A stretch of 64,000 nt of DNA from Prosthecobacter vanneervenii (lineage in GTDB: Bacteria; Verrucomicrobiota; Verrucomicrobiia; Verrucomicrobiales; Verrucomicrobiaceae): the NCBI RefSeq assembly GCF_014203095.1, contig NZ_JACHIG010000001.1:558001-622000 (forward strand). The letters are read 5' to 3'. Position 1 is the first letter of the stretch; the number at the start of each line of letters is the position of its first letter. This document shows positions 1 through 64,000 of this stretch, piece by piece. The notes under the pieces were generated by a model, which saw only the letters and a list, made by a program, of their open reading frames with translations, did not search any database and was not told the DNA's origin. Made by a program: the position numbers and the translations under genes.

Positions 1-120
1 CCAGCTCATGTCGAGCTGCAGTTCTTCATCCACGCGGCGCATCAGGGCGGGGGAGGCTTTGGCCGGAGAGAGACCGCGCAGCAGGCTCTCGAGTTCGGAG
101 TCGTTCATGTCGTTGTTCAT
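1..120 (-). CDS. Partial gene coupled to the sigma factor (N-terminus only)
   Basis: Only the first 40 codons are in the window; the gene runs off the left edge. The ATG at 120-118 overlaps the stop of the sigma-factor gene in an ATGA arrangement, which points to translational coupling. The visible residues are acidic and hydrophilic, with a short helix-like segment (SELESLLRGLSP). Genes directly following ECF sigma factors often encode an anti-sigma factor, and that is the best guess here. No zinc-binding HxxxCxxC motif or membrane segment is visible in the part present, so the role is an inference from position only. Confidence 0.6.
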   Translation of the reverse strand, partial: MNNDMNDSELESLLRGLSPAKASPALMRRVDEELQLDMSW

Positions 121-695
121 GGCATTGCTTCGGCTGTTGGTTGAGAGAAGGGGAGAATGTTCGGGGCGTGAGAGGGGACAGCGCCGAGGAGGTCGGCACG
201 CAGATGGCTGAGCTTTTTGTGCAGCGCCTGCAGGGCATAGCGGTAGCGGCCGGAGACGGTGTTGATCGACTCCTTGGTCATCGCGGCGATCTCGTTGAAA
301 GTCAGGTCGCCCCAGAGCTTGAGAGTGACCACCTCGCGCTGCTCCTCGGGCAGTGTTTGCAGCGCCTTTTCCACGATGTCAGCCGCCTCCTTCTGCTCTG
401 GCAGCGGATCAAAGGCGGGCGCGTGCTCTCCTGCCACGGCGATCTCGGATTTCGCCTCCCGGTTCACCCGGCGCTGGTCGCTGCGGCGCTGATCCAGCGC
501 GATGGTCCGCACGGCGGCATACAACAGCGGGATGTGGCTGGAGTCCCCGTCAGGAAAGCGCCGCCACCAGCGCACAAAAGCCTGCTGCACCACGTCCTCC
601 GCATCGGCACGAGAGTCCACCAGCTGGCGTGCGTACAGCACCAGCTGTGGAGAGAGCTGCTCAAAGGTTTGTTTCCAGTCAAAGGCGGTTTCCAT
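117..695 (-). CDS. ECF-type RNA polymerase sigma factor
   Basis: This 192-residue protein has the two-domain layout of extracytoplasmic-function sigma factors. Region 2 spans about residues 31-75 and includes DAEDVVQQAFVRWWRR, which would contact the -10 element and core polymerase. Region 4 spans about 115-162, with LPEEQREVVTLKLWGDLTFNEIA and the helix-turn-helix that reads the -35 element. The C-terminal 30 residues are a Pro/Ala-rich tail outside the core fold. The start is the ATG at 695; no Shine-Dalgarno sequence precedes it. It is followed by a gene overlapping by 4 nt, the usual position of a cognate anti-sigma factor. The signal it responds to cannot be told from the sequence. Confidence 0.93.
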   Translation of the reverse strand: METAFDWKQTFEQLSPQLVLYARQLVDSRADAEDVVQQAFVRWWRRFPDGDSSHIPLLYAAVRTIALDQRRSDQRRVNREAKSEIAVAGEHAPAFDPLPEQKEAADIVEKALQTLPEEQREVVTLKLWGDLTFNEIAAMTKESINTVSGRYRYALQALHKKLSHLRADLLGAVPSHAPNILPFSQPTAEAMP

Positions 696-810
696 GCGGG
701 GGCAGGGGGGAGTATGTGAGTATGCTACCCAACAGGCCTAACGCCGCCGGGTCCGGCTATTGTATGCCGAAAACACAGTTTTTTCCACCCCTGAGCCGCC
801 CGCAGCTGCC

Positions 811-1776
811 TCAGGACTTCTCTGGCTCTGCCGCCACAGGAATTCCTGACGGCGTCTTGCCCCAGAAAATGCCATAGACGATGAAGAGCACGCCCACCAC
901 CACCATGAAGGTGGAGAAGAACTGCCCCTTCGTCAGGCCTAGGATGGGCTCAGAGCCGCTGTCCGGCTGCCGCACGCACTCCAGGGAGATGCGGGCGATG
1001 GCGTAGAGGATGAAAAACAGGCCGGTGATGATGCCCTGGCGCATGCGCGGGAAACGCAGGCGGATGAAGGTGAGCGCCGCACTCAGCAGCAGCCCCTCTC
1101 CCAGCGCCTCATAGAGCTGGCTGGGATGACGCGGATGCAGCACGGCCTCCAACTCCGCGATACCACCGCGATGCTGCTCAAAATAGGCGATGATATCCGG
1201 GCTGTGCTGCAGGCCACGCATGTAGATTTCGTGAGCCAGGTTTGGATCACCGCCTTGGGTCACAAAGTCCTGGTGTGTCAATTCGCCTGGAAACTTCATT
1301 GCCCAGGAAACATTTGTCACCCGGCCAAAGAGCTCACCATTGATGAAATTGGCAATGCGGCCCAGGAAGATGCCCAGCGGCGCGCCACACACCAAGGTGT
1401 CTCCGATCCCCACCCAGGAGATCTTATGCTTCCACGAGTACCAAAGGCAGAAGAGCGCCACCCCCGCGATGCCGCCGTGGGCAGACATGCCCCCCTGCAT
1501 CAGCATCAAGAACGACCAAGGTTCATGAATAAAGTGGTCAAAGTCGTAGAGCAGCATGTAGCCCAGACGTCCGCCCACCACGACACCGAAAAGCGCCACC
1601 AGCGTGATGAAATCCGCCACCGCGTCCGGCTTGATCTCTGAGAGTCCGCGCTTTGCCAGCAGCAGCATCACCCGGTAGGTCAGATAAAATCCTGTGACGT
1701 AGGCAAGCCCGTACCAACGCATGGGGGTGTGGAATACAAAAGGACTGAGGTCGTGCAGATAATAGGCCAGCGGCAT
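811..1776 (-). CDS. lgt: Prolipoprotein diacylglyceryl transferase Lgt
   Basis: Lgt transfers diacylglycerol from phosphatidylglycerol to the lipobox cysteine of prolipoproteins in the inner membrane. The protein is polytopic and carries the family signatures: HGG at residues 100-102 and GRIANFINGE at 139-148, with the Arg, Asn and Glu known to be needed in the E. coli enzyme, plus HPSQLYEAL further on. About 50 extra residues lie between the GRIANF motif and HPSQLYE compared with E. coli. I start at the ATG at 1776 (MPLAYYL), which places the first membrane segment normally; an ATG at 1788 is possible, and upstream extensions look spurious. Several lipoproteins in this window would be its substrates. 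Confidence 0.95.
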   Translation of the reverse strand: MPLAYYLHDLSPFVFHTPMRWYGLAYVTGFYLTYRVMLLLAKRGLSEIKPDAVADFITLVALFGVVVGGRLGYMLLYDFDHFIHEPWSFLMLMQGGMSAHGGIAGVALFCLWYSWKHKISWVGIGDTLVCGAPLGIFLGRIANFINGELFGRVTNVSWAMKFPGELTHQDFVTQGGDPNLAHEIYMRGLQHSPDIIAYFEQHRGGIAELEAVLHPRHPSQLYEALGEGLLLSAALTFIRLRFPRMRQGIITGLFFILYAIARISLECVRQPDSGSEPILGLTKGQFFSTFMVVVGVLFIVYGIFWGKTPSGIPVAAEPEKS

Positions 1777-1942
1777 GCACCAAGGCATGAACAGGAGCGG
1801 CCTCCGCACAAGGAACAAAACCATCCAGATGCAGGTCCGCCCTGCGGCGGGGGCGCTGCACATGAGCGGTTCGCGCAAACTATGCCAAAAGACAGCGTGC
1901 AGCCGCCATGCTCCTCCTTTTCATTAGACGCCTCCCATCACC

Positions 1943-2959
1943 ATGCGCCACCGTCTTCTCTTCACGCTTTCGCTTGTGCTTGTCCTTCTGGCCAGCCCGC
2001 CCCTGCGGGCTGGCGGCAAAACCCAGGCGCAAATGCTGGCTGGCATGCCGCGGGAGATCATGGACGCCCTGGCAGGCAGCGGGCGGCCGGACAAAAGCGG
2101 ACTCGTGGGGACCAATCGCCGGGAAGGCTGGATCCATGCCGCTCTGCAACGCGGAGCCATGCTCATGCTCTCCGTCGGCGCGGCGCGGGGAGACAAGTCG
2201 GCGGCCGAGGAGGCCTGGCGCGCCATCGATACGGCGTTTGCCCGGCAAAAGCCGGAGGGCAATTTTGAGAGCGGCTCCTTCCAGGGCAGGACTCAATCCC
2301 GTGGCGATGACCTCTCCGGCACTGCCTTCTGGCTCAGCGAGCTGTGCGAGGCGCTGCTCGTCGTGCGCGAGAGCCCGCTGGCCGATCATTTCAAAGAACG
2401 CATCGACGCCCTGCTGCCCAAGATCAAAAGCGCGGCCCACTGGCTGGCGGCAGGTGAGGCCGAACTGGCCCGTGGTGACTCCAAAGCTCCCAACCGCCTC
2501 TTCTTTGACGCCAAGGCCTTCGGCTTCGCCGCCCTGCTCACGCATGATGAATCACTCGTGCCCGTCTCAAAACGTTTTATCGCCGCCGGGCTGAAGATGC
2601 AGAGGGAGGACGGCGCATTTGACGAGCGCGGTGGCGGCGACACCAGCTACCAGGCAGTGAACTTGCTCAAACTCCAAGTGCTGGCAATGCACCTCCCCGA
2701 TCTCCGCATCGATGAAGTGGTAGCTCGTGGCATGAAATGGGAGCTGGAGCGCATCCTGCCCAGTGGCGAGGTGAGCACCGCTGAAAACACCCGCGTTCGC
2801 CCCGGCGGAGAAACCTTTCTAGGCCACGAGAAAAGCGTCAACTACGGCGAGGTGGTGCTGGCACTGCTCTATTACAGCGCCAGCACGGGGGACAAGGAGG
2901 CCGCAGATGCCGCGGCCCGTGCGTTCAAGTTTGGCAGGGAACTGGCGCGGAAAAGGTAA
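1943..2959 (+). CDS. Exported protein, probable alpha-helical toroid
   Basis: This 338-residue protein starts with a clear signal peptide (hydrophobic core at about 8-18, small residues ending in RAGG near 25). The mature part is alpha-helical with segments such as QKPEGNFESGSF and MQREDGAFDERGGGDTSYQ, which resemble the D-G-x-[FW] turns of squalene-cyclase/prenyltransferase or polysaccharide-lyase alpha/alpha toroids. I do not recognise a defined family and see no certain catalytic residues. It is transcribed away from lgt (167 bp divergent gap) and converges on purH, with a shared hairpin terminator between them. A periplasmic role on glycans is a guess. Confidence 0.75.
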   Translation: MRHRLLFTLSLVLVLLASPPLRAGGKTQAQMLAGMPREIMDALAGSGRPDKSGLVGTNRREGWIHAALQRGAMLMLSVGAARGDKSAAEEAWRAIDTAFARQKPEGNFESGSFQGRTQSRGDDLSGTAFWLSELCEALLVVRESPLADHFKERIDALLPKIKSAAHWLAAGEAELARGDSKAPNRLFFDAKAFGFAALLTHDESLVPVSKRFIAAGLKMQREDGAFDERGGGDTSYQAVNLLKLQVLAMHLPDLRIDEVVARGMKWELERILPSGEVSTAENTRVRPGGETFLGHEKSVNYGEVVLALLYYSASTGDKEAADAAARAFKFGRELARKR

Positions 2960-2960
2960 C

Positions 2961-2985
2961 GCTGGGCCAGGCTCTCTGGCCCAGC
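2961..2985. terminator. Bidirectional hairpin terminator
   Basis: A perfect 10-bp stem (GCTGGGCCAG / CTGGCCCAGC) with a 5-nt loop lies between the convergent ends of the exported-protein gene and purH, 5 nt before the purH stop. A short pyrimidine run (TTTCC) follows on the plus strand. Confidence 0.6.
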
Positions 2986-2989
2986 TTTC

Positions 2990-4528
2990 CTAGTGCAGGA
3001 AGTGGCGAACGCCGGTGAAGCACATCGCCAGCTTGTGCTCGTTGGCGGCCTTGATGACTTCCTCGTCCTTCACCGAGCCGCCGGGCTGGATGGCGGCGGT
3101 GGCACCGGCTTCGGCGGCGGCGATGAGGCCGTCCGGGAAGGGGAACATGGCATCTGAAGCCACCACGCTGCCCTTGAGAGAAAGTCCGGCTTCTTTGGCC
3201 TTCCACACCGCGATGCGGCAGGAGTCCACACGGCTCATCTGACCGGCACCGATGGCCAGCGTGCGGTCATGGGTGGCAAAGACGATGGCGTTGGACTTCA
3301 CGTGCTTCACCACACGCCAGCCGAAGCGCATGGCCTCCAGTTCGTCGCGTGTCGGCGGGCGGATGGTCTTCACCTTGGACTCCAGGTCGTCCAGGCCCAG
3401 CGCACGGGGGTCGCTGTCCATCACCATCACGCCGCCGGGGGCGGAGCGGATGATGGGTTCGCTCAGCGCCTCGGCCACGCCGGGCAGCATCTGGATCAGG
3501 CGCAGGTTCTTTTTCTTCTGCAGCAGCGCGCGGGCGTCTGCGTCAAAGTCCGGGGCGATGATCACGTCCGTGAAGATCTCGGAAATGATGCGGGCCAGGC
3601 CGATGGTCATGCTGCGGTTCACCACGATCACGCCGCCAAAGGGGGCCTGCTTGTCGGTTTCAAAGGCCTTCTGCCAGGCCTCGCGCAGATCCTCGTCCGC
3701 GCAGCCCACGCCGCAGGGGTTGGTGTGCTTGAGGATGGCCACCGTGGGGCGGCGGAATTCCAGCGCGATCTCCGCCGCTGCATGAATGTCCAGCACATTG
3801 GTGTAGCTGAGGTCCTTGCCGTGCAACTTGACGAAGTAGTCGCCAAAGTTGCCATAGAGGGAGGTCTTCTGGTGCGGATTGTCCCCGTAGCGCAGCTCGG
3901 CGTAGAGCGGCAGGCTGAGGTTGAAGGTCTTCTGCGTGGTCTGCTCTTTGTTGAGATACGCGGCGATGGCGGAATCATACGCTCCGGTGCGCTGAAAGAC
4001 CTTGCAGGCAAGGCGTTCGCGGGTGGCCAGCGTGGTGTCGCCGGCATGCTCCTTCATCTCTTCCAGCACTACGGCGTAGTCGGCAGGATCGGTGATCACC
4101 GTGACCCAGCGGTGGTTCTTGGCCGCACTGCGCAGCATGGACGGGCCGCCGATGTCGATGTTTTCGATGGCCTCCTCCAGCGTCACGTCCTTCTTGGCGA
4201 TCGTCTGCTCAAAGGGGTAGAGGTTCACCACCACGAGGTCGATGCAGGGGATGTTGTGCTTCTGGGCGTTCTTCTTGTCCTCGTCATTGTCGCGGCGCTG
4301 CAGCAGGCCGCCGTGCACCTTGGGGTGCAGGGTCTTCACGCGGCCGTCAAACATCTCCGGAAAGCCGGTGTGGTCGGACACATCCGTTACCGTCAGGCCG
4401 CCGTCCTTCAGATGCTTCGAGGTGCCGCCGGTGGAGAGCAGTTCCACTCCCAGCGCCGCCAGTCCTTTGGCAAAGTCAAGCAGGCCGGTTTTATCAGAAA
4501 CAGAAAGCAGAGCGCGGGCGATGGGCAT
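2990..4528 (-). CDS. purH: Bifunctional AICAR formyltransferase / IMP cyclohydrolase PurH
   Basis: PurH catalyses the last two steps of de novo purine synthesis: formylation of AICAR by 10-formyl-THF, then ring closure to IMP. The 512-residue length is typical. The N-terminal IMP cyclohydrolase (MGS-like) domain shows STGGT at 32-36 and [14 protein letters not shown] around 61-74. The C-terminal transformylase domain shows RYGDNPHQ at 213-220 and the catalytic KHTNPCG at 267-273. The start ATG at 4528 gives the usual [16 protein letters not shown]-terminus, and no Shine-Dalgarno sequence is visible. It stands alone, with about 270 bp of non-coding DNA upstream. Confidence 0.98.
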
Positions 4529-4799
4529 GAGCGTGAGTGGGAATGTGTCTTGGGAGAAAAAAGAAGGATTTGGGGAGGGCGGAGTAAAGGGAGAAATCCG
4601 GGGGTGCCAAGCTCAATTCACGAGCCGTTCCTGTGCCGAAAACATGAGAAATATATTGGGGCGAACATGACTTGCGGCACCAGTCATCCCAATAAATGCC
4701 CTAGGCATACAATTAAACATCCATAAACCTTCACCACTGCCCCAGCCACATCCCCAGCTTGCTTCTGAGCGGGCGCGGCTTAGGCCGCTCTGTTTCACC

Positions 4800-5633
4800 T
4801 CACTTGTCCACAAACATCATCGCCAGGATGCTCACGCCATTGAAGATGGCATGCAGGATCATCGGGGCCAGCAGGCAGCCGGTGATTTCATACGCCAGGC
4901 AGAAGAGTACGGCCAGCATCCACAGCGGCAGCAGGCTGCCCACATGCAGGTGGATGATGGCAAACATCAGCGAGGAAGCTAGCGCGGCAAAGGGCGCGTC
5001 GGTGTAGCGTTTCAGCACGCCATACACAAAACCACGAAACATCGTCTCTTCCGCCAGCGGTGCGATCACCACTGCCATCAGCACCACCAGCAGCTTGAAA
5101 CCGATGCCGTCTGACTCCTGAAACGCCTTCACCGTTTCCTGCGGCTCCAGGTCCGGCCAGAAACCCTGCAGCCACGTCTGTGTGGCTGCGGAGGCCAGAT
5201 TGATGGTCAGCAGGATGATCAGGGAAAAAACGCCCACCGTGAACATGATGGAGCGCCAATGCACCTGCTGCAGGCCAAAGAGCTCCGCAGGATTCAGCCC
5301 GCGTAGTTGGAAAAGGTAAAGCAGCAGCCCGGCACAGACGATGAGGTTGAAGATCATGCCCACGATCAGAGTGCTGTCGCTGACTGCCGCGGCCGCTGCT
5401 GCCCCCTCCGCTTTCTGTGGCTGCATGGAGAGGATAAAGACCAGCCCGATGCCTGCCAGCACCAGCAGATCTGGCGCACCATAGGGGCGGGAAAGCACCG
5501 AGCCCTCATGATTCCACGACACCTCCGGGCGCATCTGCCGCAGCATGCGGTAACCAAACAACGCCACAGCCGTGGCCACACTGACATAGACAGCCAGATC
5601 GTGCAGGACTCCGTATGAGTAAACGTCCAGCAT
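4800..5633 (-). CDS. CPBP-family intramembrane metalloprotease
   Basis: This 277-residue polytopic membrane protein belongs to the CAAX protease/bacteriocin-processing (Abi, CPBP) family. The conserved motifs are present: EETMFRG (E195, E196, R200), FAIIHLH (H228) and a C-terminal HAIFNG (H261, N265), which in homologues line an intramembrane active site. It starts 2 nt after the stop of sppA, so the two are an operon and probably translationally coupled. Pairing with a signal peptide peptidase suggests a role in membrane protein or peptide turnover. The substrate is unknown. Confidence 0.88.
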   Translation of the reverse strand: MLDVYSYGVLHDLAVYVSVATAVALFGYRMLRQMRPEVSWNHEGSVLSRPYGAPDLLVLAGIGLVFILSMQPQKAEGAAAAAAVSDSTLIVGMIFNLIVCAGLLLYLFQLRGLNPAELFGLQQVHWRSIMFTVGVFSLIILLTINLASAATQTWLQGFWPDLEPQETVKAFQESDGIGFKLLVVLMAVVIAPLAEETMFRGFVYGVLKRYTDAPFAALASSLMFAIIHLHVGSLLPLWMLAVLFCLAYEITGCLLAPMILHAIFNGVSILAMMFVDK

Positions 5634-5635
5634 GA

Positions 5636-6676
5636 TCAGTGGGCAAAGCTGGGTGGCAGGTAGTAGGGCACACCTGGCAGCAGCTTGGGCATGAGGCTGC
5701 TGCTCACATCCAGCTGCACCTTGGCGGGCTGCGCGCCAGCTTTGGCGGAGGCCATGCTGAAGGCCTCAAAAAAGCTCACTTCATGGCGGTACTTCACCAC
5801 GGTGGCATCGGTGGTCTTGCCCAGCGTGCGTGCCAGCGCGTAGGCGTCCTCCACGTAACCAATCTGGTCCACCAGCTTGGCGGCCAGAGCCTCGCGCCCC
5901 GTCACCACACGGCCGTCGGCCACGGTGCTCTTGAGCTGATCCTTGGGCACGCCGCGTGCCTCAGACACGATGCCGAGGAAGCGGTCATACATCGACATGA
6001 CCAGATGCTGCACATAGGCTTTTTCATCCTCGCGCATGGGGCGTGCGCCGCTCAGGGAGTCTTTGAAGGCACCGCTGGTAAAGGCGTTCATGGACAGGCC
6101 CACTTTGCCAAAGAGCTCGCTATAATTCATTGTCTCAATGATAACGCCGATGCTGGCGGTCAGCGTCGTCTCGCTGGCCACGATCTTGCTCGCACCGCAG
6201 GACACGTAGTAGCCGCCGGAGGCCGCCATGGCGTCCATATACACCACCACCGGCTTCTCCTTGGACGCCTTCTTCACCGCATTGTAAAGAATGTCCGAGG
6301 CCGTGACCTCACCGCCGGGAGAGTTGATGCGCAGCACGATGGCCTTCACGTTCTTGTCCCCCACGGCCTGCTCCAAAGCATTCTTGATGCTCTCCACGCT
6401 CGGCATCGCCTCGGCAAAGAGGCCGCTCATGCTCATGGAGGAAATCACCCCCTCCAGGTCGATGTGCACGATCTTGTCCTGCGTGGTTTTCTTGGAGGAC
6501 TCCACGGTGACTTCGTGCAGCTTGCGCTTGGGCTTGGCTGCAGTCGTCACCAGGCCCGTGTCCGCGTTCACGTCAAAGTCCAGCTTGCTCATAAAAAGGC
6601 CCACATTCAGCCCCAGGCTGACGATGAGCCCGAGCAGCAGCAGCACGATCAGGCATCCATAGGATTTGTTGCTCAT
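5636..6676 (-). CDS. sppA: Signal peptide peptidase SppA, short form
   Basis: SppA is a membrane-anchored Ser-Lys protease that degrades cleaved signal peptides. The 346-residue length matches the short (single-domain) class. A transmembrane anchor lies at about residues 8-30. The ClpP-like fold shows RINSPGG at 116-122, AASGGYY with the nucleophile S153, and GAFKDS with the general base K205. It is the first gene of a two-gene operon with the CPBP protease downstream and sits 74 bp after the AsmA-like gene. An extended basic stretch (about 48-70) between the anchor and the catalytic domain is not remarkable for the family. Confidence 0.95.
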   Translation of the reverse strand: MSNKSYGCLIVLLLLGLIVSLGLNVGLFMSKLDFDVNADTGLVTTAAKPKRKLHEVTVESSKKTTQDKIVHIDLEGVISSMSMSGLFAEAMPSVESIKNALEQAVGDKNVKAIVLRINSPGGEVTASDILYNAVKKASKEKPVVVYMDAMAASGGYYVSCGASKIVASETTLTASIGVIIETMNYSELFGKVGLSMNAFTSGAFKDSLSGARPMREDEKAYVQHLVMSMYDRFLGIVSEARGVPKDQLKSTVADGRVVTGREALAAKLVDQIGYVEDAYALARTLGKTTDATVVKYRHEVSFFEAFSMASAKAGAQPAKVQLDVSSSLMPKLLPGVPYYLPPSFAH

Positions 6677-6750
6677 AGTGCGCGGATGCTACGCGGCAGC
6701 CCCCGCCTTGCCAAGCGCTCAAGAGACAAATTCTCCTGCTATTTCACCCG

Positions 6751-8160
6751 CTACTTGAACAGCCCTTTAAAGGTATTGATGAGTCCCTTGGCCTTGTTTT
6801 CAAGATCGTCACCGATGATGTTGTTAAGCTTCTTCACAATATCCGGCGTCACCTGCGGGTGAGAAAGGGAACCGGTGACGGTGAGATCAAAGCTCAGGCG
6901 CCCACGGCTGTCTGACAGCAGCCCCACCACAAACTGGGATACAGCGCTGCCGAGCCCGCGGCTGGCGATGCCCTGCATGAGACTGTGCTTGAGCGCATCT
7001 CCGCACGAAAGACGCGTCAGCAGCCCCTGCTGGTCTTTGGCAAAGTCCATCCATGACTCGCGCTTGATGGTGTATTCGTAATCTGGCAGGACAAACTGCG
7101 TGTCGTCCAGAAAACGCATGATCTGCTCACGATAGAGCACATGCGCATGCACATCCTGCGCCAGCGTGCCGCCGATGCGCACCGCGCTGATATCGATGCC
7201 ATACTTCATGAGCTTGTCCAGGTGCTGACCGGCGGTCTCACCGATCGTCAGGTTTCCGCCGATGGTGGAACCACGGTCGATCGTGAGATTCAGATCCGCC
7301 GCAGGCGACCATAGCATGGTGGCAGGGTCCACCGGATTCACATCGCCCTCGCCATGCAGCGTCATGTCAGCAAAGCGCACCTGCCGCACCTGCCCGCCGA
7401 TCTTGGTCACGCCATCCACCACCGCCTTGGCTGCCAGCCGAAGGTGCAGGCGGTTGTGCGCCATGAGGTCGTTTGGATCGATGTCGATGTCCGTAAAGGA
7501 GAGGCTGAAGTCGCTCACGTCCGCATTGAACTGCGACTCCGCACCGCTATTGGAGATGCGAAAGTGAGCCTGCTCGATGCTGATCTCCTGCAGGCCCACA
7601 CGCTGCGCCTTGCCCTTGGGTGGTGCAGGGTCGGCAGGCGGCGCAGGCTGCACGGGGATGGCCCGAGGCACCTCCTCCTGCGGTGGCACCTGCGGGGGCG
7701 GCATCTGCGCCAGCTTTTCTGGGGAGGGAAGAAAGAGCCGCTGCAGGGAGCTGCCCTCCTGCGGGCTGATGCGCTCATCCACATACACACCGATAAAGCG
7801 CAGCACCCTTGGCTCAAACTGCCTGCGCCAAAGAGCATTCGGCTCCAACTCCAGGTAGGCCATCTCGATCTTCACGTCGGCGTTTTCCAGTGGCGGGCGG
7901 GAGGCCAGTGGGGTGCCTGCGTGCGGGTCGCGCTGCGCCAGCTTGATGCCCGAAAGGCGCAGGCTAGGCGGCCAGGTGAAGACGGAAAGCGTCACATCCT
8001 GCAGGTCCGCACGGGCATTGATCGCCTTTTCCGTGATCTGCACGAGCCGCTCTCTGCTCACATACTGGCGCAGCCACCACACACCCCCCAGGGGTGCCGC
8101 CACCGCGAGCAGCAGTCCCAGGCCGACGAGGATGAGCAGGATGCGGGAGATCTTCTTCAT
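6751..8160 (-). CDS. AsmA-like membrane-anchored protein
   Basis: This protein of about 469 residues has an N-terminal transmembrane helix and a long beta-rich periplasmic part, the layout of AsmA/DUF748-type proteins. Recognisable pieces are the opening ITEKAINARADLQDVTLSVFTWPPSLRLSGIK-type beta strands (about 35-70), a proline-rich linker near 140-170, and a C-terminal LSFDLTVTGSLSHPQVTPDI segment typical of AsmA C-termini. AsmA-like proteins are thought to bridge membranes and move lipid. The start is uncertain: the ATG at 8160 (MKKISRI) is preferred because it precedes the basic-hydrophobic anchor, with ATGs at 8172 and 8184 also in frame. Confidence 0.7.
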   Translation of the reverse strand: MKKISRILLILVGLGLLLAVAAPLGGVWWLRQYVSRERLVQITEKAINARADLQDVTLSVFTWPPSLRLSGIKLAQRDPHAGTPLASRPPLENADVKIEMAYLELEPNALWRRQFEPRVLRFIGVYVDERISPQEGSSLQRLFLPSPEKLAQMPPPQVPPQEEVPRAIPVQPAPPADPAPPKGKAQRVGLQEISIEQAHFRISNSGAESQFNADVSDFSLSFTDIDIDPNDLMAHNRLHLRLAAKAVVDGVTKIGGQVRQVRFADMTLHGEGDVNPVDPATMLWSPAADLNLTIDRGSTIGGNLTIGETAGQHLDKLMKYGIDISAVRIGGTLAQDVHAHVLYREQIMRFLDDTQFVLPDYEYTIKRESWMDFAKDQQGLLTRLSCGDALKHSLMQGIASRGLGSAVSQFVVGLLSDSRGRLSFDLTVTGSLSHPQVTPDIVKKLNNIIGDDLENKAKGLINTFKGLFK

Positions 8161-8188
8161 GGCTCCGAGCATAAACAACAGCACCGCA

Positions 8189-8220
8189 TTTGGAAATTTG
8201 AGATTTGAAATTTGAATTGG
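8189..8220. repeat. Short AT-rich iterated ATTTGAAATTTGA repeat
   Basis: In the divergent gap between the AsmA-like gene and gltX, the motif GAAATTTGA/GATTTGAAATTTGAA is iterated about three times. The composition is strikingly AT-rich against a GC-rich background. I recall similar snippets from intergenic DNA of Planctomycetes/Verrucomicrobia, but cannot verify this here. Confidence 0.5.
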
Positions 8221-8287
8221 CGAATCCCGGCTATTGTCTCCGCCCCTTACGAGCGGGCAGGATTGCCCGCACTACCACCTTCCACCC

Positions 8288-9610
8288 ATGTCCATTCGCG
8301 TCCGCTTTGCTCCTTCCCCCACCGGTGACCTCCACGTCGGAGGTGCCCGCACGGCCCTCTTCAACTGGCTCATGGCCCGCAAGGAAGGCGGCACCTTCAT
8401 CCTCCGCGTGGAAGACACCGACGGCGCACGCAACACCGCCGAAGCCGCCGCTGGCATCATCAAAGGCCTGCGCTGGCTGGGCCTGGACTGGGACGAAGGC
8501 CCCGAGGCTGGCGGCGACTGCGGCCCCTACTTCCAGAGCCAGCGCAAGCACATCTACGACGCCTACTTCAAGAAGCTGGAAGACGCAGGCCGCGTCTATG
8601 CCGAGCCCGATGGCGCGCAGCGTTTCAAATTTAGCCGCACCGCCATCACCGTGCACGATCTGGTGTGCGGAGACGTGACCTTTGCCCCCACCGAGGAGCC
8701 GGACATGACCATCCGCCGCCCGGACGGCAGCTACATCTTCCACTTTGTGAACGTGGTGGACGACATCGAAATGCGCATGACGCACGTCCTGCGCGGCGAA
8801 GACCACCTCTCCAACACCTGGAAGCACATCGACCTCTTCAACGCCTTCGGTGCCACCCCGCCCACCTACGCCCACATCCCGCTGATCCTGAACCCGGACG
8901 GCACCAAGATGAGCAAGCGCGATGCCGGCAGCGCCATTGAGCACAGCTACATGAACGCCGGCTTTCTGCCCGACGCCGTGTTCAACTACCTCTGCATGCT
9001 CGGCTGGACCCCCAAGGCCGAGAGCGAAAAGCTCAGCCGCGAGCAGCTCACCGCGCTCTTTGACGCCAGCTCCATCCACAGCAGCAACGCCAAGTTTGAC
9101 CTCAAAAAGGCCCAGTGGTTCAACGCGCAGTACCTCCGCGAGCTCAGCCCCGATGCTTTGCTGGCAAGCGCCCGCCGCTTCCTCACCGACGCAGGCCTGT
9201 CATGGTCCGATGACGCCATGGCCGCCGCCGCCGTGCACAGCGTGCGCGAAAAGGTGAGCCTCCTCACCGAGTTTCCTGAATGGGTACATTACTTCTTCCG
9301 CGAGGACTACCCTTTCGAGGCGGATGTGGTGACCAAGCTCAAAGCCAAGCCCGAAAACCCGGGCCTCCTCAAAGCTGCCAGCGAGCACCTCGCACAGGCT
9401 GCTGAATGGACTGAGCAAAGCGTCCACGATGCCGTCGAAGCAGCTGCGAAGGCGCTGAACGTGAAGCCGGGCGCGATGATGCCCCTCCTCCGCTTCGCCC
9501 TCAGCGGGCAGTCCCGCGGCCCAGGTGTGACGACCATCGCGCACCTCATCGGCAAGGAAAAGGCTCTGGCGCGGATTCAGCGTGCGCTGAGTGAGGTGCT
9601 GGGAGCTTGA
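8288..9610 (+). CDS. gltX: Glutamyl-tRNA synthetase
   Basis: This class I aminoacyl-tRNA synthetase charges tRNA-Glu. The N-terminus MSIRVRFAPSPTGDLHVGG carries the HIGH-type motif (HVGG, 16-19), RVEDTD follows at 40-45, and the KMSKR loop is at 207-211. RGEDHLSNT and NYLCMLGW are further family signatures. At 440 residues it is short. The stretch after GRVYAE (about 102-112) goes straight into RFKFSR, so the CFCT-to-YDGRC segment of ordinary GluRS, including its zinc-binding cysteines, is missing. The start at 8288 is fixed by the conserved N-terminus. A second GluRS elsewhere in the genome cannot be excluded. Confidence 0.95.
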   Translation: MSIRVRFAPSPTGDLHVGGARTALFNWLMARKEGGTFILRVEDTDGARNTAEAAAGIIKGLRWLGLDWDEGPEAGGDCGPYFQSQRKHIYDAYFKKLEDAGRVYAEPDGAQRFKFSRTAITVHDLVCGDVTFAPTEEPDMTIRRPDGSYIFHFVNVVDDIEMRMTHVLRGEDHLSNTWKHIDLFNAFGATPPTYAHIPLILNPDGTKMSKRDAGSAIEHSYMNAGFLPDAVFNYLCMLGWTPKAESEKLSREQLTALFDASSIHSSNAKFDLKKAQWFNAQYLRELSPDALLASARRFLTDAGLSWSDDAMAAAAVHSVREKVSLLTEFPEWVHYFFREDYPFEADVVTKLKAKPENPGLLKAASEHLAQAAEWTEQSVHDAVEAAAKALNVKPGAMMPLLRFALSGQSRGPGVTTIAHLIGKEKALARIQRALSEVLGA

Positions 9611-9652
9611 TTGGTTTTTCTTTGCGAAGAATCGAGTGTTCTGGCTGGAGGC

Positions 9653-10108
9653 ATGTCACGATCAGAATTGGCTAACTACATTCGTAAAGCTGCAGAAGAC
9701 GAGCTTCTTCCTGCGGCGTGGGAAGCCATAATGGTCAATCATTATGAAGATATTGAGACCGAAGCAGCAAGAGCTGCGGTGGTCAGACTCTTCCAAAACA
9801 AAAACTTCTGCAGCCCAGATGAATTCAAGAAGCGGCTGCAAGGCATTGCTGATTCTCTCGAACTCCCAGTCAATGAGAACACCTTTTACTATCGAGGTGG
9901 TGGCGCGGGAGTTTTGCAGACTCCCATCCTAGCACCTGGGGCAAACACTGTAGTTTATGAGCCGCTCCGAAGCGGCTCACATTATGATCTGTGCCGGGCT
10001 GTCGAATCCGGTGAGCAACCAATCTGCGAGTATATGAAACAGGGGCTTCGTCAGAGTTTTCGTGTAACCAAGTCGCCCGAGTACGGACGACTAACAATTC
10101 ACGTGTAG
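9653..10108 (+). CDS. Hypothetical protein, AT-rich orphan
   Basis: This gene encodes a predicted soluble protein of about 151 residues with no signal peptide or membrane segment. It is helical at first (SELANYIRKAAEDELLPAAWEAI) and then contains a beta-rich part with NTFYYRGGGAGVLQTP and GANTVVYEPLR. I recognise no family. The base composition is clearly more AT-rich than gltX or cutA around it, which may mean recent acquisition. A TTG at 9611, directly after the gltX stop, is also in frame, but the ATG at 9653 follows GGAGG and gives a cleaner N-terminus. It converges on cutA with only 4 bp between. Confidence 0.65.
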   Translation: MSRSELANYIRKAAEDELLPAAWEAIMVNHYEDIETEAARAAVVRLFQNKNFCSPDEFKKRLQGIADSLELPVNENTFYYRGGGAGVLQTPILAPGANTVVYEPLRSGSHYDLCRAVESGEQPICEYMKQGLRQSFRVTKSPEYGRLTIHV

Positions 10109-10112
10109 CATC

Positions 10113-10430
10113 TTATACAACACTCTCCCCCACCCAGCGCGCATACGCTGGGTTCACCTCCTCCGGCCTCAGCGCCACGATCTCCGGCACCTCATACGGG
10201 TGCAGCTCCTTCAGGCGTGATTCAAAGCGTTCCCACGCCCCGCTCGTCGTCTTAAATACCGCCAGCACCTCGGCTGCGGTCTCCACCTTGCCCTCCCAGC
10301 GGTAGATGGATTCCACGGCGGGGATGAGATTCACGCAGGCGGCGAGTTGCGCTTCCACCAGCGCCGTGCCAGTCTCGCGGGCTTTCCCGAGATCCGGGAA
10401 GGTGCAAAGGACAATGAGGAGGTCGTTCAT
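10113..10430 (-). CDS. cutA: CutA-like divalent cation tolerance protein
   Basis: The 105-residue sequence matches the CutA1 family of small trimeric ferredoxin-like proteins. The usual landmarks are there: the VLCTFPDLGKARETG start (CutA proteins have TxP...A at this site), LAACVNLIPAVESIYRWEGK in the middle and LHPYEVPEIVAL near residues 76-87. CutA is linked genetically to copper tolerance and proposed to be a PII-like signalling protein, but its true role is unsettled. The start is the ATG at 10430, 12 bp from the divergent histidine-kinase gene, so their promoters must overlap or lie inside the neighbouring coding sequence. Confidence 0.92.
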   Translation of the reverse strand: MNDLLIVLCTFPDLGKARETGTALVEAQLAACVNLIPAVESIYRWEGKVETAAEVLAVFKTTSGAWERFESRLKELHPYEVPEIVALRPEEVNPAYARWVGESVV

Positions 10431-10442
10431 TCCCGCCAACCT

Positions 10443-11594
10443 ATGAGATCTGCGTTCATCGACAAGCTTATCAAACGCATGGACCGCCTGGAGCCCGGCG
10501 AGGTGCAGGGCATCGTGCTGGAGCTGGCGCGGGAAAAGAAGTTTCAGGAGAAGGTCTTCGAGGCCCTGCAGGAGGGCGTCATCCTGCTGGATGCCGAGGC
10601 CAAGGTCACCTACGTGAACCGCGCCGCCTGCACCTTCTTTGGCATGGAGCGTGATCAGGTGCTGGGACAGCGCCTGGCCCAGGGCGTGCGCGGGCTGGAC
10701 TGGAACGAGCTGCTCATTCCCGGCACCGTGGTCAGCCGCGACCTCGAGGTCTTCTACCCGGAAAACCGCTACCTCAATTTCTACATCACCAGCATCGACG
10801 ACGACGCCCCGCAGGGCTTTGTCATGCTCATCCGCGACGTCACCGAGACCCGCAAGCGCACCGAGGAGCAGCTGGAAAGCGAGCGCCTCAATGCCTTCAC
10901 CCTGATGGCCGCCGGGGTGGCCCATGAGCTTGGAAACCCGCTCAACTCCCTCACCATTCACCTGCAGTTGCTGGAGCGCCGCCTCAAGAAGATGGGGGCC
11001 AAGGGGGCCAGCCTGCAGGAGCACCTGGACGTGGCCACCGGCGAGATCAAGCGGCTGGACTTCATCATCGGCCAGTTCCTGGCCGCCATCCGCCCCACCA
11101 AGCCCCAGCTCCAGCGCGTGCAGCTGCGCGAGCTGCTGGACGAGTGCGTGCGCTTCCTGCAGCCGGAGATCGAGGCCGCCAAGGTGAAGCTCAAGCTCGA
11201 ACTCCGTGCCGACCTGCCCCCGCTGCTGCTCGACGCCGGGCAGATGAAGCAGGCGGTGTACAACCTCATCCGCAATGCCTGCCAGGCTATGCCCAAAGGC
11301 GGCACCCTGACCATCAGCGGCACCTTCACCGACTACGAGGTGCGCCTGAGCTTTGACGACACGGGGAAGGGGATCAATGCCGAGCAGATGGGCAAGCTCT
11401 TCCAGCCCTTCTCCACCACCCGCAGTACCGGCACCGGTCTGGGCCTCCTCATCGTCCGCCGCATCGTGCGCGAGCACGGTGGCGAGATCGATGTGGAAAG
11501 CCGCGAAGGCCTCGGCACCCGCGTGAGTCTCTGGCTGCCCCTAGTGGAGAAAAGCATCCGCATGCTGGAGGAGAGCAAGAGCGAGAAAGCCTAG
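10443..11594 (+). CDS. PAS-domain sensor histidine kinase
   Basis: This 383-residue kinase has no transmembrane segment, so it is probably cytoplasmic. A PAS domain lies at about residues 36-135 (ALQEGVILLDAEAKVTYVNRAA). The HisKA dimerisation domain follows, with the phosphoacceptor in VAHELGNPLNSL (H161). The ATPase domain shows the N box YNLIRNACQAM, the G1 box DDTGKGI and the G2 box GTGLGLLIVRRIV. It resembles NtrB-type kinases. No response regulator is adjacent, so it is an orphan in this window. The ATG at 10443 is chosen because upstream codons lie inside cutA on the other strand. Confidence 0.93.
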   Translation: MRSAFIDKLIKRMDRLEPGEVQGIVLELAREKKFQEKVFEALQEGVILLDAEAKVTYVNRAACTFFGMERDQVLGQRLAQGVRGLDWNELLIPGTVVSRDLEVFYPENRYLNFYITSIDDDAPQGFVMLIRDVTETRKRTEEQLESERLNAFTLMAAGVAHELGNPLNSLTIHLQLLERRLKKMGAKGASLQEHLDVATGEIKRLDFIIGQFLAAIRPTKPQLQRVQLRELLDECVRFLQPEIEAAKVKLKLELRADLPPLLLDAGQMKQAVYNLIRNACQAMPKGGTLTISGTFTDYEVRLSFDDTGKGINAEQMGKLFQPFSTTRSTGTGLGLLIVRRIVREHGGEIDVESREGLGTRVSLWLPLVEKSIRMLEESKSEKA

Positions 11595-11615
11595 ACTGCC
11601 CCTGACAGAAGGCGG

Positions 11616-12407
11616 CTAATAATTGAACAACACCACGGGCAGGCTGTGGGCCACTTTTTCGCCCGGCTTGGCTCGCAGCAGTTGCTCCAGCTCCCTGGCC
11701 CACTGCTGGGTGGCAAAGCGGGCCTGACCGGAGCGTCGAAAGTCCTGGATGGAGATGAGCACCACCACCTGCGCGTACTCCTTGTCGGCAAACTCAAACA
11801 CCGGCTGGCGCGACCGCGGCTCCACCACACGCCCCTCGATGGCGGTGTAGCCACGGGTGTTTCTCAGCGCCACCTCGCCGCCAAAGTTGAGGGTGAAAAA
11901 GTCCACCGCCTGGCGCGTGATCAGTCCGGTGTAGGTATTCGGCCCCCATTCCAGGAGGGACAGCTCCAGTGTCAGCGCGTCGGGGGCAGGGGAGTCCACC
12001 ACGGTGTAGCGCGGGTCCTTGGCCTTGCGAAAGGCGTCTTCAAACTGGCTGCGCATGTACTTTGCCAGGGCGGGCAGGTGGCGTCTGCGCCAGCCGGCAT
12101 CGTGCTCCACGGCGGCCACCACGGTTTTGTCCGGCCGCACGTTTTCATGCACCACGGGGGCGATGTAGATCTTGCGGCACTTGTCAGCAGCAGCCTGCTG
12201 GGCCTTGCTGGTCGTCCACCAGTTCAGCAGGAAGGGGGAGCGCTTGTCCTCCTTCATCTCCTTGGCGTGCGTCAGAAAGCCCGAGGGCTTCACCTCCACA
12301 GCGGCCACCACACTCTTGGCGGTGCGGCACGAGCACAGGCACAGCGCCAGACAGCCCAGCAGCAGCGGCAGCCAGCGGGAAAGGGGAGAGCCGGGGGGAA
12401 AGCTCAT
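11616..12407 (-). CDS. DUF3313-like lipoprotein
   Basis: This 263-residue protein has a lipoprotein signal peptide ending in LCSC (lipidated Cys at about 27), so Lgt and signal peptidase II would process it to a membrane anchor. The mature part starts VEVKPSGFLTHAKEM and continues with KIYIAPVVHEN, ALTLELSLLEWGPNT and EGRVVEPRSRQPVFEFADKEYA, the pattern of the DUF3313 lipoproteins, whose function is unknown. The start at 12407 is set by the signal peptide. It converges on the histidine-kinase gene, and the upstream gene on the same strand ends 109 bp before it with a hairpin in between. Confidence 0.75.
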   Translation of the reverse strand: MSFPPGSPLSRWLPLLLGCLALCLCSCRTAKSVVAAVEVKPSGFLTHAKEMKEDKRSPFLLNWWTTSKAQQAAADKCRKIYIAPVVHENVRPDKTVVAAVEHDAGWRRRHLPALAKYMRSQFEDAFRKAKDPRYTVVDSPAPDALTLELSLLEWGPNTYTGLITRQAVDFFTLNFGGEVALRNTRGYTAIEGRVVEPRSRQPVFEFADKEYAQVVVLISIQDFRRSGQARFATQQWARELEQLLRAKPGEKVAHSLPVVLFNY

Positions 12408-12449
12408 GGCTGACTCTGCACGCGCAGGGCACGCACTGCATGGGGAAAA

Positions 12450-12470
12450 GTGTGGCGATTTCTGCCACAC
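12450..12470 (-). terminator. Hairpin terminator after the Sel1/C39-like gene
   Basis: A perfect 7-bp stem (GTGTGGC / GCCACAC) with a 7-nt loop. On the minus strand it is followed by CTTTTCCCC, which fits intrinsic termination of the peptidase gene upstream. Confidence 0.55.
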
Positions 12471-12516
12471 CTAGAGCCTTCACCACGGGCTCAGCATGGC
12501 TCTCACATCCATGCGC

Positions 12517-13911
12517 TCATGCTAGAGAGATCACCGGCCGCGCGAGCACGCCCATAGCTTTGTGGCTGTAGTGATCTGAACACCAGTAGTGTGCAAGATC
12601 GGCCGCAGAGATGAGCTGCAGCCCCGGGGTGGCGATGGCGGGATTGCACAGGATATAGAGGTCTTCTGCGGCCAGATAGCCCACGATGAGCAGCGTATGG
12701 CCCGCCACGCCACTGGGGTAGCGTGAGCCAGTGTACTTAAAGTCCACCACCACGGCTCTGCCGGAATCCACCTCGCTACGCACAAAAGCCGCCGCCTGGG
12801 CAAACCCCGCTTCGTCAGGCGAGAAGGTGGAAAGCTTCCAGCGCAGACCTATTTTGGCTGCAGCCTTCATGAGTTCGTCCCAGTCGGTGCCGGTGCCCAT
12901 TGGCGAGGGGCATAGCTTTTTAAACTGCCATGCGCCCACAGTGTGTCCCTGTGACCGGGCCAGGATGGCGCAGCTGGTGGCACCGCAGTTGTTCCAGCCC
13001 TGGTGCACGTGCGGCACTGTGAGCAGCGCCTGACTTCCCGGCCGGGGGCGTGCCAGCCTCACCTCCAGCAGCCGCAGCAGGTCCGCGCCTTGCTGGGCAG
13101 ACATCTCGCCCGAGGGCAGCTCGGGATTGCTGCTGGTGCGCACGGGGTGCATCTGCGCCACGCGTGCCCACAGCGCACGCGCCTGGTCCAGCTCTCCCTC
13201 CTGAAAGCACAGTTCTCCCAGCACGATGTGGCCTGCAGGGTCTCCCAGATCCACGGCACGCTGTGCCAGGCTGCGGGCGCGTGCCAGCTCCGGAGAGACA
13301 CCCTCTCCCGAGAGCCAGGCCATGGCTGCGGCGGAGGCGGCGCGGCCATGGCCCATGGCGGCAGCCTTTTCCCACGTCTCCAGCGCCCGTGGGATGTCCT
13401 GCGGCACGCCCAGGGCGGCAAACCAGCACTGGCCCAGATTCCACGCCGCCTGCGCGCACTGGTCAGAGGCCGCCACAAAGTAGCCCACCGCCAGCGCGGG
13501 ATTGTGCTCCACCAGCGTGCCGCTGAAGTAAAGGGAGCCGATGAAGTCCAGCGCCTCCGCCAGGCCCTGCTCGGCGGCTTTTTTGGCCCAGCGCAGCGCC
13601 TCGGTGCCGCAGCGCTCCACACCCCGGCCATCGCGGTGGCATACGGCCAGGGCCAGTTGCGCGGCGGAGTCGCCCAGCTCGGCCTTGGACCTCAGTTCAG
13701 TCAGGGCAGGGGCCTCCACCGCAGCGCAGGGTTCAGCCTGGAGACAGCGCCCAGGCACCGACTCGGTCCTCATAGACTGCGATGGCGCGGCTGAGCGTGC
13801 GGAGGGAGCCTCGGAAAAAACGGGTGGAAAGGGGACGATCATCTGTCTGGGCTGGTATGGGGGCAAATAGGGGGCTGCTACGGCAGCGCCTGCCCTGCCC
13901 AGCAGCCACAC
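12517..13911 (-). CDS. Sel1-repeat protein fused to a C39-like cysteine peptidase domain
   Basis: This predicted exported protein of about 464 residues has an N-terminal hydrophobic segment (WLLGRAGAAVAAP). Residues about 70-260 are Sel1/TPR-like repeats with AEQGLAEALDFIGSLYFSG, AMGHGRAASAAAMAWLSG and DLGDPAGHIVLGELCF. Residues about 295-455 are a papain-like C39/bacteriocin-processing fold: WNNCGATSC with C309, GVAGHTLLIVGY with H405 and CNPA with N423 form a plausible triad. The start is uncertain. GTG at 13911 is used; in the same frame a stop lies 18 codons upstream, with no ATG in between. Repeats probably bind a partner while the peptidase-like domain cleaves; substrates are unknown. 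Confidence 0.8.
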   Translation of the reverse strand: MWLLGRAGAAVAAPYLPPYQPRQMIVPFPPVFSEAPSARSAAPSQSMRTESVPGRCLQAEPCAAVEAPALTELRSKAELGDSAAQLALAVCHRDGRGVERCGTEALRWAKKAAEQGLAEALDFIGSLYFSGTLVEHNPALAVGYFVAASDQCAQAAWNLGQCWFAALGVPQDIPRALETWEKAAAMGHGRAASAAAMAWLSGEGVSPELARARSLAQRAVDLGDPAGHIVLGELCFQEGELDQARALWARVAQMHPVRTSSNPELPSGEMSAQQGADLLRLLEVRLARPRPGSQALLTVPHVHQGWNNCGATSCAILARSQGHTVGAWQFKKLCPSPMGTGTDWDELMKAAAKIGLRWKLSTFSPDEAGFAQAAAFVRSEVDSGRAVVVDFKYTGSRYPSGVAGHTLLIVGYLAAEDLYILCNPAIATPGLQLISAADLAHYWCSDHYSHKAMGVLARPVISLA

Positions 13912-14009
13912 GAGGCGGTTGAGGGCATCACTGCTGCCTGCGGCTGGGCAGGCTCATTATAGAGCTGGCCAGTGGCCACACGCAGGAAGGGCGATTGGGG
14001 GATTTGCTG

Positions 14010-14070
14010 CAGGTTCATGCAAAGCACGCGCAATTTTCATGCCCCCTTGCAGAAGGAACAGGTTCATGCA
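14010..14070 (+). promoter_or_regulatory. Candidate operator: direct repeats before the GntR/LacI-type gene
   Basis: The 12-mer CAGGTTCATGCA occurs at 14010-14021 and 14059-14070, with a weaker TTTTCATGCCC between them, in the divergent region before the regulator gene at 14114. Repeated sites next to a regulator gene are often its own operators. This is suggestive only. Confidence 0.35.
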
Positions 14071-14113
14071 GGGTTTACACCTGGCCTAAAAACGGCCAAG
14101 TTTGTTGCTTGAA

Positions 14114-15193
14114 ATGAAGAACTTTGGATTCCTCAGCATCGCCGATCAGGTGGCCGCGCATCTGCAGGCAGAGATCCACCGCGGGCGCTGGACCCACAGC
14201 CTGCCGGGAAAGCACCGGCTGGCCAACGAGCTGGGCGTGAACAACAAGACCGTGGAGGCCGCGCTGCAGCAGCTGGAGGCCGCCGGAGTGCTGGTCAGTC
14301 GCGGCGCCGGGCGCACCCGCCTCATCCATGAAAGCGTGCGCGCCACCGGCACCCGGCTGCGCATCATGTTTCTGACCAATGAGAGCCCGAAGCATGATCC
14401 CAAATACCCTCTCGTCATCGAGGTGCACAACGCCCTGACCGAGGCCGGGCACACCCTGGAGTACACCCAGCGCTCCATGACGGACCTGGGCTTTGATGAA
14501 AAACGCGTGGCCTCCCTGGTGCGCCGCACCCCGGCGGATGCCTGGATCATCGGGTCGGGCTCGCGCAATATATTGGAGTGGTTTTCCACCCAGCCGCTGT
14601 CCGCTCTGGCGCTCTTCGGGCACCGCCACGGGGTGCCCATCGCCTCCGTGGGGCCGGACAAGGCCAGCTCCTACGCCGAGGCCACAGAGACCCTCCTCCG
14701 CCTGGGGCACCGCCGCATCGTGCTGCTCTGCCGCCGCCTGCGCCGCGTGCCCGAGCCCGGGCGCTCGGAGCGCGGCTTTCTTGAAGCCATGTATGCCCAC
14801 GGCATCCCGCCCAGCGACTACTACCTGCCGGACTGGGAGGAGACGCCAGAGGGCTTTCAGCGGCTGCTGGAGGCGCTCTTCCGGGTGACGCCGCCCTCCG
14901 CGCTCATCGTGGATGAAATGACCTACTTTGTCGCCGCATTGCAGTTTCTGGCAGGTCGTGGTATCCGCGTGCCTGCAGATGTCTCCCTCGTCTGCACCGA
15001 CTACGAGACCGCCTTTGTGCACTGTCATCCGCCTGTCTCATGCATCGCGTGGGATACCCGCCCAATGCTCCGCCGTGTGGCGCAGTGGGCCTCCAACGTG
15101 AGCCACGGCCGGCCCGACACCCGCTGCATCAACACCCCCTCCACCTTCATCCACGGCGGCACCATCGGCCCGGCGGCGGCTCAGCGGGCCTAG
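14114..15193 (+). CDS. GntR-type HTH / LacI-type sensor transcriptional regulator
   Basis: This 359-residue DNA-binding protein combines a GntR-like winged helix (about 1-70: IADQVAAHLQAEIHRGRW, then LANELGVNNKTVEAALQQLEAAGVL) with a periplasmic-binding-protein-like sensor domain (about 83-350) as in LacI/GalR proteins (LGHRRIVLLCRR, PSALIVDEM, VPADVSLVCTDYE). Such chimeras in Verrucomicrobia and Planctomycetes usually respond to sugars. No transporter or hydrolase lies beside it, so its target is unknown apart from possible self-regulation through repeats in the upstream gap. The ATG at 14114 is preferred to a TTG 12 nt upstream. Confidence 0.9.
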   Translation: MKNFGFLSIADQVAAHLQAEIHRGRWTHSLPGKHRLANELGVNNKTVEAALQQLEAAGVLVSRGAGRTRLIHESVRATGTRLRIMFLTNESPKHDPKYPLVIEVHNALTEAGHTLEYTQRSMTDLGFDEKRVASLVRRTPADAWIIGSGSRNILEWFSTQPLSALALFGHRHGVPIASVGPDKASSYAEATETLLRLGHRRIVLLCRRLRRVPEPGRSERGFLEAMYAHGIPPSDYYLPDWEETPEGFQRLLEALFRVTPPSALIVDEMTYFVAALQFLAGRGIRVPADVSLVCTDYETAFVHCHPPVSCIAWDTRPMLRRVAQWASNVSHGRPDTRCINTPSTFIHGGTIGPAAAQRA

Positions 15194-15313
15194 GATATGG
15201 GGCAGGGGGGCTCTGTGTCATGGGCCCTTGGGCGCAGCCTCTCTCCGCTGGTCGTGGACCCACAGTCCAGCTTCTCTCCTTTTCTCTCTCATGCGCCCGG
15301 ATGCCATGCCCCA

Positions 15314-15361
15314 AAAAGTTTCCAAGTTTCCATCCTATAGCATGGAAACTTGGAAACTTTT
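15314..15361. repeat. Palindromic repeat family A, copy 1
   Basis: Perfect 20-bp arms (15314-15333 and 15342-15361, left arm beginning AAAAGTTTCCAAGTTTCC) separated by an 8-nt loop. Each arm itself contains the GTTTCC motif twice. Further copies are at 16675, 17231 and, decayed, at 18391. It lies alone in the 312-bp gap after the regulator gene, where I see no other gene. Confidence 0.85.
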
Positions 15362-15505
15362 CCCGGGACAATAGGGGCAGGCTGCAAAGTCACCGTTCTC
15401 AGTGGGAACCTCCGGCGGCTCCCCAGCCCCGGAGGAAGCTTTAAAAAGCCTGTGATAGCCACCACGACGCCCTTTCGTTGTACAGACACACACATCCGCC
15501 ATCCC

Positions 15506-15823
15506 ATGCGCTGGTGCCTGTTCATCCCCACCCTCCTGATTCTGCTCATGCTCGGCATGGAGCAGTCCGGCTGGTGCGCGGCCCTCGTGGTGAAGGGCTC
15601 CGCGCCTCTGGTCTGTGTCCTGGATGATGATGAAACCGAGTTCAAGCAGGACCTGGTGCCTGAGCACCCGCTTTCAGAATGCGACCCGCTGGCGGCGGCA
15701 GGCTGGCAGGGGATGTCACGGCAGATCTCAGCAGGCTGGGTGGCAGTGCTCAAAGAGGCCGCGTGCTGGGAAATTCACCTGGGCATACGCCGGCACCGCT
15801 GGCTGTGCCAGGAGCGCTGCTGA
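15506..15823 (+). CDS. Hypothetical small exported protein
   Basis: This open frame of 105 codons begins with a plausible signal peptide (MRWCLFIPTLLILLMLGMEQSGWCA). The mature part is unremarkable, with an acidic patch (DDDETEF) and a basic, Cys-containing end. I recognise no family and cannot exclude a chance frame. The hydrophobic N-terminus placed right after the ATG is the main support. Confidence 0.4.
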   Translation: MRWCLFIPTLLILLMLGMEQSGWCAALVVKGSAPLVCVLDDDETEFKQDLVPEHPLSECDPLAAAGWQGMSRQISAGWVAVLKEAACWEIHLGIRRHRWLCQERC

Positions 15824-15937
15824 AGAGGCTGCGGTTTCCGCCTTCATCCCTGCGCGGCTGAGTTGAGCCGATCTCGTCATCTCAGGCCGCAAGTGTCCGT
15901 CGCCCGCCGAGGTCATCCCATTCCACCAACCACTTCC

Positions 15938-16423
15938 ATGAACACCCGTCTTTCCATTCTTTGCATCCTCATGCTCGCCAGTGCCGCCTTTGCCGGTTCA
16001 GTCGATGTCGCCGTCAAACCCGAGGTCCAGCAAAAGTCAGCCGACATCAAAAAAGAAGAATACGTCAGCACCCATTGGCTCAGGGTGCGCGTCACCAATT
16101 TCACCAGCACCAAGCTCGATGGAGTGACGCTGAAATGGGCCCTCTACGCCGCGAACCTCCGGCGCGGTGCCGACACCGTCAACGTGGAGAAATCCGGCGA
16201 AATGAAGATCACCGTGGACCCCAGCGGCCACTATGTGGATGTGGAGACCCCCAAGGTGGCCTTTGACTACGTCCGCACGCACAGCGAGCGCTCAGGCCGC
16301 AGGAGCTACAAGCTCGTGGAAGAATCCGGTAAAAAATACCACGGCTTCCATGTGCAGGTGCTGAACGGCACCGAAGTCCTCGGCGAAGCCGTCAGCGAGT
16401 CGGTACGGAAGCACCTCAAGTGA
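15938..16423 (+). CDS. Hypothetical exported protein
   Basis: The 161-residue product has a good signal peptide (MNTRLSILCILMLASAAFAG). The mature part looks beta-rich: KEEYVSTHWLRVRVTNFTSTKLDGVTLKWALYA near residues 40-75 and SGHYVDVETPKVAFDYVRT further on. This could be an Ig-like or other beta-sandwich domain. Family unknown. The ATG at 15938 is chosen because it directly precedes the signal peptide. No partner gene is adjacent on the same strand within an operon-like distance. Confidence 0.7.
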   Translation: MNTRLSILCILMLASAAFAGSVDVAVKPEVQQKSADIKKEEYVSTHWLRVRVTNFTSTKLDGVTLKWALYAANLRRGADTVNVEKSGEMKITVDPSGHYVDVETPKVAFDYVRTHSERSGRRSYKLVEESGKKYHGFHVQVLNGTEVLGEAVSESVRKHLK

Positions 16424-16674
16424 TCCATGACTCAGCTCAGGTGGGGGCGAAAGACAAGCCGCTAGGGCGCGCGCGGGCCTCCAAGCCCGCAGCACACCGC
16501 CAACACACAACGCTCTTCAGTCTCCGCCACCCCGCCTTGTCAGCCACCCAGCCGATGGCAGGTCCTCCAGCCAGCCTCCCATCGGCTCCATTCATCCGCT
16601 TTCCAGGCACTCCTCAAGCATCGTCCTGCTTGAGGCGCTGGGTGCCACCTCCTGCCATCTGCTGTCACGCCCCC
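16424..16674. other. Non-coding stretch, no gene seen
   Basis: Together with the DNA after the palindrome (16723-16931) this makes a gap of about 500 bp without a credible gene. It holds palindromic repeat copy 2 and the CACCTCCTGCCATC sequence that precedes copies 2 and 3 of the repeat. I see no RNA gene. Confidence 0.5.
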
Positions 16675-16722
16675 AAAAGTTTCCGAGTTTCCATGTCTAG
16701 GGATGGAAACTTGGAAACTTTT
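16675..16722. repeat. Palindromic repeat family A, copy 2
   Basis: Arms at 16675-16694 and 16703-16722 pair over 20 bp with one G-T wobble; the 8-nt loop reads GTCTAGGG. The preceding 30 nt (CACCTCCTGCCATCTGCTG and onward) match those before copy 3, so the repeat unit is longer than the palindrome. Confidence 0.85.
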
Positions 16723-16931
16723 TCCGGGGGGCAGGTTAAGTATGGTCGTTTGAAATGCCTGGCATCCTTTGGGGCGCCTGATGGAATTCACAAGCCCCTC
16801 GCACCCACCTCGCCACTTGGCCCAACTCCCCACGTACTGCCCACCCGGCCGCAGCCATCGCTCCGTCAAGGCAAATGCCGGATCGTAATAAGAATATCTT
16901 GCAGTTTTCACTTTTGAACTAAACTGGTGTA

Positions 16932-17171
16932 ATGCTTTCCACGACTCTCCCCTCGGCCTCCCAGCTCAAACAGGCCCTCAAGCTCGCCCTCAAACTCGAA
17001 GCCGCGCAGTCAGAACTCGCCTCCATCTTGGGCGGAAGCTCTGACACGGCCAGCAAAGGTCCCGGCCGCCCTAGGAAAAAGCGCAGCATGTCAGAAGAAG
17101 GAAAAAAGCGTATCGCTGAAGCCCAGAAGAAGCGTTGGGCTGCTCAGAAGAAGTCCGAGTCGAGTGAGTAG
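16932..17171 (+). CDS. Small basic protein with AT-hook-like motif
   Basis: This 79-residue protein has a helical N-terminus (LKQALKLALKLEAAQSELASIL, about 12-33), an AT-hook-like GPGRPRKKR at 43-51, and a C-terminal MSEEGKKRIAEAQKKRWA segment (53-70). The last motif (S-x-E-x-R/K-x-R-I-x-x-A-Q-x-x-R-W-A) recurs in small proteins of many bacteria and in NUMOD-type DNA-binding modules. A nucleoid- or DNA-binding role is likely from composition but not shown. It starts at the ATG at 16932 and sits between copies 2 and 3 of the palindromic repeat. Confidence 0.75.
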   Translation: MLSTTLPSASQLKQALKLALKLEAAQSELASILGGSSDTASKGPGRPRKKRSMSEEGKKRIAEAQKKRWAAQKKSESSE

Positions 17172-17230
17172 CAGAATAGCCGCCACCTGACCGACTCTCG
17201 CCCACCTCCTGCCATCCGCTGCCATGTCCC

Positions 17231-17278
17231 AAAAGTTTCCAAGTTTCCACCTCTAGGGATGGAAACTCGGAAACTTTT
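17231..17278. repeat. Palindromic repeat family A, copy 3
   Basis: Arms 17231-17250 and 17259-17278 around the loop CTCTAGGG. Two mismatched or wobble pairs interrupt the stem. It shares its left flank with copy 2. Confidence 0.85.
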
Positions 17279-17407
17279 TCAGCTAGCGTCTAGGTGGCAA
17301 GGAGTGGGAGAGCGGGAAGGGGGGCTGTGCCCCCGTTATAGGATTGACGTACTTGACAGAATTGATTTCCATCAAGCACGTCCGCTCAAGAAGTTGAGCC
17401 TCTCGCC

Positions 17408-17866
17408 ATGCCCCTCGACACCGAAGCCGACTACGAGCGATTCGCTTCGCATTTGAACGCCATTGATCCAGTGGTTCAGCCGTTCAGCTTTCGGCATGGC
17501 TACACGCTCTTGAAGTGGCCGATGGGCGGGCGCTACCCGAATAGAAAGATGCATATGCACAGCGGGATGTTCTGGAAGAGTATTCAGGTCGCGATGGATG
17601 TTCGTCCCGACGGGACGAGATTCGATGAGTTCTATCCAGAGATACCCTATACCGTCTTTGCTGGAGCTTGGGTGGATGACTGCCAGGCTGGCCTCCGGTG
17701 GTCTGCACCACACATGACCACGCATCCCATGCCCTTTTGCCAGCTGGCGTCTCACCTTCTTACTTATTTGGAGCACGCCCATTCATACCTTGCTCGTTTC
17801 GATGAGTCTCTTGTGCGGTCCTTTGGCTGCTCTCGCTCGATTGGGAAACTGGACTCACCCCCATGA
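17408..17866 (+). CDS. Hypothetical protein
   Basis: This gene encodes a soluble protein of 152 residues without a signal peptide. It is rich in aromatic and histidine residues (FRHGYTLLKWPMGGRYPNRKMHMHSGMFWKS; EIPYTVFAGAWVDD; APHMTTHPMPFC). The pattern looks like a folded enzyme-like or immunity-like domain, but I recognise no family. It is less GC-rich than the housekeeping genes. It lies in the accessory stretch of orphan genes and palindromes, and the region after its stop contains a hairpin and a short direct repeat that resemble a gene-cassette boundary. Confidence 0.65.
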   Translation: MPLDTEADYERFASHLNAIDPVVQPFSFRHGYTLLKWPMGGRYPNRKMHMHSGMFWKSIQVAMDVRPDGTRFDEFYPEIPYTVFAGAWVDDCQAGLRWSAPHMTTHPMPFCQLASHLLTYLEHAHSYLARFDESLVRSFGCSRSIGKLDSPP

Positions 17867-17892
17867 ACAGAATCCAAGAACCTGCTACGGCG

Positions 17893-17926
17893 AACCATCC
17901 GCTACAGCGAACAGTGGCTCATGGTT
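17893..17926. other. Hairpin between orphan genes, cassette-boundary-like
   Basis: AACCAT/ATGGTT and CCGC/GTGG arms form an imperfect hairpin with a CTC bulge. It sits just upstream of the first copy of the direct repeat CTAAACGCCTGACAT. Its placement after one orphan gene and before the next resembles an attC recombination site, but the R' box (GTTRRRY) is not clean. Confidence 0.3.
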
Positions 17927-17936
17927 GGGTGCGGGG

Positions 17937-17955
17937 CTAAACGCCTGACATTTTT
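17937..17955 (+). repeat. 19-nt direct repeat, copy 1
   Basis: CTAAACGCCTGACATTTTT here recurs at 18559-18577 with one or two changes. The two copies bracket the small lipoprotein gene at 17961-18359. Confidence 0.6.
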
Positions 17956-17960
17956 CTTTT

Positions 17961-18359
17961 GTGAAAGCTCTATTTTCAGCCGTCTGTTGTCTCAGCTTTG
18001 CTTCGTGTGTTCACCACTCCAGCTTGCCAAAAGTTCAAGCCGTTCGTGATTTTTCAGTGGGTCACTGGGAAAATCCGTTTCGCGACAACCCGGATCTTGC
18101 CGGGGTCGCAGTCCAGCAGTTCGGAGAGTGCTCCTACGACCAGCACCACTGGGAAGGCAGGCACCCTCATGAGATCTATTTCTTCTTTTGGGACGGTCGT
18201 GTGAGGCAGTGCGGCTATGAACCTGATGGCACGTTGCTGGAAGATTTTTGGTGGCCCGAGGACATGAGACTCAAACCCCACGATCCAAGATGGAAGAAAG
18301 TAGATTTCTCGCACGGAAGCGACCCGATGTTCAAGCGCCATGCAGATCCACGAATTTAG
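17961..18359 (+). CDS. Hypothetical small lipoprotein
   Basis: The 132-residue product begins with a short lipoprotein signal (MKALFSAVCCLSFASC, lipobox FASC with Cys at 16). The mature part is rich in Trp, His and acidic residues (HWENPFRDNPDLAG, HHWEGRHPHEIYFFFWDGR, DFWWPEDMRLKPHDPRW). No family is recognised. The start is a GTG at 17961, which is the only start placing the lipobox correctly. The gene is bracketed by a 19-nt direct repeat and lies in the repeat-rich accessory segment. Confidence 0.65.
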   Translation: MKALFSAVCCLSFASCVHHSSLPKVQAVRDFSVGHWENPFRDNPDLAGVAVQQFGECSYDQHHWEGRHPHEIYFFFWDGRVRQCGYEPDGTLLEDFWWPEDMRLKPHDPRWKKVDFSHGSDPMFKRHADPRI

Positions 18360-18390
18360 CAGCCAGTGGCGATCTCCTGCGTCGTGCGGC

Positions 18391-18420
18391 CGTGTCTAGG
18401 GATGGAAACTTTTTCCGGGG
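18391..18420. repeat. Palindromic repeat family A, copy 4 (decayed)
   Basis: Only the loop and part of the right arm remain: GTCTAGGGATGGAAACT followed by TTTTCCGGGG. Compared with copy 2 the left arm and eight internal bases are lost, so it can no longer form the long hairpin. Confidence 0.7.
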
Positions 18421-18558
18421 TGGTCAGGGCAGGGATAAAGGCCTGGCATGACTGGCCTCTAATGGTCTTATCCCACTCATATCACGCGCCAAACGTGGCC
18501 TGCGTGAACATCAGCACAACCCTTTGTAATACAGAGAAATAGACCGTAAACATGCACA

Positions 18559-18577
18559 CTAAACGCCTGACATCTTT
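18559..18577 (+). repeat. 19-nt direct repeat, copy 2
   Basis: CTAAACGCCTGACATCTTT, matching 17937-17955. It marks the start of the AT-rich segment with the two minus-strand orphan genes. Confidence 0.6.
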
Positions 18578-18606
18578 ATACTCTTACACGATAGTTTGAC
18601 GCTATT

Positions 18607-19098
18607 TCAGCCCACGATTTCGTCTAACCCTTTCTTGCTCACGACTTGAAAGCCGACGTTGCCACTGGCGTGCCTTGTTAGAACGCTAGCATCTTTAAAT
18701 ATGCTGTTCACGGCTTCTTCCACGGTAATTTCGACCGCCTTAAACCTTACCGCTCTCTTTATGGCTATAATCAACCAGAAGATACACATACCTAGGCAAA
18801 TTAGCAACACGTTGAACCAAAGCTCAGGCCCTCCCCAGACCGTTTTTTTGATTTCCGAGGAAAGAAAAAACACAATTAATCCAGCCAAAATTGATGTGGG
18901 TGTCATCCAATCTGACTTGTTTGACTTCACTGATTCCTCAAACTCTCGCAATATCACCCTGCAACGCTCTTTTGAGACAACTCCGTAGCATGAACTGCCA
19001 TCAGCTATTAATAGGCTAAGAACCTTTTCTTGTGTCATTTGCACAAAAGGCGCTTGCTCGAAAGGCGGGGAAGGCATGGCATCAGATTTTTTTGACAT
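18607..19098 (-). CDS. Hypothetical two-helix membrane protein
   Basis: This 163-residue protein has a soluble N-terminal part (about 1-62), then two transmembrane helices (TSILAGLIVFFLSS near 67-82 and WFNVLLICLGMCIFWLIIAI near 94-113) and a cytoplasmic C-terminal tail. Nothing identifies a family. It overlaps the upstream zinc-ribbon gene by 17 nt, so the two are co-transcribed and probably coupled. The AT-rich composition of the pair differs from the flanking genes, suggesting transfer. The function is unknown. Confidence 0.7.
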   Translation of the reverse strand: MSKKSDAMPSPPFEQAPFVQMTQEKVLSLLIADGSSCYGVVSKERCRVILREFEESVKSNKSDWMTPTSILAGLIVFFLSSEIKKTVWGGPELWFNVLLICLGMCIFWLIIAIKRAVRFKAVEITVEEAVNSIFKDASVLTRHASGNVGFQVVSKKGLDEIVG

Positions 19099-19453
19099 CT
19101 GCGTCTGCTCCCGGAGCCCCGAGGGCTGCGTCTGTTTTGGGGTCTGCTAACAACTTGGGGTCGATTCCAAGCATACCAGCCGCATGGCTAGACATAAACC
19201 CGCAATTCTGACATACTGTTACAGCACACGGAATAACCTTGAAAGGTCCAGGAAGCGTGGGTGCCTTTATCGAGAAAAAAGTGAATTCAGGCAAAACCAC
19301 AAAGGTACCAGCTTTTGAGCACATTGGGCAAACCGCGCCATCACACTTTTCGCTTAGAATTTTTTTTACCGTCTCCAGTTGTTCAGTCGTCACAGTGGGA
19401 TTTGAAATAAAATTAAAAAAAACCCGCCGATGGTAAGAGACCTCGACGGGCAT
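19082..19453 (-). CDS. Hypothetical zinc-ribbon protein
   Basis: This 123-residue protein carries two CxxC knuckles, CPMC at 42-45 and CQNC at 81-84, spaced as in a zinc ribbon with an inserted beta segment (VLPEFTFFSIKAPTLPGPFKVIPCAVTV). The C-terminus is Ala/Gly/Asp-rich and probably disordered. It is the first gene of a two-gene operon with the membrane protein downstream (17-nt overlap). AT-rich relative to neighbours. It may bind nucleic acid or act as a partner of the membrane protein; nothing in the sequence decides. Confidence 0.68.
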   Translation of the reverse strand: MPVEVSYHRRVFFNFISNPTVTTEQLETVKKILSEKCDGAVCPMCSKAGTFVVLPEFTFFSIKAPTLPGPFKVIPCAVTVCQNCGFMSSHAAGMLGIDPKLLADPKTDAALGAPGADADVKKI

Positions 19454-19665
19454 GCCTGCTAGTTCTCAGGCCAGCAGACGGGCTAAAAGGTTTAGAATCA
19501 GCACCTCAAGAATCACCCAATACACAAGGAGTTCAACTGCCAACTGTTAGATTCTGTCAACGTCAGAAACTATATATTACATTGATTGTTTGTAGTTAAT
19601 ATTCCACATTCTGCGCTCTCATTCCAAGGGGTGAATGAGCCCTGAAAACCAGCCCCGAGCCACGC

Positions 19666-20739
19666 CTACCCCAGCAGCTCCAGGGTCCGTTTCTCCTGGG
19701 CGCTGCGGAAGGCGGTGTCCACGATCTGCTGGCCGATGCGGGAGATGTCCAGGCGGAGCGGGCCGATGAGAGGTGCGCCGGTTTCCAGGTGGTGGATGAC
19801 GTTTTCGATGGGGTTGCGATTGGGCGAGACCACGGGGTCCACGGGCAGGTCGTAGCCCTCCGGCCGGGCGCGGGTCTGCACGCGGATGGTGGGCTCGTAG
19901 TCGTAGCACGAGATGGTGCCGTCGGTGCCCTTGAGGACGAAGCCGCACTTGGGCTGGGGCTGGTGGGTCCAGGGATCGGTAAAGGTGCCCCAGCGGGTCT
20001 CGGTCTTGCTGAGGCCCAGGCGGTAGCGCAGCACGGCCACGGCGTGCTCGTCCACCTCCAGGCCCTCGGGCTGGTTCCAGGTGCAGGTGACCTCCAAGGG
20101 CGACTGCCCGCCGAGGTGCCAGGTGCCGAGGGTGGCGCCGTAGCCCATGTAGTCGAGCAGGGATCCCCCGCCCTGCGCCTTGCTGTAGAACCAGCTGGCG
20201 GATTTCTCGGCGGCGGAGGGTTCTTTTTCGATCTTGTCCGCACCGTGGCAGAGCGGGCCGCGATTGCCGCCGTGGTGGTGGAATTCGCGCACCTCGCCGA
20301 TGACGCCCTCCTGGATGAGGCGGTGGGCGGTCTGCTGCCCGGCATCCCAGACGAGCGGCCAGTTGACGGTGAGCAGCTTGCCATGCGGCTGCATGGCGGC
20401 CACCATGGCGTCGGCCTCGGCCAGAGATCCGGCAAAGGGCTTCTCCATGATGATGTGGGTGCCGTACGGGGCGATCTTGGAAACCCAGTCGCCATGGCAG
20501 GAGGCGGCGGGACAGAGCACGACGATGTCCGGCTTGGTCTGCTCCATGCAGGCGCGGTAGTCGGTGAAGACCTGGTCGGGGCGCAGGCTGAAATTCCGCG
20601 TGGCCTCCACGAGGCGCTCGGGCTTTTCATCGCAGATGCCCACGATCTCCGCCTGGGGGTGCTCGGAGGTCTGGCGCAGCAGGTCGCCCATGTGGAAGTG
20701 GTCAAAGTTGATGCCGGCGATGCGCCATTTTTTGCTCAT
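19666..20739 (-). CDS. Gfo/Idh/MocA-family oxidoreductase (cytoplasmic)
   Basis: This 357-residue NAD(P)-dependent dehydrogenase-like protein has an N-terminal Rossmann domain and a C-terminal alpha/beta substrate domain. The strand IVGICDEKPERL, the VLCPAASCHGDWV segment and IIMEKPFAGSLAEAD (with the conserved EKP lysine) place it in the Gfo/Idh/MocA family. The usual GxGxxG loop at the N-terminus is replaced by GINFDHFHMGD, so cofactor binding may be altered. Members oxidise or epimerise sugars and inositols; the substrate is unknown. The ATG at 20739 (MSKKWRIAG) is chosen over in-frame upstream codons. Confidence 0.88.
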   Translation of the reverse strand: MSKKWRIAGINFDHFHMGDLLRQTSEHPQAEIVGICDEKPERLVEATRNFSLRPDQVFTDYRACMEQTKPDIVVLCPAASCHGDWVSKIAPYGTHIIMEKPFAGSLAEADAMVAAMQPHGKLLTVNWPLVWDAGQQTAHRLIQEGVIGEVREFHHHGGNRGPLCHGADKIEKEPSAAEKSASWFYSKAQGGGSLLDYMGYGATLGTWHLGGQSPLEVTCTWNQPEGLEVDEHAVAVLRYRLGLSKTETRWGTFTDPWTHQPQPKCGFVLKGTDGTISCYDYEPTIRVQTRARPEGYDLPVDPVVSPNRNPIENVIHHLETGAPLIGPLRLDISRIGQQIVDTAFRSAQEKRTLELLG

Positions 20740-21046
20740 AGGAAGGTCGGGAAAAAGGAGGGGCTGGCATCGAAGCCGAGACGGGCCGGGATGACAAGCC
20801 CACAAGTACGGGCAGCGGCGCGGGATTCATGCAGCCGGAGGTGGTGGCCGCAGGGCCCATGGGGCTGACAATGGCTGTCCAATATGATTTATTTATCTTA
20901 AATATCTGTTTCTCTTTTCCTTTCTCTTGGTTTTTACGTTTAAACCATGTTAAGTCCCATTTGGAGAAAAGGGGCTCCCTAGCGCTTTCGTTTCTCATAC
21001 CAGCCCCAGAGAAGCGGGTCTGAAGGCGGAGGCACGAGCCGACGGA

Positions 21047-21067
21047 GGGGGATCATCTTGATCCCCC
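21047..21067. repeat. GATC-centred hairpin 1
   Basis: Perfect 9-bp stem GGGGGATCA / TGATCCCCC with a TCT loop, about 115 bp from an equally sized hairpin with the same GATC core. Confidence 0.5.
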
Positions 21068-21162
21068 CACCTGCAGCGGCTTCGCGGAGGTGCGATGGTG
21101 CAGGGTGATGCGGGAGGGTAGAATTTGTGGAGATGCGAGAACGCAGGGCGATGCGGGAGCGT

Positions 21163-21183
21163 GAGGGATCGGGACGATCCCTC
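21163..21183. repeat. GATC-centred hairpin 2
   Basis: Perfect 9-bp stem GAGGGATCG / CGATCCCTC with a GGA loop. Confidence 0.5.
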
Positions 21184-21502
21184 TCCGCCAGAGCGCTGGC
21201 AAGCCCCACCGGGCCTCCAGAGTCGGAAAATGCGAGCGGCTGGACCGGCTGCTGGAGGTGGTCTTAGCGGGTGTCAGGCGCTCAAAAGACGGGGAAATGC
21301 TGATTGCATTCATAAGCGTGAAAATACAATTCAATGCATTGTTAAACAGATTTATAGACTGATTTCTACATTCGCAAACAAGCGCTAAAAGCCCTCCAAA
21401 CAACAAATGCTCTCCGCCAGACGGAGCCCCTGCCCTTAGGCCCGCTGCTCGGGCTGACATATCCCTTTTCAGGCGGGGCTTTTCCGGCTTTGATTCCGCT
21501 CC

Positions 21503-21970
21503 ATGTCCACCAATGAAATCCGCGACACCCCCGGGCGGCTGCTGCTCGGCTGGGCGGTGCTGGTAGGGTCTCTGGTACTGCTGGGCTGGCGCATCCACTC
21601 ACGGCCTGCGGATTATGAATGGACGGAGTACCCCACCGCGCTGGGAGACACCCACTACTACACCACCCCGCTGGGCAAGGACGACCGCTACGAGCCCAAT
21701 CTGCGCCTGCCCGGCCAGGACAAGGGCCTCTTCCGCCGCAGCGAGGAGCCGGTGGAGCGGGAAGATGCCACCATGCTAAAACTGGCCCGGGATGCCAGCG
21801 GTCGCCATTTCATCTACCAGCCAGCCCAGTCCTCAAGCCCCAAGTCCCCTGCCCCCGCGCCCACGGCCGAGGCGGCGGTCTATTACCTGAAGGCCGGGGA
21901 GAATCGCTACATCGAGTTTGGGGCCCGCAAATTCTACCCACCCTACGAGCCCAAGACCACCCCGCCCTGA
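21503..21970 (+). CDS. Hypothetical membrane-anchored protein
   Basis: This 155-residue protein has one transmembrane helix near the N-terminus (LLLGWAVLVGSLVLLGW, about 13-29) with a short cytoplasmic start, so the remaining 120 residues are outside. That part is Pro/Tyr-rich (TALGDTHYYTTPLGKDDRYEP; PAPAPTAEAAVYYLKAGENRYIEFG). No family is recognised. It stands alone on the plus strand and converges on fabG, with a hairpin terminator between. Confidence 0.65.
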   Translation: MSTNEIRDTPGRLLLGWAVLVGSLVLLGWRIHSRPADYEWTEYPTALGDTHYYTTPLGKDDRYEPNLRLPGQDKGLFRRSEEPVEREDATMLKLARDASGRHFIYQPAQSSSPKSPAPAPTAEAAVYYLKAGENRYIEFGARKFYPPYEPKTTPP

Positions 21971-21993
21971 GCGGCAAGGCGGGCCAAGAAAAA

Positions 21994-22026
21994 GGCGGAG
22001 TCAGGCTGTGATACCTGGACTCCGCC
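21994..22026 (-). terminator. Hairpin terminator after fabG
   Basis: GGCGGAGTC and GACTCCGCC arms, extended by AGG/CCT pairs, are preceded by AAAAA on the plus strand, i.e. a U run after the stem for minus-strand transcription. Confidence 0.6.
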
Positions 22027-22058
22027 TCGAGATTGGGGGCGCTCGGCTGGGACTGGGA

Positions 22059-22805
22059 TTACATCACCATGCCACCGTCCACCGTCAGCACCTGGCCGGT
22101 GACGTACCGGGCGGCGGGGCTGGCGAGGTAGAGCGCAGCGGCGGAGATGTCGTCGGCGCTGCCGAGGTCTCCCAGCGGGATCTTCTTGAGGATCTCCGCC
22201 TTCACCGCGTCATTGAGCACGTGCGTCATGTCCGTGGCGATGAAGCCGGGGCAGATGCAGTTGGCGGTGACGCCACGGCCCGCGAACTCGCGTGCCAGAG
22301 ACTTGGTGAAGCCGATGAGGCCCGCCTTGCTGGCGGCGTAGTTGGCCTGCCCGGCATTGCCGATGAGGCCGATGACGGAGCTGATATTGATGATGCGTGC
22401 GCCCTTCTGCTTGAGGATGCTGCGCTGAAAGGCCTTCACCATGTTGAAGGCACCCTTCAGATTGGTGTCCAGCACGGCGTCCCAGTCCGCCTCGCTCATG
22501 CGCAGGAGCAAGCCGTCCTTGGTCACACCGGCGTTGTTGACGAGGATGTCCACGTGATCGTAGTCGGTCAGGATCTGCTTGCCCACCTCGGCGCAGGCAT
22601 TGCCGTCCGCCACGTCCAGGGCGTAGGCCTTGGCGGCGTCGGGGAATTTGGCGTTGATGGCGTCTGCGGCGCTCTGCGCATTGGCCAGCGTGCGGCTGAC
22701 GACGGCCACTTTGGCCCCCTCGGCGGCGAAGGTTTCGGCGATGGCTTTGCCGATGCCACGTCCGGCACCGGTGACGACTGCGATCTGGTCTTGAAGTTTA
22801 CCCAT
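22059..22805 (-). CDS. fabG: 3-oxoacyl-ACP reductase FabG
   Basis: FabG reduces 3-oxoacyl-ACP with NADPH in fatty acid elongation. The 248-residue length is standard. The SDR motifs are complete: TGAGRGIG (13-20) for the dinucleotide, NNAG, the catalytic Ser in [23 protein letters not shown] with Tyr and Lys of YxxxK, and CPGFIATDM. The C-terminal [12 protein letters not shown] is the classic FabG ending. The start is the ATG at 22805 ([15 protein letters not shown]); an open frame continues upstream but overlaps the divergent gene and lacks conservation. No other fatty acid genes adjoin it here. Confidence 0.95.
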
Positions 22806-22890
22806 GCCTTCATCCATGAACGGCATGCCCCACCGTGCAAGAAGAAGGTGCATCAGGCCCGGAAAGCGCCATGATTGCCGCTTATTGCCG

Positions 22891-23886
22891 ATGACTGACG
22901 ACGCGCCGCCAGCCGAACCCACCGCCCCTGCCCCTGTGCCTCCGAGGAGATTCCTCTCCTGGCGTGGAATGAGCGAGGCGCTGGCAGTTGCCGCGCTGGC
23001 CTGCACCTGGCTGGCCAGTCTGGGCCGCCACCACTGGCTGCTGGATCTCATGTCCCACTTCCGGCTGCAGCACGTGGTGGCCTGCGCCGTGGTGCTGCTG
23101 TATGCGCTGCTGCGCCGCCGCACCTGGCTGGTGGTGGCGGCGCTGGTCTCACTCTTCTGGAATGCGCAGATCATCCACGCCGTGGACCAGACGGCGGAGC
23201 CCCCTGCCGCCCCCACCGGCAAGCCGCTGCGCCTCATGATCTACAACGTGCTGGCCACCAACACCCGCCACGAGGAAGTGATCAACCACGTGCTGCAGGC
23301 AGATGCGGACATCGTCTGCCTGGAGGAGGTGAACGACACCTGGCAGCAGAGCCTGGAGCCGCTGAGGCGGAAGTACCCGCACCGCGTGGAGGAGCTGATC
23401 GGGGGCTTCTTTGGCATCGCCTGCTACACACGCCTGCCGCTCAAAAGCTCCGAGGTGCGCCGCTTCACGATCTGGCGGCTGCCCGTGCTGGTGCTGAATC
23501 TGGACCACCTGGGCACACCCCTGACGTTCATCGGACTGCACACCGAGCCGCCCATCGGCGGTGTGCGTGCGGAGGAGTGGCGCGGGCACCTCAGCGGCAT
23601 CGCCGCGCTGGTGGCCGGACTGAGCAGCGAGGTGATCGTGGCTGGCGACTTCAATGCCACGCCCTGGTGCGAGGGCATGCGCCTGCTGCGGGAAAAGAGC
23701 GGGCTCGATTTCCGCTCGGTGGCCCCCGTATGGCCACCCACCTGGGGCCGCCACCTGCCCACCATGATCCCCATCGACCACGTGCTGCTCAGGCGCGGCC
23801 TCATCGTCCAAAAGCGTACCCTCGGCCCCGAGCTGGGCTCAGACCACTGCCCCGTGCTGGTCGAGATCGTGCGCGCCACGCCGTAG
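22891..23886 (+). CDS. Membrane-anchored endonuclease/exonuclease/phosphatase-family protein
   Basis: The first 110 residues of this 331-residue protein hold about three transmembrane helices (LAVAALACTWLASLG, VVACAVVLLYALL, WLVVAALVSLFWN). The rest is an EEP (DNase I-like) domain with its metal and phosphate ligands in order: YNVLATN, IVCLEEV, GDFNATPW, MIPIDHVL and GSDHCPV. Bacterial members with this membrane prefix are usually annotated as endonuclease/exonuclease/phosphatase; nuclease or phosphodiester lipase activities are both known for the fold. The ATG at 22891 is chosen, 85 bp from the divergent fabG start. Confidence 0.88.
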   Translation: MTDDAPPAEPTAPAPVPPRRFLSWRGMSEALAVAALACTWLASLGRHHWLLDLMSHFRLQHVVACAVVLLYALLRRRTWLVVAALVSLFWNAQIIHAVDQTAEPPAAPTGKPLRLMIYNVLATNTRHEEVINHVLQADADIVCLEEVNDTWQQSLEPLRRKYPHRVEELIGGFFGIACYTRLPLKSSEVRRFTIWRLPVLVLNLDHLGTPLTFIGLHTEPPIGGVRAEEWRGHLSGIAALVAGLSSEVIVAGDFNATPWCEGMRLLREKSGLDFRSVAPVWPPTWGRHLPTMIPIDHVLLRRGLIVQKRTLGPELGSDHCPVLVEIVRATP

Positions 23887-23936
23887 CCTATGCCCGCTCT
23901 CGGCAGAGAAAAAACGCAGATCACATGGCGAAAACA

Positions 23937-23980
23937 AACCACCAAAACCCCCACAACCGGTTGTGGGGGTTTCGGTGGTT
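23937..23980. repeat. Palindromic repeat family B, copy 1
   Basis: A 44-nt palindrome with 22-bp arms (left arm AACCACCAAAACCCCCACAACC) and a single mismatch, centred on CCGG. It lies between convergent genes, and its last base is the first base of the stop codon of the minus-strand gene. It probably acts as a bidirectional terminator. A related palindrome is at 26078-26137. Confidence 0.85.
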
Positions 23981-24522
23981 CATTTCGAGGTGCGCAGTTT
24001 TGTTTTATCGTGCCTCACCCGCAGTAGCGCGATGGCCCTCAGGACGTGCTGACGGCTTGTTTTCAAAACCATCCAGCGCGGCAGTCGGGATGTCAGGTGA
24101 TAGCCATGAGACTGAGGTTTCAGGACTTGCCTTACTTTGGGATCTGGTGCGGTCTTTTTCTCTCTGGGGCGCAAATCTGCCACGATGTATGAACGGATAT
24201 AATCCAAGTGCTGCGCATTCAGCGCCCAGAAAACACGTCCCTTGCAGCGTGTCTGCAACCAAAGACGAAACCCCTGCCACATTGCTGGATCAGATGTGAG
24301 CATGTCCTGTGCATATGATGCGGCCTTCAGTGCTCCGCAGTGGGTGCACTCAAGGCGATACTCCGTCACTTCGCCTGCGGGATGAGCCCCATCAGAACGA
24401 TACACTGAGGCGCTTTGACCGCAATTGGAGCACTCCACCAGCACATGATCAGTGAATGACCATAGCGTGTGATCCTGCCCTTCAAAACGCGCTGGCTGGT
24501 TTCCCTTCATGCCCCCCGTCAC
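23980..24522 (-). CDS. Hypothetical zinc-ribbon protein
   Basis: The product of about 180 residues has a zinc ribbon (CSNC at 31-34 and CTHC at 59-62), then a helical region rich in aromatic and basic residues ([38 protein letters not shown]) and a C-terminal [22 protein letters not shown] segment. I recall similar small proteins in scattered bacteria, but no assigned function. It overlaps the end of the DUF1501 gene: a GTG at 24522 shares the GTGA with the upstream stop. An ATG at 24510 is the alternative start. Its stop codon lies in palindrome family B. Confidence 0.72.
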
Positions 24523-25979
24523 GCCAGCACCGCCTTCACCGGGCTGTGCTCTTCCACGCCGGTCAGCCTTTGGTCCAGTCCCTGGAACTTGAAGCTGAAT
24601 TTGCGGTGGTCGATTCCCATGAGGTGGAGGATCGTGGCATTGAGGTCATTGATGTGCACGGGGTCCTTCACGATGTTGTAGCTGAAGTCGTCCGTCTCGC
24701 CGTGCTCCACGCCGCCTTTCACACCGCCACCGGCCATCCACATGGTGAAGCAGCGCGGGTGGTGGTCGCGGCCGTAGTTCTCCTTCGTCAGGGTGCCCTG
24801 GGAGTACACGGTGCGTCCAAATTCACCACCCCAGACCACCAGCGTGTCCTGCAGCAGGCCGCGCTGTTTCAGGTCCATGATGAGGGCGGCGCAGGCGCGC
24901 TCGCTGTCCTCCACCTGGCCGCGCAGGAGCTTGGGCAGATTGTTGTGCTGGTCCCAGCCGCGATGCAGGATCTGCACCACGCGCGTGCCGCGCTCGATCA
25001 GCCTGCGGGCCATGATGGCGCTGTGGGTGAAGCTGCCGCTGCGGTTCACATCCGGGCCGTACATCTCCAGCGTGGCCTTGCTTTCCTTGCTCAGATCCGT
25101 GAGCTCCGGCACACTGGTCTGCATGCGAAAGGCCATCTCATACTGCGCGATGCGCGTCTGGATCTCAGGGTCGCCGATGCGGGCGTGGTTGATGGAATTG
25201 AGCTGATTCAGCGCCGTCATCATCGTGCGGCGATCGGTCGGGTCCACACCGGGCGGATTCTTCACATACAGCACGGGATCTCCCTGGCCGCGCAGGGCCA
25301 CGCCGGTGTACTTGGTGGGCAGGAAGCCGCTGCTCCACATGCGGGTAAAGAGCGCCTGCGCCTGGCTGGCCGCCGGAAAGCTGGGCGTGAAGACCACAAA
25401 GGAGGGCAGGTCATTGCTCTCGCTACCGAGACCGTAGGAGAGCCAGGAGCCGATGCTCGGCTTTCCTGGCACCTCGCTGCCAGTCATGACAAAGGTGCAG
25501 GCCGGATCGTGATTGATGGCGCTGGTATGCACGCTTTTGATCACCGCGATCTCGTCCACGATCTTGGCCGTGTGCGGCAGCAGCTCGCTCACGTAGCGCC
25601 CGCACTGGCCATGCGGGGTGAATTTAAACATGCTCGGTGCCACCGGAAAGCGCGCCTGCCCGCTCGTCATGGTGGTGATGCGCTGGCCATTGCGCACGCT
25701 GTCCGGCAGGTCCTTGTCATAATGCTGCTGCAGCTGTGGCTTATGATCCCAGAGATCGAGCTGGGAGGGCGCACCATTCATGTGCAGGTAGATCAGGCGC
25801 TTGGCCTTCGGCGCGAAATGCGGCAGCCCGTTCAGCGAAGGCTGCACCAGGGAGGAGGCACCCTGAGCAAAGCGCTCGCCAAGCATGCTGGCCAGAGCGA
25901 CACTGCCCATGCGCAGCCCGGTCTGTCCAAAAAACTGACGGCGTGTCTGCTGGCGGTGGCATTCGAGAAAAGGATCCAT
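24519..25979 (-). CDS. DUF1501 domain protein, Tat-exported
   Basis: This 486-residue member of the DUF1501 family (alkaline-phosphatase/sulfatase-like fold) is abundant in Planctomycetes and Verrucomicrobia, often next to DUF1553/DUF1549 cytochrome-type proteins, which are absent here. The N-terminus has a twin-arginine signal ([12 protein letters not shown] at 13-14). Landmarks are [54 protein letters not shown] and [14 protein letters not shown]. Metal-binding Asp and His residues appear in these blocks. The function is uncertain, probably hydrolysis of a sulfated or phosphorylated extracellular substrate. The ATG at 25979 is selected to begin just before the Tat signal. Confidence 0.92.
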
Positions 25980-26077
25980 GATGATGTGCGGAGAGAACGC
26001 AGCGGAGTGGCGGGGGCTTGCGGAATTGAAAACGGAAAATCGCCCGACAGCGCCACTGCCGAAAAAAATTTCAGCGC

Positions 26078-26137
26078 CCAAAATGAACCACCAAAACCCC
26101 CACAACCGGTTTCGGTGGTTTTGGTGGTTCATTTTGG
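26078..26137. repeat. Palindromic repeat family B, copy 2
   Basis: Perfect 21-bp arms (outer sequence CCAAAATGAACCACCAAAACC) enclose an 18-nt centre. The left half is identical to copy 1 through ACCACCAAAACCCCCACAACCGG; the right half differs. Together the copies bracket the DUF1501/zinc-ribbon pair. Confidence 0.85.
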
Positions 26138-26139
26138 CA

Positions 26140-26976
26140 TCACGGCGTGTGTTTTTTTCCGGCTGTCGGCGGGCCAGGAGCGGGCGGCCCGCCTATCTTT
26201 GAATCAGGCGAAGCCTTGATGGAAAAACTCCTCAAACCATCACCCATCCTGCCAGAGAAAGAGACACTGCGATTCACAAAGTTGAGAACCACCGCATCAC
26301 CTCGATTGGCAGGCCATAGCACCTGAGTGCGGGTGTTCACAGAATCCATCCCCTCCAGCAGCACCTCATCGGCCGCAGGCCCCCGGTAGTGGATGGCGGA
26401 AGCATTGATCCGGCAGGTGCCATCCGGAGTGATGACTGTGAGCCGGGCTTTTCTGGCCCTGGCTAGCCGCACCGGGCCATTCTTTCCCTCGCTGGTGTAG
26501 CGGAGGTCATCGCCCTCAATCATCACAAACGGCTTCTCCCTCAGGATCAGCCGCCGCTTTGGGGTGGAGGGCTTTGTGTCCAGCGTGTCGTAAAAGAGCC
26601 AGGTGGCGGGGTCCACCCAGGTCAGGGTGGAGGTCAGGCCATCCACCACAGCGGAGGCACCTCTGCCCACCAGCGTGCCAGGTCGTGAAGCACTGCGCCC
26701 GCCGTTTGCGGCAGACAGTTCGGCATCGATGATCTGCATGCCAGAGGGAATGGGCTGATTTTCGCGCACTTTCAACTTAGGCACCTGTTTGGCGGCCCAC
26801 TCCTTGAGCTGCTTGCTTGGCAGCTTGTATTCCCGCTCATCGCGGTGCGTTACCACACTATGCACGCTGTCCACAGCAGCCGCAAACCAGATGCCCGCAC
26901 ACGGTGTCAGCCACGGAAACGACAGCAGGCAGACAGCACCCACAAAGAGAAAACGGCGGAGCTTTTCTCGCTTCAT
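26140..26976 (-). CDS. Exported protein, paralogue of the upstream gene
   Basis: This 278-residue protein has an N-terminal signal or anchor ([20 protein letters not shown]). The mature region contains [52 protein letters not shown] and [20 protein letters not shown], blocks shared with the gene at 27084-27842. The C-terminus is Pro/Gly-rich. No known family. The cysteine after WLTP is not a good lipobox (proline at -1). It ends 3 bp from palindrome B copy 2, and the stem probably terminates it. Confidence 0.72.
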
Positions 26977-27083
26977 GGACTGAGCATGGGTCCCAGCCCC
27001 GCATTATGCAAGACTGCTTTCAGCCGTCCTGAAGACGGAGCTGCCACATGGTCGGTGCAGGCACGGGTAGGCCACCCCATCAG

Positions 27084-27842
27084 TCACTGCGCACCGGCAT
27101 TCTCTGGCGGCAGGTTGCTGGAGAGAGTACGCTTCACGTAGTTCAGAGTGATCTTTGTCCCAGCCGGCACAGGCAGCTTCAGACGGTTTTTATACCCGCT
27201 GAACAAGCGATAAGGTGTTTCCAGGATCAGCTCTTCAGACGGACCTCGATAGTGGATGACTTTGGCAGCTGCCGAATAGCTCCCCTCTTCGGTGATGACG
27301 CTGACCACGGCGTATTTAGCCTTGGCAAGGCGGACAGGGCCTTTTTTGCCATCCCGTGTAAAACGTAGATCCGTCCCCTGAAGCACGACATAGGGCGACT
27401 CACACAGCACGAGCTGCCTGCGGCGAAACTGGTTCATATCCAACTTAATATCTTCATCGCTCCAGCCGAGAGGATCGATGGCCAGAAAAACGCCAGCCAC
27501 CCCATCCACGAGCGCCGAGGCCCCTTTCCCCACCAGTGAACCAGGATACGGAGCATCTTGGCCCCCACTGGCCTTCACAAGCTCTTCATCCCCGATCAGC
27601 CGACTCAAGGGCACTGGCTGGCTGGAGATGACGCTGAAAGGACTGGCAGGTCTGCTGGCCCAGCCTCTAAGCTGCCGTGTAGGCAGCCGGGCCTCCGGCT
27701 CGCTGCCACGAGTAAAGGCATTTCGAGTGCCGCTGATCCCAGCTGCAGCGATGACGCCGGTGCCACACGGCGTCAGCCACGGAAACGACAGCAGGCAGAC
27801 AGCGCCCACGAAGAGAAAACGGCGGAGCTTTTCTCGCTTCAT
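27084..27842 (-). CDS. Exported protein, paralogue of the downstream gene
   Basis: The 252-residue product shares its first 26 residues exactly with the gene at 26140-26976; the matching DNA differs at only three synonymous sites within about 77 bp. The mature parts are far more diverged but keep the same block order (PGSLVGKGASALVDGV; RRQLVLCESPYVVLQGTDLRFTRDGKKGPVRLAKAK; AAKVIHYRGPSEELILE). The gene pair therefore arose by tandem duplication. The function is unknown; the repeated hydrophilic blocks suggest a beta-rich extracytoplasmic domain. The ATG at 27842 directly precedes the signal sequence. Confidence 0.72.
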   Translation of the reverse strand: MKREKLRRFLFVGAVCLLSFPWLTPCGTGVIAAAGISGTRNAFTRGSEPEARLPTRQLRGWASRPASPFSVISSQPVPLSRLIGDEELVKASGGQDAPYPGSLVGKGASALVDGVAGVFLAIDPLGWSDEDIKLDMNQFRRRQLVLCESPYVVLQGTDLRFTRDGKKGPVRLAKAKYAVVSVITEEGSYSAAAKVIHYRGPSEELILETPYRLFSGYKNRLKLPVPAGTKITLNYVKRTLSSNLPPENAGAQ

Positions 27843-27922
27843 GAAGCAGTACCATGAGGCCCCACCCTGACCTGTGCAAGCCTGCATTTAGCCACGCCTC
27901 TCAAGCCTGGACACCTGTTTCC

Positions 27923-28498
27923 TCACCAGACCAGCAGCTCGTCATCTGCCTGGGATGGAGCTGGGGCCGCCTGAGCTGCGGGCTGGGACGCGGCGGCTTT
28001 TTTGGGAAAGCGATATATGATGGGGATGCTCATCAGCCCGGTGCGGCGGTCGTCAAAGTAGTCGGAGTAAAACGGCCTGCCAAACACGCGGAAGCCCATG
28101 GTCTGGTAGAGCGGCAGGAGGCGCTTGCCGGACTTGGTCACGACGTAGGAGGCGTTTTGCTCCTTGGCATATTTCTGCATGGCCATGGCCATTTGCAGCA
28201 GCGGCATGCCGGTGAGGTTTTTGCGTGCACAGCCCCGCGAGACCTCCATGATCATGCCATCCTGCGGATAGACGAGGTCCTGCGCATCGGACTCGCTCTG
28301 CAGCTCCAGCTTGGGCACCTCGTTGCTCTTGAGCGCACGCACTACGCCGATGATCTCGCGGGATTTGTCATAGAGCGCAAAATGGTGCGCCACCTCGTCA
28401 AATTCATCAATCTCGCGCAGCAGACCCGTGGTGTACACCTCACGGCGCATCTTCGCGATAAGGTCGCGGTGCTCATGAAATGAAATCGGCTCGATCAT
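27923..28498 (-). CDS. FeeM/LuxI-like N-acyltransferase
   Basis: This 191-residue acyltransferase of the GNAT-like fold is related to N-acyl amino acid synthases (FeeM) and LuxI-type signal synthases. Visible landmarks are MRREVYTTG near the start (the R-x-x-VY of the family), the acidic LREIDEFDEVAHHFALYD, VGVVRALK, and MIMEVSRGCARKNLTGMPLL, followed by YVVTKSGKRLLPLYQTMGFRVFG. Such enzymes join an acyl group from acyl-ACP or acyl-CoA to an amino acid or SAM. No LuxR-type receptor or exosortase gene is adjacent. The C-terminal 25 residues are an Ala/Pro/Gln-rich tail. The ATG at 28498 is used. Confidence 0.75.
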   Translation of the reverse strand: MIEPISFHEHRDLIAKMRREVYTTGLLREIDEFDEVAHHFALYDKSREIIGVVRALKSNEVPKLELQSESDAQDLVYPQDGMIMEVSRGCARKNLTGMPLLQMAMAMQKYAKEQNASYVVTKSGKRLLPLYQTMGFRVFGRPFYSDYFDDRRTGLMSIPIIYRFPKKAAASQPAAQAAPAPSQADDELLVW

Positions 28499-28804
28499 GG
28501 TGTGTGTATCTTTGCTATGACAACAACTCTGGCTAAAGAGCAATCAGTTATGCCTAAATAAAAATTAAAAATTTGGCGCTACAATAACCCGAGGCGCTGA
28601 AGGCTAGGCATCCCTACGTCTGAGGTTCGCAAAGGGGTGCTAGTAAAAGCCCCCTTCTACCATGCCGGCAGGTGCAAATGCGACTTTCGAATACCAATAG
28701 TGCCAAAACAGAAACAGCCACCATGACGGCATGAAGGGTGTTTTTCACGCTCGCATTAATTCATACGGACATCTAGCGTGGTGCCTTGGTCCCTTTTCTG
28801 TCCC

Positions 28805-30241
28805 ATGAAACCCACTGAATACTCTACCAGCCCAACCCGCCGCAGCTTCGTCAAAAAGTCCCTCGCCGCAGGCCTTGGCTTCAATTTCATCCCCGCCTAC
28901 CTGACCAGCGCCCGCGCGGCGGACAATCCGCAGCTGCCGCCCAGCAAGCGCATCAATCTGGGCTGCGTCGGCATCGGCGGGCGTGCAGGCAGCGTCATCC
29001 CCGGCCTCACAGAAGGTGGCACAGCTGTCCCCGTGGCCTTCACGGATGTGGACTTTGTCACCGCAAAGACGGAGAAGAACCTCAAGGCATTTCCGGATGT
29101 GAAGCGCTTCAGCGACTTCCGCGAGATGCTCGATAAAATGGGCAAAGACATCGACGCCGTCAGCGTGGTCACCCCCGACCACACCCACTTCACCGCCGCC
29201 ATCCACGCCATGGCACAGGGCAAGCACGTGTACGTGGAAAAGCCGCTCACCCACACCTTTGAAGAGGCGGAGATCCTCATGCGCGCAGAGAAGAAATTCA
29301 AGGTGGTGACACAGATGGGCAACCAGGGCCATACCTCCGCCGGTGCCGAGCAGTTCAAGCAGATGCTCGCAGCGGGCATTGTCGATGACATTGTGAAGAT
29401 TGACGCATGGAAGTCTCCTTCCCTGTGGTTCATGAACGCCGCCGAGCGCGCGCTCATCAAAGGCTATCCTCCGGAGGAGCCAAAGCCCGAGACGCTCAAT
29501 TGGGACCTCTGGTGCGGCCCGCAGGAGGTCAAGCCCTACAGCAAGATGTACCACCCCTTCAACTGGCGCGGTTTCCACCTCTATGGCGGCGGCATGTTTG
29601 GCGACTGGGGCGCTCACATCATCGACTTTGCCCATGATCACCTCAAGCTCGGCCTGCCCACGCGCATCACACCTCTGGCGCTCGCTGATTACAACCAGAT
29701 AGCCTACCCGCTGAGCTCGGACATCCGGTTTGAATTCCCCGCACGTGGCGAAAAGATGCCCGCCGTGGAGCTGCACTGGAAAGCAGGCGGAGACACCAAA
29801 ATCGAGATCGCGGAGAAATTTGGCGATCCCGGCCCGGACGGCAAAGTCGTCATCCCCAATCCCGGTGCCACCGGCTCCCTCCTGCACCGGAAACAGGGCG
29901 ACTACCTCGTGCAGCGCGGCTCCCACGACCGTCATTCCCTCGTGTATCCGCGCTCCAAGATGGTCGAGTTCAAAGACGCCATGGCCCTTCATCCGCCGAA
30001 GTACAATCACTTCCAGAGCTTCATCCAGGCCTGCATGGGCAATGGCAGCACTGAATCGCCTTTCAGCATCGGTGGCGCTCTCACCCAGGTGCTGAATCTG
30101 GGCACCATCGCCGAGTATCTGAACGTCGACCTGCAGTTCGATCCGGCGACCAAGCGCTTCATCAACAACGACGCCGCCAACGCCCGCCTCTCCGGCCCCG
30201 CTCCCCGCGCCGAGTGGGCCGACTGCTACAAGCTGGCATAA
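28805..30241 (+). CDS. Gfo/Idh/MocA-family oxidoreductase, Tat-exported
   Basis: This 478-residue oxidoreductase is secreted by the Tat pathway: TRRSFVKKSLAAG at 11-23 is a good twin-arginine signal, as needed for export with bound cofactor. The Rossmann domain starts INLGCVGIGGRAGS. The family lysine is in YVEKPLTHTFEEAE. The substrate domain includes NWDLWCGPQ, YHPFNWRGFHLYGGGMFGDWGAHIIDFAH and a His/Arg-rich stretch. This exported group is typical of Verrucomicrobia, Planctomycetes and Bacteroidetes and may act on sugar derivatives in the periplasm. The ATG at 28805 precedes the signal. Confidence 0.92.
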   Translation: MKPTEYSTSPTRRSFVKKSLAAGLGFNFIPAYLTSARAADNPQLPPSKRINLGCVGIGGRAGSVIPGLTEGGTAVPVAFTDVDFVTAKTEKNLKAFPDVKRFSDFREMLDKMGKDIDAVSVVTPDHTHFTAAIHAMAQGKHVYVEKPLTHTFEEAEILMRAEKKFKVVTQMGNQGHTSAGAEQFKQMLAAGIVDDIVKIDAWKSPSLWFMNAAERALIKGYPPEEPKPETLNWDLWCGPQEVKPYSKMYHPFNWRGFHLYGGGMFGDWGAHIIDFAHDHLKLGLPTRITPLALADYNQIAYPLSSDIRFEFPARGEKMPAVELHWKAGGDTKIEIAEKFGDPGPDGKVVIPNPGATGSLLHRKQGDYLVQRGSHDRHSLVYPRSKMVEFKDAMALHPPKYNHFQSFIQACMGNGSTESPFSIGGALTQVLNLGTIAEYLNVDLQFDPATKRFINNDAANARLSGPAPRAEWADCYKLA

Positions 30242-30254
30242 GGAAGCACCCTGT

Positions 30255-30286
30255 TCCTCCGGCCTGCGATTCGGCAGACCGGAGGA
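30255..30286. terminator. Hairpin after the exported oxidoreductase
   Basis: An 8-bp outer stem TCCTCCGG / CCGGAGGA plus an inner CTGC/GCAG stem lies 14 bp after the stop. There is no clear U tract, so termination is plausible but not certain. Confidence 0.4.
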
Positions 30287-30465
30287 CTCACCATGCATCG
30301 GCCATGAGGCGAGCTTGTGCCGCCACATCCTCAGAATTTCCAGGCTGGCAGCCAGGGGCTTACTGGGTTACAAAAGAGTTTTCGGAAGCTGGCCATGACC
30401 CGGCGCAGCGTGTGCCCGGCTTAGAAAGCGTTTGCCTCCTCATGCCACGGCTTCAACCTTCCGCC

Positions 30466-31095
30466 ATGATCCGCACCCTGCTCTCCGCCGTGGTTTTGGG
30501 CATCGCCCTGCCAGCAGTTTATGCACAAACCAGCCCTGCCACCCCCGCTCAGGCTGTGGTAGACAAGGCCCTCGCTGCAGTCGGCGGCAGGGACAAGCTG
30601 CTCAAGATTTTCCGCTTTGGAGAGACCTTTCATTTTGGCGACAAACCCGAGCCGCCCGAGGGGAAAAAACGCACGAGCCGGACTTCCGTCATCGAGCTGC
30701 CCAATCGCTGGTGGCTAGGCAAGAAGGAACGCGGCGATGAGCCCGCCAAAGAAGATGTGCGTGCCTGGTCGCTCGATCTGCTCGTTGATCCCAAGTCCAA
30801 GTTCGAGCCCATCGCGGAGATCACCGACGAGGGCAAGGCCTGTGAGGGCGTGCAGGTAAGCGGCAACGTGACACCGCCCATGAAGTTTTACTTCGACAAG
30901 GAAAGCCACCTGCTTCATCGGCTCGACTGGCGTGGAGACTTCTACCGCTTCAGTGACTGGAAAGAGCACGATGGTCTGCGCTACGCTTCAAAGACCATCA
31001 TCTTCAAGCTCAAGGACGGGAAACCCTGGTTCTACCACGAGATCACCTCCATGGAGCGCCTCACCCAGCTTCCTGACGGACTGGCTAAGCCGTGA
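30466..31095 (+). CDS. Exported hypothetical protein, LolA-like outline
   Basis: This 209-residue protein has a signal peptide (MIRTLLSAVVLGIALPAVYAQ). The mature part opens AQAVVDKALAAVGGRDKLLKI, the helix-plus-glycine opening common in outer-membrane lipoprotein-sorting or LolA-like beta proteins, and continues with strands such as NRWWLGKKE, MKFYFDKESHLLHRLDWRGDFYRFSDWKEHDGLRYA. That pattern is reminiscent of the half-barrel fold of LolA/LolB or DUF4292 proteins, but I cannot assign it. The gap of 224 bp before it contains a hairpin only. Confidence 0.6.
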   Translation: MIRTLLSAVVLGIALPAVYAQTSPATPAQAVVDKALAAVGGRDKLLKIFRFGETFHFGDKPEPPEGKKRTSRTSVIELPNRWWLGKKERGDEPAKEDVRAWSLDLLVDPKSKFEPIAEITDEGKACEGVQVSGNVTPPMKFYFDKESHLLHRLDWRGDFYRFSDWKEHDGLRYASKTIIFKLKDGKPWFYHEITSMERLTQLPDGLAKP

Positions 31096-31225
31096 TCCCC
31101 CCGCTCACGCATTCTCATGCAGCGGATCGCTGTCCATAGCCCGCTTTGTCTTTTGTCCTGTCTGGCCACGGATAAGCCTTCAGTCTGCGGACAGCGCGTC
31201 GGCGTCATCCTCATCCTGTGCTGCC

Positions 31226-31723
31226 TCACTTGGCCCTGTACTTCCCCATCCACCGCTTCGCGCAGTCCACCTGCTCGCTCGTTTCCAGGCAGCACTTCCG
31301 CCGCGTGCGGATCCACTTCACAGGATCGCTCCCCGCCGGGATCAATCCCGCCTTCGCACACCAGGCCACGATGAACTGCCCCGTCCGCCCACACCCTGCA
31401 ACACAGTGCACCACCACGGGCTCGCGTGCAGCCTTGTGCGCATCCATCAGCGTGATGAAGCGCTCCATCTGCTCATCCGTCGGCACTCCATAGTCCGGCA
31501 CATGGATGTGATGGTAGGCAAAGTGCGGCGGCACATCCTTGCGGTTGTCAAACTCGCAGCAGTTCACCACCACCCGGATGCCGTGCTCGTCATACAGGTC
31601 AAACACATACGGATCCGGCCACCACGAAGCAGCGATCACGCCCTCCACAATCCAGGTGAAGGGCTCGGTGCGTTCGGGCTGGCCACGTTCAGGCCAGTAC
31701 CAGGGGCGGATCAGTGATGGCAT
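31226..31723 (-). CDS. Dual-specificity / tyrosine phosphatase-like protein
   Basis: This 165-residue protein of the cysteine phosphatase superfamily has the P-loop HCVAGCGRTG (H106, nucleophile C107, R113) and the probable general acid D77 in HVPDYGVP. The N-terminus WPERGQPERTEPFTWIVEGVIAASWWP resembles atypical dual-specificity phosphatases. The substrate may be a phosphoprotein or phosphoinositide. The ATG at 31723 is chosen; a TTG 18 nt upstream is also in frame. It starts 24 bp after the cupin stop on the same strand, so both could be co-transcribed. Confidence 0.88.
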   Translation of the reverse strand: MPSLIRPWYWPERGQPERTEPFTWIVEGVIAASWWPDPYVFDLYDEHGIRVVVNCCEFDNRKDVPPHFAYHHIHVPDYGVPTDEQMERFITLMDAHKAAREPVVVHCVAGCGRTGQFIVAWCAKAGLIPAGSDPVKWIRTRRKCCLETSEQVDCAKRWMGKYRAK

Positions 31724-31747
31724 GGGGTTCGGTTTAATCAAGGTTTG

Positions 31748-32104
31748 CTACGCTGTGAAGTAGGTATCCTCATGCGAATACGGTGGTGCGCAGCAGCACA
31801 AGAAGCGAAGTGTCTGGCTGGCGGTGATCTGGTGCCAGGCGCCGGGTGGAATAAGGATGGCGTCTCCTGGGGCTACGGTGCGGTTTTCGCCATCGATCTC
31901 CATGGTCCCCTGCCCTTCGAGGATGAAATAGAACTCCTCGCTGAGTTTGTGGTAATGGCGCTCGGTGGGGCGACCTACGGGCACGACGGCTTCGGCGAGG
32001 CTCTGGTTTTGCACGGGTGCATTGGTGCGGTCCAGGATGCTGCGGATGGTGCTGCCGTCCTTGGTGGTGAAAGGATTCTGCTGGGAAAGCTGGTTGATGG
32101 TCAT
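31748..32104 (-). CDS. Single-domain cupin protein
   Basis: This 118-residue cupin has both metal-binding motifs: HYHKLSEEFYFILEG (His, His, Glu) and PGDAILIPPGAWHQI (His). Small stand-alone cupins commonly act as isomerases or dioxygenases on sugars or other small molecules; the reaction here is unknown. The ATG at 32104 is the natural start. It lies 27 bp from the divergent SDR gene (or 15 bp if that gene uses its upstream ATG), which leaves almost no space for two separate promoters. Confidence 0.88.
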   Translation of the reverse strand: MTINQLSQQNPFTTKDGSTIRSILDRTNAPVQNQSLAEAVVPVGRPTERHYHKLSEEFYFILEGQGTMEIDGENRTVAPGDAILIPPGAWHQITASQTLRFLCCCAPPYSHEDTYFTA

Positions 32105-32131
32105 GCAGGGAGTGTGGTAATGCTGCATGCA

Positions 32132-32938
32132 ATGGAAGCGAATGGATTTTGTGTCGAAAACTGCCGTGCGGTGATCACCGGTGCGTCCTCCGGACTGGGG
32201 GCTGAATTTGCGCGCCAGTTAGCGCCTCAGGCTGAGCTGCTGGTGCTGGTGGCCCGCCGTGCTGAGGCTCTGGAAATGGTGAAAAAGGAGCTGTCCGGTT
32301 TGAAGGCGAAAGTGCTTTGTTTTGTGTCGGATCTGGCAAAAGACGAGGGTCGAGACGCGGTGGCTGCCTTCCTTGTGGAAAACGGGATAAAGCCCACCCT
32401 GCTGATCAACAATGCAGGCATGGGGGACTACGGCAGCTTTGTGAGTTCCTCGGCGGAGAAAACGCGCTCGCAGATTGAGCTGAACATCACGGCGCTGACG
32501 ATGCTGACGCATGCGCTGCTGCCGCTGATGGAGCGCCCGGCGGGCATCGTGAATGTGAGCTCCCTGGCCAGCACGCTGCCGATGCCAGACCTGGCGGTGT
32601 ATGCGGCGTCCAAGGCTTATGTGACGAGCTTTTCTGAGGCGCTGGCGATTGAGCTGGCACCGGAAAATATCTCTGTCTGCTGCACCTGCCCGGGACCGAC
32701 GCCGACGAATTTCAGCAAGACGGCGAAGCGGGAAGATGGGAGTGACACGAACCGGGATGGGCAGGGCTTGCTGAGGATTCCGCCTGCCCAGGTGGTGCGG
32801 GAGTCGCTCGCGGCACTGAGGCATGGGCAGGCGTGTGTGTTTCCGGGGGTGGGGGTCTCCATCGCCGGGCGTGTTTTCCGGCTGATGCCACGGAGGCTGA
32901 TGCGCATGATCCTGAGACGACGTGCGCGCAACGCGTGA
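32132..32938 (+). CDS. SDR-family short-chain dehydrogenase
   Basis: This 268-residue classical short-chain dehydrogenase has TGASSGLGAEFA (dinucleotide loop), LLINNAGMGDYG, the catalytic serine in VNVSSLAS and the YAASKAY motif. CPGPTPTNFSK follows as in DltE/YqjQ-like and other oxidoreductases. The C-terminus is basic (RRLMRMILRRRARNA), possibly membrane-associated. The substrate is unknown. An ATG at 32120 (MLHAMEANGF) is in frame; I use the ATG at 32132 to leave some room for the divergent cupin promoter. Confidence 0.9.
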   Translation: MEANGFCVENCRAVITGASSGLGAEFARQLAPQAELLVLVARRAEALEMVKKELSGLKAKVLCFVSDLAKDEGRDAVAAFLVENGIKPTLLINNAGMGDYGSFVSSSAEKTRSQIELNITALTMLTHALLPLMERPAGIVNVSSLASTLPMPDLAVYAASKAYVTSFSEALAIELAPENISVCCTCPGPTPTNFSKTAKREDGSDTNRDGQGLLRIPPAQVVRESLAALRHGQACVFPGVGVSIAGRVFRLMPRRLMRMILRRRARNA

Positions 32939-32983
32939 TGTTCTCGTTTGCAGGTGCAGTGAGATGCGTGGTACAGTGCAGGC

Positions 32984-33607
32984 GTGCGCTGCCCTGCCTG
33001 CCGAGCCCCTGCGACTGAAACCGACGCCGCCTGCCGGCAGTGTGGGTTTTCGCTGGAGGTGGCGGATCGCTCCTTTGGCATCGCCCCCACCTTGCAAAAA
33101 CCCATCTCCGACCTCAGCGGCGTGCTGGGTTCCCTTTCCAGACGCCGGGCCGCGCAGATCATCGCCGGGGTGGAGCGGCGCTTTCCGCAGCTCAGCATCG
33201 CAGCGGTGCTGATGGAGGTGCCGCAGCAGGCTCCGATCGTACCGTATGCCTTCTGGCTCTTCAACCGCGGCAGCCTTTCCAGTGCGGTGGAGAAAGGCGG
33301 CGAGAATCGTCTGGTGATGCTGCTGATCGACACGAGTTCCGACCGCGCCATCGCCATGATGGGCTACGGCCTGGAACCTTTTTTGCAGGAAAACTATCTG
33401 CAGGCCTGCCTGCAGGCGGCGCATCAGCCGTTGGTGAAAAAGCGCTATGCGCAGGCCATTGAATCGTTTGCCAGGGAGCTGGACCGACAACTGGTGGAGG
33501 TGTGCCAGGTACTGCCCAAGCAGTATGGGCTGGTGGATGAATCGCGCTGGCTGGACTCCTGCGCCCCAGGCGACGACCGGCTGGGCATGGCTGAAAACTT
33601 GTATTAA
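32984..33607 (+). CDS. TPM-domain protein with N-terminal zinc ribbon
   Basis: The 207-residue protein starts with a zinc ribbon (CPAC at 3-6, CRQC at 17-20). The central part resembles the TPM (TLP18.3/Psb32/MOLO-1) domain: QIIAGVERRFPQLSIAAVLMEVPQQ, PYAFWLFNRGSL, ENRLVMLLIDTSSDRAIAMMGYGLEPFL and AHQPLVKKRYAQAIESFARELD. TPM proteins are usually periplasmic or thylakoid and phosphatase-like; here no signal peptide or membrane helix is seen, so the protein is probably cytoplasmic. The start is a GTG at 32984, which places the first CxxC next to the N-terminus. Confidence 0.75.
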   Translation: MRCPACRAPATETDAACRQCGFSLEVADRSFGIAPTLQKPISDLSGVLGSLSRRRAAQIIAGVERRFPQLSIAAVLMEVPQQAPIVPYAFWLFNRGSLSSAVEKGGENRLVMLLIDTSSDRAIAMMGYGLEPFLQENYLQACLQAAHQPLVKKRYAQAIESFARELDRQLVEVCQVLPKQYGLVDESRWLDSCAPGDDRLGMAENLY

Positions 33608-33664
33608 CTCTACTTTAGTGATTTTTAACATGGGCTGGTCAGATCTGATTATTCCAAAATGTTT

Positions 33665-33702
33665 GACCACGGATCACACGGATCACACGGATTGACACGG
33701 AT
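33665..33702 (+). repeat. CACACGGAT tandem repeat
   Basis: The nonamer CACACGGAT and close variants occur about three to four times in tandem in the gap before the DUF1460 gene. Related fragments (GACACGGATTTAACACCG at about 33762; ACCACGGAATGCACTGAATACACGG at 34832-34856) lie nearby. The rest of this 285-bp gap holds no gene. Confidence 0.7.
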
Positions 33703-33892
33703 GCCTGAGGCTGAGGTTGGAAATCTCTTGATGACTTTATGAACTCCCTGAAGAGTTAGGGGGACACGGATTTAACACCGCGAGAGATTAGAAGACCGCA
33801 GAGAATACCTTTTGAATCAATGCTTTGCGGTATTCCTTATTCTCTATGAGCTGGATTATTCAGCGTTTCCTTAGCAAAGTAGAACTAACCGC

Positions 33893-34777
33893 ATGCTGAC
33901 TCGTCGCCATCTTTTGAAACTGGGCCTGATGGCAGGTGGCAGCACCTGGCTGCGTGCCGAGGAGTTTCTGCCACAGAGTGTCTGCTTCAAAGGGGTGGAG
34001 GTGTTTCAAAAGATCGTGGCGCGAGCCGTGGCGGAGAACTGGGCTGCGCTGCCGATGGGCACACGTGTGGCGCAGTTTGGCCTGGCGCTGCGTGGCATCA
34101 AATATGTGGGGTGGACGTTGGAGATTGATGACCGGATTGAGTCGCCTTCGGTGAATTTGACGGGGCTGGACTGCTGGACGTTTTTTGAGGTGTCGCTGGG
34201 CATGGCGAGGATGATTGCAAGGCGGCAGCGGGCTTACTCGCCGAGTGATCTGCTGCGGGAGATTGAGTGGACGCGGTATCGTGGCGGGGTTTGCCGGGGG
34301 CGTTACCTAGACCGGATTCATTACCTGGACGAATGGTTCACGGACAACGCGGCGCGTGGGAACATCCGCTATGTGACGCGGGAGGTGGGGCCGGTGGTGA
34401 GGCTGACGGGACGTGCGAATGATGAGATGTCGCTGAATCCGAAGCTGTACCGTTATCTGCGGGCGAATCCGTCGCTGGTGCCCCAATTGAGACAGATGGA
34501 GGCGAAGCTGGAGAAGGTGCCGTTTGATTTCATTCCGAAGGAGCAGGTGGCTGCATGTGAGCCGAGGATTCAGAGCGGAGATATCATCGGGATCGTGACG
34601 AACCGGCAGCATGTGTTCTGCTCGCACGTGGGACTGGCCTTACGCCTTCAGGATGGGTCGTGTCACTTCATGCATGCGTCAGCGACGTACAAGAAGGTGG
34701 TCGTGGACAAGACGATTCATGAATATTTGTACTCGGTGAAGAGTCATGCGGGGATTGTGGTGGGGAGGCCGCGGTGA
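33893..34777 (+). CDS. DUF1460 amidase-like protein, Tat signal
   Basis: The 294-residue product starts with a twin-arginine-type signal (MLTRRHLLKLGLMAGG). The DUF1460/NlpC-P60-like fold shows the nucleophile C94 in LDCWTFFE, H245 in FCSHVGLAL and H261 in FMHASATYK, giving a likely Cys-His centre. The family is annotated N-acetylmuramoyl-L-alanine amidase-like, so peptidoglycan or a related peptide is the likely substrate. An extracytoplasmic location follows from the signal. No neighbouring peptidoglycan gene supports this directly. Confidence 0.85.
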   Translation: MLTRRHLLKLGLMAGGSTWLRAEEFLPQSVCFKGVEVFQKIVARAVAENWAALPMGTRVAQFGLALRGIKYVGWTLEIDDRIESPSVNLTGLDCWTFFEVSLGMARMIARRQRAYSPSDLLREIEWTRYRGGVCRGRYLDRIHYLDEWFTDNAARGNIRYVTREVGPVVRLTGRANDEMSLNPKLYRYLRANPSLVPQLRQMEAKLEKVPFDFIPKEQVAACEPRIQSGDIIGIVTNRQHVFCSHVGLALRLQDGSCHFMHASATYKKVVVDKTIHEYLYSVKSHAGIVVGRPR

Positions 34778-35169
34778 GAGTTTGCTGTGGTTGAACGTTG
34801 TTGACTATGGTTGGCAGAGGGGGCGGGATTAACCACGGAATGCACTGAATACACGGAAACCAGAATCTAGGAGTCCGGGTAAGGTCAGTCTGATGGAATG
34901 ATCAGATTTTCAAAGTGTGGACGAGCCGACCTGCCCGCAGAAGGTCTGAACGGGCATAGAGCCCCTGCAAGTGGACTGCCTGCACGACGCGCGGGCTGGG
35001 GCTTATACCTGTTCTCGAAAAGCCTGTCACATTGTCCGGGCGGCGCAGCGGCCCGATTGGCTGCGTTAGTCGCTTGCCTGTTATTTTCAACTAGCAGCTG
35101 GCGCTCCCGCCTTGCCACTGGGGCCACTGCGCTCACCGGTTCAATCGGACATTCTTTTCGCGAACAGGT
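34778..35169. other. Non-coding gap with degenerate ACACGG repeat
   Basis: About 390 bp between the DUF1460 gene and the convergent toroid gene. It contains the degenerate ACCACGGAATGCACTGAATACACGG block near the left end; the remainder is featureless to me. No gene or RNA was recognised. Confidence 0.5.
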
Positions 35170-37242
35170 CTACTTGTCGAAGAAGGAGGATTCTTCGCGG
35201 TCGCCGACTTTGAGGTAGCGGTAGTAAACCTCGAGCTGGAGGGTGCAGAGGCACTGGCGGTAGATGGCGTCTGTGGCGTCGCCGGAAGGCCAGTTGGGGC
35301 GACCGGCTTTGAAAGAGCCGTCTGCCTGCTGGGCGCTGAGGACCTGAGGGAGGAACTGCTGGTTGTAGAACTTCCAGTCGTCCCCGCCCTGCTGGAAGAA
35401 GGCCTGGGTGTAGTAGTACCAGCAGTAGAGGTTGCAGTTTTTGTTCCAGTCGAGGGGTTCGGCGGTGATGAAGTCGCGGAGGAATTTGATGCCCTTCTTG
35501 ATCGGAGTGGTCTTGCCTTTGGCCATGGTCTGCAGGCCCAGGATGCCCACGCCGGAGAGGCTCCACTGATTGTAGTGCGCGTCGCGATTGGTGACGCCGA
35601 AGCCGCCGTCTTTGGTCTGCTTGTCCTCAAGGTATTTGGTCAGCTTGCCGATGGCGGTGTGGAGGCCGTCGATCTTGAGGCTGGTGTTTTTGGCGGCCTT
35701 GAGGGCCTGGAACTGCCATCCGGCGACGGAGAGGTCCTCGCGGCTCTTTTTGCCTGCATAGAATCCGGTGTCGCCATCATACACCCAGCTGCCGCTGTCC
35801 TGCTGATTGTCGATGATGAGTTTGACGCCCTGCTCAAAGGCCTCGCGCATGCCTGGGAGGGATTTGCTGCCGAGACGGGCGAGGGTGTACATTTCACCGA
35901 GGGCGTAGGTGGCGATGCCGTGCTCGTAAACGGGGGCATTGCCTTTTTCGCCCTGGCTGAAGAGCTTGTTTTTGTTTTTCTTCTGCGCCTCGATGAGGAA
36001 CATGATGCCCTTCATGACGTTTTCGCCGTAGAAGGGGGATTCGGGGGTTTCGCAGCGGCCGAGGTAGCAGAGCAGGGCCAGACCGGTCATGGCGCACTTG
36101 TTGTTGCGGCCCCAGGAGCCGTCGGCGTTCTGCTGGGTTTTCAGCCACTCCAGGGAGGCGGACACGGCGGCCTCGCACTCAGGCGTGCCGCCGTTCTGGC
36201 GCAGCTTTTCCAGTCGCTCCTGCGTGGAGCAGCGGCTGCGCATGGAGGGCGGCAGCGTCACAAAGCCGTTCGCTGCTCCCATGCCCACGCCTTTGCCAAA
36301 GCCGCCACCGGCTCCGGCCAAGCCCAGGCTGCCACCGGCACCCAGGGCACCGCCGCCCATCATCGCGCTCATGTCCGGCATGTCCAGGGAGTCTGGCGGT
36401 GCCTCAGGGAGGGAGATGGAGGAGTTCACGCTGGTGCTGACCAGCTTCTTCATCGGCATGGATTTATTGACCGAGCTGCGCTTTTTCTGCTGCACCTTGT
36501 GCTGCAGGTCGGAGCTGGCCTTGGCACCTGCGGCGGTGCCGCCACCAGGCAGGAAGTCCACCTGCTTGTCCATGACACCGCTGGTGAAGACGATGAAGAG
36601 TGCGCCCACGCCCAAGCCGGCGTGGATGGCAATGCTGAGCAGCAGGGAGCTGGCACCCGCTTTGCGCCACATCTGCACAAACTTGTTGGGCGGAGGCCCT
36701 GCCTCGATGTGGGTCAACGCGGGAGGATGGTACACCTGGCCTTCGACGTGCTCGACAGCCACTGCGGCCTCTCCTGCGTCATCGGCAGGTGCTGCAGCCA
36801 CGGGGGCTGCAGCGGAAGGCACCGGCATCGCGGCAGCGACGGCCGAAGGAGCGGGCATGGAAGGGGTCGGCATGGCCACCGGCACGGCGGCGCTCACAGG
36901 TTTGGGGGCCGGGACAGCTCCTGTGGCTGCGGATGGAGCGGGAGGCGGCATCATGGCTGGCATGGGCATGGCAGGCACATAGCCCGGGGGATAGCCTGGC
37001 ATCTGCGGCGGGTAGCCCTGTGGCATGGGGTAGCCGGCAGGCATCTGCGGCGGATAACCCTGGGGCATGGGATAGCCAGCAGGCATCTGGGGAGGATAGC
37101 CCTGCGGCATGGGATAACCCTGTGGGTAGCCAGGCATCTGCGGCGGATAACCGGGCGGCGGCACGTACCCAGGCTGAAGCGGCTGGGTGGCTCCGGGGTT
37201 CTGCTGCGGATTCTGTGGGTTTCCTGGCTGCGAAGGGTTCAT
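35170..37242 (-). CDS. TonB-like transmembrane helix fused to an alpha/alpha-toroid
   Basis: This 690-residue protein is the last gene of the ExbB/ExbD operon. Residues 1-160 are a Pro/Gln/Tyr-rich tail with a 14-residue unit (GYPMPQGYPPQMPA) repeated three times. One transmembrane helix at about 198-222 contains LLSIAIHAG: S203 and H207 reproduce the SxxxH motif by which TonB couples to ExbB/ExbD. A Gly/Ser linker follows. From about 340 to the end it is a prenyltransferase/squalene-cyclase-like toroid with QW-like turns (QNADGSWG, QQDSGSWVYD, KQTKDGGFG, QQADGSFK). It has the position of a TonB but a different periplasmic domain. I infer that it is energised by the channel; the toroid's ligand is unknown. 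Confidence 0.85.
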   Translation of the reverse strand: MNPSQPGNPQNPQQNPGATQPLQPGYVPPPGYPPQMPGYPQGYPMPQGYPPQMPAGYPMPQGYPPQMPAGYPMPQGYPPQMPGYPPGYVPAMPMPAMMPPPAPSAATGAVPAPKPVSAAVPVAMPTPSMPAPSAVAAAMPVPSAAAPVAAAPADDAGEAAVAVEHVEGQVYHPPALTHIEAGPPPNKFVQMWRKAGASSLLLSIAIHAGLGVGALFIVFTSGVMDKQVDFLPGGGTAAGAKASSDLQHKVQQKKRSSVNKSMPMKKLVSTSVNSSISLPEAPPDSLDMPDMSAMMGGGALGAGGSLGLAGAGGGFGKGVGMGAANGFVTLPPSMRSRCSTQERLEKLRQNGGTPECEAAVSASLEWLKTQQNADGSWGRNNKCAMTGLALLCYLGRCETPESPFYGENVMKGIMFLIEAQKKNKNKLFSQGEKGNAPVYEHGIATYALGEMYTLARLGSKSLPGMREAFEQGVKLIIDNQQDSGSWVYDGDTGFYAGKKSREDLSVAGWQFQALKAAKNTSLKIDGLHTAIGKLTKYLEDKQTKDGGFGVTNRDAHYNQWSLSGVGILGLQTMAKGKTTPIKKGIKFLRDFITAEPLDWNKNCNLYCWYYYTQAFFQQGGDDWKFYNQQFLPQVLSAQQADGSFKAGRPNWPSGDATDAIYRQCLCTLQLEVYYRYLKVGDREESSFFDK
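36994..37119 (-). repeat. 42-bp tandem repeat within the toroid gene
   Basis: Three near-identical 42-bp units encode GYPMPQGYPPQMPA. The N-terminal tail is thus a slippage-prone, disordered Pro/Tyr repeat. Confidence 0.75.
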
Positions 37243-37267
37243 GACGAAATGGGGGACAATTTAAGCA

Positions 37268-37306
37268 CGACGCAGAGGCCACCCTGTTTATTGGGTGCCT
37301 CCGTCG
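37268..37306 (-). other. Intercistronic hairpin between exbD2 and the toroid gene
   Basis: CGACG and CGTCG ends with AGGC and ACCC inner pairs form a bulged stem in the 83-bp gap before the toroid gene. On the transcribed strand the T run lies before, not after, the stem, so it is more likely an RNA stability or processing element than a terminator. Confidence 0.4.
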
Positions 37307-37325
37307 AAAAAAGTTTCAGGACAAA

Positions 37326-37793
37326 TTAGAATCCTGCGTCGCTGCCAACGGTGAATGTCACGTTGGCGATGCGAGCTACGGCGAGGCCGTTGAGCACGTC
37401 GATGACGCGCTCATACTTGGCCTGTTCCTCCGCTTGGATGGTCACAATGACCTTGGCGTTGCGGTTGTCCGCCTCCTGTTTGAGGCGCTTGAGAGTGGCC
37501 ACAAAGTTGGGCAGCTTTTTGTCGGTAGGAGTATCAAACTCCTCCTCATTCAGCGTCACCACGCCGGACTCCTCGACGCCGACGATGATTTCGTCAGGCA
37601 TCTCCTGGGGAGCATCCGGAGAAGCCGGTGCCACGCCCGGGAGCTGGCTCTTGAGCTCCATCTCCTTTTTCACGGCACCAGCCATCACCATGAAGAAGAG
37701 CATGATAACGAACACCACGTCGATCATCGGTGCGATCTGGAAGCCCAGATTCACATTGTCAGACTCGACTGTTCTATGTTTGTGCGAGGACAT
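37326..37793 (-). CDS. ExbD/TolR-family protein (second copy)
   Basis: This 155-residue biopolymer transport protein has a short cytoplasmic N-terminus, a single transmembrane helix (FQIAPMIDVVFVIMLFFMVMAGA) carrying the proton-accepting Asp (D25), and a periplasmic domain (DEIIVGVEESGVVTLNEEEFDT and VIVTIQAEEQAKYERVIDVLNGLA). It works with ExbB/TolQ to convert the proton gradient into movement. It lies 11 bp after the other ExbD gene; such tandem ExbD pairs are common in Planctomycetes and Verrucomicrobia. It is followed by the toroid gene. Confidence 0.95.
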   Translation of the reverse strand: MSSHKHRTVESDNVNLGFQIAPMIDVVFVIMLFFMVMAGAVKKEMELKSQLPGVAPASPDAPQEMPDEIIVGVEESGVVTLNEEEFDTPTDKKLPNFVATLKRLKQEADNRNAKVIVTIQAEEQAKYERVIDVLNGLAVARIANVTFTVGSDAGF

Positions 37794-37804
37794 GCGGTGT
37801 TTGG

Positions 37805-38242
37805 CTACTGGTTAAGAGCTGAGAAGGAGATGTCGTCAATGCCTGACTGGGCGATGACAGCCATGACTTTTTGCATCTCGATGGCGGGCAGATTTTTATC
37901 CCCACGAATGATGACGCGGTAGGAGGGATTTTTGGCCTTGTTGCCGCTGAGGATGTCCACCAGCGGCTCCGTCTGCGGGAACGGCTGGTCCTGGAACATG
38001 ATTAGCGCCTCCTGCTTGGCGGTGCTCCAGCGGACATTGACGATGGCCTCATTGGCAAGGTTTTTGCCTTCCTTCTTCTTCGCATCCGAAGCGACAGGGA
38101 GCTGGATCTCCTTGTCGATCTTGGCCACCTGGGAGGTGGTGATGCTCATGAAGAAGATGAGCAACACGAGGAGCACATCAATCATCGGAGCAATCTGAAA
38201 CTCCGGTTCGCCGTTTTCTGAACCGCCGCCGCCGCCGCCCAT
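37805..38242 (-). CDS. ExbD/TolR-family protein (first copy)
   Basis: This 145-residue ExbD begins with a run of glycines (MGGGGGGSENGEPE), followed by the transmembrane helix FQIAPMIDVLLVLLIFFMSIT with Asp at about 22. The periplasmic part (KEIQLPVASDAKKKEGKN, EAIVNVRWSTAKQEALIMFQDQPF, YRVIIRGDKNLPAIEMQKVM) is the ExbD fold. Sequence divergence from the neighbouring copy suggests a heterodimer inside the ExbB pentamer, an inference. It starts 48 bp after the ExbB-like gene. Confidence 0.95.
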   Translation of the reverse strand: MGGGGGGSENGEPEFQIAPMIDVLLVLLIFFMSITTSQVAKIDKEIQLPVASDAKKKEGKNLANEAIVNVRWSTAKQEALIMFQDQPFPQTEPLVDILSGNKAKNPSYRVIIRGDKNLPAIEMQKVMAVIAQSGIDDISFSALNQ

Positions 38243-38290
38243 AGTGTTAGAGAGTCAAGGGTTGAAGATGAAGTAAGGGATGGAAACCAA

Positions 38291-39139
38291 TCAAGCTGCA
38301 GGAGCTGCTTCGCCAGCGACCCAGTTCGGGATGGCCGCGTAGAACTCTTCCTCGCCGACGTGAGCGTCCTTGAGGTGGCTGTAAGGCATCTTGCGGAAAA
38401 GAGCAGCAACGATGTCCTGCAGGCCGCCGATGGAGCCCTGGAGACGGTTACGCAGGAAGTAGAAGAAGAGGAAGGCTGGCACCGCAACGATAAGACCGGT
38501 GGCGGTAGCCACAAGCACCTCACCGATGTGGCCGGAAAGAGCGGACACGTCCTGAGCACCGCTGGAGCCCAGGGATGCGAAGGCGCCCTTCATACCGCTC
38601 ACCGTGCCGATCAGACCGATCATCGGTGTGCAAACACCAAGCACGGAGAGGTAGTTGATGCGGGTCTGAGTGGTGGCGTTCACCTTGTTCAGCTCGGTAA
38701 AGATGGCGTTTTCCACGGCTTCTTCACCATCGCCCACAAAGCTGAGAGCCACGCGGGAGACATCGGAGAAAGGAGAAGGATTGCCTTTGCAGAACTGGTA
38801 GGCACCCACGTAGTCACCTGCGCGGAAGAGATCCTGCAGCTGGCCGACGAGGGCGGGAGGGGCCATCTTCTTGATGCCGGTGCGGATCCAGAGGTCAACC
38901 GTGAGCCAGACGAGCACCACGGAGCAGATGGCGAGCGGGTACATCACCCAGCCACCCTGGAGGAAGAGATCGATCGCGGATTCGCTTTTCACGGCGTGTC
39001 CACCTCCCTCGGCCGCGGCTTCCTGAGCGAAGGCGGAGGCAGATGCAAAGACACCCATGGCCAGCAGAATGCTGTAGGACGCACGGGCGCGGGCGTGAGA
39101 GATGTAGCGGGTCATGATGTTGGCAGTGTTGGTTTGCAT
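38291..39139 (-). CDS. MotA/TolQ/ExbB proton channel protein with signal peptide
   Basis: The 282-residue protein has a cleavable-looking signal (to about AFA39) ahead of the three ExbB/TolQ helices: GGWVMYPLAICSVVLVWLTV (62-81), INYLSVLGVCTPMIGLIGTVSGM (161-183) and IGEVLVATATGLIVAVPAFLFFYF (205-228). TPMIGLIGTV and GEVLVATATGL are the family fingerprints. The long N-terminal extension is known in ExbB proteins of this phylum. It pairs with both downstream ExbD genes to form the proton-driven stator. It starts 11 bp after the upstream TPR-like gene. Confidence 0.95.
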   Translation of the reverse strand: MQTNTANIMTRYISHARARASYSILLAMGVFASASAFAQEAAAEGGGHAVKSESAIDLFLQGGWVMYPLAICSVVLVWLTVDLWIRTGIKKMAPPALVGQLQDLFRAGDYVGAYQFCKGNPSPFSDVSRVALSFVGDGEEAVENAIFTELNKVNATTQTRINYLSVLGVCTPMIGLIGTVSGMKGAFASLGSSGAQDVSALSGHIGEVLVATATGLIVAVPAFLFFYFLRNRLQGSIGGLQDIVAALFRKMPYSHLKDAHVGEEEFYAAIPNWVAGEAAPAA

Positions 39140-39150
39140 GTGAGATTAAA

Positions 39151-40119
39151 TCAGGCTTTGGGTTTGGAATCAGCAGGTTTGGCAGGAGCGCCGTCTTTGG
39201 ATTTGTCAGCGTCAGACTTGGGCTTGCCATCTGAACCGGCAGCGGCCTCTTCATCGGTGACATTCTTCATTCCGGCAATGGCCGCCTTCTCTTTCGTGGC
39301 GGCTTCTGCCACTGGCGAGCCCGGATAGGAATCACTGATGCGGGCCAGGAAGGCATTGGCATCTTCGTAGCGCTTCATCTTGATGAGGGTCTTGGCGGCA
39401 TTGAGCTCGGCCTCGGGGACACGCTGCATCTGTGTGCCGTAGAAAACCGGAATGCGCAGGTAAGCCAGCAGGGCCTTCTCCCATTCCTTTTTACGGGTGT
39501 AAACGTCTGCGATGATACCCCACAGGGAAGCACCGATGGCGGAGTCGTCCGTCTCCTTCAAGATGCTCTGGGCTTCCAGGATGATAGCCACATAGTCGGA
39601 GCTGGTCTGACGCTCGATATCGAGCTGGATGATGCGAAGACGCATCTTCTGAGCGTCGGTCAGCTTGAGGGCGCGCAGCGACGGCATCGACTTGACCACA
39701 TCGTCAAACTTTCCGCCCTGGTTCAGGGCCTCGATGTAGGCGAAATAGACATCCACATACCAGTTGCCTTCGATGCCTTCAAAATGCTCGAAGAATTCTT
39801 TTCCTTTCTTCAGCACAGCGATGGCCTCCTCCGTCTTGCCCTTGGCCAGAAGGTCTGCGGATTCCGTCAGTTCAGCCGGATAGGGCCACTCCAGAGAGTC
39901 GATGTTTTTCTTGTCCAGAACGCTTGTGGCCTTCTGTTCCCCGATCTGAATGGTGCGGACGATTTTGCCATCCGGCTGAATGGAGAACTCGGAGGAGAAA
40001 ACGCGGTTGCCATCCTTCAAAACGATGGCCTGGCCGTAGGCGGAGCCTGCGGCGACAAAAGCGAGAGCAAACAAGAAGCGGGCGAACGAGCGCATGAAAT
40101 TCGAGGTGGGGGTTCGCAT
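39151..40119 (-). CDS. Exported TPR-like protein of the ExbB/ExbD operon
   Basis: This 322-residue protein has a signal peptide (MRSFARFLFALAFVAAGSAYGQ). A beta-hairpin start (AIVLKDGNRVFSSEFSIQPDGKIVRTI) leads into helical repeats (AKGKTEEAIAVLKKGKEFFE; KKEWEKALLAYLRIP; KRYEDANAFLARISDSYPGSP) of TPR type, ending in a Lys/Pro/Ala tail. It starts 5 bp after the stop of the large TPR gene. An internal ATG at 40095 directly precedes the signal peptide and may be the real start. It probably binds peptidoglycan or the other TPR protein, by analogy with YbgF/CpoB next to Tol genes. Confidence 0.82.
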   Translation of the reverse strand: MRTPTSNFMRSFARFLFALAFVAAGSAYGQAIVLKDGNRVFSSEFSIQPDGKIVRTIQIGEQKATSVLDKKNIDSLEWPYPAELTESADLLAKGKTEEAIAVLKKGKEFFEHFEGIEGNWYVDVYFAYIEALNQGGKFDDVVKSMPSLRALKLTDAQKMRLRIIQLDIERQTSSDYVAIILEAQSILKETDDSAIGASLWGIIADVYTRKKEWEKALLAYLRIPVFYGTQMQRVPEAELNAAKTLIKMKRYEDANAFLARISDSYPGSPVAEAATKEKAAIAGMKNVTDEEAAAGSDGKPKSDADKSKDGAPAKPADSKPKA

Positions 40120-40124
40120 GAAAA

Positions 40125-43019
40125 TTACAGAGTGTTGAGGAGTTTTTCACCCTCTTTGACTTCGGGCTCCTTCTGCAGGTCTGGACGCTTGACCATTTCC
40201 TGCAGCGTCGCCTTGGCCTCATCACGCTTGCCAAGAGCCACGAAGGATTTGGCGGAGAGCAGATAGGATTTGGCCACTTCATCCTTCCACTTTTGGTGGG
40301 CGATGAAGACACGCTGGAAGTAGGGGATGGCCACTTCGTGCTTGCCACTCAGGGCCTCGATCTCTCCCAGCATACGCAGGGCGTTGGCGGTGGCGTGACC
40401 ACGCCATTCCTTGGTGTTCGAGATTTGCTCAAAGAGCTTCTTGGCATCGTCATACTTCTTGAGTTTGACGAGGGTCTTGGCCTCCCCCTGGGTAGCGTCC
40501 AGCACGTGAGAGCTGCCAGGATAGTTGTTCAGGGCGTCGCGGAAAAGCTCCAAGGCTTTGTCAAACTCGCCCTTCTCAAAGGCGATTTCTGCCAGACCAA
40601 CAGGTGCACCGTCGGCATAGTCGGTGTCTTTGAACAGATCACGCAGACGAATGTAGCAGGCGCTGGCTTTGTCCAGATCGCCTTTCTTGCGGGCATTGTC
40701 ACCCACGACGGAAAGCATCATGGGGCTGAGGTCTTCCGGTTTGGCCACTTCAATGATGATGCTGAAGTATTTTTCCGCCTTCTCAGGAAGTTTCATGATC
40801 TTGGCCAGCCAGGCCTTGGCAAAGAGAATGCGCATCTGCGCTGTGCCATTCATGGCGGCCTGAGGCGGGGTCAGCAGTTCTTCGAGCTGCTTCTCCACGT
40901 CTTCAAAGGTCACTTCCGGTGCGGCTGGCGCGGGGGCAGGAGCAGCGGCAGCACCTTCGGCAGGCTTGGCACCTTCAGCAGGAGGCTGCACGGCGGCTGC
41001 ACGACGGCGCTTGGGCGCGCTGATGGTCACCAGCTGCTGGATCAGGCCTTCCACCTGCTGATTGGCAACGATGGGAATGCGGAGGCGGATATGTTCAGCG
41101 AGGAGCTTCTTGGCTTCCTCCACCTTGCCGTCCTTAATCTGGGCTCGGCTGATCCAGAGGATGGCCTTGAGGGCGAGCTCATCGTCATCCTTTTTGGAAT
41201 TGTAGTACTTCTGCCACATGGCAGCCAGCTCCTTCCACTTGTTGGCCCCCACATAGAGGTCCGTCAGCTGGTCCATGGCATACCTGAGAACGTCATCCGT
41301 TTTCGCCTTGTCCACGGCGAATTCGAACTGGATCATCGCATTTTCATAGTCGGCACGCTGATTGTAGGTGTCTCCGAGAAGGGCATGCACCTGGCCAATG
41401 TTGTTGTCGTTAGGAGCGTCCTTGACGATGCTGAGCAGGTCGGCCTCGGCACCCTTTTTGTCGCCACCTTGGAAGTCGATGAAGGCCAGGCGGTAGCGAG
41501 CGTCCACCACATACTGCCCCTTTGGATTGTCTTTGATGTAGGTCTTGAGCGCCTTGGTCACGCTCTTGGAGTCGTTCTGGTAGAAGTAGGTCAGGGCGAT
41601 ACGGTACTGAACATCATCCTTGTACGTCGAGGTCGGATACTGCTGGATGAGGTTTTCATACGTCATGCGGGCCTCGTCGAGGCTTTGCAGCTCGAACTGC
41701 ACGCTGCCGATGAGGAAGTAAAGACGCTCTTTGTCTGCCTTGGGAGCAGTCAAAGACCTCTTCCAAGCGGCCACGGCTTCCTTGAGCTGCTTGTTCTGGT
41801 AATAGATCATGCCGACCATCATGGCGACCTCACCAACCATTTCGCTGTCCGGGAATTGATCCATGAAGCCTTCACACAGTTTGGCAGCTTCTTTGGTGCG
41901 CTTGAGAGCAGCATTGACCGTGATCAGGCCGTACATGCACCTGTCGCGCTGAGGAAACTGCTTGTATTCATTGACGATCACCTCAAAGGCCAGAATGGCC
42001 TGCCAGAGGCGGGAGGGGTCGGCAGCAGAACCGTCTTCTTTAGGAGCGCCCATCTCATAGTAGCAGCGTCCCAGACGGTAGTAGAGGGAGGCATCGTAGT
42101 CGGTGCGCTTCTCGATTTCGGCCATGATTTCCTCATTGGCCTTGAGCTTGGTTTCAAGTTCGTCCTTGCGCGGGCCGGTGGCCTTCTTGAGCTGGTCCTG
42201 CAGCTTCTTGACCTGCTCGCTCTGGATGCGGGTGATCTCGGCTTTTTTACGCACCAGCTGGTACGCACCGAGAGCCTCCTTGTAGGACTTCTTCTCCATC
42301 ATCTCGTCACCGAGCTTGAGATAGATGTTGTTCATCTGGGCGATGCTGTCGCCGCCCGAGGCAAAGTTGCGCACTTTGTCCATCAGAGCAGTGGCATCAT
42401 CGAGCTGGCCTTTGCTGACATAGATGTTGGCGGCAAGCATGGCTGCCTGGATGGACTCAGCACTGCGGATCCCGCCCTCGAGCACGGACTTGAGGATATC
42501 CAGCGCCTTGTCCTTCTGATCTTTCTTGCTCAGGGTGTCTGCAATGATGAGACCTGCCTCAGCCTTCTTCTCGGGAGAGCTGCGCACCACTTCTGTCAGC
42601 ACCTCGATCCCCTTGTCCTCCTGCTTGTTTGCGATGTAGGAGCGGCCTAGGGCCATGCGCACGTCAATGATGGCAGCGCCTTGGGGGAACTCCTTGGCGT
42701 AGGCTTCCAGAGACTCGATGGCCTTGGGGTAGTCGTTGAGGTTGTAATGGCAGGCGCCTTCGGTGAAGAGGATGCCTTCGAAAGGCTTGTTGTTGAGGTT
42801 CTTTTTGGCGATCGCCAGCTTGGCAAGAGCCTCCTGATACTTGGCCTCTGCAAAGAGTGCGCTGGCAGCATTGACCAAGGCTTCAGTCTCCTGCTGGATG
42901 TTCAGAGCTCCCGGGGCTGCTGGAGCGGCGGGGGCAGGAGCAGGCGCGGGCGCTGGAGCCTGTGAAAACACAGGCGATGCGGCGGCCAGGGTCAAAGCGG
43001 CACAAAAAATGGGTCTCAT
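40125..43019 (-). CDS. Large exported TPR protein, first gene of the ExbB/ExbD operon
   Basis: The 964-residue product has a signal peptide (MRPIFCAALTLAAASPVFSQ), an Ala/Pro linker and then tandem tetratricopeptide repeats along its whole length (for example YQEALAKLAIAKKNL, YPKAIESLEAYAKEFPQG, LKEAVAAWKRSLTAP, DEARMTYENLIQQYPTSTYKDDVQYRIALTYF, FDKALELFRDALNNYPGSSHVLDATQGEAKTL). Many units match YfgC/CpoB/BamD-type secreted TPRs. The C-terminus is charged. It heads the operon, with only 5 bp to the next gene. It likely scaffolds the energised complex in the periplasm. The start is the ATG at 43019. Confidence 0.9.
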   Translation of the reverse strand: MRPIFCAALTLAAASPVFSQAPAPAPAPAPAAPAAPGALNIQQETEALVNAASALFAEAKYQEALAKLAIAKKNLNNKPFEGILFTEGACHYNLNDYPKAIESLEAYAKEFPQGAAIIDVRMALGRSYIANKQEDKGIEVLTEVVRSSPEKKAEAGLIIADTLSKKDQKDKALDILKSVLEGGIRSAESIQAAMLAANIYVSKGQLDDATALMDKVRNFASGGDSIAQMNNIYLKLGDEMMEKKSYKEALGAYQLVRKKAEITRIQSEQVKKLQDQLKKATGPRKDELETKLKANEEIMAEIEKRTDYDASLYYRLGRCYYEMGAPKEDGSAADPSRLWQAILAFEVIVNEYKQFPQRDRCMYGLITVNAALKRTKEAAKLCEGFMDQFPDSEMVGEVAMMVGMIYYQNKQLKEAVAAWKRSLTAPKADKERLYFLIGSVQFELQSLDEARMTYENLIQQYPTSTYKDDVQYRIALTYFYQNDSKSVTKALKTYIKDNPKGQYVVDARYRLAFIDFQGGDKKGAEADLLSIVKDAPNDNNIGQVHALLGDTYNQRADYENAMIQFEFAVDKAKTDDVLRYAMDQLTDLYVGANKWKELAAMWQKYYNSKKDDDELALKAILWISRAQIKDGKVEEAKKLLAEHIRLRIPIVANQQVEGLIQQLVTISAPKRRRAAAVQPPAEGAKPAEGAAAAPAPAPAAPEVTFEDVEKQLEELLTPPQAAMNGTAQMRILFAKAWLAKIMKLPEKAEKYFSIIIEVAKPEDLSPMMLSVVGDNARKKGDLDKASACYIRLRDLFKDTDYADGAPVGLAEIAFEKGEFDKALELFRDALNNYPGSSHVLDATQGEAKTLVKLKKYDDAKKLFEQISNTKEWRGHATANALRMLGEIEALSGKHEVAIPYFQRVFIAHQKWKDEVAKSYLLSAKSFVALGKRDEAKATLQEMVKRPDLQKEPEVKEGEKLLNTL

Positions 43020-43353
43020 GAGTTGCAGGGTGCGGTCCACGTCAGCACAAGGTACAGAAAAACCACGACGAAGCACAAGCCTGAAATAACGCAAGTCATT
43101 GCAGATGATTGCGCACTTGGTCTGTGCTTTGAGGCGGAGGGGCATTTTTCAAAAAGAGGTTCGAGATTAGCAGGATGGACATTTTTGTCACGGGAGAAAA
43201 AGCGAAAGGATAAATTCTATCCACTTCTAAAGCCGTGCCAGTTTTCAGATGATATTCTGCTACGCAAAACGCAGCAAATCCTTAGCGTCAAAATCATCAT
43301 CGGTTCAAGTCTGCTCGACATTCCTCATTCATGCTTCAACCATCCTGCATTGC
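43020..43353. other. Divergent intergenic region, no gene
   Basis: These 334 bp separate the ExbB/ExbD operon (minus) from the ABC ATPase (plus). It is AT-richer than the coding DNA, as expected of promoters. No clear -35/-10 pair, RNA or small gene was identified. Confidence 0.5.
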
Positions 43354-44133
43354 ATGACCCACCCCGTACTCGAAGTCAAAGATCTCACCTTCCGCCGCGG
43401 CCGCCCCATTTTGAAGGGCATTTCCTGGAGGGTGGAACCCGGGCAGCACTGGTGCATTCTAGGTCCGAACGGCTGCGGCAAGACCTCCCTCATCAACCTC
43501 ATTACCGGCTATGACAGCGCCACCAGCGGCAGCCTCCAGATCGGCGAGAGTGTTTTTGGCGACGACGACTGGCGTGAAGTGCGCCGCCGCGTGGGCTTGG
43601 TGACCAACACCCTTACGACCTACCTCGAAAGCAGCGAGCCGGTGCTGGACGTGATCGCCAGCGGGCGTGAGGCCAAGTTGAACCTGATCGAGCTGCCGCC
43701 GCCTGTGGTGCGCCGGGAGGCCGCCAGCCTGCTGCAGCAGGTGGGCTGCAGCTACCTGCGGGAGGCGCTGTGGGGGCCGCTTTCCCAAGGTGAAAAGCAG
43801 AAAGTCCTGATTTGTCGCGCCCTGATGGCGAAGTTTCAGGTGTTGATTTTGGACGAGCCCTGCGCCGGGCTGGACCCTGTGGCGAGGGAGCACTACCTGC
43901 AGTGGATGCAGTCGCTGGCGGTGCAGCCGCACTCCCCTTCCCTCGTGATGGTCACGCACCATGTGGAGGAGATCCTGCCCAGCATCACCCACTGCCTGCT
44001 GCTGAAAGACGGCCAGGTGCACGCTGCGGGTGCCAAGCATGAGGTGCTGAAAAGCGAGAACCTCAGCCACATTTATGGAGCTCCCGTGAAGCTTGGCCGT
44101 CGAGGTGAACGTTATTCGCTGCGACTGGCCTGA
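43354..44133 (+). CDS. ABC transporter ATP-binding protein
   Basis: This 259-residue ABC ATPase has Walker A in LGPNGCGKTS, signature LSQGEKQK, Walker B VLILDEPCAGLD and the H-loop VMVTHHVEEI. The conserved order and the C-terminal LLLKDGQVHAAG are typical of stand-alone ATPases of the YlmA/ModF type. No permease or binding protein is adjacent, so it either partners an unlinked permease or acts alone. The ATG at 43354 matches the start of the ATPase core (VLEVKDLTFRRGR). It starts 334 bp from the divergent ExbB/ExbD operon. Confidence 0.92.
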   Translation: MTHPVLEVKDLTFRRGRPILKGISWRVEPGQHWCILGPNGCGKTSLINLITGYDSATSGSLQIGESVFGDDDWREVRRRVGLVTNTLTTYLESSEPVLDVIASGREAKLNLIELPPPVVRREAASLLQQVGCSYLREALWGPLSQGEKQKVLICRALMAKFQVLILDEPCAGLDPVAREHYLQWMQSLAVQPHSPSLVMVTHHVEEILPSITHCLLLKDGQVHAAGAKHEVLKSENLSHIYGAPVKLGRRGERYSLRLA

Positions 44134-44239
44134 ATACTGGCGAGATGATCTCCCGCCGCCGCAGAGCTCCAGTTTTCACTCCCCTCAGTTGATGAACTCG
44201 GCCAGTTCGCCGCGTTTGATTGCAGCCCTTTTCTCTCCC

Positions 44240-46264
44240 ATGAAAGCCCATCTGTTTCTCCTCGCCACCCTTGCCTGCACCTCCCTCTCCCAGGCCGAGG
44301 ACATCCGCCAGCAGCCGCCCAAGGATCTCAACGGTTACTTCCCTTTCAATCCACCCTCCTCTTTGAGCGAGTGGGATGTACGCAAGGAACAAGTGCGGCG
44401 GCAGATCCTGGTGGCGGAAGGGCTGTGGCCGATGCCCACCAAGACGCCACTGAATGCCGTGGTGCATGGAAAGGTGGAGGGAGACGGCTTCACGGTGGAG
44501 AAGGTTTACTTTGAGAGCGCCCCGGGATTTTATGTCACGGGCAGCCTGTGGAAGCCGAAGGAGATCAAGGGCAAGGTGCCGGGGGTGATGTTTGCGCACG
44601 GCCACTGGAAGGATGCGCGACTTTCGCTGACCGAGCCGGACAAGCTGCGCGCAGAGATCGCCGCAGGTGGCGAGCGCTTTGAGCGCGGCGGCAAGAGCAT
44701 CTTTCAGTCTCTCTGCGTGCAGCTGGCACGCATGGGCTGCGTGGTCTGGCAGTGGGACATGCTGAGTGATTCGGACTCGGTGCAGATCCCGCGTGAAATC
44801 GTGCATACCTTTGCCAAGCAGCGGCCCGAGATGAACACCGAGAAAAACTGGGGGCTTTTCAGTCCGCAGGCTGAGGCGCACCTGCAGTCCATCATGGGCC
44901 TGCAGACCTGGAATGCGGTGCGCGGGCTGGACTTTCTGCTCTCGCTGCCTGAGGTGGATCCTGAGCGCACGGCCATCACCGGCGCAAGCGGCGGCGGCAC
45001 GCAGACGATGCTGCTGGCGGCGATCGACGACCGCATCAAGCTCTCCTTTCCCTGTGTGATGGTGAGCACGGCAATGCAGGGCGGCTGCACGTGTGAGAAC
45101 ACCTCGCTGCTGCGCATCGGCACGGGCAATGTGGAATTTGCCGGCCTCTTTGCTCCGAAGCCGCAGGGCATGAACACGGCCAACGACTGGACGAAGGAGA
45201 TGGCGACGAAGGGCTTCCCCGATCTGCAGAAGCTGTACACCACCTATGGAGCCAAGGACAATGTCTTCCTGCTGCGCGGCGAGCACTTCCCGCACAACTA
45301 CAACGCGGTGACGCGGAGTGCGTTTTACACGTTTGTGAACAAGCACTTCAAGCTGGGCTTTCCCTCTCCTGTGATCGAGAATGACTACGAGCCGCTGACC
45401 AAGGAGCAGCTCTCCGTTTGGGATGACAAGCACCCTGCCCCTAAGGCAGGCGATCCGGAATTTGAGCGCAAGCTGCTGGCCTACCTGACCAGTGACGCCG
45501 AGAAGCAGCTCAGCAAAGCTGAGCCGAAAGTGCTGCAGCAGGGCGTGGAGACCGTCATCGGCCGCAGCTATGACAAGGCGGGCGAGGTTGAGTGGACCCT
45601 GAAAGACAAAGAGGACAAGGGAGACCACCTGGCCATGAGCGGCACGCTAACGAACAAGACCTATCAGGAGGAGCTGGCCGTCTGCTGGCTTTATCCCAAG
45701 CAGTGGAATGGACGCGTGGTCATCTGGCTGGATGACGCGGGCAAGTCAGGAATCTCCGACAGCAAAGAGGTGAAGGAAATCGTGGCAGGTGGCTCGGCCG
45801 TGCTGGGAGTGGATCTGCTTTTTCAAGGCAATGCGGAAGGCAAACAAAACCGCGTGGTGGCCAATCCGCGTGAGTTTGCCGGCTACACCTACGGCTACAA
45901 CCACGCGCTCTACGCCCAGCGTGTGCACGACGTGCTGACCCTGACCACCTTCCTACGCAACACCAAGGTGGGAACACACCCGAGCCCGAAGACCGTGCAC
46001 CTAGCCGCCTTTGGAGAGCAGACAGGGCCCATCGCCGTGGCAGCACGTGCACTGGCAGGCAATGCGATCGACCGCGCCGCGATCGACACCCATGGCTTCC
46101 GCTTTGGCAAGCTGCTGGATTACCGTGACCCGATGTTCCTGCCCGGTGGCGCCAAATACCAGGATCTGCCCGGCATGCTCTCCCTTCAGGCCAGCCTGCC
46201 GCAGTGGGTGAAAGGCGAAGGCAAGGAGCCCAAGGTGACGGCGGTGAAGTGGCTGATGGAGTAG
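44240..46264 (+). CDS. Large exported alpha/beta hydrolase
   Basis: The 674-residue product has a signal peptide (MKAHLFLLATLACTSLSQAE). The alpha/beta-hydrolase core spans about 90-360: VPGVMFAHGHWKDAR (oxyanion strand), ITGASGGGTQTM with the nucleophile S250 in GxSxG, and RGEHFPHNYN with a His typical of dienelactone-hydrolase/acetyl-xylan-esterase-like proteins. The remaining part (about 430-674) contains a second alpha/beta-like region without a clear nucleophile. It likely removes acyl groups from polysaccharides. It lies 106 bp after the ABC gene and converges on the 739-residue unknown. Confidence 0.82.
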   Translation: MKAHLFLLATLACTSLSQAEDIRQQPPKDLNGYFPFNPPSSLSEWDVRKEQVRRQILVAEGLWPMPTKTPLNAVVHGKVEGDGFTVEKVYFESAPGFYVTGSLWKPKEIKGKVPGVMFAHGHWKDARLSLTEPDKLRAEIAAGGERFERGGKSIFQSLCVQLARMGCVVWQWDMLSDSDSVQIPREIVHTFAKQRPEMNTEKNWGLFSPQAEAHLQSIMGLQTWNAVRGLDFLLSLPEVDPERTAITGASGGGTQTMLLAAIDDRIKLSFPCVMVSTAMQGGCTCENTSLLRIGTGNVEFAGLFAPKPQGMNTANDWTKEMATKGFPDLQKLYTTYGAKDNVFLLRGEHFPHNYNAVTRSAFYTFVNKHFKLGFPSPVIENDYEPLTKEQLSVWDDKHPAPKAGDPEFERKLLAYLTSDAEKQLSKAEPKVLQQGVETVIGRSYDKAGEVEWTLKDKEDKGDHLAMSGTLTNKTYQEELAVCWLYPKQWNGRVVIWLDDAGKSGISDSKEVKEIVAGGSAVLGVDLLFQGNAEGKQNRVVANPREFAGYTYGYNHALYAQRVHDVLTLTTFLRNTKVGTHPSPKTVHLAAFGEQTGPIAVAARALAGNAIDRAAIDTHGFRFGKLLDYRDPMFLPGGAKYQDLPGMLSLQASLPQWVKGEGKEPKVTAVKWLME

Positions 46265-46274
46265 ATCCGGGAAG

Positions 46275-48494
46275 TCAGTTCTTTTTGCCAAAGCTGAGAT
46301 GAACCGGCTGTGTGCCCTCTGCGGGCACATTGAAGGTCATCTGCCAGCTTTGAGAGGCGGCGTCCCAGTCGGTCTGCCAGAAGGTGTCTGGCATGCCATT
46401 GACGAGAAGCTGATGGGCGTCTGGTGAGGACAAGCCGGTGAAGGTGACGGGCAGATGGCCCAGGCCGCCGCGGAGGGTGAGCTCTGCCGACTGATCTGCA
46501 GCGACGGCGACTCGCACGGGATAGGTGTTTGTGAGAGTGCCTGAAGCCACGTGGGCACGCAAGGCATTGCCCGCAGCCTCGCGCTGGACCAGTCGCCAGG
46601 TGTTGGCATCTTGGGATAGGGCTTCCTTGAGCGGGGCATCGGTGCCATAGTAGGCGCTGGCATCTGCTGGTAGGACGATGAATTCGAGATCCGCCTCGAC
46701 GTAGTCTCCGGGCAGGAGCTCGTGCACTTCCGGAGGTGGCGAGAGCTCCGCGACGGTGCGGTGGTTCCCCTTCCCCCACTCGGTGCAGAAGAACGAGGCA
46801 TGCGGGCCAGCCGCAGCGCTGCCGAGAACGGCTTTCCACGAGCGGACGATGAGCCCGCGAGAGGCCATGGCGGGGGTGTGCGGGCGGGCCTCCGGCTCCA
46901 CGCCGTGCATGGAGATCCACGGTTGTTCTCCTTTGAGGGGCATGCACTGGCGGTCGAATTCGTCCTTGGCAAATTTGGGCCGCCACTCGTCCTTCATGTC
47001 CCGGGCATCTCCCACGGCAGCGAGACGTGCGGGGGTGTCATTGTAGAAATCGGCACCGAGCTGGAAGAAGGCGAGGCGCTGCCAGTGCAGGGGCTTGTGG
47101 ACATCGTAGCGCAGGTGGAAAAAGACCCGCAGGTGGTCATTGCTGCGCGGCAGCGAGACCTGGGTGCGGCATGAGATCTCGCCGCCTGCGCTGTCTTCCT
47201 GGTAGCTGGCGTGAGTGAGGCAGGGGCCGTGGGAACGGTAGTCCACGCGTGTGCCATGAAACGGCTGCCAGGCTCCGTCAGTGCCTTTCCACATGAGGAG
47301 GTCGCCGCCGCCGCAGTTCTCCGCCCAGCCCCAGGGTTTGCAGTCTTTTTCGTGGGTCAGAGTGAGCAGCGGACGCACATCGGTGATGAAGCAGCGCCGC
47401 TGCACACGCCCGGGCTCAAAGCAGATGCTCTCGCCAAAGCTGCCGATAGCGGCCTGATCCCAGAACTGATTATGCCCCCAGCCGATGAGACAAAGCTGAG
47501 CAAGAGAGGCGGCGTACACACCACCGTAGCGGGCATAGACCATCTGCAGGGTGAATTCACGACGAGAGCGCGGCGGCACGCGCACCCAGGCAAAGCCGTG
47601 GAACCAGGGCCCCTCATGCAGGATGGAGCCTTTGGCCTCGCTGCGGTGCCAATTTTTGGAAAGCTGTACGAGGATGCCGGTGGGGCGGCCCTGATCATCG
47701 CAGAGCATGGGGGTGAAGCCGGTGATGGGCAGGTGCTTTTCCTGAGTGAACATGACCCGCGCGACGGCCTCTTTTTCCGAGTCGTTGCGCAGGGTGAACT
47801 TCCAGCGGTCGGTGCGATCGAGCTCGCCGGAGGGATAGAAGGTGCGGCCGGGATTGCTCCAGGCTTTTTCCGGGAGGGCCAGACGATGGCATGCCAGGAC
47901 AGGATCTACCACGACAGGCAGCTCCGACTCGACGACGGCCTCGGGCATGCCGCAGCCTTTTCCGATGAACACTGAGCCGGTGCCAGCGGCCTTCATCGCG
48001 CCCCAGCGCAGGGTGAGCGAGACCTCGGGATCGCTTTCCAGGCGGAAGGCGATGCGGTCCGGCCAGGCGGTGATCTCCAGCCGCGCCTGCCCGCTCCACT
48101 GGCGCCGCTCCGCGTCTGCAAAGGTGAGGCCCTCGATGACGACGCGCTGAAAATAGCGACCGCTTTCCACGAAGCGCACGGGCTGCAGAAAGGTGTCTGC
48201 GGGAGTGCTGTGCCCGGTGCAGTGGTAGGTTTTGCCCTCGTGCTGGAGAGAGCATTCCCATTCGCCATCGAGCGGCTTCATAGTCTGCGTGTCAAAGCGC
48301 AGCAGCTCGGAGCCGTGCTTGATGCAGAGCACGGCGCTGGGCGGGGGCTCCTTGATGCTGAGAATGCGCGGCGGACCATCCTGCCACCAGAGCTGGGTGT
48401 CGTCCTGCTCCTGCGGCATCCAGTCTTTTGGCGCGGCCTGCAGGCATGCAAGAGAGGCCAGCACTGAAAGGAGGCATGAGAGAAGTGTCTTCAT
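46275..48494 (-). CDS. Large exported protein of unknown function, hydrolase operon
   Basis: This 739-residue protein has a signal peptide (MKTLLSCLLSVLASLACLQA). Beta-rich and Trp-rich segments (TQLWWQDGPPRILSIKEPP, RYFQRVVIEGLTFADAERRQWSG, HEGPWFHGFAWVRVPPRSRREFT, GGVYAASLAQLCLIGWGHNQFWDQAAIGSFGE) resemble large carbohydrate-active or beta-sandwich proteins, but I find no catalytic signature. It is 37 bp downstream of the alpha/beta hydrolase gene on the same strand and so belongs to that operon. The operon context suggests binding or breaking a polysaccharide. The ATG at 48494 is used. Confidence 0.72.
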   Translation of the reverse strand: MKTLLSCLLSVLASLACLQAAPKDWMPQEQDDTQLWWQDGPPRILSIKEPPPSAVLCIKHGSELLRFDTQTMKPLDGEWECSLQHEGKTYHCTGHSTPADTFLQPVRFVESGRYFQRVVIEGLTFADAERRQWSGQARLEITAWPDRIAFRLESDPEVSLTLRWGAMKAAGTGSVFIGKGCGMPEAVVESELPVVVDPVLACHRLALPEKAWSNPGRTFYPSGELDRTDRWKFTLRNDSEKEAVARVMFTQEKHLPITGFTPMLCDDQGRPTGILVQLSKNWHRSEAKGSILHEGPWFHGFAWVRVPPRSRREFTLQMVYARYGGVYAASLAQLCLIGWGHNQFWDQAAIGSFGESICFEPGRVQRRCFITDVRPLLTLTHEKDCKPWGWAENCGGGDLLMWKGTDGAWQPFHGTRVDYRSHGPCLTHASYQEDSAGGEISCRTQVSLPRSNDHLRVFFHLRYDVHKPLHWQRLAFFQLGADFYNDTPARLAAVGDARDMKDEWRPKFAKDEFDRQCMPLKGEQPWISMHGVEPEARPHTPAMASRGLIVRSWKAVLGSAAAGPHASFFCTEWGKGNHRTVAELSPPPEVHELLPGDYVEADLEFIVLPADASAYYGTDAPLKEALSQDANTWRLVQREAAGNALRAHVASGTLTNTYPVRVAVAADQSAELTLRGGLGHLPVTFTGLSSPDAHQLLVNGMPDTFWQTDWDAASQSWQMTFNVPAEGTQPVHLSFGKKN

Positions 48495-48531
48495 GAAAGG
48501 TGGCGTGAGGCAGGTGAAAGCAGCCACGACA

Positions 48532-50415
48532 TCAAACCCATTCCACACGGATGAACTCGGGGGCGGGGCCTGTCCATTGCGCAGGCGCGGTGTCGGTTTC
48601 GCCGGGCAGTGTGTGCCGGGCGCAGAGACCGAGTTGATCGATCTGCGCCCAACTCTTGGGGAAAGATCCTTCGCGGGTGGTGAAATCCTTGAGATCAAGA
48701 GTCAGCGTCTGCACGGCCTCAGCGCCGGTGATCTCGCGTCTGCAGAGATAGGTTTTGCGCTGGCCGCGATAGCTGCGCCATTCGTTTTCCTCCAGCACGA
48801 AGGCCATGCGGTTTGTTTTCGGCATCTTGAGGGTGATGGCAAGCTTTGCGCCCTCGGGGGCGCGCCAGAGGGGATCGGTGATCTTGCGGGTCCACATCTG
48901 CTGATGGTTGGCATTACCCTGATTGAGCACATACCAGTCGCGCAGGCCGTGGGAGAAGTCGTCGATGAGGCGGCTGGGCTGCGCGGCGAGGGGCACCTGG
49001 GATTTTTGCAGTTCCTCCACACTGCGGGTGTGCAGCAGGGTGCTGATGCACACCTCTGTGACAGGCGTGCTGTAGCCGCCGAGCACGGAGAGCGACACAG
49101 GCTGCGGCAGGGTGAAATAGACATTGGCAAAGGCGTACAGGGAGGACTCGCGCGTGTGCAAAGGAAGCTCCGCCGTGAAGGCACCGCCCGGCTGGGGGCT
49201 GACCTCCGCGCTGCGCCAGAAGCGTGCGCGGGGATCGTCATCGGTGCTGAAAAATATCTCGCAGCGGGCCACGGGCCATGGATGTGCTGCGGGGCGCACG
49301 TGAAGGGCGGGAGCCGGGGAAAGAACGAGCTGGCTCTGCGGTGTCTCGGGCAGCGGAGGGCCGCCTTTGAGATGCTGGTCAAACCACAGCGGCATGGTGA
49401 CGGCCACGGCCGGGGTGAGGCGGTGATTCAGGTGCGGGGCCCAGCTGTACTGCGTTGGCTGTGGGATGAGCGCATTGGTGCGGTAAACATCGTCCATCCA
49501 GCCGTGGAAATCATTGGTGCCGCTGCGGTGCAACACGGGGCAGTGAATGAGGGGAGCGTAGCTTTCAAAGCTGAGGGTTTTGCGAAAGACCTCCACGTCT
49601 CCCTTCACGGCATCCTGGGGGTTTGCCCTGGCTCCGCCAAAGACATGCGGCTGCCAGCGCCAGCCCTGGCCGCCGACGGCGGGGACGGCTGCCTTCACGC
49701 GCGTGTCCGTACCCGCCACATACATGGTGAGGTTTCCGCCCATGGAGTAGCCATGCACGCCGAGGCGGGCGGCATCCACGCCGGGCTGCTGCTCCAGGAA
49801 GGTGAGGCCACGGCGGCAGCCGAGTGCCAGAAGATACCAGTTGTTGTTTTTCGGGTGCTCGCGGTCTCCAAAGAACTGCTTGGGACCGGGAATCATGGAG
49901 GCGTAGCCCTGCACATTGAGCTGGCTGGGGTCCACGGCGCCCCAGTCGGTGTTGGGATCGCCGGGCTCTGCTTTTTCGCAGGTGTTGAAGGGCGGCTTTC
50001 CAGTGCCGCTGCCGCCCCAGTTGACGGAGAGCGCGGCGTATCCGCGGGAGACGAGCAGCTTTACCTCCGCAACGGAGCCGCGCTGGCCGCCGCCGTGGAT
50101 GTGCATGACAGCGGGGATGCGCCCCTGGGCCTGCTGCGGAAAGCCATGCACGGCGGCCATGAAGGCCTTCCTCCCTTTGAAGGTGCCAATAAGGTAGCGC
50201 ACATGGCGCAGTACAGCGCCGTCCTCCGTCCACTCGCGGATGACCTCGGTCTCCAGGGGATCTTTGCGCGGATCAAAGTCCGCCCAGAGTTCTGCGACGG
50301 ACTGCGGGACAGTGGCATCTGCAGCACTTGCTGGTGCCAGCCAAACTGGAAATGCGGCGGCGGCGCTGGAAGCAAGAAAACGACGGCGGCTGGAGGTGGC
50401 GTCTGCGGTGTTCAT
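48532..50415 (-). CDS. Tat-exported acetyl-xylan-esterase-like hydrolase
   Basis: The 627-residue product starts with a twin-arginine signal (SSRRRFLASSAAAAFP). The alpha/beta hydrolase domain (about 60-380) contains VMHIHGGGQRGS (oxyanion loop), VHGYSMGGNLTMYVAGTD with S224 as nucleophile, and WFDQHLKGG. It looks like the large acetyl-xylan esterase or dienelactone hydrolase-type proteins of Verrucomicrobia. The C-terminal part (about 400-627) contains beta-sandwich segments and a RLIDDFSHGLRDWYVLNQGN region that could be a carbohydrate-binding module. First gene of a two-gene operon, divergent from an AraC regulator that may control it. Confidence 0.85.
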   Translation of the reverse strand: MNTADATSSRRRFLASSAAAAFPVWLAPASAADATVPQSVAELWADFDPRKDPLETEVIREWTEDGAVLRHVRYLIGTFKGRKAFMAAVHGFPQQAQGRIPAVMHIHGGGQRGSVAEVKLLVSRGYAALSVNWGGSGTGKPPFNTCEKAEPGDPNTDWGAVDPSQLNVQGYASMIPGPKQFFGDREHPKNNNWYLLALGCRRGLTFLEQQPGVDAARLGVHGYSMGGNLTMYVAGTDTRVKAAVPAVGGQGWRWQPHVFGGARANPQDAVKGDVEVFRKTLSFESYAPLIHCPVLHRSGTNDFHGWMDDVYRTNALIPQPTQYSWAPHLNHRLTPAVAVTMPLWFDQHLKGGPPLPETPQSQLVLSPAPALHVRPAAHPWPVARCEIFFSTDDDPRARFWRSAEVSPQPGGAFTAELPLHTRESSLYAFANVYFTLPQPVSLSVLGGYSTPVTEVCISTLLHTRSVEELQKSQVPLAAQPSRLIDDFSHGLRDWYVLNQGNANHQQMWTRKITDPLWRAPEGAKLAITLKMPKTNRMAFVLEENEWRSYRGQRKTYLCRREITGAEAVQTLTLDLKDFTTREGSFPKSWAQIDQLGLCARHTLPGETDTAPAQWTGPAPEFIRVEWV

Positions 50416-50513
50416 GGTCGGAATAAGTGAGACTGCTGCGAAAAGAATGCGGACGCCCCGGAAACATTCCATGCACATAAGGACGTAATTTTGTATCTGA
50501 TCCTGCACTCCAA

Positions 50514-51356
50514 ATGCCTTTCGAAACAGTTCGCCACAAGCCGCCTCAGGTGCGCCACCACATCGAAGGTGTGCGCAGCGCCGACCTGCCGGCCTGTGGC
50601 CTGGAAGTGTTGATGCACCGTAAGATCAGCCTTAAACGCTGGACCCTCGCAGCGGCAGCGGACGCCTACTGGAGACTCTACCGGCCCCTCAGCGCTGGCG
50701 GAGTGATCTGCTTTGACGGCACAGAGCACCCCATGAAGCCGGGGCGTTTGTATCTGATCTCTCCGCACACGCGTTTCGACAGCCGCGCCGAACGCGCCTT
50801 CAGCAAGTGGTACATTCACTTCACGCTTCACAGCGCTAGGAACCAGCCCGCGCCTTTTGTTGCTGAGCTGAAAGCAGACACTCGTATGAAAGTTCTGCTT
50901 CAGGTGCTCTGCCCGGCCCAAAGCAAAACCGGCAGACGGCAGGCCGAACCCGGCCCCTGGCTGATGCTGGAGCTGCTAGCCCTGGCACTGGAGCAGGCGG
51001 CTCCACTGATGGAAAACCGCCCCAGCCACGACGTCCGCCTGGAGCATGTGCATGCCCGCATGCAGCGCGAGCTGGCAGAAAAGCTCACGCTTGCAGACCT
51101 CAGCCGCACCTCCGGTCTGAGCGTGCGCCACCTCAACAGCCTCTTTGTAGAACAGACCGGCCTGCCCCCCATGCGTTACCTGACCGAACTGCGGCTGAAC
51201 CAGTGCCAGCTCCTGCTGCGGCAAACACAGCTTTCGATCGACGACATCGCGGAGCAATGCGGCTTCGCCAACCGCTTTTACCTGACCCGGATGATGAGCC
51301 GGCACCGACACACAACCCCGGGGGCTTTCAGGAGGCAGATTGCTGCCGGAAGATGA
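50514..51356 (+). CDS. AraC-family transcriptional regulator
   Basis: This 280-residue regulator has a cupin-like sensory N-terminal half (TLAAAADAYWRLYRPLSAGGVICFDGTEHPMKPGRLYLISPHT) and a C-terminal double helix-turn-helix (about 180-278): ELAEKLTLADLSRTSGLSVRHLNSLFVEQTG, then LSIDDIAEQCGFANRFYLTRMMSRHRHTTPGAFRR. It lies 98 bp from the divergent esterase operon, which it probably regulates in response to a sugar. The ATG at 50514 is used. A hairpin terminator for serA lies beyond its 3' end. Confidence 0.92.
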   Translation: MPFETVRHKPPQVRHHIEGVRSADLPACGLEVLMHRKISLKRWTLAAAADAYWRLYRPLSAGGVICFDGTEHPMKPGRLYLISPHTRFDSRAERAFSKWYIHFTLHSARNQPAPFVAELKADTRMKVLLQVLCPAQSKTGRRQAEPGPWLMLELLALALEQAAPLMENRPSHDVRLEHVHARMQRELAEKLTLADLSRTSGLSVRHLNSLFVEQTGLPPMRYLTELRLNQCQLLLRQTQLSIDDIAEQCGFANRFYLTRMMSRHRHTTPGAFRRQIAAGR

Positions 51357-51381
51357 CCTGCAAGCGCTGAAATCCAAAAAA

Positions 51382-51405
51382 CAAGGGGCCGCCATGGGCC
51401 CCTTG
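51382..51405 (-). terminator. Hairpin terminator after serA
   Basis: A 9-bp stem CAAGGGGCC / GGCCCCTTG with a 6-nt loop lies 26 bp after the araC-type stop and 33 bp beyond the serA stop. On the minus strand a U run (complement of AAAAAA at about 51376) follows the stem. Confidence 0.65.
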
Positions 51406-51437
51406 CTGTGAATGGCTGGTATGCGAAGTGCTGAGGA

Positions 51438-53048
51438 TCAGACCTCCACGCAATGCACCTTGCTGATGCCCTGGATCTTCTCCAGTTCTGCGATGACTTC
51501 CGCGCTCGGGGTGGAGTCGAGCGTGAGGAGGGTCAGGGCTTTGCCAGACTCCTTGTCGCGGCTGAGGCTCATATCGGCGATGTTCACCTGGTTCTTGCCC
51601 AGCGTGGTGCTGTAGGCGGAGATCATGCCGGGGCGGTCAATGTTCTCAATGAAGAGAAGCGTGCCCTGAGGACGGGCCTCGATGCGCTGGCCGTTCACAC
51701 GCACGATGCGCGGCTCGCCTGCGAAGAAGGTGCCGGCAATGCTGGCAGACTCGCCGCCGTCGTTTTTGGCGACGACTTCGATGAGGTCGGTGAACTCGCT
51801 TGGTTCAGTGAGACGGCTTTCGGTGAAGCGGAGGCCGAGGTTTTCAGCGACGCCGTTGGCATTGATGTAGTTCACCTGCTCGGCACCCACGGCGCGCTCA
51901 AGGAAGCCCTTGAGAACAGCGCGGGAGATGAGGGTGGTGTCGCCACTGCCGACCTTGCCGCTGTAGTTGATGCGGACCACGTTGGCACGCGCCGGAGCAA
52001 ACTGGGAGACGAGGCGGCCGAGGAGCTCGCCGAACTTGAGGAAGGGTCCGATCTCGGACAGCACCTTGGGGTCAACATTCGGCATGTTCACCGCATTGAC
52101 CACGGTACCCTGCAGCAGGTGCGCCTTGATCACTTCAGCGATTTCGATACCGACGTTTTCCTGAGCTTCCTCCGTGGAGGCGCCGAGGTGAGGGGTGAAG
52201 ACCGTATTCGGGGCGCTGAGGAGCGGGTAGTCGGCTGGAGGGGGTTCGACTTCAAAGACGTCCAGCGCAGCACCGGCGATGGTACCGTCCGTGAGGGCCT
52301 GGGCGAGGGCGGCGTCGTCGATGAGGCCACCGCGTGCGCAGTTGATGATGCGGCAGCTCTTCTTCAGCGAGGCTAGGCGCTTGGCATTGATCATGTGCTT
52401 CGTCTCAGGAGTCAGCGGCATGTGCATGGTGATGTAGTCGGCCTGCACGATGGCGGCGTCGAGGTCCTCGCAAAGTGTCACGCCGAGGCTTTCGGCGCGG
52501 TTCTTGGAAAGGTAGGGGTCATAGGCCACGACGTTCATGCCAAAGGCCTTGGCACGCTTGGCGAACTCCGCGCCGATGCGGCCCATGCCGAGCACGACGA
52601 GGGTCTTGCCGTAAACTTCGGTACCCTGGAAGCTCTTGCGGTCCCACTTGCCGCTGACGATGGTGGCGTGAGCCTGCGGGGTCTTGCGGGAAAGGGCCAT
52701 CATCAGGGTGAAGGCCTGCTCTGCGGTGGAGATGGTGTTGCCGCCGGGGGTGTTCATCACCACCACGCCGCGCTTGGAGGCCACGGGCACGTCGATGTTG
52801 TCCACGCCGACACCGGCGCGGCCCACGACCTTGAGATTGGGGGCGGCTTCGAGCACCTTGGCGGTCACCTTGGCACCGCTGCGGACGATGATGGCGTGGG
52901 CGTTGCGGGAGGCCTCGATCATCGCGTCCTCGGCCTTGAGATTCATGTTCACCTCGACGGAAAAGGACGGCTCCGCTTTGAGCAGGTCGATACCCTTGCT
53001 CGAAATGGGGTCGTTGTTGCCGGCGATGAGGATGTTGAACTTGGACAT
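51438..53048 (-). CDS. serA: D-3-phosphoglycerate dehydrogenase SerA
   Basis: SerA oxidises 3-phosphoglycerate to 3-phosphohydroxypyruvate, the first step of serine synthesis. The 536-residue length and layout match the long class: catalytic/NAD domain with VVLGMGRIGAEFAKRAKAFG (nucleotide loop), RGGLIDDAALAQAL, HLGASTEEAQENV (catalytic His), then an intervening ASB-like domain and a C-terminal ACT domain (INIADMSLSRDKESGKALTLLTLD) for serine feedback. The start is the ATG at 53048, 90 bp from the divergent coiled-coil gene. No Shine-Dalgarno sequence is visible. Confidence 0.97.
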   Translation of the reverse strand: MSKFNILIAGNNDPISSKGIDLLKAEPSFSVEVNMNLKAEDAMIEASRNAHAIIVRSGAKVTAKVLEAAPNLKVVGRAGVGVDNIDVPVASKRGVVVMNTPGGNTISTAEQAFTLMMALSRKTPQAHATIVSGKWDRKSFQGTEVYGKTLVVLGMGRIGAEFAKRAKAFGMNVVAYDPYLSKNRAESLGVTLCEDLDAAIVQADYITMHMPLTPETKHMINAKRLASLKKSCRIINCARGGLIDDAALAQALTDGTIAGAALDVFEVEPPPADYPLLSAPNTVFTPHLGASTEEAQENVGIEIAEVIKAHLLQGTVVNAVNMPNVDPKVLSEIGPFLKFGELLGRLVSQFAPARANVVRINYSGKVGSGDTTLISRAVLKGFLERAVGAEQVNYINANGVAENLGLRFTESRLTEPSEFTDLIEVVAKNDGGESASIAGTFFAGEPRIVRVNGQRIEARPQGTLLFIENIDRPGMISAYSTTLGKNQVNIADMSLSRDKESGKALTLLTLDSTPSAEVIAELEKIQGISKVHCVEV

Positions 53049-53138
53049 GGGAAGGGGTTGGGGGAAAGGGCGCGCATCCTAGCAATCTTTGCTCATCACA
53101 CAAGGAGCAATGCGTGCTGGACAGAATACGGGGGCTGC

Positions 53139-54482
53139 ATGCATATAGGAGACATGTTTGCAGGAATCCCGTCTGCCCATGCCATGCTGGCCGTGACCGG
53201 CCCCATTTCCCCGGAAATCATCACCACCGTGGCCGCAGCCATCCTCCTGCCCCCGCTGATCCTCTGGGCGGTCATGCGCTCGAAGCTGAAAAGGCAGGCC
53301 ACCGAAGCCTCCGCCGCGCTGGAGAAATTGCGCGCTGAATCCGACTCAGCACTGCAGACCGTGCAGGCCAAGGCAGCCGCCGATGCGGCTGAGCACGCCC
53401 GGGCCAGCGCCACCGCAGCCGCCAGCCTGGCGGACCTGCAGCAGCGCTTCAGCACCCACCGGGAGGTGGCGGAGCGCCGAGCCAACGACGCCTCTCAGCA
53501 GATCGCTCGCCTGGAGACTGAGCTGGCCGCGACACGAGAAATCGCCGCACAGCTGCCCCCCACACAGAGCCGCATCAAGGATCTGGAGACCGCCCTGGCC
53601 GCCGAGCAGGGTCGTGTGCTGGCCCAGGAACAGGCCATTGCCGCCACCAACGCCCGTGCAGCAGACTTTGAAAAACGGATGATCGACGCCCAGGAGACGA
53701 CCCTGAAGCAAAAGTCTGAGCTGCAACAGACCCTGGTGGAGCTGAAGAAAATCCGCGACGAACAGGCCGCCTACGCCGCAGCCGGCGGCGCGGAGGCAGA
53801 GCTGGCGAAGGCCCGCGAGGCCACCCAGCAGGCCGAGGCCAAGGTGACCAACCTGCAACGCGCCCTCAAGGCCGCCGAGGCCCGTGTGGAGATGGTGCAG
53901 AAGGAATTCATGAACGCCATGGGCATGGCCTCCGCTCCGGCCGCAAGTGGCACCACTGGCGGAGTCAGCGACAAAAAGCTGCGCGAACTGGAGGAAAAAC
54001 TCGCCCAAAACGAGGCCGAGGCCCGCAAGCGTGCCCGCGAAGACGGCTACAAAATCGCCGAACTGGAATACAGGCTCAGTGAAGCCCTGGATGCTGCCCG
54101 CGCTGCCCAGGCACCATCTGCCGCTCCCGCACCTGATCCGACTCCGGCCCCCGAGCCTGCCCCAGCTCCCGCTGTGGTGATGGCGCCCCCCGCAGTGGCC
54201 TCAGAAGCGCCGATCCCCGCCCCCGTCGCGGTCGAAGCGGTGGCAGAGGCTGTGGGTTCAGCACCCGTGAAGCTTGAGGAGCCCAGACCAGAGCCCGTGG
54301 CCACAGAGCAACCTAAAGGTGAGGAAGAGCCCCCTGCCCCGGCACAAGTGGTCGAGCCTGCTGCGCCTGCGTTTTCCCTTCCACCACCTGCGCCACCAGT
54401 TATTGAGCCCCCGGTCACCGTACCACCACCTGCGGCAGCTTTGGAAACCCCGCCGCCTGCTACCGGAGAAACCGCCGTCTGA
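53139..54482 (+). CDS. Membrane-anchored coiled-coil protein with Pro/Ala-rich tail
   Basis: The 447-residue protein has an N-terminal transmembrane helix (ITTVAAAILLPPLILWAV, about 27-45) followed by a long coiled coil (about 50-330) rich in Ala, Glu, Lys and Gln with heptad-like stretches (AETAL-type repeats, KKLRELEEKLAQNEAEARKRAR). From about 330 to the end is a Pro/Ala/Glu-rich low-complexity tail. Two starts are possible: ATG at 53139 (used, preceded by GGGGG) and ATG at 53154 (preceded by AGGAG). Function unknown; it may be a structural or scaffolding protein. Confidence 0.75.
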   Translation: MHIGDMFAGIPSAHAMLAVTGPISPEIITTVAAAILLPPLILWAVMRSKLKRQATEASAALEKLRAESDSALQTVQAKAAADAAEHARASATAAASLADLQQRFSTHREVAERRANDASQQIARLETELAATREIAAQLPPTQSRIKDLETALAAEQGRVLAQEQAIAATNARAADFEKRMIDAQETTLKQKSELQQTLVELKKIRDEQAAYAAAGGAEAELAKAREATQQAEAKVTNLQRALKAAEARVEMVQKEFMNAMGMASAPAASGTTGGVSDKKLRELEEKLAQNEAEARKRAREDGYKIAELEYRLSEALDAARAAQAPSAAPAPDPTPAPEPAPAPAVVMAPPAVASEAPIPAPVAVEAVAEAVGSAPVKLEEPRPEPVATEQPKGEEEPPAPAQVVEPAAPAFSLPPPAPPVIEPPVTVPPPAAALETPPPATGETAV

Positions 54483-54509
54483 GACGGCATTTTTACCGCC
54501 TGCGCTCTC

Positions 54510-54527
54510 CGGGCAATTTTTTGCCCG
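54510..54527. terminator. Hairpin after the coiled-coil gene
   Basis: CGGGCAA / TTGCCCG with a TTTT loop, downstream of another weak stem near 54484-54500. A clean U tract after the stem is lacking. Confidence 0.35.
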
Positions 54528-54550
54528 CCACCTCCGTTTAACTCGCCCGC

Positions 54551-55843
54551 ATGAAACTCACTCTCGCCTTTTTCACACTGCTTTCTGTCTCTGCATTCTC
54601 CGCTCAGGACTGGTCCCGCTTCCGCGGCCCCAACGGCAGCGGCGTCGCAGAAACCACCGGCCTCCCAGCCGTGGTCGATGACAGCACCACGCTGTGGAAA
54701 GTGCCTGCAGGCAAAGGCTGGTCCTCCCCAGTGATCTGGCAGGACATGGTTATTCTCACCGCAGAAACCGCCCCCACCAAGCGTGCCGTGATCGCCTACT
54801 CGACGAAAGATGGCAAGGAGCTCTGGAAGCACGAGGAGGAATTCGTACCGCACCCGATCCACAAGACCTACAACACCTATGCCAGCAGCTCCGCCTTTGC
54901 GGATGCCGAGCGCATCTATATCAACTGGAGCAGCGGCACCAACATCCAGGCCCTGGCGCTGGATCACCAAGGCAAGCTTGTGTGGCGCAACGACCACGTA
55001 GCTGACTACATCCACGAGCATGGCACCGGCATCTCCCCCATTGTGGTGGACGGCCTCATGATCGTGCGCAGCGAGTTTGACTGGCAGCGCGACGGCAAGG
55101 TGTACACCGAAGACCCTGAGCAGCAGAAGTGGAAGAGCTGCATCGTGGCTTTGGATGCCAAGACCGGCAAGCAGTCCTGGAAGCTGGAAATCCCCAACTG
55201 CCTCAACACCTTCTCCACCCCGGTCGTGCATGAGCTGAAAGGCGGAAAAAAGGAAATCATCTGCGCGGACACCGGCAGCGGCGTCATGGGCATCGATCTC
55301 AAGACTGGCAAGATCAACTGGCAGCACAATCCAGGCTACAAACAGCGCAGCCTCGGCTCCGGTGTGCTGAGCGACGACTTCTACTTCTGCACCTTTGGCA
55401 CCGGCGGCGGCGTGAAAGAGATCGCCGCCTTGGACCTGAAGGGCGGCAAGCCCCAGGCCGTGCCCTTCGACATCCCCAAAGGACTCCCCTATGTCCCCTC
55501 CCCCCTTGTCATTGGCGACAAGATGTACCTCCTGGGCGATGGCGGCATCATGCGCTGCGTGGAGTTCAAAACTGGCAAGGTCGTCTATGAAGAGCGTGTG
55601 GAAGGCACCCAGGGAAGCGCCAAGTTCTTCAGCAGCCCCGTGGCAGGCGATGGCAAAATCTTCTGCGCCAGCCAGCAGGGCGACCTCATCGTCATCAAGG
55701 CAGGCACCCAGTTTGAAAAACTCGCCGCCAGCAAGCTCGACGGCCCGGTCAATTCCGTGCCAGCCATCGGCGACAAGCGTCTCTTCGTCCGCACCGCCAA
55801 TTCGCTGTATTGCATCGGTACCAAGGGCCAGCCGGTGCCTTGA
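54551..55843 (+). CDS. Exported PQQ-like beta-propeller protein
   Basis: This 430-residue protein has a signal peptide (MKLTLAFFTLLSVSAFSAQ) followed by DWSRFRGPNGSG, a start seen in many planctomycete/verrucomicrobial propeller proteins. The body is a series of PQQ/BamB-like blades: GKELWKHEEE, GKLVWRNDHV, GKQSWKLEIP, TGKINWQHNPG and GGVKEIAALDLKGG. No PQQ-dehydrogenase catalytic residues are evident, so it is more like BamB or a sensor or adaptor. It lies 68 bp after the coiled-coil gene, so co-transcription is possible. Confidence 0.88.
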   Translation: MKLTLAFFTLLSVSAFSAQDWSRFRGPNGSGVAETTGLPAVVDDSTTLWKVPAGKGWSSPVIWQDMVILTAETAPTKRAVIAYSTKDGKELWKHEEEFVPHPIHKTYNTYASSSAFADAERIYINWSSGTNIQALALDHQGKLVWRNDHVADYIHEHGTGISPIVVDGLMIVRSEFDWQRDGKVYTEDPEQQKWKSCIVALDAKTGKQSWKLEIPNCLNTFSTPVVHELKGGKKEIICADTGSGVMGIDLKTGKINWQHNPGYKQRSLGSGVLSDDFYFCTFGTGGGVKEIAALDLKGGKPQAVPFDIPKGLPYVPSPLVIGDKMYLLGDGGIMRCVEFKTGKVVYEERVEGTQGSAKFFSSPVAGDGKIFCASQQGDLIVIKAGTQFEKLAASKLDGPVNSVPAIGDKRLFVRTANSLYCIGTKGQPVP

Positions 55844-55965
55844 GGACCCAAATTATGGGCGGGTAAAGGCGTTTTTTGCCCCATCATCGATCCGGCTCAT
55901 GTCTACCATGAGGAAAATCTCCTTTGCCAAGACGGAGGGGGCGGCTATGTCTGCGGCCCCTAAAT

Positions 55966-57408
55966 ATGAGCAAAAAAAGTGATTTCGGACTGATCGGCCT
56001 CGCAGTGATGGGCCAGAACCTTGTTCTCAACGTGGAGAGCCGCGGCTTCCAGGTGAGCGTTTTCAACCGTACCACGAGCGTGGTGGATGAATTTGTGGCC
56101 AAGCACCCCGGCAAGGCTCTCGTGGGCTGCCATACCCTGGAGGAGTTCGTCCAGAGCTTGGCCACCCCGCGCAAGATTCACATCATGGTGAAATCCACCG
56201 CCGTGAAGGACACCGACCGCGATGCCGTGGACGCCGTGATCGAGCAACTGATCCCCCTGCTGGACAAGAACGACATCGTCATCGACGGCGGCAACAGCTT
56301 CTACCAGACCACCGAGCGCCGCGACGCCTACCTCACGGAAAAAGGCCTGCGCTTCATCGGTGCCGGCGTCTCCGGTGGTGAAGAAGGTGCCCGCAAAGGC
56401 CCCTCCATCATGCCCGGCGGTCCTGCCAGCACCTGGGAGGTGATGAAGCCCATCTTTGAATCCATCGCCGCCAAGGTGGATGGAGAGCCCTGCGTCATCC
56501 ACATCGGCCCCGGCGGCGCCGGCCACTATGTGAAGATGATCCACAACGGCATCGAGTACGGCGACATGCAGCTCATCTGCGAAGCCTACAACATCTTCAA
56601 GAACGCCGGATTCACCACCGACGAGATGGCCGCCATCTTTAACGAGTGGAACGAAGGCGACCTGCTGAGCTACCTCATCCAGATCTCCGGCAAAGCCCTG
56701 GAGCAGAAGGACCCCGAGACCGGCAAGCCCATCGTGGAACTCATCGTGGACAAGGCCGGCCAGAAAGGCACCGGCCAGTGGACGCTGCTCAACGCCGCTG
56801 AAAACGCCGTCGTCATCAGCACCATCAACGCCGCCGTGGAGGCGCGCATTCTTTCCAGCCAGAAGAAGCAGCGCGTCGCCGCCAGCACCCAGCTCACTGG
56901 CCCGGCTGTGAACATCACCACAGACAAGAAGGAACTCGTGAAGAAGGTGCACGACGCACTCTATGCCTCCAAGATCATCTCCTACGCGCAGGGTCTGGAC
57001 CTGATCAAGACCATGGGAGAGAAGAAGAACTGGGGCCTCGACCTCGGCCGCATTGCCGCCATCTGGCGCGGCGGCTGCATCATCCGTGCGAAGTTCCTCA
57101 ACCGCATCACGGACGCCTACCGCACCAATTCCAATCTGGCCAACCTGATGCTCGACCCGTTCTTCAAGGACGTGCTGAGCAAGACCCAGCAGAACTGGCG
57201 CGAAGTGGTGGCCCTGGCCACACTGAACGGCATCCCCGTCCCCGCCTTCTCCGCCTCCCTCGGCTACTACGACAGCTACCGCGCCGCCCGCCTGCCCGCC
57301 AACCTGCTGCAGGCCCAGCGCGACTTCTTCGGCGCCCATACCTATGAGCGCACGGACAAGCCTGAAGGCCAGATGTTCCATACGGAGTGGCCTGAGGTGA
57401 TCGGGTGA
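55966..57408 (+). CDS. gnd: 6-phosphogluconate dehydrogenase, decarboxylating
   Basis: Gnd oxidatively decarboxylates 6-phosphogluconate to ribulose 5-phosphate with NADP+ (pentose phosphate pathway). The 480-residue length is that of the long (dimeric) class. The N-terminal GLIGLAVMGQNLVLN is the nucleotide fold; GVSGGEEGARKGPSIMPGG is the family signature; GAGHYVKMIHNGIEYGDMQL holds the catalytic Lys and substrate residues; and the C-terminus carries ANLLQAQRDFFGAHTYER. The start is the ATG at 55966; an in-frame TTG at 55924 has no support. Confidence 0.98.
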   Translation: MSKKSDFGLIGLAVMGQNLVLNVESRGFQVSVFNRTTSVVDEFVAKHPGKALVGCHTLEEFVQSLATPRKIHIMVKSTAVKDTDRDAVDAVIEQLIPLLDKNDIVIDGGNSFYQTTERRDAYLTEKGLRFIGAGVSGGEEGARKGPSIMPGGPASTWEVMKPIFESIAAKVDGEPCVIHIGPGGAGHYVKMIHNGIEYGDMQLICEAYNIFKNAGFTTDEMAAIFNEWNEGDLLSYLIQISGKALEQKDPETGKPIVELIVDKAGQKGTGQWTLLNAAENAVVISTINAAVEARILSSQKKQRVAASTQLTGPAVNITTDKKELVKKVHDALYASKIISYAQGLDLIKTMGEKKNWGLDLGRIAAIWRGGCIIRAKFLNRITDAYRTNSNLANLMLDPFFKDVLSKTQQNWREVVALATLNGIPVPAFSASLGYYDSYRAARLPANLLQAQRDFFGAHTYERTDKPEGQMFHTEWPEVIG

Positions 57409-57419
57409 TTTGGTGAAAC

Positions 57420-57440
57420 CCCAGTTGCGGCGCAACTGGG
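57420..57440 (+). terminator. Hairpin terminator after gnd
   Basis: CCCAGTTGC / GCAACTGGG with a GGC loop, followed 34 nt later by a T run (57474-57480) after a second, weaker stem. Confidence 0.5.
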
Positions 57441-57493
57441 CAACTTTGAAGGCGGTTGGGGCAACCCGGCCGTCTTTTTTGTGCACTGAAAAA

Positions 57494-57523
57494 CGGAGCC
57501 TGTCTCTTTCGAGACAGGCTCCG
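57494..57523 (-). terminator. Hairpin terminator after the EF-G paralogue
   Basis: A perfect 13-bp stem CGGAGCCTGTCTC / GAGACAGGCTCCG with a 4-nt loop. The A run at 57489-57493 becomes a U run on the minus-strand transcript. Confidence 0.75.
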
Positions 57524-57538
57524 CGCTGTTGCACTTGG

Positions 57539-59608
57539 TTATCCTTCAACAAGTCGCTTCAGCACCGACTCCGGCACCACTTCATATGAGGTGGGAACCA
57601 TAGTGTAGCTGGCACGGCCGCGTGAGAGGCTGCGGATGGCGCCAGCGTAGCCGAACATCTCTAACAATGGCACTTCGGCGAGAATACCTGCCTCGTGGCC
57701 TCGGTGGTCGATGTTCATGACACGAGCGCGGCGGCGGTTCAGATCGCCCAGGATGTCTCCCTGGTGCTCTCCTGAAACGGTGCACTCCACCAGCATCACG
57801 GGCTCCAGCAAAACGGGAGCCGCGTGACGCACGGCTTCATGCAGCGCCACAGCAGCGGCCATGCGGAAGGCCTGATCGTTGGAGTCTTTCGCGTGGAGAG
57901 CTCCGTCAATGATGCGAACGCGCATGTCCACCAGGGGGCTGCCAGCCAGAGGTCCGGCCAGAGCCGCCTCGGTGATGCCACGACGCACCGCTCCCAGGAA
58001 CTGGGAGGGGATGCTGCCGCCGATGATGGCGTCTTCGATGACGATGCCTGCGCCACGCTCAAGCGGCTGCACGGAGAGCTTCACCCGCGCATACATGCCT
58101 GAGCCGCCGTTTTGCTTTTTGAGCAAATGATCGGCCTCAGCCTCTTGCGTGATGGTTTCACGGCATGCGATCTCCGGTGCGCCAGCGATGGTTTCGACGC
58201 CATGCTCGCGCAGGAGTTTTTCGCGGATCACTTCAAGGTGGAGTTCGCCCATGCCGGAGATGAGGCACTGGCCTGTCTCCTCATGAGTGCGCACGCGGAA
58301 GGTGGGGTCCTCATCGGCCAGACGCGCAAGCGCGGTGGACAGACGGGACTGATCGGAGGACTTCGCAGGCTCGATGGCCATGCTGACGACGGGTTCTGGG
58401 AACACCGGGGGCTCCAGCATGAGAGCATGCCCCTCCAGGCACAGGGTGTCTCCTGTGCTGAAATCCCGCAGACCAGTGACGACGCAGATGTCGCCAGCCT
58501 GAACGCTTTCGAGTTCATCACGGCGGTCGGCAAAGACACGCAGGAGCCTGCCGCAGCGCTCGGTTTTGCCGAGGCGCGGATTGAGGAGTGGTACGCCCTT
58601 TTGGAGCGTTCCTGCATAAACACGCACATAGACGAGCCTGCCCGCCTGCGGATGACGCACGACCTTGAAGGCCAGCGCAGCCAGCGGCATTTCTGCCACT
58701 TCCGCACGCTGCACTTCTGAGGGTGCAGGCAGGAAGTCCACGATGGCATCCACCAGCGCGGAGACGCCGATGTGTTTGTAGGCACTGCCGCCGATTACAG
58801 GCACAAAGCGACATGCGATGGTCTGACGACGCACCGCTGCGCGCAGCACCTGCGCAGGCACAGGCTGGCCTTCGATCCACAAGGCAGCAATCTCATCATC
58901 CAGACTGGCGAGCGCTTCAATCAGCTCACGCCGGGCCGTTTCCAATGCAGAGCACCATTCGGCAGGAATGTCCTCCACAATGAATCCGGTGGGCGATTCT
59001 GCATTGGGACGCAGTGCACGTTCATCGATGATGTCGATCTGCCCACAGAGTCCAGATTCTGCGCCCCATGGCAGCAGCACTGGCCAGGCATTAGCGCCCA
59101 GCTTGCTACGCAGTTCGCCCACGACGCGGGCAAAGTCCGCCCCCTGACGGTCCATCTTGTTGATGAACGCCACACGGGGTACGCGATAGCGGTCCGTCTG
59201 TCGCCAGACGGTTTCACTTTGTGGCTGCACGCCACCGACTCCGCAGAAGACGGCGACAGCGCCGTCGAGCACGCGCAGGGAGCGCTCCACCTCGGCGGTG
59301 AAGTCCACATGGCCGGGGGTGTCGATGATATTGAGCCGGTGCGGCTGGCCTGAATGCAGGCGCGTGAGTCCTGATACTGGTTGCTGCGTCCACTCGCATG
59401 GAGCTGCAGCAGAGGAGATGGTGATGCCCTTCTCGCGCTCAATGTCGGAGAAGTCGGTGGCGGTGTTTCCCTCATGCACGTCTCCGCATGCATGGATGGC
59501 TCCTGCGTAAAAGAGGATGCGCTCGGTGAGCGTGGTTTTGCCAGCATCAATGTGGGCCGCGATGCCAATGTTGCGGATGCGGCCGGTGTCAGTCGTGTTG
59601 AGTTTCAT
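57539..59608 (-). CDS. Elongation factor G paralogue (EF-G-like GTPase)
   Basis: The 689-residue translation GTPase has the EF-G five-domain layout: P-loop AHIDAGKTT (18-26), switch II DTPGHVDFTAEVERSLRVLDGAVAVF, NKMD in FINKMDRQGADF, domain II, and domain IV with GDLNRRRARVMNIDHRG near the C-terminus. It departs from standard FusA in several places: the effector loop reads NTATDFSDIEREKGITISSA, and the domain IV tip reads LKKQNGGSGMYARVKLS. It probably represents the second EF-G (fusA2-like) rather than the main one, which usually lies with rpsL/rpsG/tuf. The role could be ribosome recycling or stress translation. The start is the ATG at 59608. Confidence 0.88.
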   Translation of the reverse strand: MKLNTTDTGRIRNIGIAAHIDAGKTTLTERILFYAGAIHACGDVHEGNTATDFSDIEREKGITISSAAAPCEWTQQPVSGLTRLHSGQPHRLNIIDTPGHVDFTAEVERSLRVLDGAVAVFCGVGGVQPQSETVWRQTDRYRVPRVAFINKMDRQGADFARVVGELRSKLGANAWPVLLPWGAESGLCGQIDIIDERALRPNAESPTGFIVEDIPAEWCSALETARRELIEALASLDDEIAALWIEGQPVPAQVLRAAVRRQTIACRFVPVIGGSAYKHIGVSALVDAIVDFLPAPSEVQRAEVAEMPLAALAFKVVRHPQAGRLVYVRVYAGTLQKGVPLLNPRLGKTERCGRLLRVFADRRDELESVQAGDICVVTGLRDFSTGDTLCLEGHALMLEPPVFPEPVVSMAIEPAKSSDQSRLSTALARLADEDPTFRVRTHEETGQCLISGMGELHLEVIREKLLREHGVETIAGAPEIACRETITQEAEADHLLKKQNGGSGMYARVKLSVQPLERGAGIVIEDAIIGGSIPSQFLGAVRRGITEAALAGPLAGSPLVDMRVRIIDGALHAKDSNDQAFRMAAAVALHEAVRHAAPVLLEPVMLVECTVSGEHQGDILGDLNRRRARVMNIDHRGHEAGILAEVPLLEMFGYAGAIRSLSRGRASYTMVPTSYEVVPESVLKRLVEG

Positions 59609-59637
59609 AAGAGTCAGATGTTCAAAGCGGAACGGCT

Positions 59638-59702
59638 GCTCCCCGGGCGGATATGAAAAGGCCCTGATGCGACTGGCGGCATTCAGGGCTCCCGGGGATA
59701 GC
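59638..59702 (-). promoter_or_regulatory. Structured leader of the EF-G paralogue
   Basis: The leader 30 nt upstream of the start folds into nested stems: an outer GCTCCCCGGG / CCCGGGGATAGC pair and an inner GCCCTGATGC / GCATTCAGGGC pair. On the minus strand the inner stem is followed by CCTTTTC, so it could act as an attenuator or RNA-binding site. The evidence is base-pairing only. Confidence 0.4.
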
Positions 59703-59859
59703 AGCGATATCTGACTTTTGTCCTCTATGACATAGTCATCCCGAGCCCTGGCCGCAGCCGGGCTGAAGAAACTATTTTGAGAACACGCGGTGTCATAAGC
59801 GTGCCGTTATCATGCACCTGAATGCGATTTTGTCAATGTGAGCGCAGGACACGGAAGAA

Positions 59860-60963
59860 TCATGCTTGCAGCACCTCGGCCCATTCCTGCAGGTGGCGCT
59901 CCCAGGTAAGGGAGCGGACGGTTTCGCAGGCAGCGGTGGAAAGGGATTGCCACTGGGTGCCATCGAAGGCCAGTGCTTCCTTGATGCGGGCGGCGAGTTC
60001 GCGCGGCTGCTGCGGATGGTAGAGCATGAGGCCGTTTTCCTCATTGCGCACGTGATCCACGGCCCCGTCCATCACTGAGATGATTCCAGGCAGACCGCAT
60101 GCCATGCTTTGCAGCACGGTGTTTGAAAAGGCATCGTATTGCGTGGGATGCACATACCAGTCGGCAGATTGGTAGAGTTCCACGAGATTGCTCGTCACCG
60201 GCACAGAACGCACACGTGAAGCGATGCCGAGGCGCTGGATCTTTTCCTGGATGGCTGGGCCGGGCTTCTTGCCCACGATCCAGAGTGTGGCGTCGATCTG
60301 AGACATGGCCTCGATCAAAGGCTCCAGTCCGCGACGGCGGTGGCTTAGAGAGACAAAAAGCAGCACGGGCTTGGATGCATCTGTCTGCAGCTTCCTGCAG
60401 TTAAGCTCACGTACGACAGCACGGTTTTCGGCGGGCTTGAAGAGCTGCGTCTCCACGGGCGGGGAGAGCATGTGAAAGCGCTCGCCATCGGTACCGTACA
60501 CGCCTTGAAGCTGAGCGGCAACGCGGGCGGAGCTGGTGACGTAGCGGCGCGTTTCATTCCCAGTGTAGAGTTTGCGCTCCAAATGCAGTTCATACAGATG
60601 ACGCAGGCTGTAGCGCTGCCAAAGGGGGAGCAGGTTTCCGTAGATGCGATGGCAGCCGGTGCCATTGCGGTGGATGTCCTGCGCGCAGGTGCGCCCAAAA
60701 CCGATGCTGATGTCCACACCGGCTGATCGTGCCGCGCGAGGAGCAATGCGGTTGAAATGCCACATGCGGAGCACAGCCGAACCACGTAAACGCGGCTGAA
60801 GCTCCCAATTTCCAGGAAGTGACGCGCCGATCTCAGGCGTGGTCAAAGATGTGACATAGGTCAGCTGATGCCCTGCTGCGTGCATGCGGCGGGCGAAGTC
60901 GATGAGGTAATTCTCCACACCGGAGCCACGGATGATCTGCGGATGGATGAGGGCGATTTTCAT
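59860..60963 (-). CDS. Glycosyltransferase family 4-like protein
   Basis: This 367-residue GT-B type transferase has the N-terminal acceptor domain (MKIALIHPQIIRGSGVENYLIDFARRM) and the C-terminal nucleotide-sugar domain (PVLLFVSLSHRRRGLEPLIEAM, LVELYQSADWYVHPTQYDAFSNTVLQSMACGLPGIIS). The EX7E motif typical of GT4 is altered: the positions are D277 and Q285, so both glutamates are missing. The sugar acceptor is unknown; WaaG/WabH-like lipopolysaccharide transferases are the closest outline. It starts 1 nt after the stop of the GT2 gene and ends the operon. Confidence 0.85.
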   Translation of the reverse strand: MKIALIHPQIIRGSGVENYLIDFARRMHAAGHQLTYVTSLTTPEIGASLPGNWELQPRLRGSAVLRMWHFNRIAPRAARSAGVDISIGFGRTCAQDIHRNGTGCHRIYGNLLPLWQRYSLRHLYELHLERKLYTGNETRRYVTSSARVAAQLQGVYGTDGERFHMLSPPVETQLFKPAENRAVVRELNCRKLQTDASKPVLLFVSLSHRRRGLEPLIEAMSQIDATLWIVGKKPGPAIQEKIQRLGIASRVRSVPVTSNLVELYQSADWYVHPTQYDAFSNTVLQSMACGLPGIISVMDGAVDHVRNEENGLMLYHPQQPRELAARIKEALAFDGTQWQSLSTAACETVRSLTWERHLQEWAEVLQA

Positions 60964-60964
60964 C

Positions 60965-61750
60965 TTATTGCTGCGTCCTGCGCTCTGCTTCGCTCTCGTA
61001 CATGCGGCTGTAGCGGTCAAAGGTGAAGAAGGCGGTGGCGGCGGCGATCCAGAGGCCGGGGAAGCCATCGAGGAAGCCGCGCTTGAGGAGGTAGGCGCGG
61101 GTGAAACGCCACCAAGGACGGAAGAGCGTATGCAGCAAGGACCAGCGTTTTCCCTTACTTTGCTGCGTTTGAAGGAACACGTTGGAATATTGAACGTGCT
61201 TCACCAGGTAGTGCTGGATGTTTTTGAAGGAGTAGTGGAGCAGGTCCCCTTTCAGCGTGGTGCAAGGTCCGTCCACATCCAGCCGCTCGTGCACCTGGCC
61301 GCCGCCATCTGCGGCCCAACGGCTTTTGGTGCGGCGAAAGAGGCGGATTTTGCGATCCGGATACCAGTCGCCGTGGTGAATCCAGCGGCCCATGAACCAA
61401 ACGAGGCGGGACATCCATGCGCCATCAAAGCGGTTTTCATCGCCGGAAATGAAGAAGTTTTGTATCGAATTCCGCAATTCCGGGGTGAGTTCCTCGTCGC
61501 AGTCCAATCCGAGGATCCAGGGCTGGGTGCAAAGGCTGAGGCAAAGGTTTTTCTGGGCGGTGTAGCCGAGCCAGTCCTGATGGACGAAACGAGCGCCGAA
61601 CTCCGCGGCGATCTCGGCGGTGCGGTCCGTGGAGCCGGAGTCCACGATCACGATCTCCTCCGCGAGATCCTGGATGCTGGCGAGGCAGCGGCGCAGGTTG
61701 GCCTCTTCATTGAGGGAGATGATGGAGATCGAGAGAGGCAGTCGGGACAT
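60965..61750 (-). CDS. Family 2 glycosyltransferase, WaaE/KdtX-like
   Basis: The 261-residue GT-A transferase starts SRLPLSISIISLNEEANLRRCL (nucleotide-sugar site), then IVIVDSGSTDRTAEIA, and DCDEEL as the metal-binding DxD-type motif. RIRLF-type and DGPCTTLKGDLLHYSFKNIQHY segments match the lipopolysaccharide core glucosyltransferase (WaaE/KdtX) group. Residues 220-250 hold an amphipathic or membrane-associated helix. It sits in the middle of the operon: 53 bp after the ketoacyl synthase and 1 nt before the GT4 gene. A cell-envelope glycan is the probable product. Confidence 0.9.
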   Translation of the reverse strand: MSRLPLSISIISLNEEANLRRCLASIQDLAEEIVIVDSGSTDRTAEIAAEFGARFVHQDWLGYTAQKNLCLSLCTQPWILGLDCDEELTPELRNSIQNFFISGDENRFDGAWMSRLVWFMGRWIHHGDWYPDRKIRLFRRTKSRWAADGGGQVHERLDVDGPCTTLKGDLLHYSFKNIQHYLVKHVQYSNVFLQTQQSKGKRWSLLHTLFRPWWRFTRAYLLKRGFLDGFPGLWIAAATAFFTFDRYSRMYESEAERRTQQ

Positions 61751-61803
61751 GCGGAATAGGTGGGGCGATTCTGGCGAATCTGAGCGCTGGTGCCAAGCGC
61801 GAA

Positions 61804-62967
61804 TCAAACGACTGCGAGAGAGACCGCTGCATTGTGCCCACCCATACCGGAGGCCAGCTTGAGGAGGCGATCGCCCGAGTGCAGGGGCAGAGGTGACTCA
61901 TTGAGAGGCAGGCCGCAGGTGGGAGGAGTGAGGCCGGGGAGCGTGGCGGGCAGGTGGCGCTGGCCCATGCTGGCGGCGAGAAGCGCCACATCCAGCAGGC
62001 CGCTGGCACCGAGGGTGTGGCCGGTCTGGGGTTTCAGTGGAAGGAGCGGGACGGCACGGCCCTCCAGAGCGCGAAGCAGCGCGGGGGGCTCCACGCGGGC
62101 ATGGTTGAGAGTGCCAGTTGCATGAGGGCAAAGTGCGACGACGCGGGCGGGATCACCCGCATGGAGTACCGCATTCACGCATTCGGAGATGCCGCCGCCG
62201 TCTGCGGGGATCATGAGGGTGTCGTAGGCATCGCTATTGGCACTGTAGTGCTCCAGCTTGCAGAGCTTGGGCCTGCCGCTGTTTCCGCGCTCGAGGGTCA
62301 CAGCGACGGCGGCCTCTCCGGGGAGGAAACCGCTGGTCGTGTGAGGGCCCTCGGTGGCAAAGGGGTTGTTGATGCCATTGGTGGATAGGAGGCCGGTGTC
62401 TTGGAAATCGCGCAGGAGTGCGGGGATGAGAGGGAGGTCCACGGCCACCACGATGGCGCGTGGAGCTGCGCCAGAGAGGACGGCCATCCAGGCAAGGCCG
62501 AGGGCATCGAGGCCGGAGGAGCAGCCATTGGAGATCATCTGCCAGGGGCCGCGCACGCCGAGCTCGATGCTCACGGCGGCGGGTATTTCACTATGCATGG
62601 TATTGCTGGCACTGAATTTGCGGAGAGGTCTGCGCCATGAGTTCACCCCCAGAGACTCCCCGACATTGCCACGGCTGCTGGCACCAAAGATCCACGACTC
62701 GCGGGTCTGGGCTGCGGACCAACCCGCACGCTGCACGGCCAGCGCCGCGACTTTATGAGCTGCATTGCCAGCCGCGCCATAACGACGGCCTTTCACCAGG
62801 GATCGGTCAGGGAAAGACCCTATAGACAAAGATGCAAATTCCCCACCCAAAACATCAGCATTCATGACCAGTCCGCTGCGCTGCTGATGCAGCGCAGTGA
62901 CGCACTCCTCCACACACATGCCTAGCGCACAAGCCGTCTCCACGGCTGTGATGAACACAGATTCCAT
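61804..62967 (-). CDS. Beta-ketoacyl synthase, standalone KAS I/II-like
   Basis: This 387-residue condensing enzyme has the catalytic C149 in SNGCSSGLDALG, H282 in CPHATGTLNHA and H317 in KPQTGHTLGASG, with K312, giving the usual Cys-His-His centre. NPFATEGPHTTSGFLPGEAA and GMGGHNAAVSL are family signatures. The KAS Asp in the H(A/G)TGTxxND region is His here (TLNHARVE). It is the first gene of the operon with GT2 and GT4. It could supply an unusual acyl chain or a polyene for a glycolipid. The ATG at 62967 is used, 130 bp from the divergent bactofilin. Confidence 0.9.
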   Translation of the reverse strand: MESVFITAVETACALGMCVEECVTALHQQRSGLVMNADVLGGEFASLSIGSFPDRSLVKGRRYGAAGNAAHKVAALAVQRAGWSAAQTRESWIFGASSRGNVGESLGVNSWRRPLRKFSASNTMHSEIPAAVSIELGVRGPWQMISNGCSSGLDALGLAWMAVLSGAAPRAIVVAVDLPLIPALLRDFQDTGLLSTNGINNPFATEGPHTTSGFLPGEAAVAVTLERGNSGRPKLCKLEHYSANSDAYDTLMIPADGGGISECVNAVLHAGDPARVVALCPHATGTLNHARVEPPALLRALEGRAVPLLPLKPQTGHTLGASGLLDVALLAASMGQRHLPATLPGLTPPTCGLPLNESPLPLHSGDRLLKLASGMGGHNAAVSLAVV

Positions 62968-63058
62968 TATGAACAGATACAGCGCTAAAACCGCCCCCGT
63001 GCAACCTCGCTCCTCAACCGTGTTACATCGCGCTCACAAAAAATAAGCAAGCCAAAGA

Positions 63059-63088
63059 TTGACACTCAAGTTAATAGCCAGCTATATT
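63059..63088 (+). promoter_or_regulatory. Candidate sigma-70 promoter of the bactofilin gene
   Basis: TTGACA at 63059-63064 and TATATT at 63083-63088 are separated by 18 bp. The expected start of transcription (about 63095) is only 2-4 nt before the ATG at 63098, so the message would be nearly leaderless unless translation begins further downstream. Confidence 0.55.
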
Positions 63089-63097
63089 TTAATCCTC

Positions 63098-63610
63098 ATG
63101 TTAAGGCAAATCATTGGACAATCCGAAGGGCACAAGGACGACAGACGCTCCGAGATTCCCGCACCGGCTCCCGCAGTCGAGCGCGCTCCCATTCTCTCCG
63201 CCGCACCTGCTCCTGCTGCACAACCCCAACGCTCACACTCAGCTCCCGTCATGACCACCAGCAAAAACGTACTCGCCAACGACGTCGAAATCAAAGGTTC
63301 CATCAAGTTCTCCCACGACCTTATCATCGACGGCAAAATCGAGGGCGAAGTCATCTCCGACGGCAGTCTGACCGTGGGTGAAAACGCGCTGATCAAGGGC
63401 GAGGTGAAGACCCGCTCTGTCATCATTTTCGGCAAAGTCGAAGGCAACATCACCGTCGCTGAGCGCTGCGAGCTCAAGAGCAACGCAATCCTCGTGGGTG
63501 ACATCGCCGCCGGCACACTTGCCATCGAAGAAGGAGCAACCTTCATGGGCCAGTCCCAGGTCGGCAAGAAGGCAGACTCCAAGCCTGCCCTTGGTGCTCC
63601 CAAACTGTAA
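63098..63610 (+). CDS. Bactofilin (polymer-forming cytoskeletal protein)
   Basis: This 170-residue bactofilin has the short disordered Pro/Ala-rich N-terminus, then the right-handed beta-helix domain of about 110 residues: NVLANDVEIKGSIKFSHDLIIDGKIEGEVISDGSLTVGENALIKGEVKTRSVIIFGKVEGNITVAERCELKSNAILVGDIAAGTLAIEEGATFMG, with regular six-residue coils. It should form non-polar filaments at the membrane for shape or localisation. The ATG at 63098 is used; an ATG at 63251 just before the beta-helix is possible if the promoter call is right. A second bactofilin-like gene starts 20 bp downstream. Confidence 0.92.
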   Translation: MLRQIIGQSEGHKDDRRSEIPAPAPAVERAPILSAAPAPAAQPQRSHSAPVMTTSKNVLANDVEIKGSIKFSHDLIIDGKIEGEVISDGSLTVGENALIKGEVKTRSVIIFGKVEGNITVAERCELKSNAILVGDIAAGTLAIEEGATFMGQSQVGKKADSKPALGAPKL

Positions 63611-63629
63611 CCTTAACTGTCCTACCTGA

Positions 63630-64000
63630 GTGTTCGGACGGCTCTTCGGCAAGAAGACCAGCAGCATCCTACCCACACCACCCAAGAATCAAATCGAAGT
63701 GGTGTGCCCCTCTTGTGGCGCGGCTCAGTATGAGCCGCGCCTCGTTGTTTCTACCTTTTGTAAAAAGTGTGGAGTTCATCTAACTGTGGAGAAGCGCCGG
63801 GTGGTGGCCAGCGACGTCACGCGTTCTGGAATGGGGATGAGTGGAGCCTGGGCCGAGACGGATGCTCCGGCCTCTGCGCCAGCAACCAAGGCTGCCGAAC
63901 CGCCCAAACCTGAGGTGGCGGCACCCAGCCCGCAGGCCACAGCCGCCCCTACTCGTGCCCCTGAGCCTGCCCCGTCTGCTACCGATGGCTTTGGTGCATT
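63630..64000 (+). CDS. Probable second bactofilin with zinc ribbon (partial)
   Basis: An open frame starts at GTG 63630 and continues beyond the window. It encodes a basic start (FGRLFGKKTSS), a zinc ribbon (CPSC at about 26-29, CKKC at about 46-49) and a Pro/Ala-rich linker. Zinc ribbon plus linker in front of a second bactofilin domain is known from this phylum, and the position right after a bactofilin gene fits, but the beta-helix part lies outside the window. The start is a GTG 20 bp after the previous stop. Confidence 0.7.
   Translation, partial: MFGRLFGKKTSSILPTPPKNQIEVVCPSCGAAQYEPRLVVSTFCKKCGVHLTVEKRRVVASDVTRSGMGMSGAWAETDAPASAPATKAAEPPKPEVAAPSPQATAAPTRAPEPAPSATDGFGA

Follow-up and report, generated by a model that had tools for sequence, protein, structure and literature searches.

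A likely toroid-headed force transducer encoded with an ExbB/ExbD motor in Prosthecobacter vanneervenii

Six genes lie on the minus strand of Prosthecobacter vanneervenii between positions 35170 and 43019 of the window, the 64,000-nucleotide stretch of DNA analysed here, separated in the list of open reading frames by gaps of 5, 11, 48, 11 and 83 bp. The operon opens with a large tetratricopeptide-repeat (TPR) protein (40125..43019, 964 aa), whose frame stays open to 43145 and for which the start at 43019 gives an N-terminus that resembles a signal peptide by eye. A second TPR protein follows (39151..40119, 322 aa), also with a signal peptide by eye; Pfam finds TPR repeats in both. Next come an ExbB/TolQ-type motor protein (38291..39139, 282 aa, Pfam MotA_ExbB 6e-23) and two ExbD/TolR proteins (37805..38242, 145 aa, and 37326..37793, 155 aa; Pfam ExbD 3e-19 and 2e-18). 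The last gene (35170..37242) encodes a 690-residue protein with a Pfam match to SQHop_cyclase_C (5e-7, 29.5 bits against a cut-off of 26.1). Frames, gaps and the TPR, ExbB and ExbD matches agree with the six-gene operon described in an earlier, sequence-only reading of this DNA. Promoter-like patterns (5 against 1.8 expected) and terminator-like patterns (10 against 8.6 expected) were uninformative, and Rfam gave no match within window positions 34000-44000. Just upstream of the operon lies a divergent gene that by eye resembles an ABC-transporter ATPase (window 43249-44133).

The 690-residue protein begins with a Pro/Gly/Tyr-rich N-terminus that runs to about residue 185, followed by a transmembrane (TM) helix at about residues 187-221 (minus-strand codons 36580..36684), a Gly-rich linker to about residue 337 and a predicted alpha/alpha toroid at about residues 338-676. 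Confidence in the model of this helix is low (pLDDT 61-69), and its position draws on conservation as well. Within it, residues 201-209 read LLSIAIHAG, so that S203 and H207 reproduce the Ser-x3-His (SxxxH) arrangement of TonB, as had been claimed from the letters. In an alignment of proteins that share this TM handle, the rows of which include near-copies, H207 is present in all 100 proteins covering the position and S203 in 90 of 99, with Thr in 5 and Ala in 4. Most other TM columns near H207 are variable, leaving the His as the sole invariant TM column. The segment after the helix, V228-D-F-L-P-G-G-G, is conserved, in particular V-D-F-L-P (F230 in 100 of 102 handle proteins).

According to PMC12215075, the partners that this Ser and His touch in TonB and TolA are Ser34/Trp38 of ExbB and their TolQ equivalents. 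The Leu-Ser half of the SHLS motif, which the same paper describes as less conserved in Ton, is not in register here: A214 stands at His+7 and V218 at His+11, and column 214 of the handle alignment holds Ala in 71 and Gly in 25 of 100 proteins. The D-box, an alternating hydrophobic/hydrophilic strand that follows the TM helix and binds ExbD, has a published pattern (PMC10907165) that the post-TM segment fits in part only. A profile search of the PDB with the handle returned hits resembling chance or low complexity. Judged by its residues, the handle likely contacts ExbB through S203/H207.

The motor of the window looks functional in sequence. T179, T212 and P221 of its ExbB align with the pore Thr pair and TM3 Pro of TolQ/ExbB, which are invariant in six relatives, and both ExbDs, as read from their sequences, keep the TM Asp (D22 and D25). 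TM1 of ExbB carries S73 and W78 at a spacing of 5, against 4 for S34/W38 of E. coli ExbB, and the Trp is replaced by Tyr in some relatives. The genome holds 12 ExbB-like places. At locus L089 (C20), ExbB lies beside a TonB_C protein (1.9e-14) and at L085 beside a TonB_2 protein; L084, which resembles a Tol locus, combines an ExbB/TolQ-like gene with a TonB_2-tailed protein (22.7 bits, cut-off 22) and an OmpA-family gene. Because other ExbBs adjoin TonB_C, TonB_2 or OmpA-family genes elsewhere, the window system is an additional motor. The idea that the toroid protein is the only TonB of the cell is ruled out, as TonB_C or TonB_2 proteins adjoin other ExbB genes. Two loci of this genome, L085 and L086, have long ExbB frames (615 and 678 aa) adjoining an ExbD; near the former ExbB are the TonB_2 protein and a TPS-domain protein, and near the latter a Porin_5 protein.

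The head of the 690-residue protein is predicted to be an alpha/alpha toroid. The structure model of the C-terminal part (about residues 338-676) has pLDDT mostly near or above 90, and together with a sequence profile it bears out the toroid, one of the cyclase kind, that the sequence-only reading had placed there. That reading had also held that a TonB C-terminal domain is missing, in agreement with the finding of no TonB/TolA C-terminal family up to E 0.1 in Pfam or NCBIfam. Lacking this C-terminal domain, the protein does not belong to the TonB or TolA families, but it probably functions as they do. DxDD, the catalytic motif of squalene-hopene cyclase, occurs in 0 of 63 toroid heads and, because of this absence, the toroid is probably a binding head, not a terpene cyclase. 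The beta subunit of protein prenyltransferases carries Zn ligands, and a crude pattern for them, D.C..D, the only one tried, was found in 0 of 63 heads. As a guess, the toroid may grip a glycan or an outer-membrane protein. Elsewhere in the genome, three toroid proteins without a TM handle (L097:9420-10784, L101:9289-10422 and L102:9376-10479) have N-termini that look like signal peptides by eye.

Proteins with this handle make up a separate family. The toroid protein has nine matching places in the P. vanneervenii genome, which encodes six handle proteins, the window protein and five elsewhere. Toroid heads are found in the window, at L095 (92% identical) and at L096, and other heads are vWA-like (L098 and L100) or PA14-like (L099). 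In 20-kb stretches around the five scattered handle genes, we found no ExbB/ExbD of the window kind. Across the phylum, a handle profile (A5, diverse handles) matched 71 of 240 genomes at E <= 1e-5, with 15 or at least 16 matches in some genomes. At least one handle locus was fetched for 48 of these 71 genomes, the loci being chosen from the match lists and covering part of the matches. Five genomes (G227, G035, G050, G159 and G087; f22; loci L230-L243, L247 and L248) have 11 to at least 16 handle matches each; the loci fetched from G227 and G035 show vWA and PA14-like heads and one motor operon each.

We clustered the heads of 157 handle proteins all-against-all (E 1e-4, single linkage) and obtained four clusters: toroid (64), vWA-A (47), PA14-like (30) and vWA-B (16), sizes that are not frequencies, since a search based on the toroid supplied 45 of the 64 toroid rows. 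In hhalign comparisons, vWA-A and vWA-B score 95.3 and all other pairs 1.2 or less; as only these two clusters join, three kinds of head sit on one handle. The vWA-A assignment is based on a Pfam match of 2.6e-6 in L162, and that of vWA-B on a D-x-S-x-S motif and kinship to vWA-A, its profile having found no vWA structure in the PDB. The PA14-like assignment is based on sub-threshold Pfam matches (6e-4 to 0.018); in the PDB, the PA14-like profile found four PA14-type adhesin chains (E 0.13-0.62) and nothing else. One vWA-headed handle protein (L162:7729-9123) carries a SAM domain (2e-18) on the N-terminal side of the TM helix.

The operon recurs in relatives. The same gene set with a toroid protein as last gene is present in 6 of 66 loci, many of which are cut by contig ends, and in 8 of 48 genomes, a recurrence that is more than chance. 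Motor genes are followed directly downstream by a handle gene in 34 of the 48 genomes, with vWA heads in 25, toroid heads in 8 and PA14-like heads in 5 (overlapping counts). The sequence-only reading had taken an unrelated last gene in homologous operons as evidence against its proposal; the heads of these last genes do differ (vWA, toroid and PA14-like), but the handle is common to the slot genes of all 34 genomes. In the remaining 14 genomes, no handle gene was seen beside a motor gene in the fetched loci, a count that includes contig ends and unfetched loci and does not prove absence. Four genomes (G234, G102, G149 and G175) have no handle gene found at the operon and four classed handle genes elsewhere in each. 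The simple gene finder sometimes called an antisense frame over a motor gene (L158, L216 and L028). In Verrucomicrobium sp. BvORR106 and BvORR034, the loci L042:3094-13705 and L043:2985-13676 encode a third ExbD and two tandem toroid transducers.

Motors and handles differ in number. ExbB of the operon type (E <= 1e-45) was found in 18 of 240 genomes, once in 17 of them and twice in one; of these 18, all but one carry handle matches (2-10 in 14 genomes, a single one in 3), a co-occurrence that overstates independence because the genomes are related. At least 11 genomes with handle matches have no ExbB at E <= 1e-45, and in some of these a more distant ExbB adjoins the handle (for example, L205, L237 and L240). 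In a tree of 38 ExbBs, two of which are on very long branches, the 12 rows with a toroid in the slot and one row with an empty slot form one group (support 97/95). Rows with a vWA, PA14 or empty slot surround this group, joined to it at the PA14/vWA rows by a branch with support of 92/90 that is not starred. The slot labels need seven changes on this tree; the slot has thus changed its head while the motor stayed.

Scattered handle genes have no conserved partner that we could identify by clustering neighbours within 4.5 kb at 66 loci. Beyond motor, TPR and handle genes, neighbour clusters have 3-5 members, and the cleanest is a synteny block of three genomes of the genus to which the window belongs. 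In three genomes of this genus (L183, L185 and L187), a vWA-B handle gene lies beside a small gene that by eye resembles an RNA polymerase sigma factor, and beside a partner gene; the sigma-like gene and its partner are on the other strand.

Toroid proteins of the same genome keep the handle constant and vary in two loops of the head. We compared eight same-genome pairs with long copies, other pairs being present, and counted gaps as mismatches. Over the eight pairs, residues 187-260 are identical at 586 of 591 positions and the linker at 594 of 611. Loop 1 (about residues 423-436; 35935..35976, minus strand), counted over residues 423-435, is identical at 49 of 135 positions and loop 2 (residues 479-503; 35734..35808, minus strand) at 76 of 221, against 87% for the helices and 76-100% for the remaining loops. 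The tandem pair of G217 is an exception, with the two loops 77% and 65% identical. Loop types recur across genomes, and one type is common in the operon copy. Draft contigs often start inside a toroid gene (many of L012-L074), as expected from near-identical copies within one genome.

Codons follow the same division in the four genomes where two loop types occur together (24 comparisons). Handle codons are 92-96% identical within a genome and 75-82% identical between genomes. Loop codons, by contrast, are 31-44% identical within a genome; between genomes the value is 72-87% for loops of one type and 34-42% for loops of different types. The rest of the toroid differs little, being 83-88% identical within and 78-88% between genomes. 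The simplest account of these alignments would be repeated within-genome gene conversion of the handle combined with a long-lasting difference between loops. Such a pattern is expected if the handles must fit one shared motor and the heads differ in their partners; gene conversion could conceivably also act without selection on the handle. Loops 1 and 2 are among the longer inter-helix loops and, because longer loops largely alternate with shorter ones along the helix boundaries of the model, both probably lie on one face of the toroid.

We consider the 690-residue protein likely to be a force transducer through which the motor would pull on a periplasmic or outer-membrane partner, because a TonB-like TM handle and a predicted toroid head are encoded with ExbB, two ExbDs and two TPR proteins. 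Proton flow through ExbB/ExbD would move the handle, engaged at S203/H207 as in TonB/TolA, and the Gly-rich linker would span part of the periplasm. The TPR proteins may act as a scaffold or docking partner, since they accompany the motor even where no handle gene was found beside it. Each head would grip its own target, set in the toroid by loops 1 and 2 (residues 423-435 and 479-503), and the scattered handle proteins would share the window motor in trans; with 12 ExbB-like places in the genome, they could instead use other motors. Tentatively, and with slightly more doubt than belief, we extend this reading to a third proton-driven envelope machine beside Ton and Tol. In that machine, one ExbB/ExbD motor with a TPR scaffold would serve interchangeable toroid, vWA and PA14 heads, at least ten per genome in some species; gene conversion would keep the toroid handles fitted to the motor, and the loops at the toroid mouth would diverge to grip partners, much as in binding receptors with constant and variable parts.

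The purpose of such a transducer might be glycan uptake, as in the MUL1 machine of Akkermansia, a reading compatible with force transduction that we regard as unlikely, if still worth carrying. At the Mul1B gene of G113 and G021, both probably Akkermansia, lie an ExbB, ExbD (two found in L217, one in L216) and a TPR1-like protein, with which the large TPR protein of the window (TPR1) aligns over 836 columns (hhalign 99.6), although TPR repeats align easily. MUL genes are reported to be required if mucin products are to accumulate in internal compartments (PMC12418764 and PMC13174399). However, Mul1B was not found in the P. vanneervenii genome at E 1e-5, and we rejected the second TPR protein as a Mul1B, its match to that NCBIfam family being weak (19.8 bits against a cut-off of 75; hhalign 32). 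The 20 g5 genomes listed are all without a handle match, and where the two systems occur together, in G215, the search beside Mul1B (L218) showed no motor gene. The resemblance to MUL1 is a lead for purpose, no more.

Instead, the toroid might be an enzyme of the periplasm with a carbohydrate or lipid substrate, held close to the motor by the TM helix and transmitting no force, while the motor serves something else. Four observations make this improbable. First, DxDD is absent from all 63 heads. Second, the one invariant column of the TM helix is its His. Third, the same handle bears vWA and PA14-like heads. Fourth, what stays constant within genomes is the handle.

Very improbable, in our view, is a Tol-Pal-like system for envelope maintenance or division, with CpoB-like TPR proteins and the toroid in place of TolA. 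The large TPR protein does score above the cut-off of the NCBIfam model tol_pal_ybgF (137.6 bits, cut-off 90.1; PorW/SprE, at 108.6 bits, is under its cut-off of 250), and the best NCBIfam scores of ExbB and both ExbDs are to TolQ and TolR models, under cut-off. However, no TolB or Pal was found among the six operon genes by open reading frames and Pfam, the ExbB/TolQ-like, TonB_2-tailed and OmpA-family genes form a separate locus (L084), and several heads per genome misfit a single Tol function. Least probable is that the handle is a sensor, in which binding by the head signals through ExbB/ExbD to the cytoplasmic N-terminus without outward force: the long N-terminal stretches that precede the TM helix (about 185 aa in the window protein) and the SAM domain of L162 would suit it, but L162 is alone among 11 Pfam-scanned handle proteins in having a curated domain before the helix, and anything from a few to almost 300 residues may precede the handle.

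If the force-transducer reading is true, Ton/Tol-type motors would be general-purpose engines whose force is delivered by a swapped end domain, with one motor serving many heads in trans. It offers a coupling residue, H207, and a specificity region, the two loops, that are open to test. The resemblance of two of the head kinds to adhesion domains points towards a role in surface binding or polymer handling, and Prosthecobacter and its relatives would be a place to seek the function of the published vWA transducers, for which there is no phenotype.

Several known systems share parts of this arrangement. With TonB and TolA and their ExbBD/TolQR motors, the window system shares a single TM helix with Ser-x3-His, adjoining motor genes, and the pore Thr, TM3 Pro and TM Asp of the motor. 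Unlike TonB and TolA, its transducer lacks their C-terminal domain and has a Gly-rich linker and a long N-terminal extension, and its operon holds two ExbDs and TPR proteins. In the AglRQS-Glt gliding motor of Myxococcus, an envelope machine is likewise driven by one TolQ-like and two TolR-like proteins. Squalene-hopene and other class II terpene cyclases differ from the window head, which has about 340 residues, stands behind a TM handle and is without DxDD, against 623 residues in 2sqc. The MUL1 cluster of Akkermansia also unites ExbB, ExbDs, a large TPR protein and a second periplasmic protein, in a different gene order.

The closest known system is the set of vWA force transducers that PMC12204202 (Mol Biol Evol 2025) describes from the PVC group and further bacteria, of which the window system is a toroid-headed sister. 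Both have a TPR gene, a tolQ-like gene and two tolR-like genes followed by a TM protein with a motor-binding His, which the published complex model places at the TonB site; both transducers have a linker (about 100 residues in the published one) and a C-terminal fold other than that of TonB. The earlier suggestion of a new type of energised envelope system therefore overreaches, as a TonB-like transducer with a vWA head is known in the same setting. The published C-terminus is a vWA fold, whereas the window head is an alpha/alpha toroid, with vWA heads occurring on homologous handles. The text of that article mentions no prenyltransferase, squalene cyclase or PA14 domain, and the parts of it consulted mention neither several handles per motor nor a pattern of constant handle and variable loops; among the literature results listed, none describes toroid or PA14 heads. 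Relative to this vWA system, what seem new are the exchange of toroid and PA14-like heads on one handle and the combination of a constant handle with variable loops.
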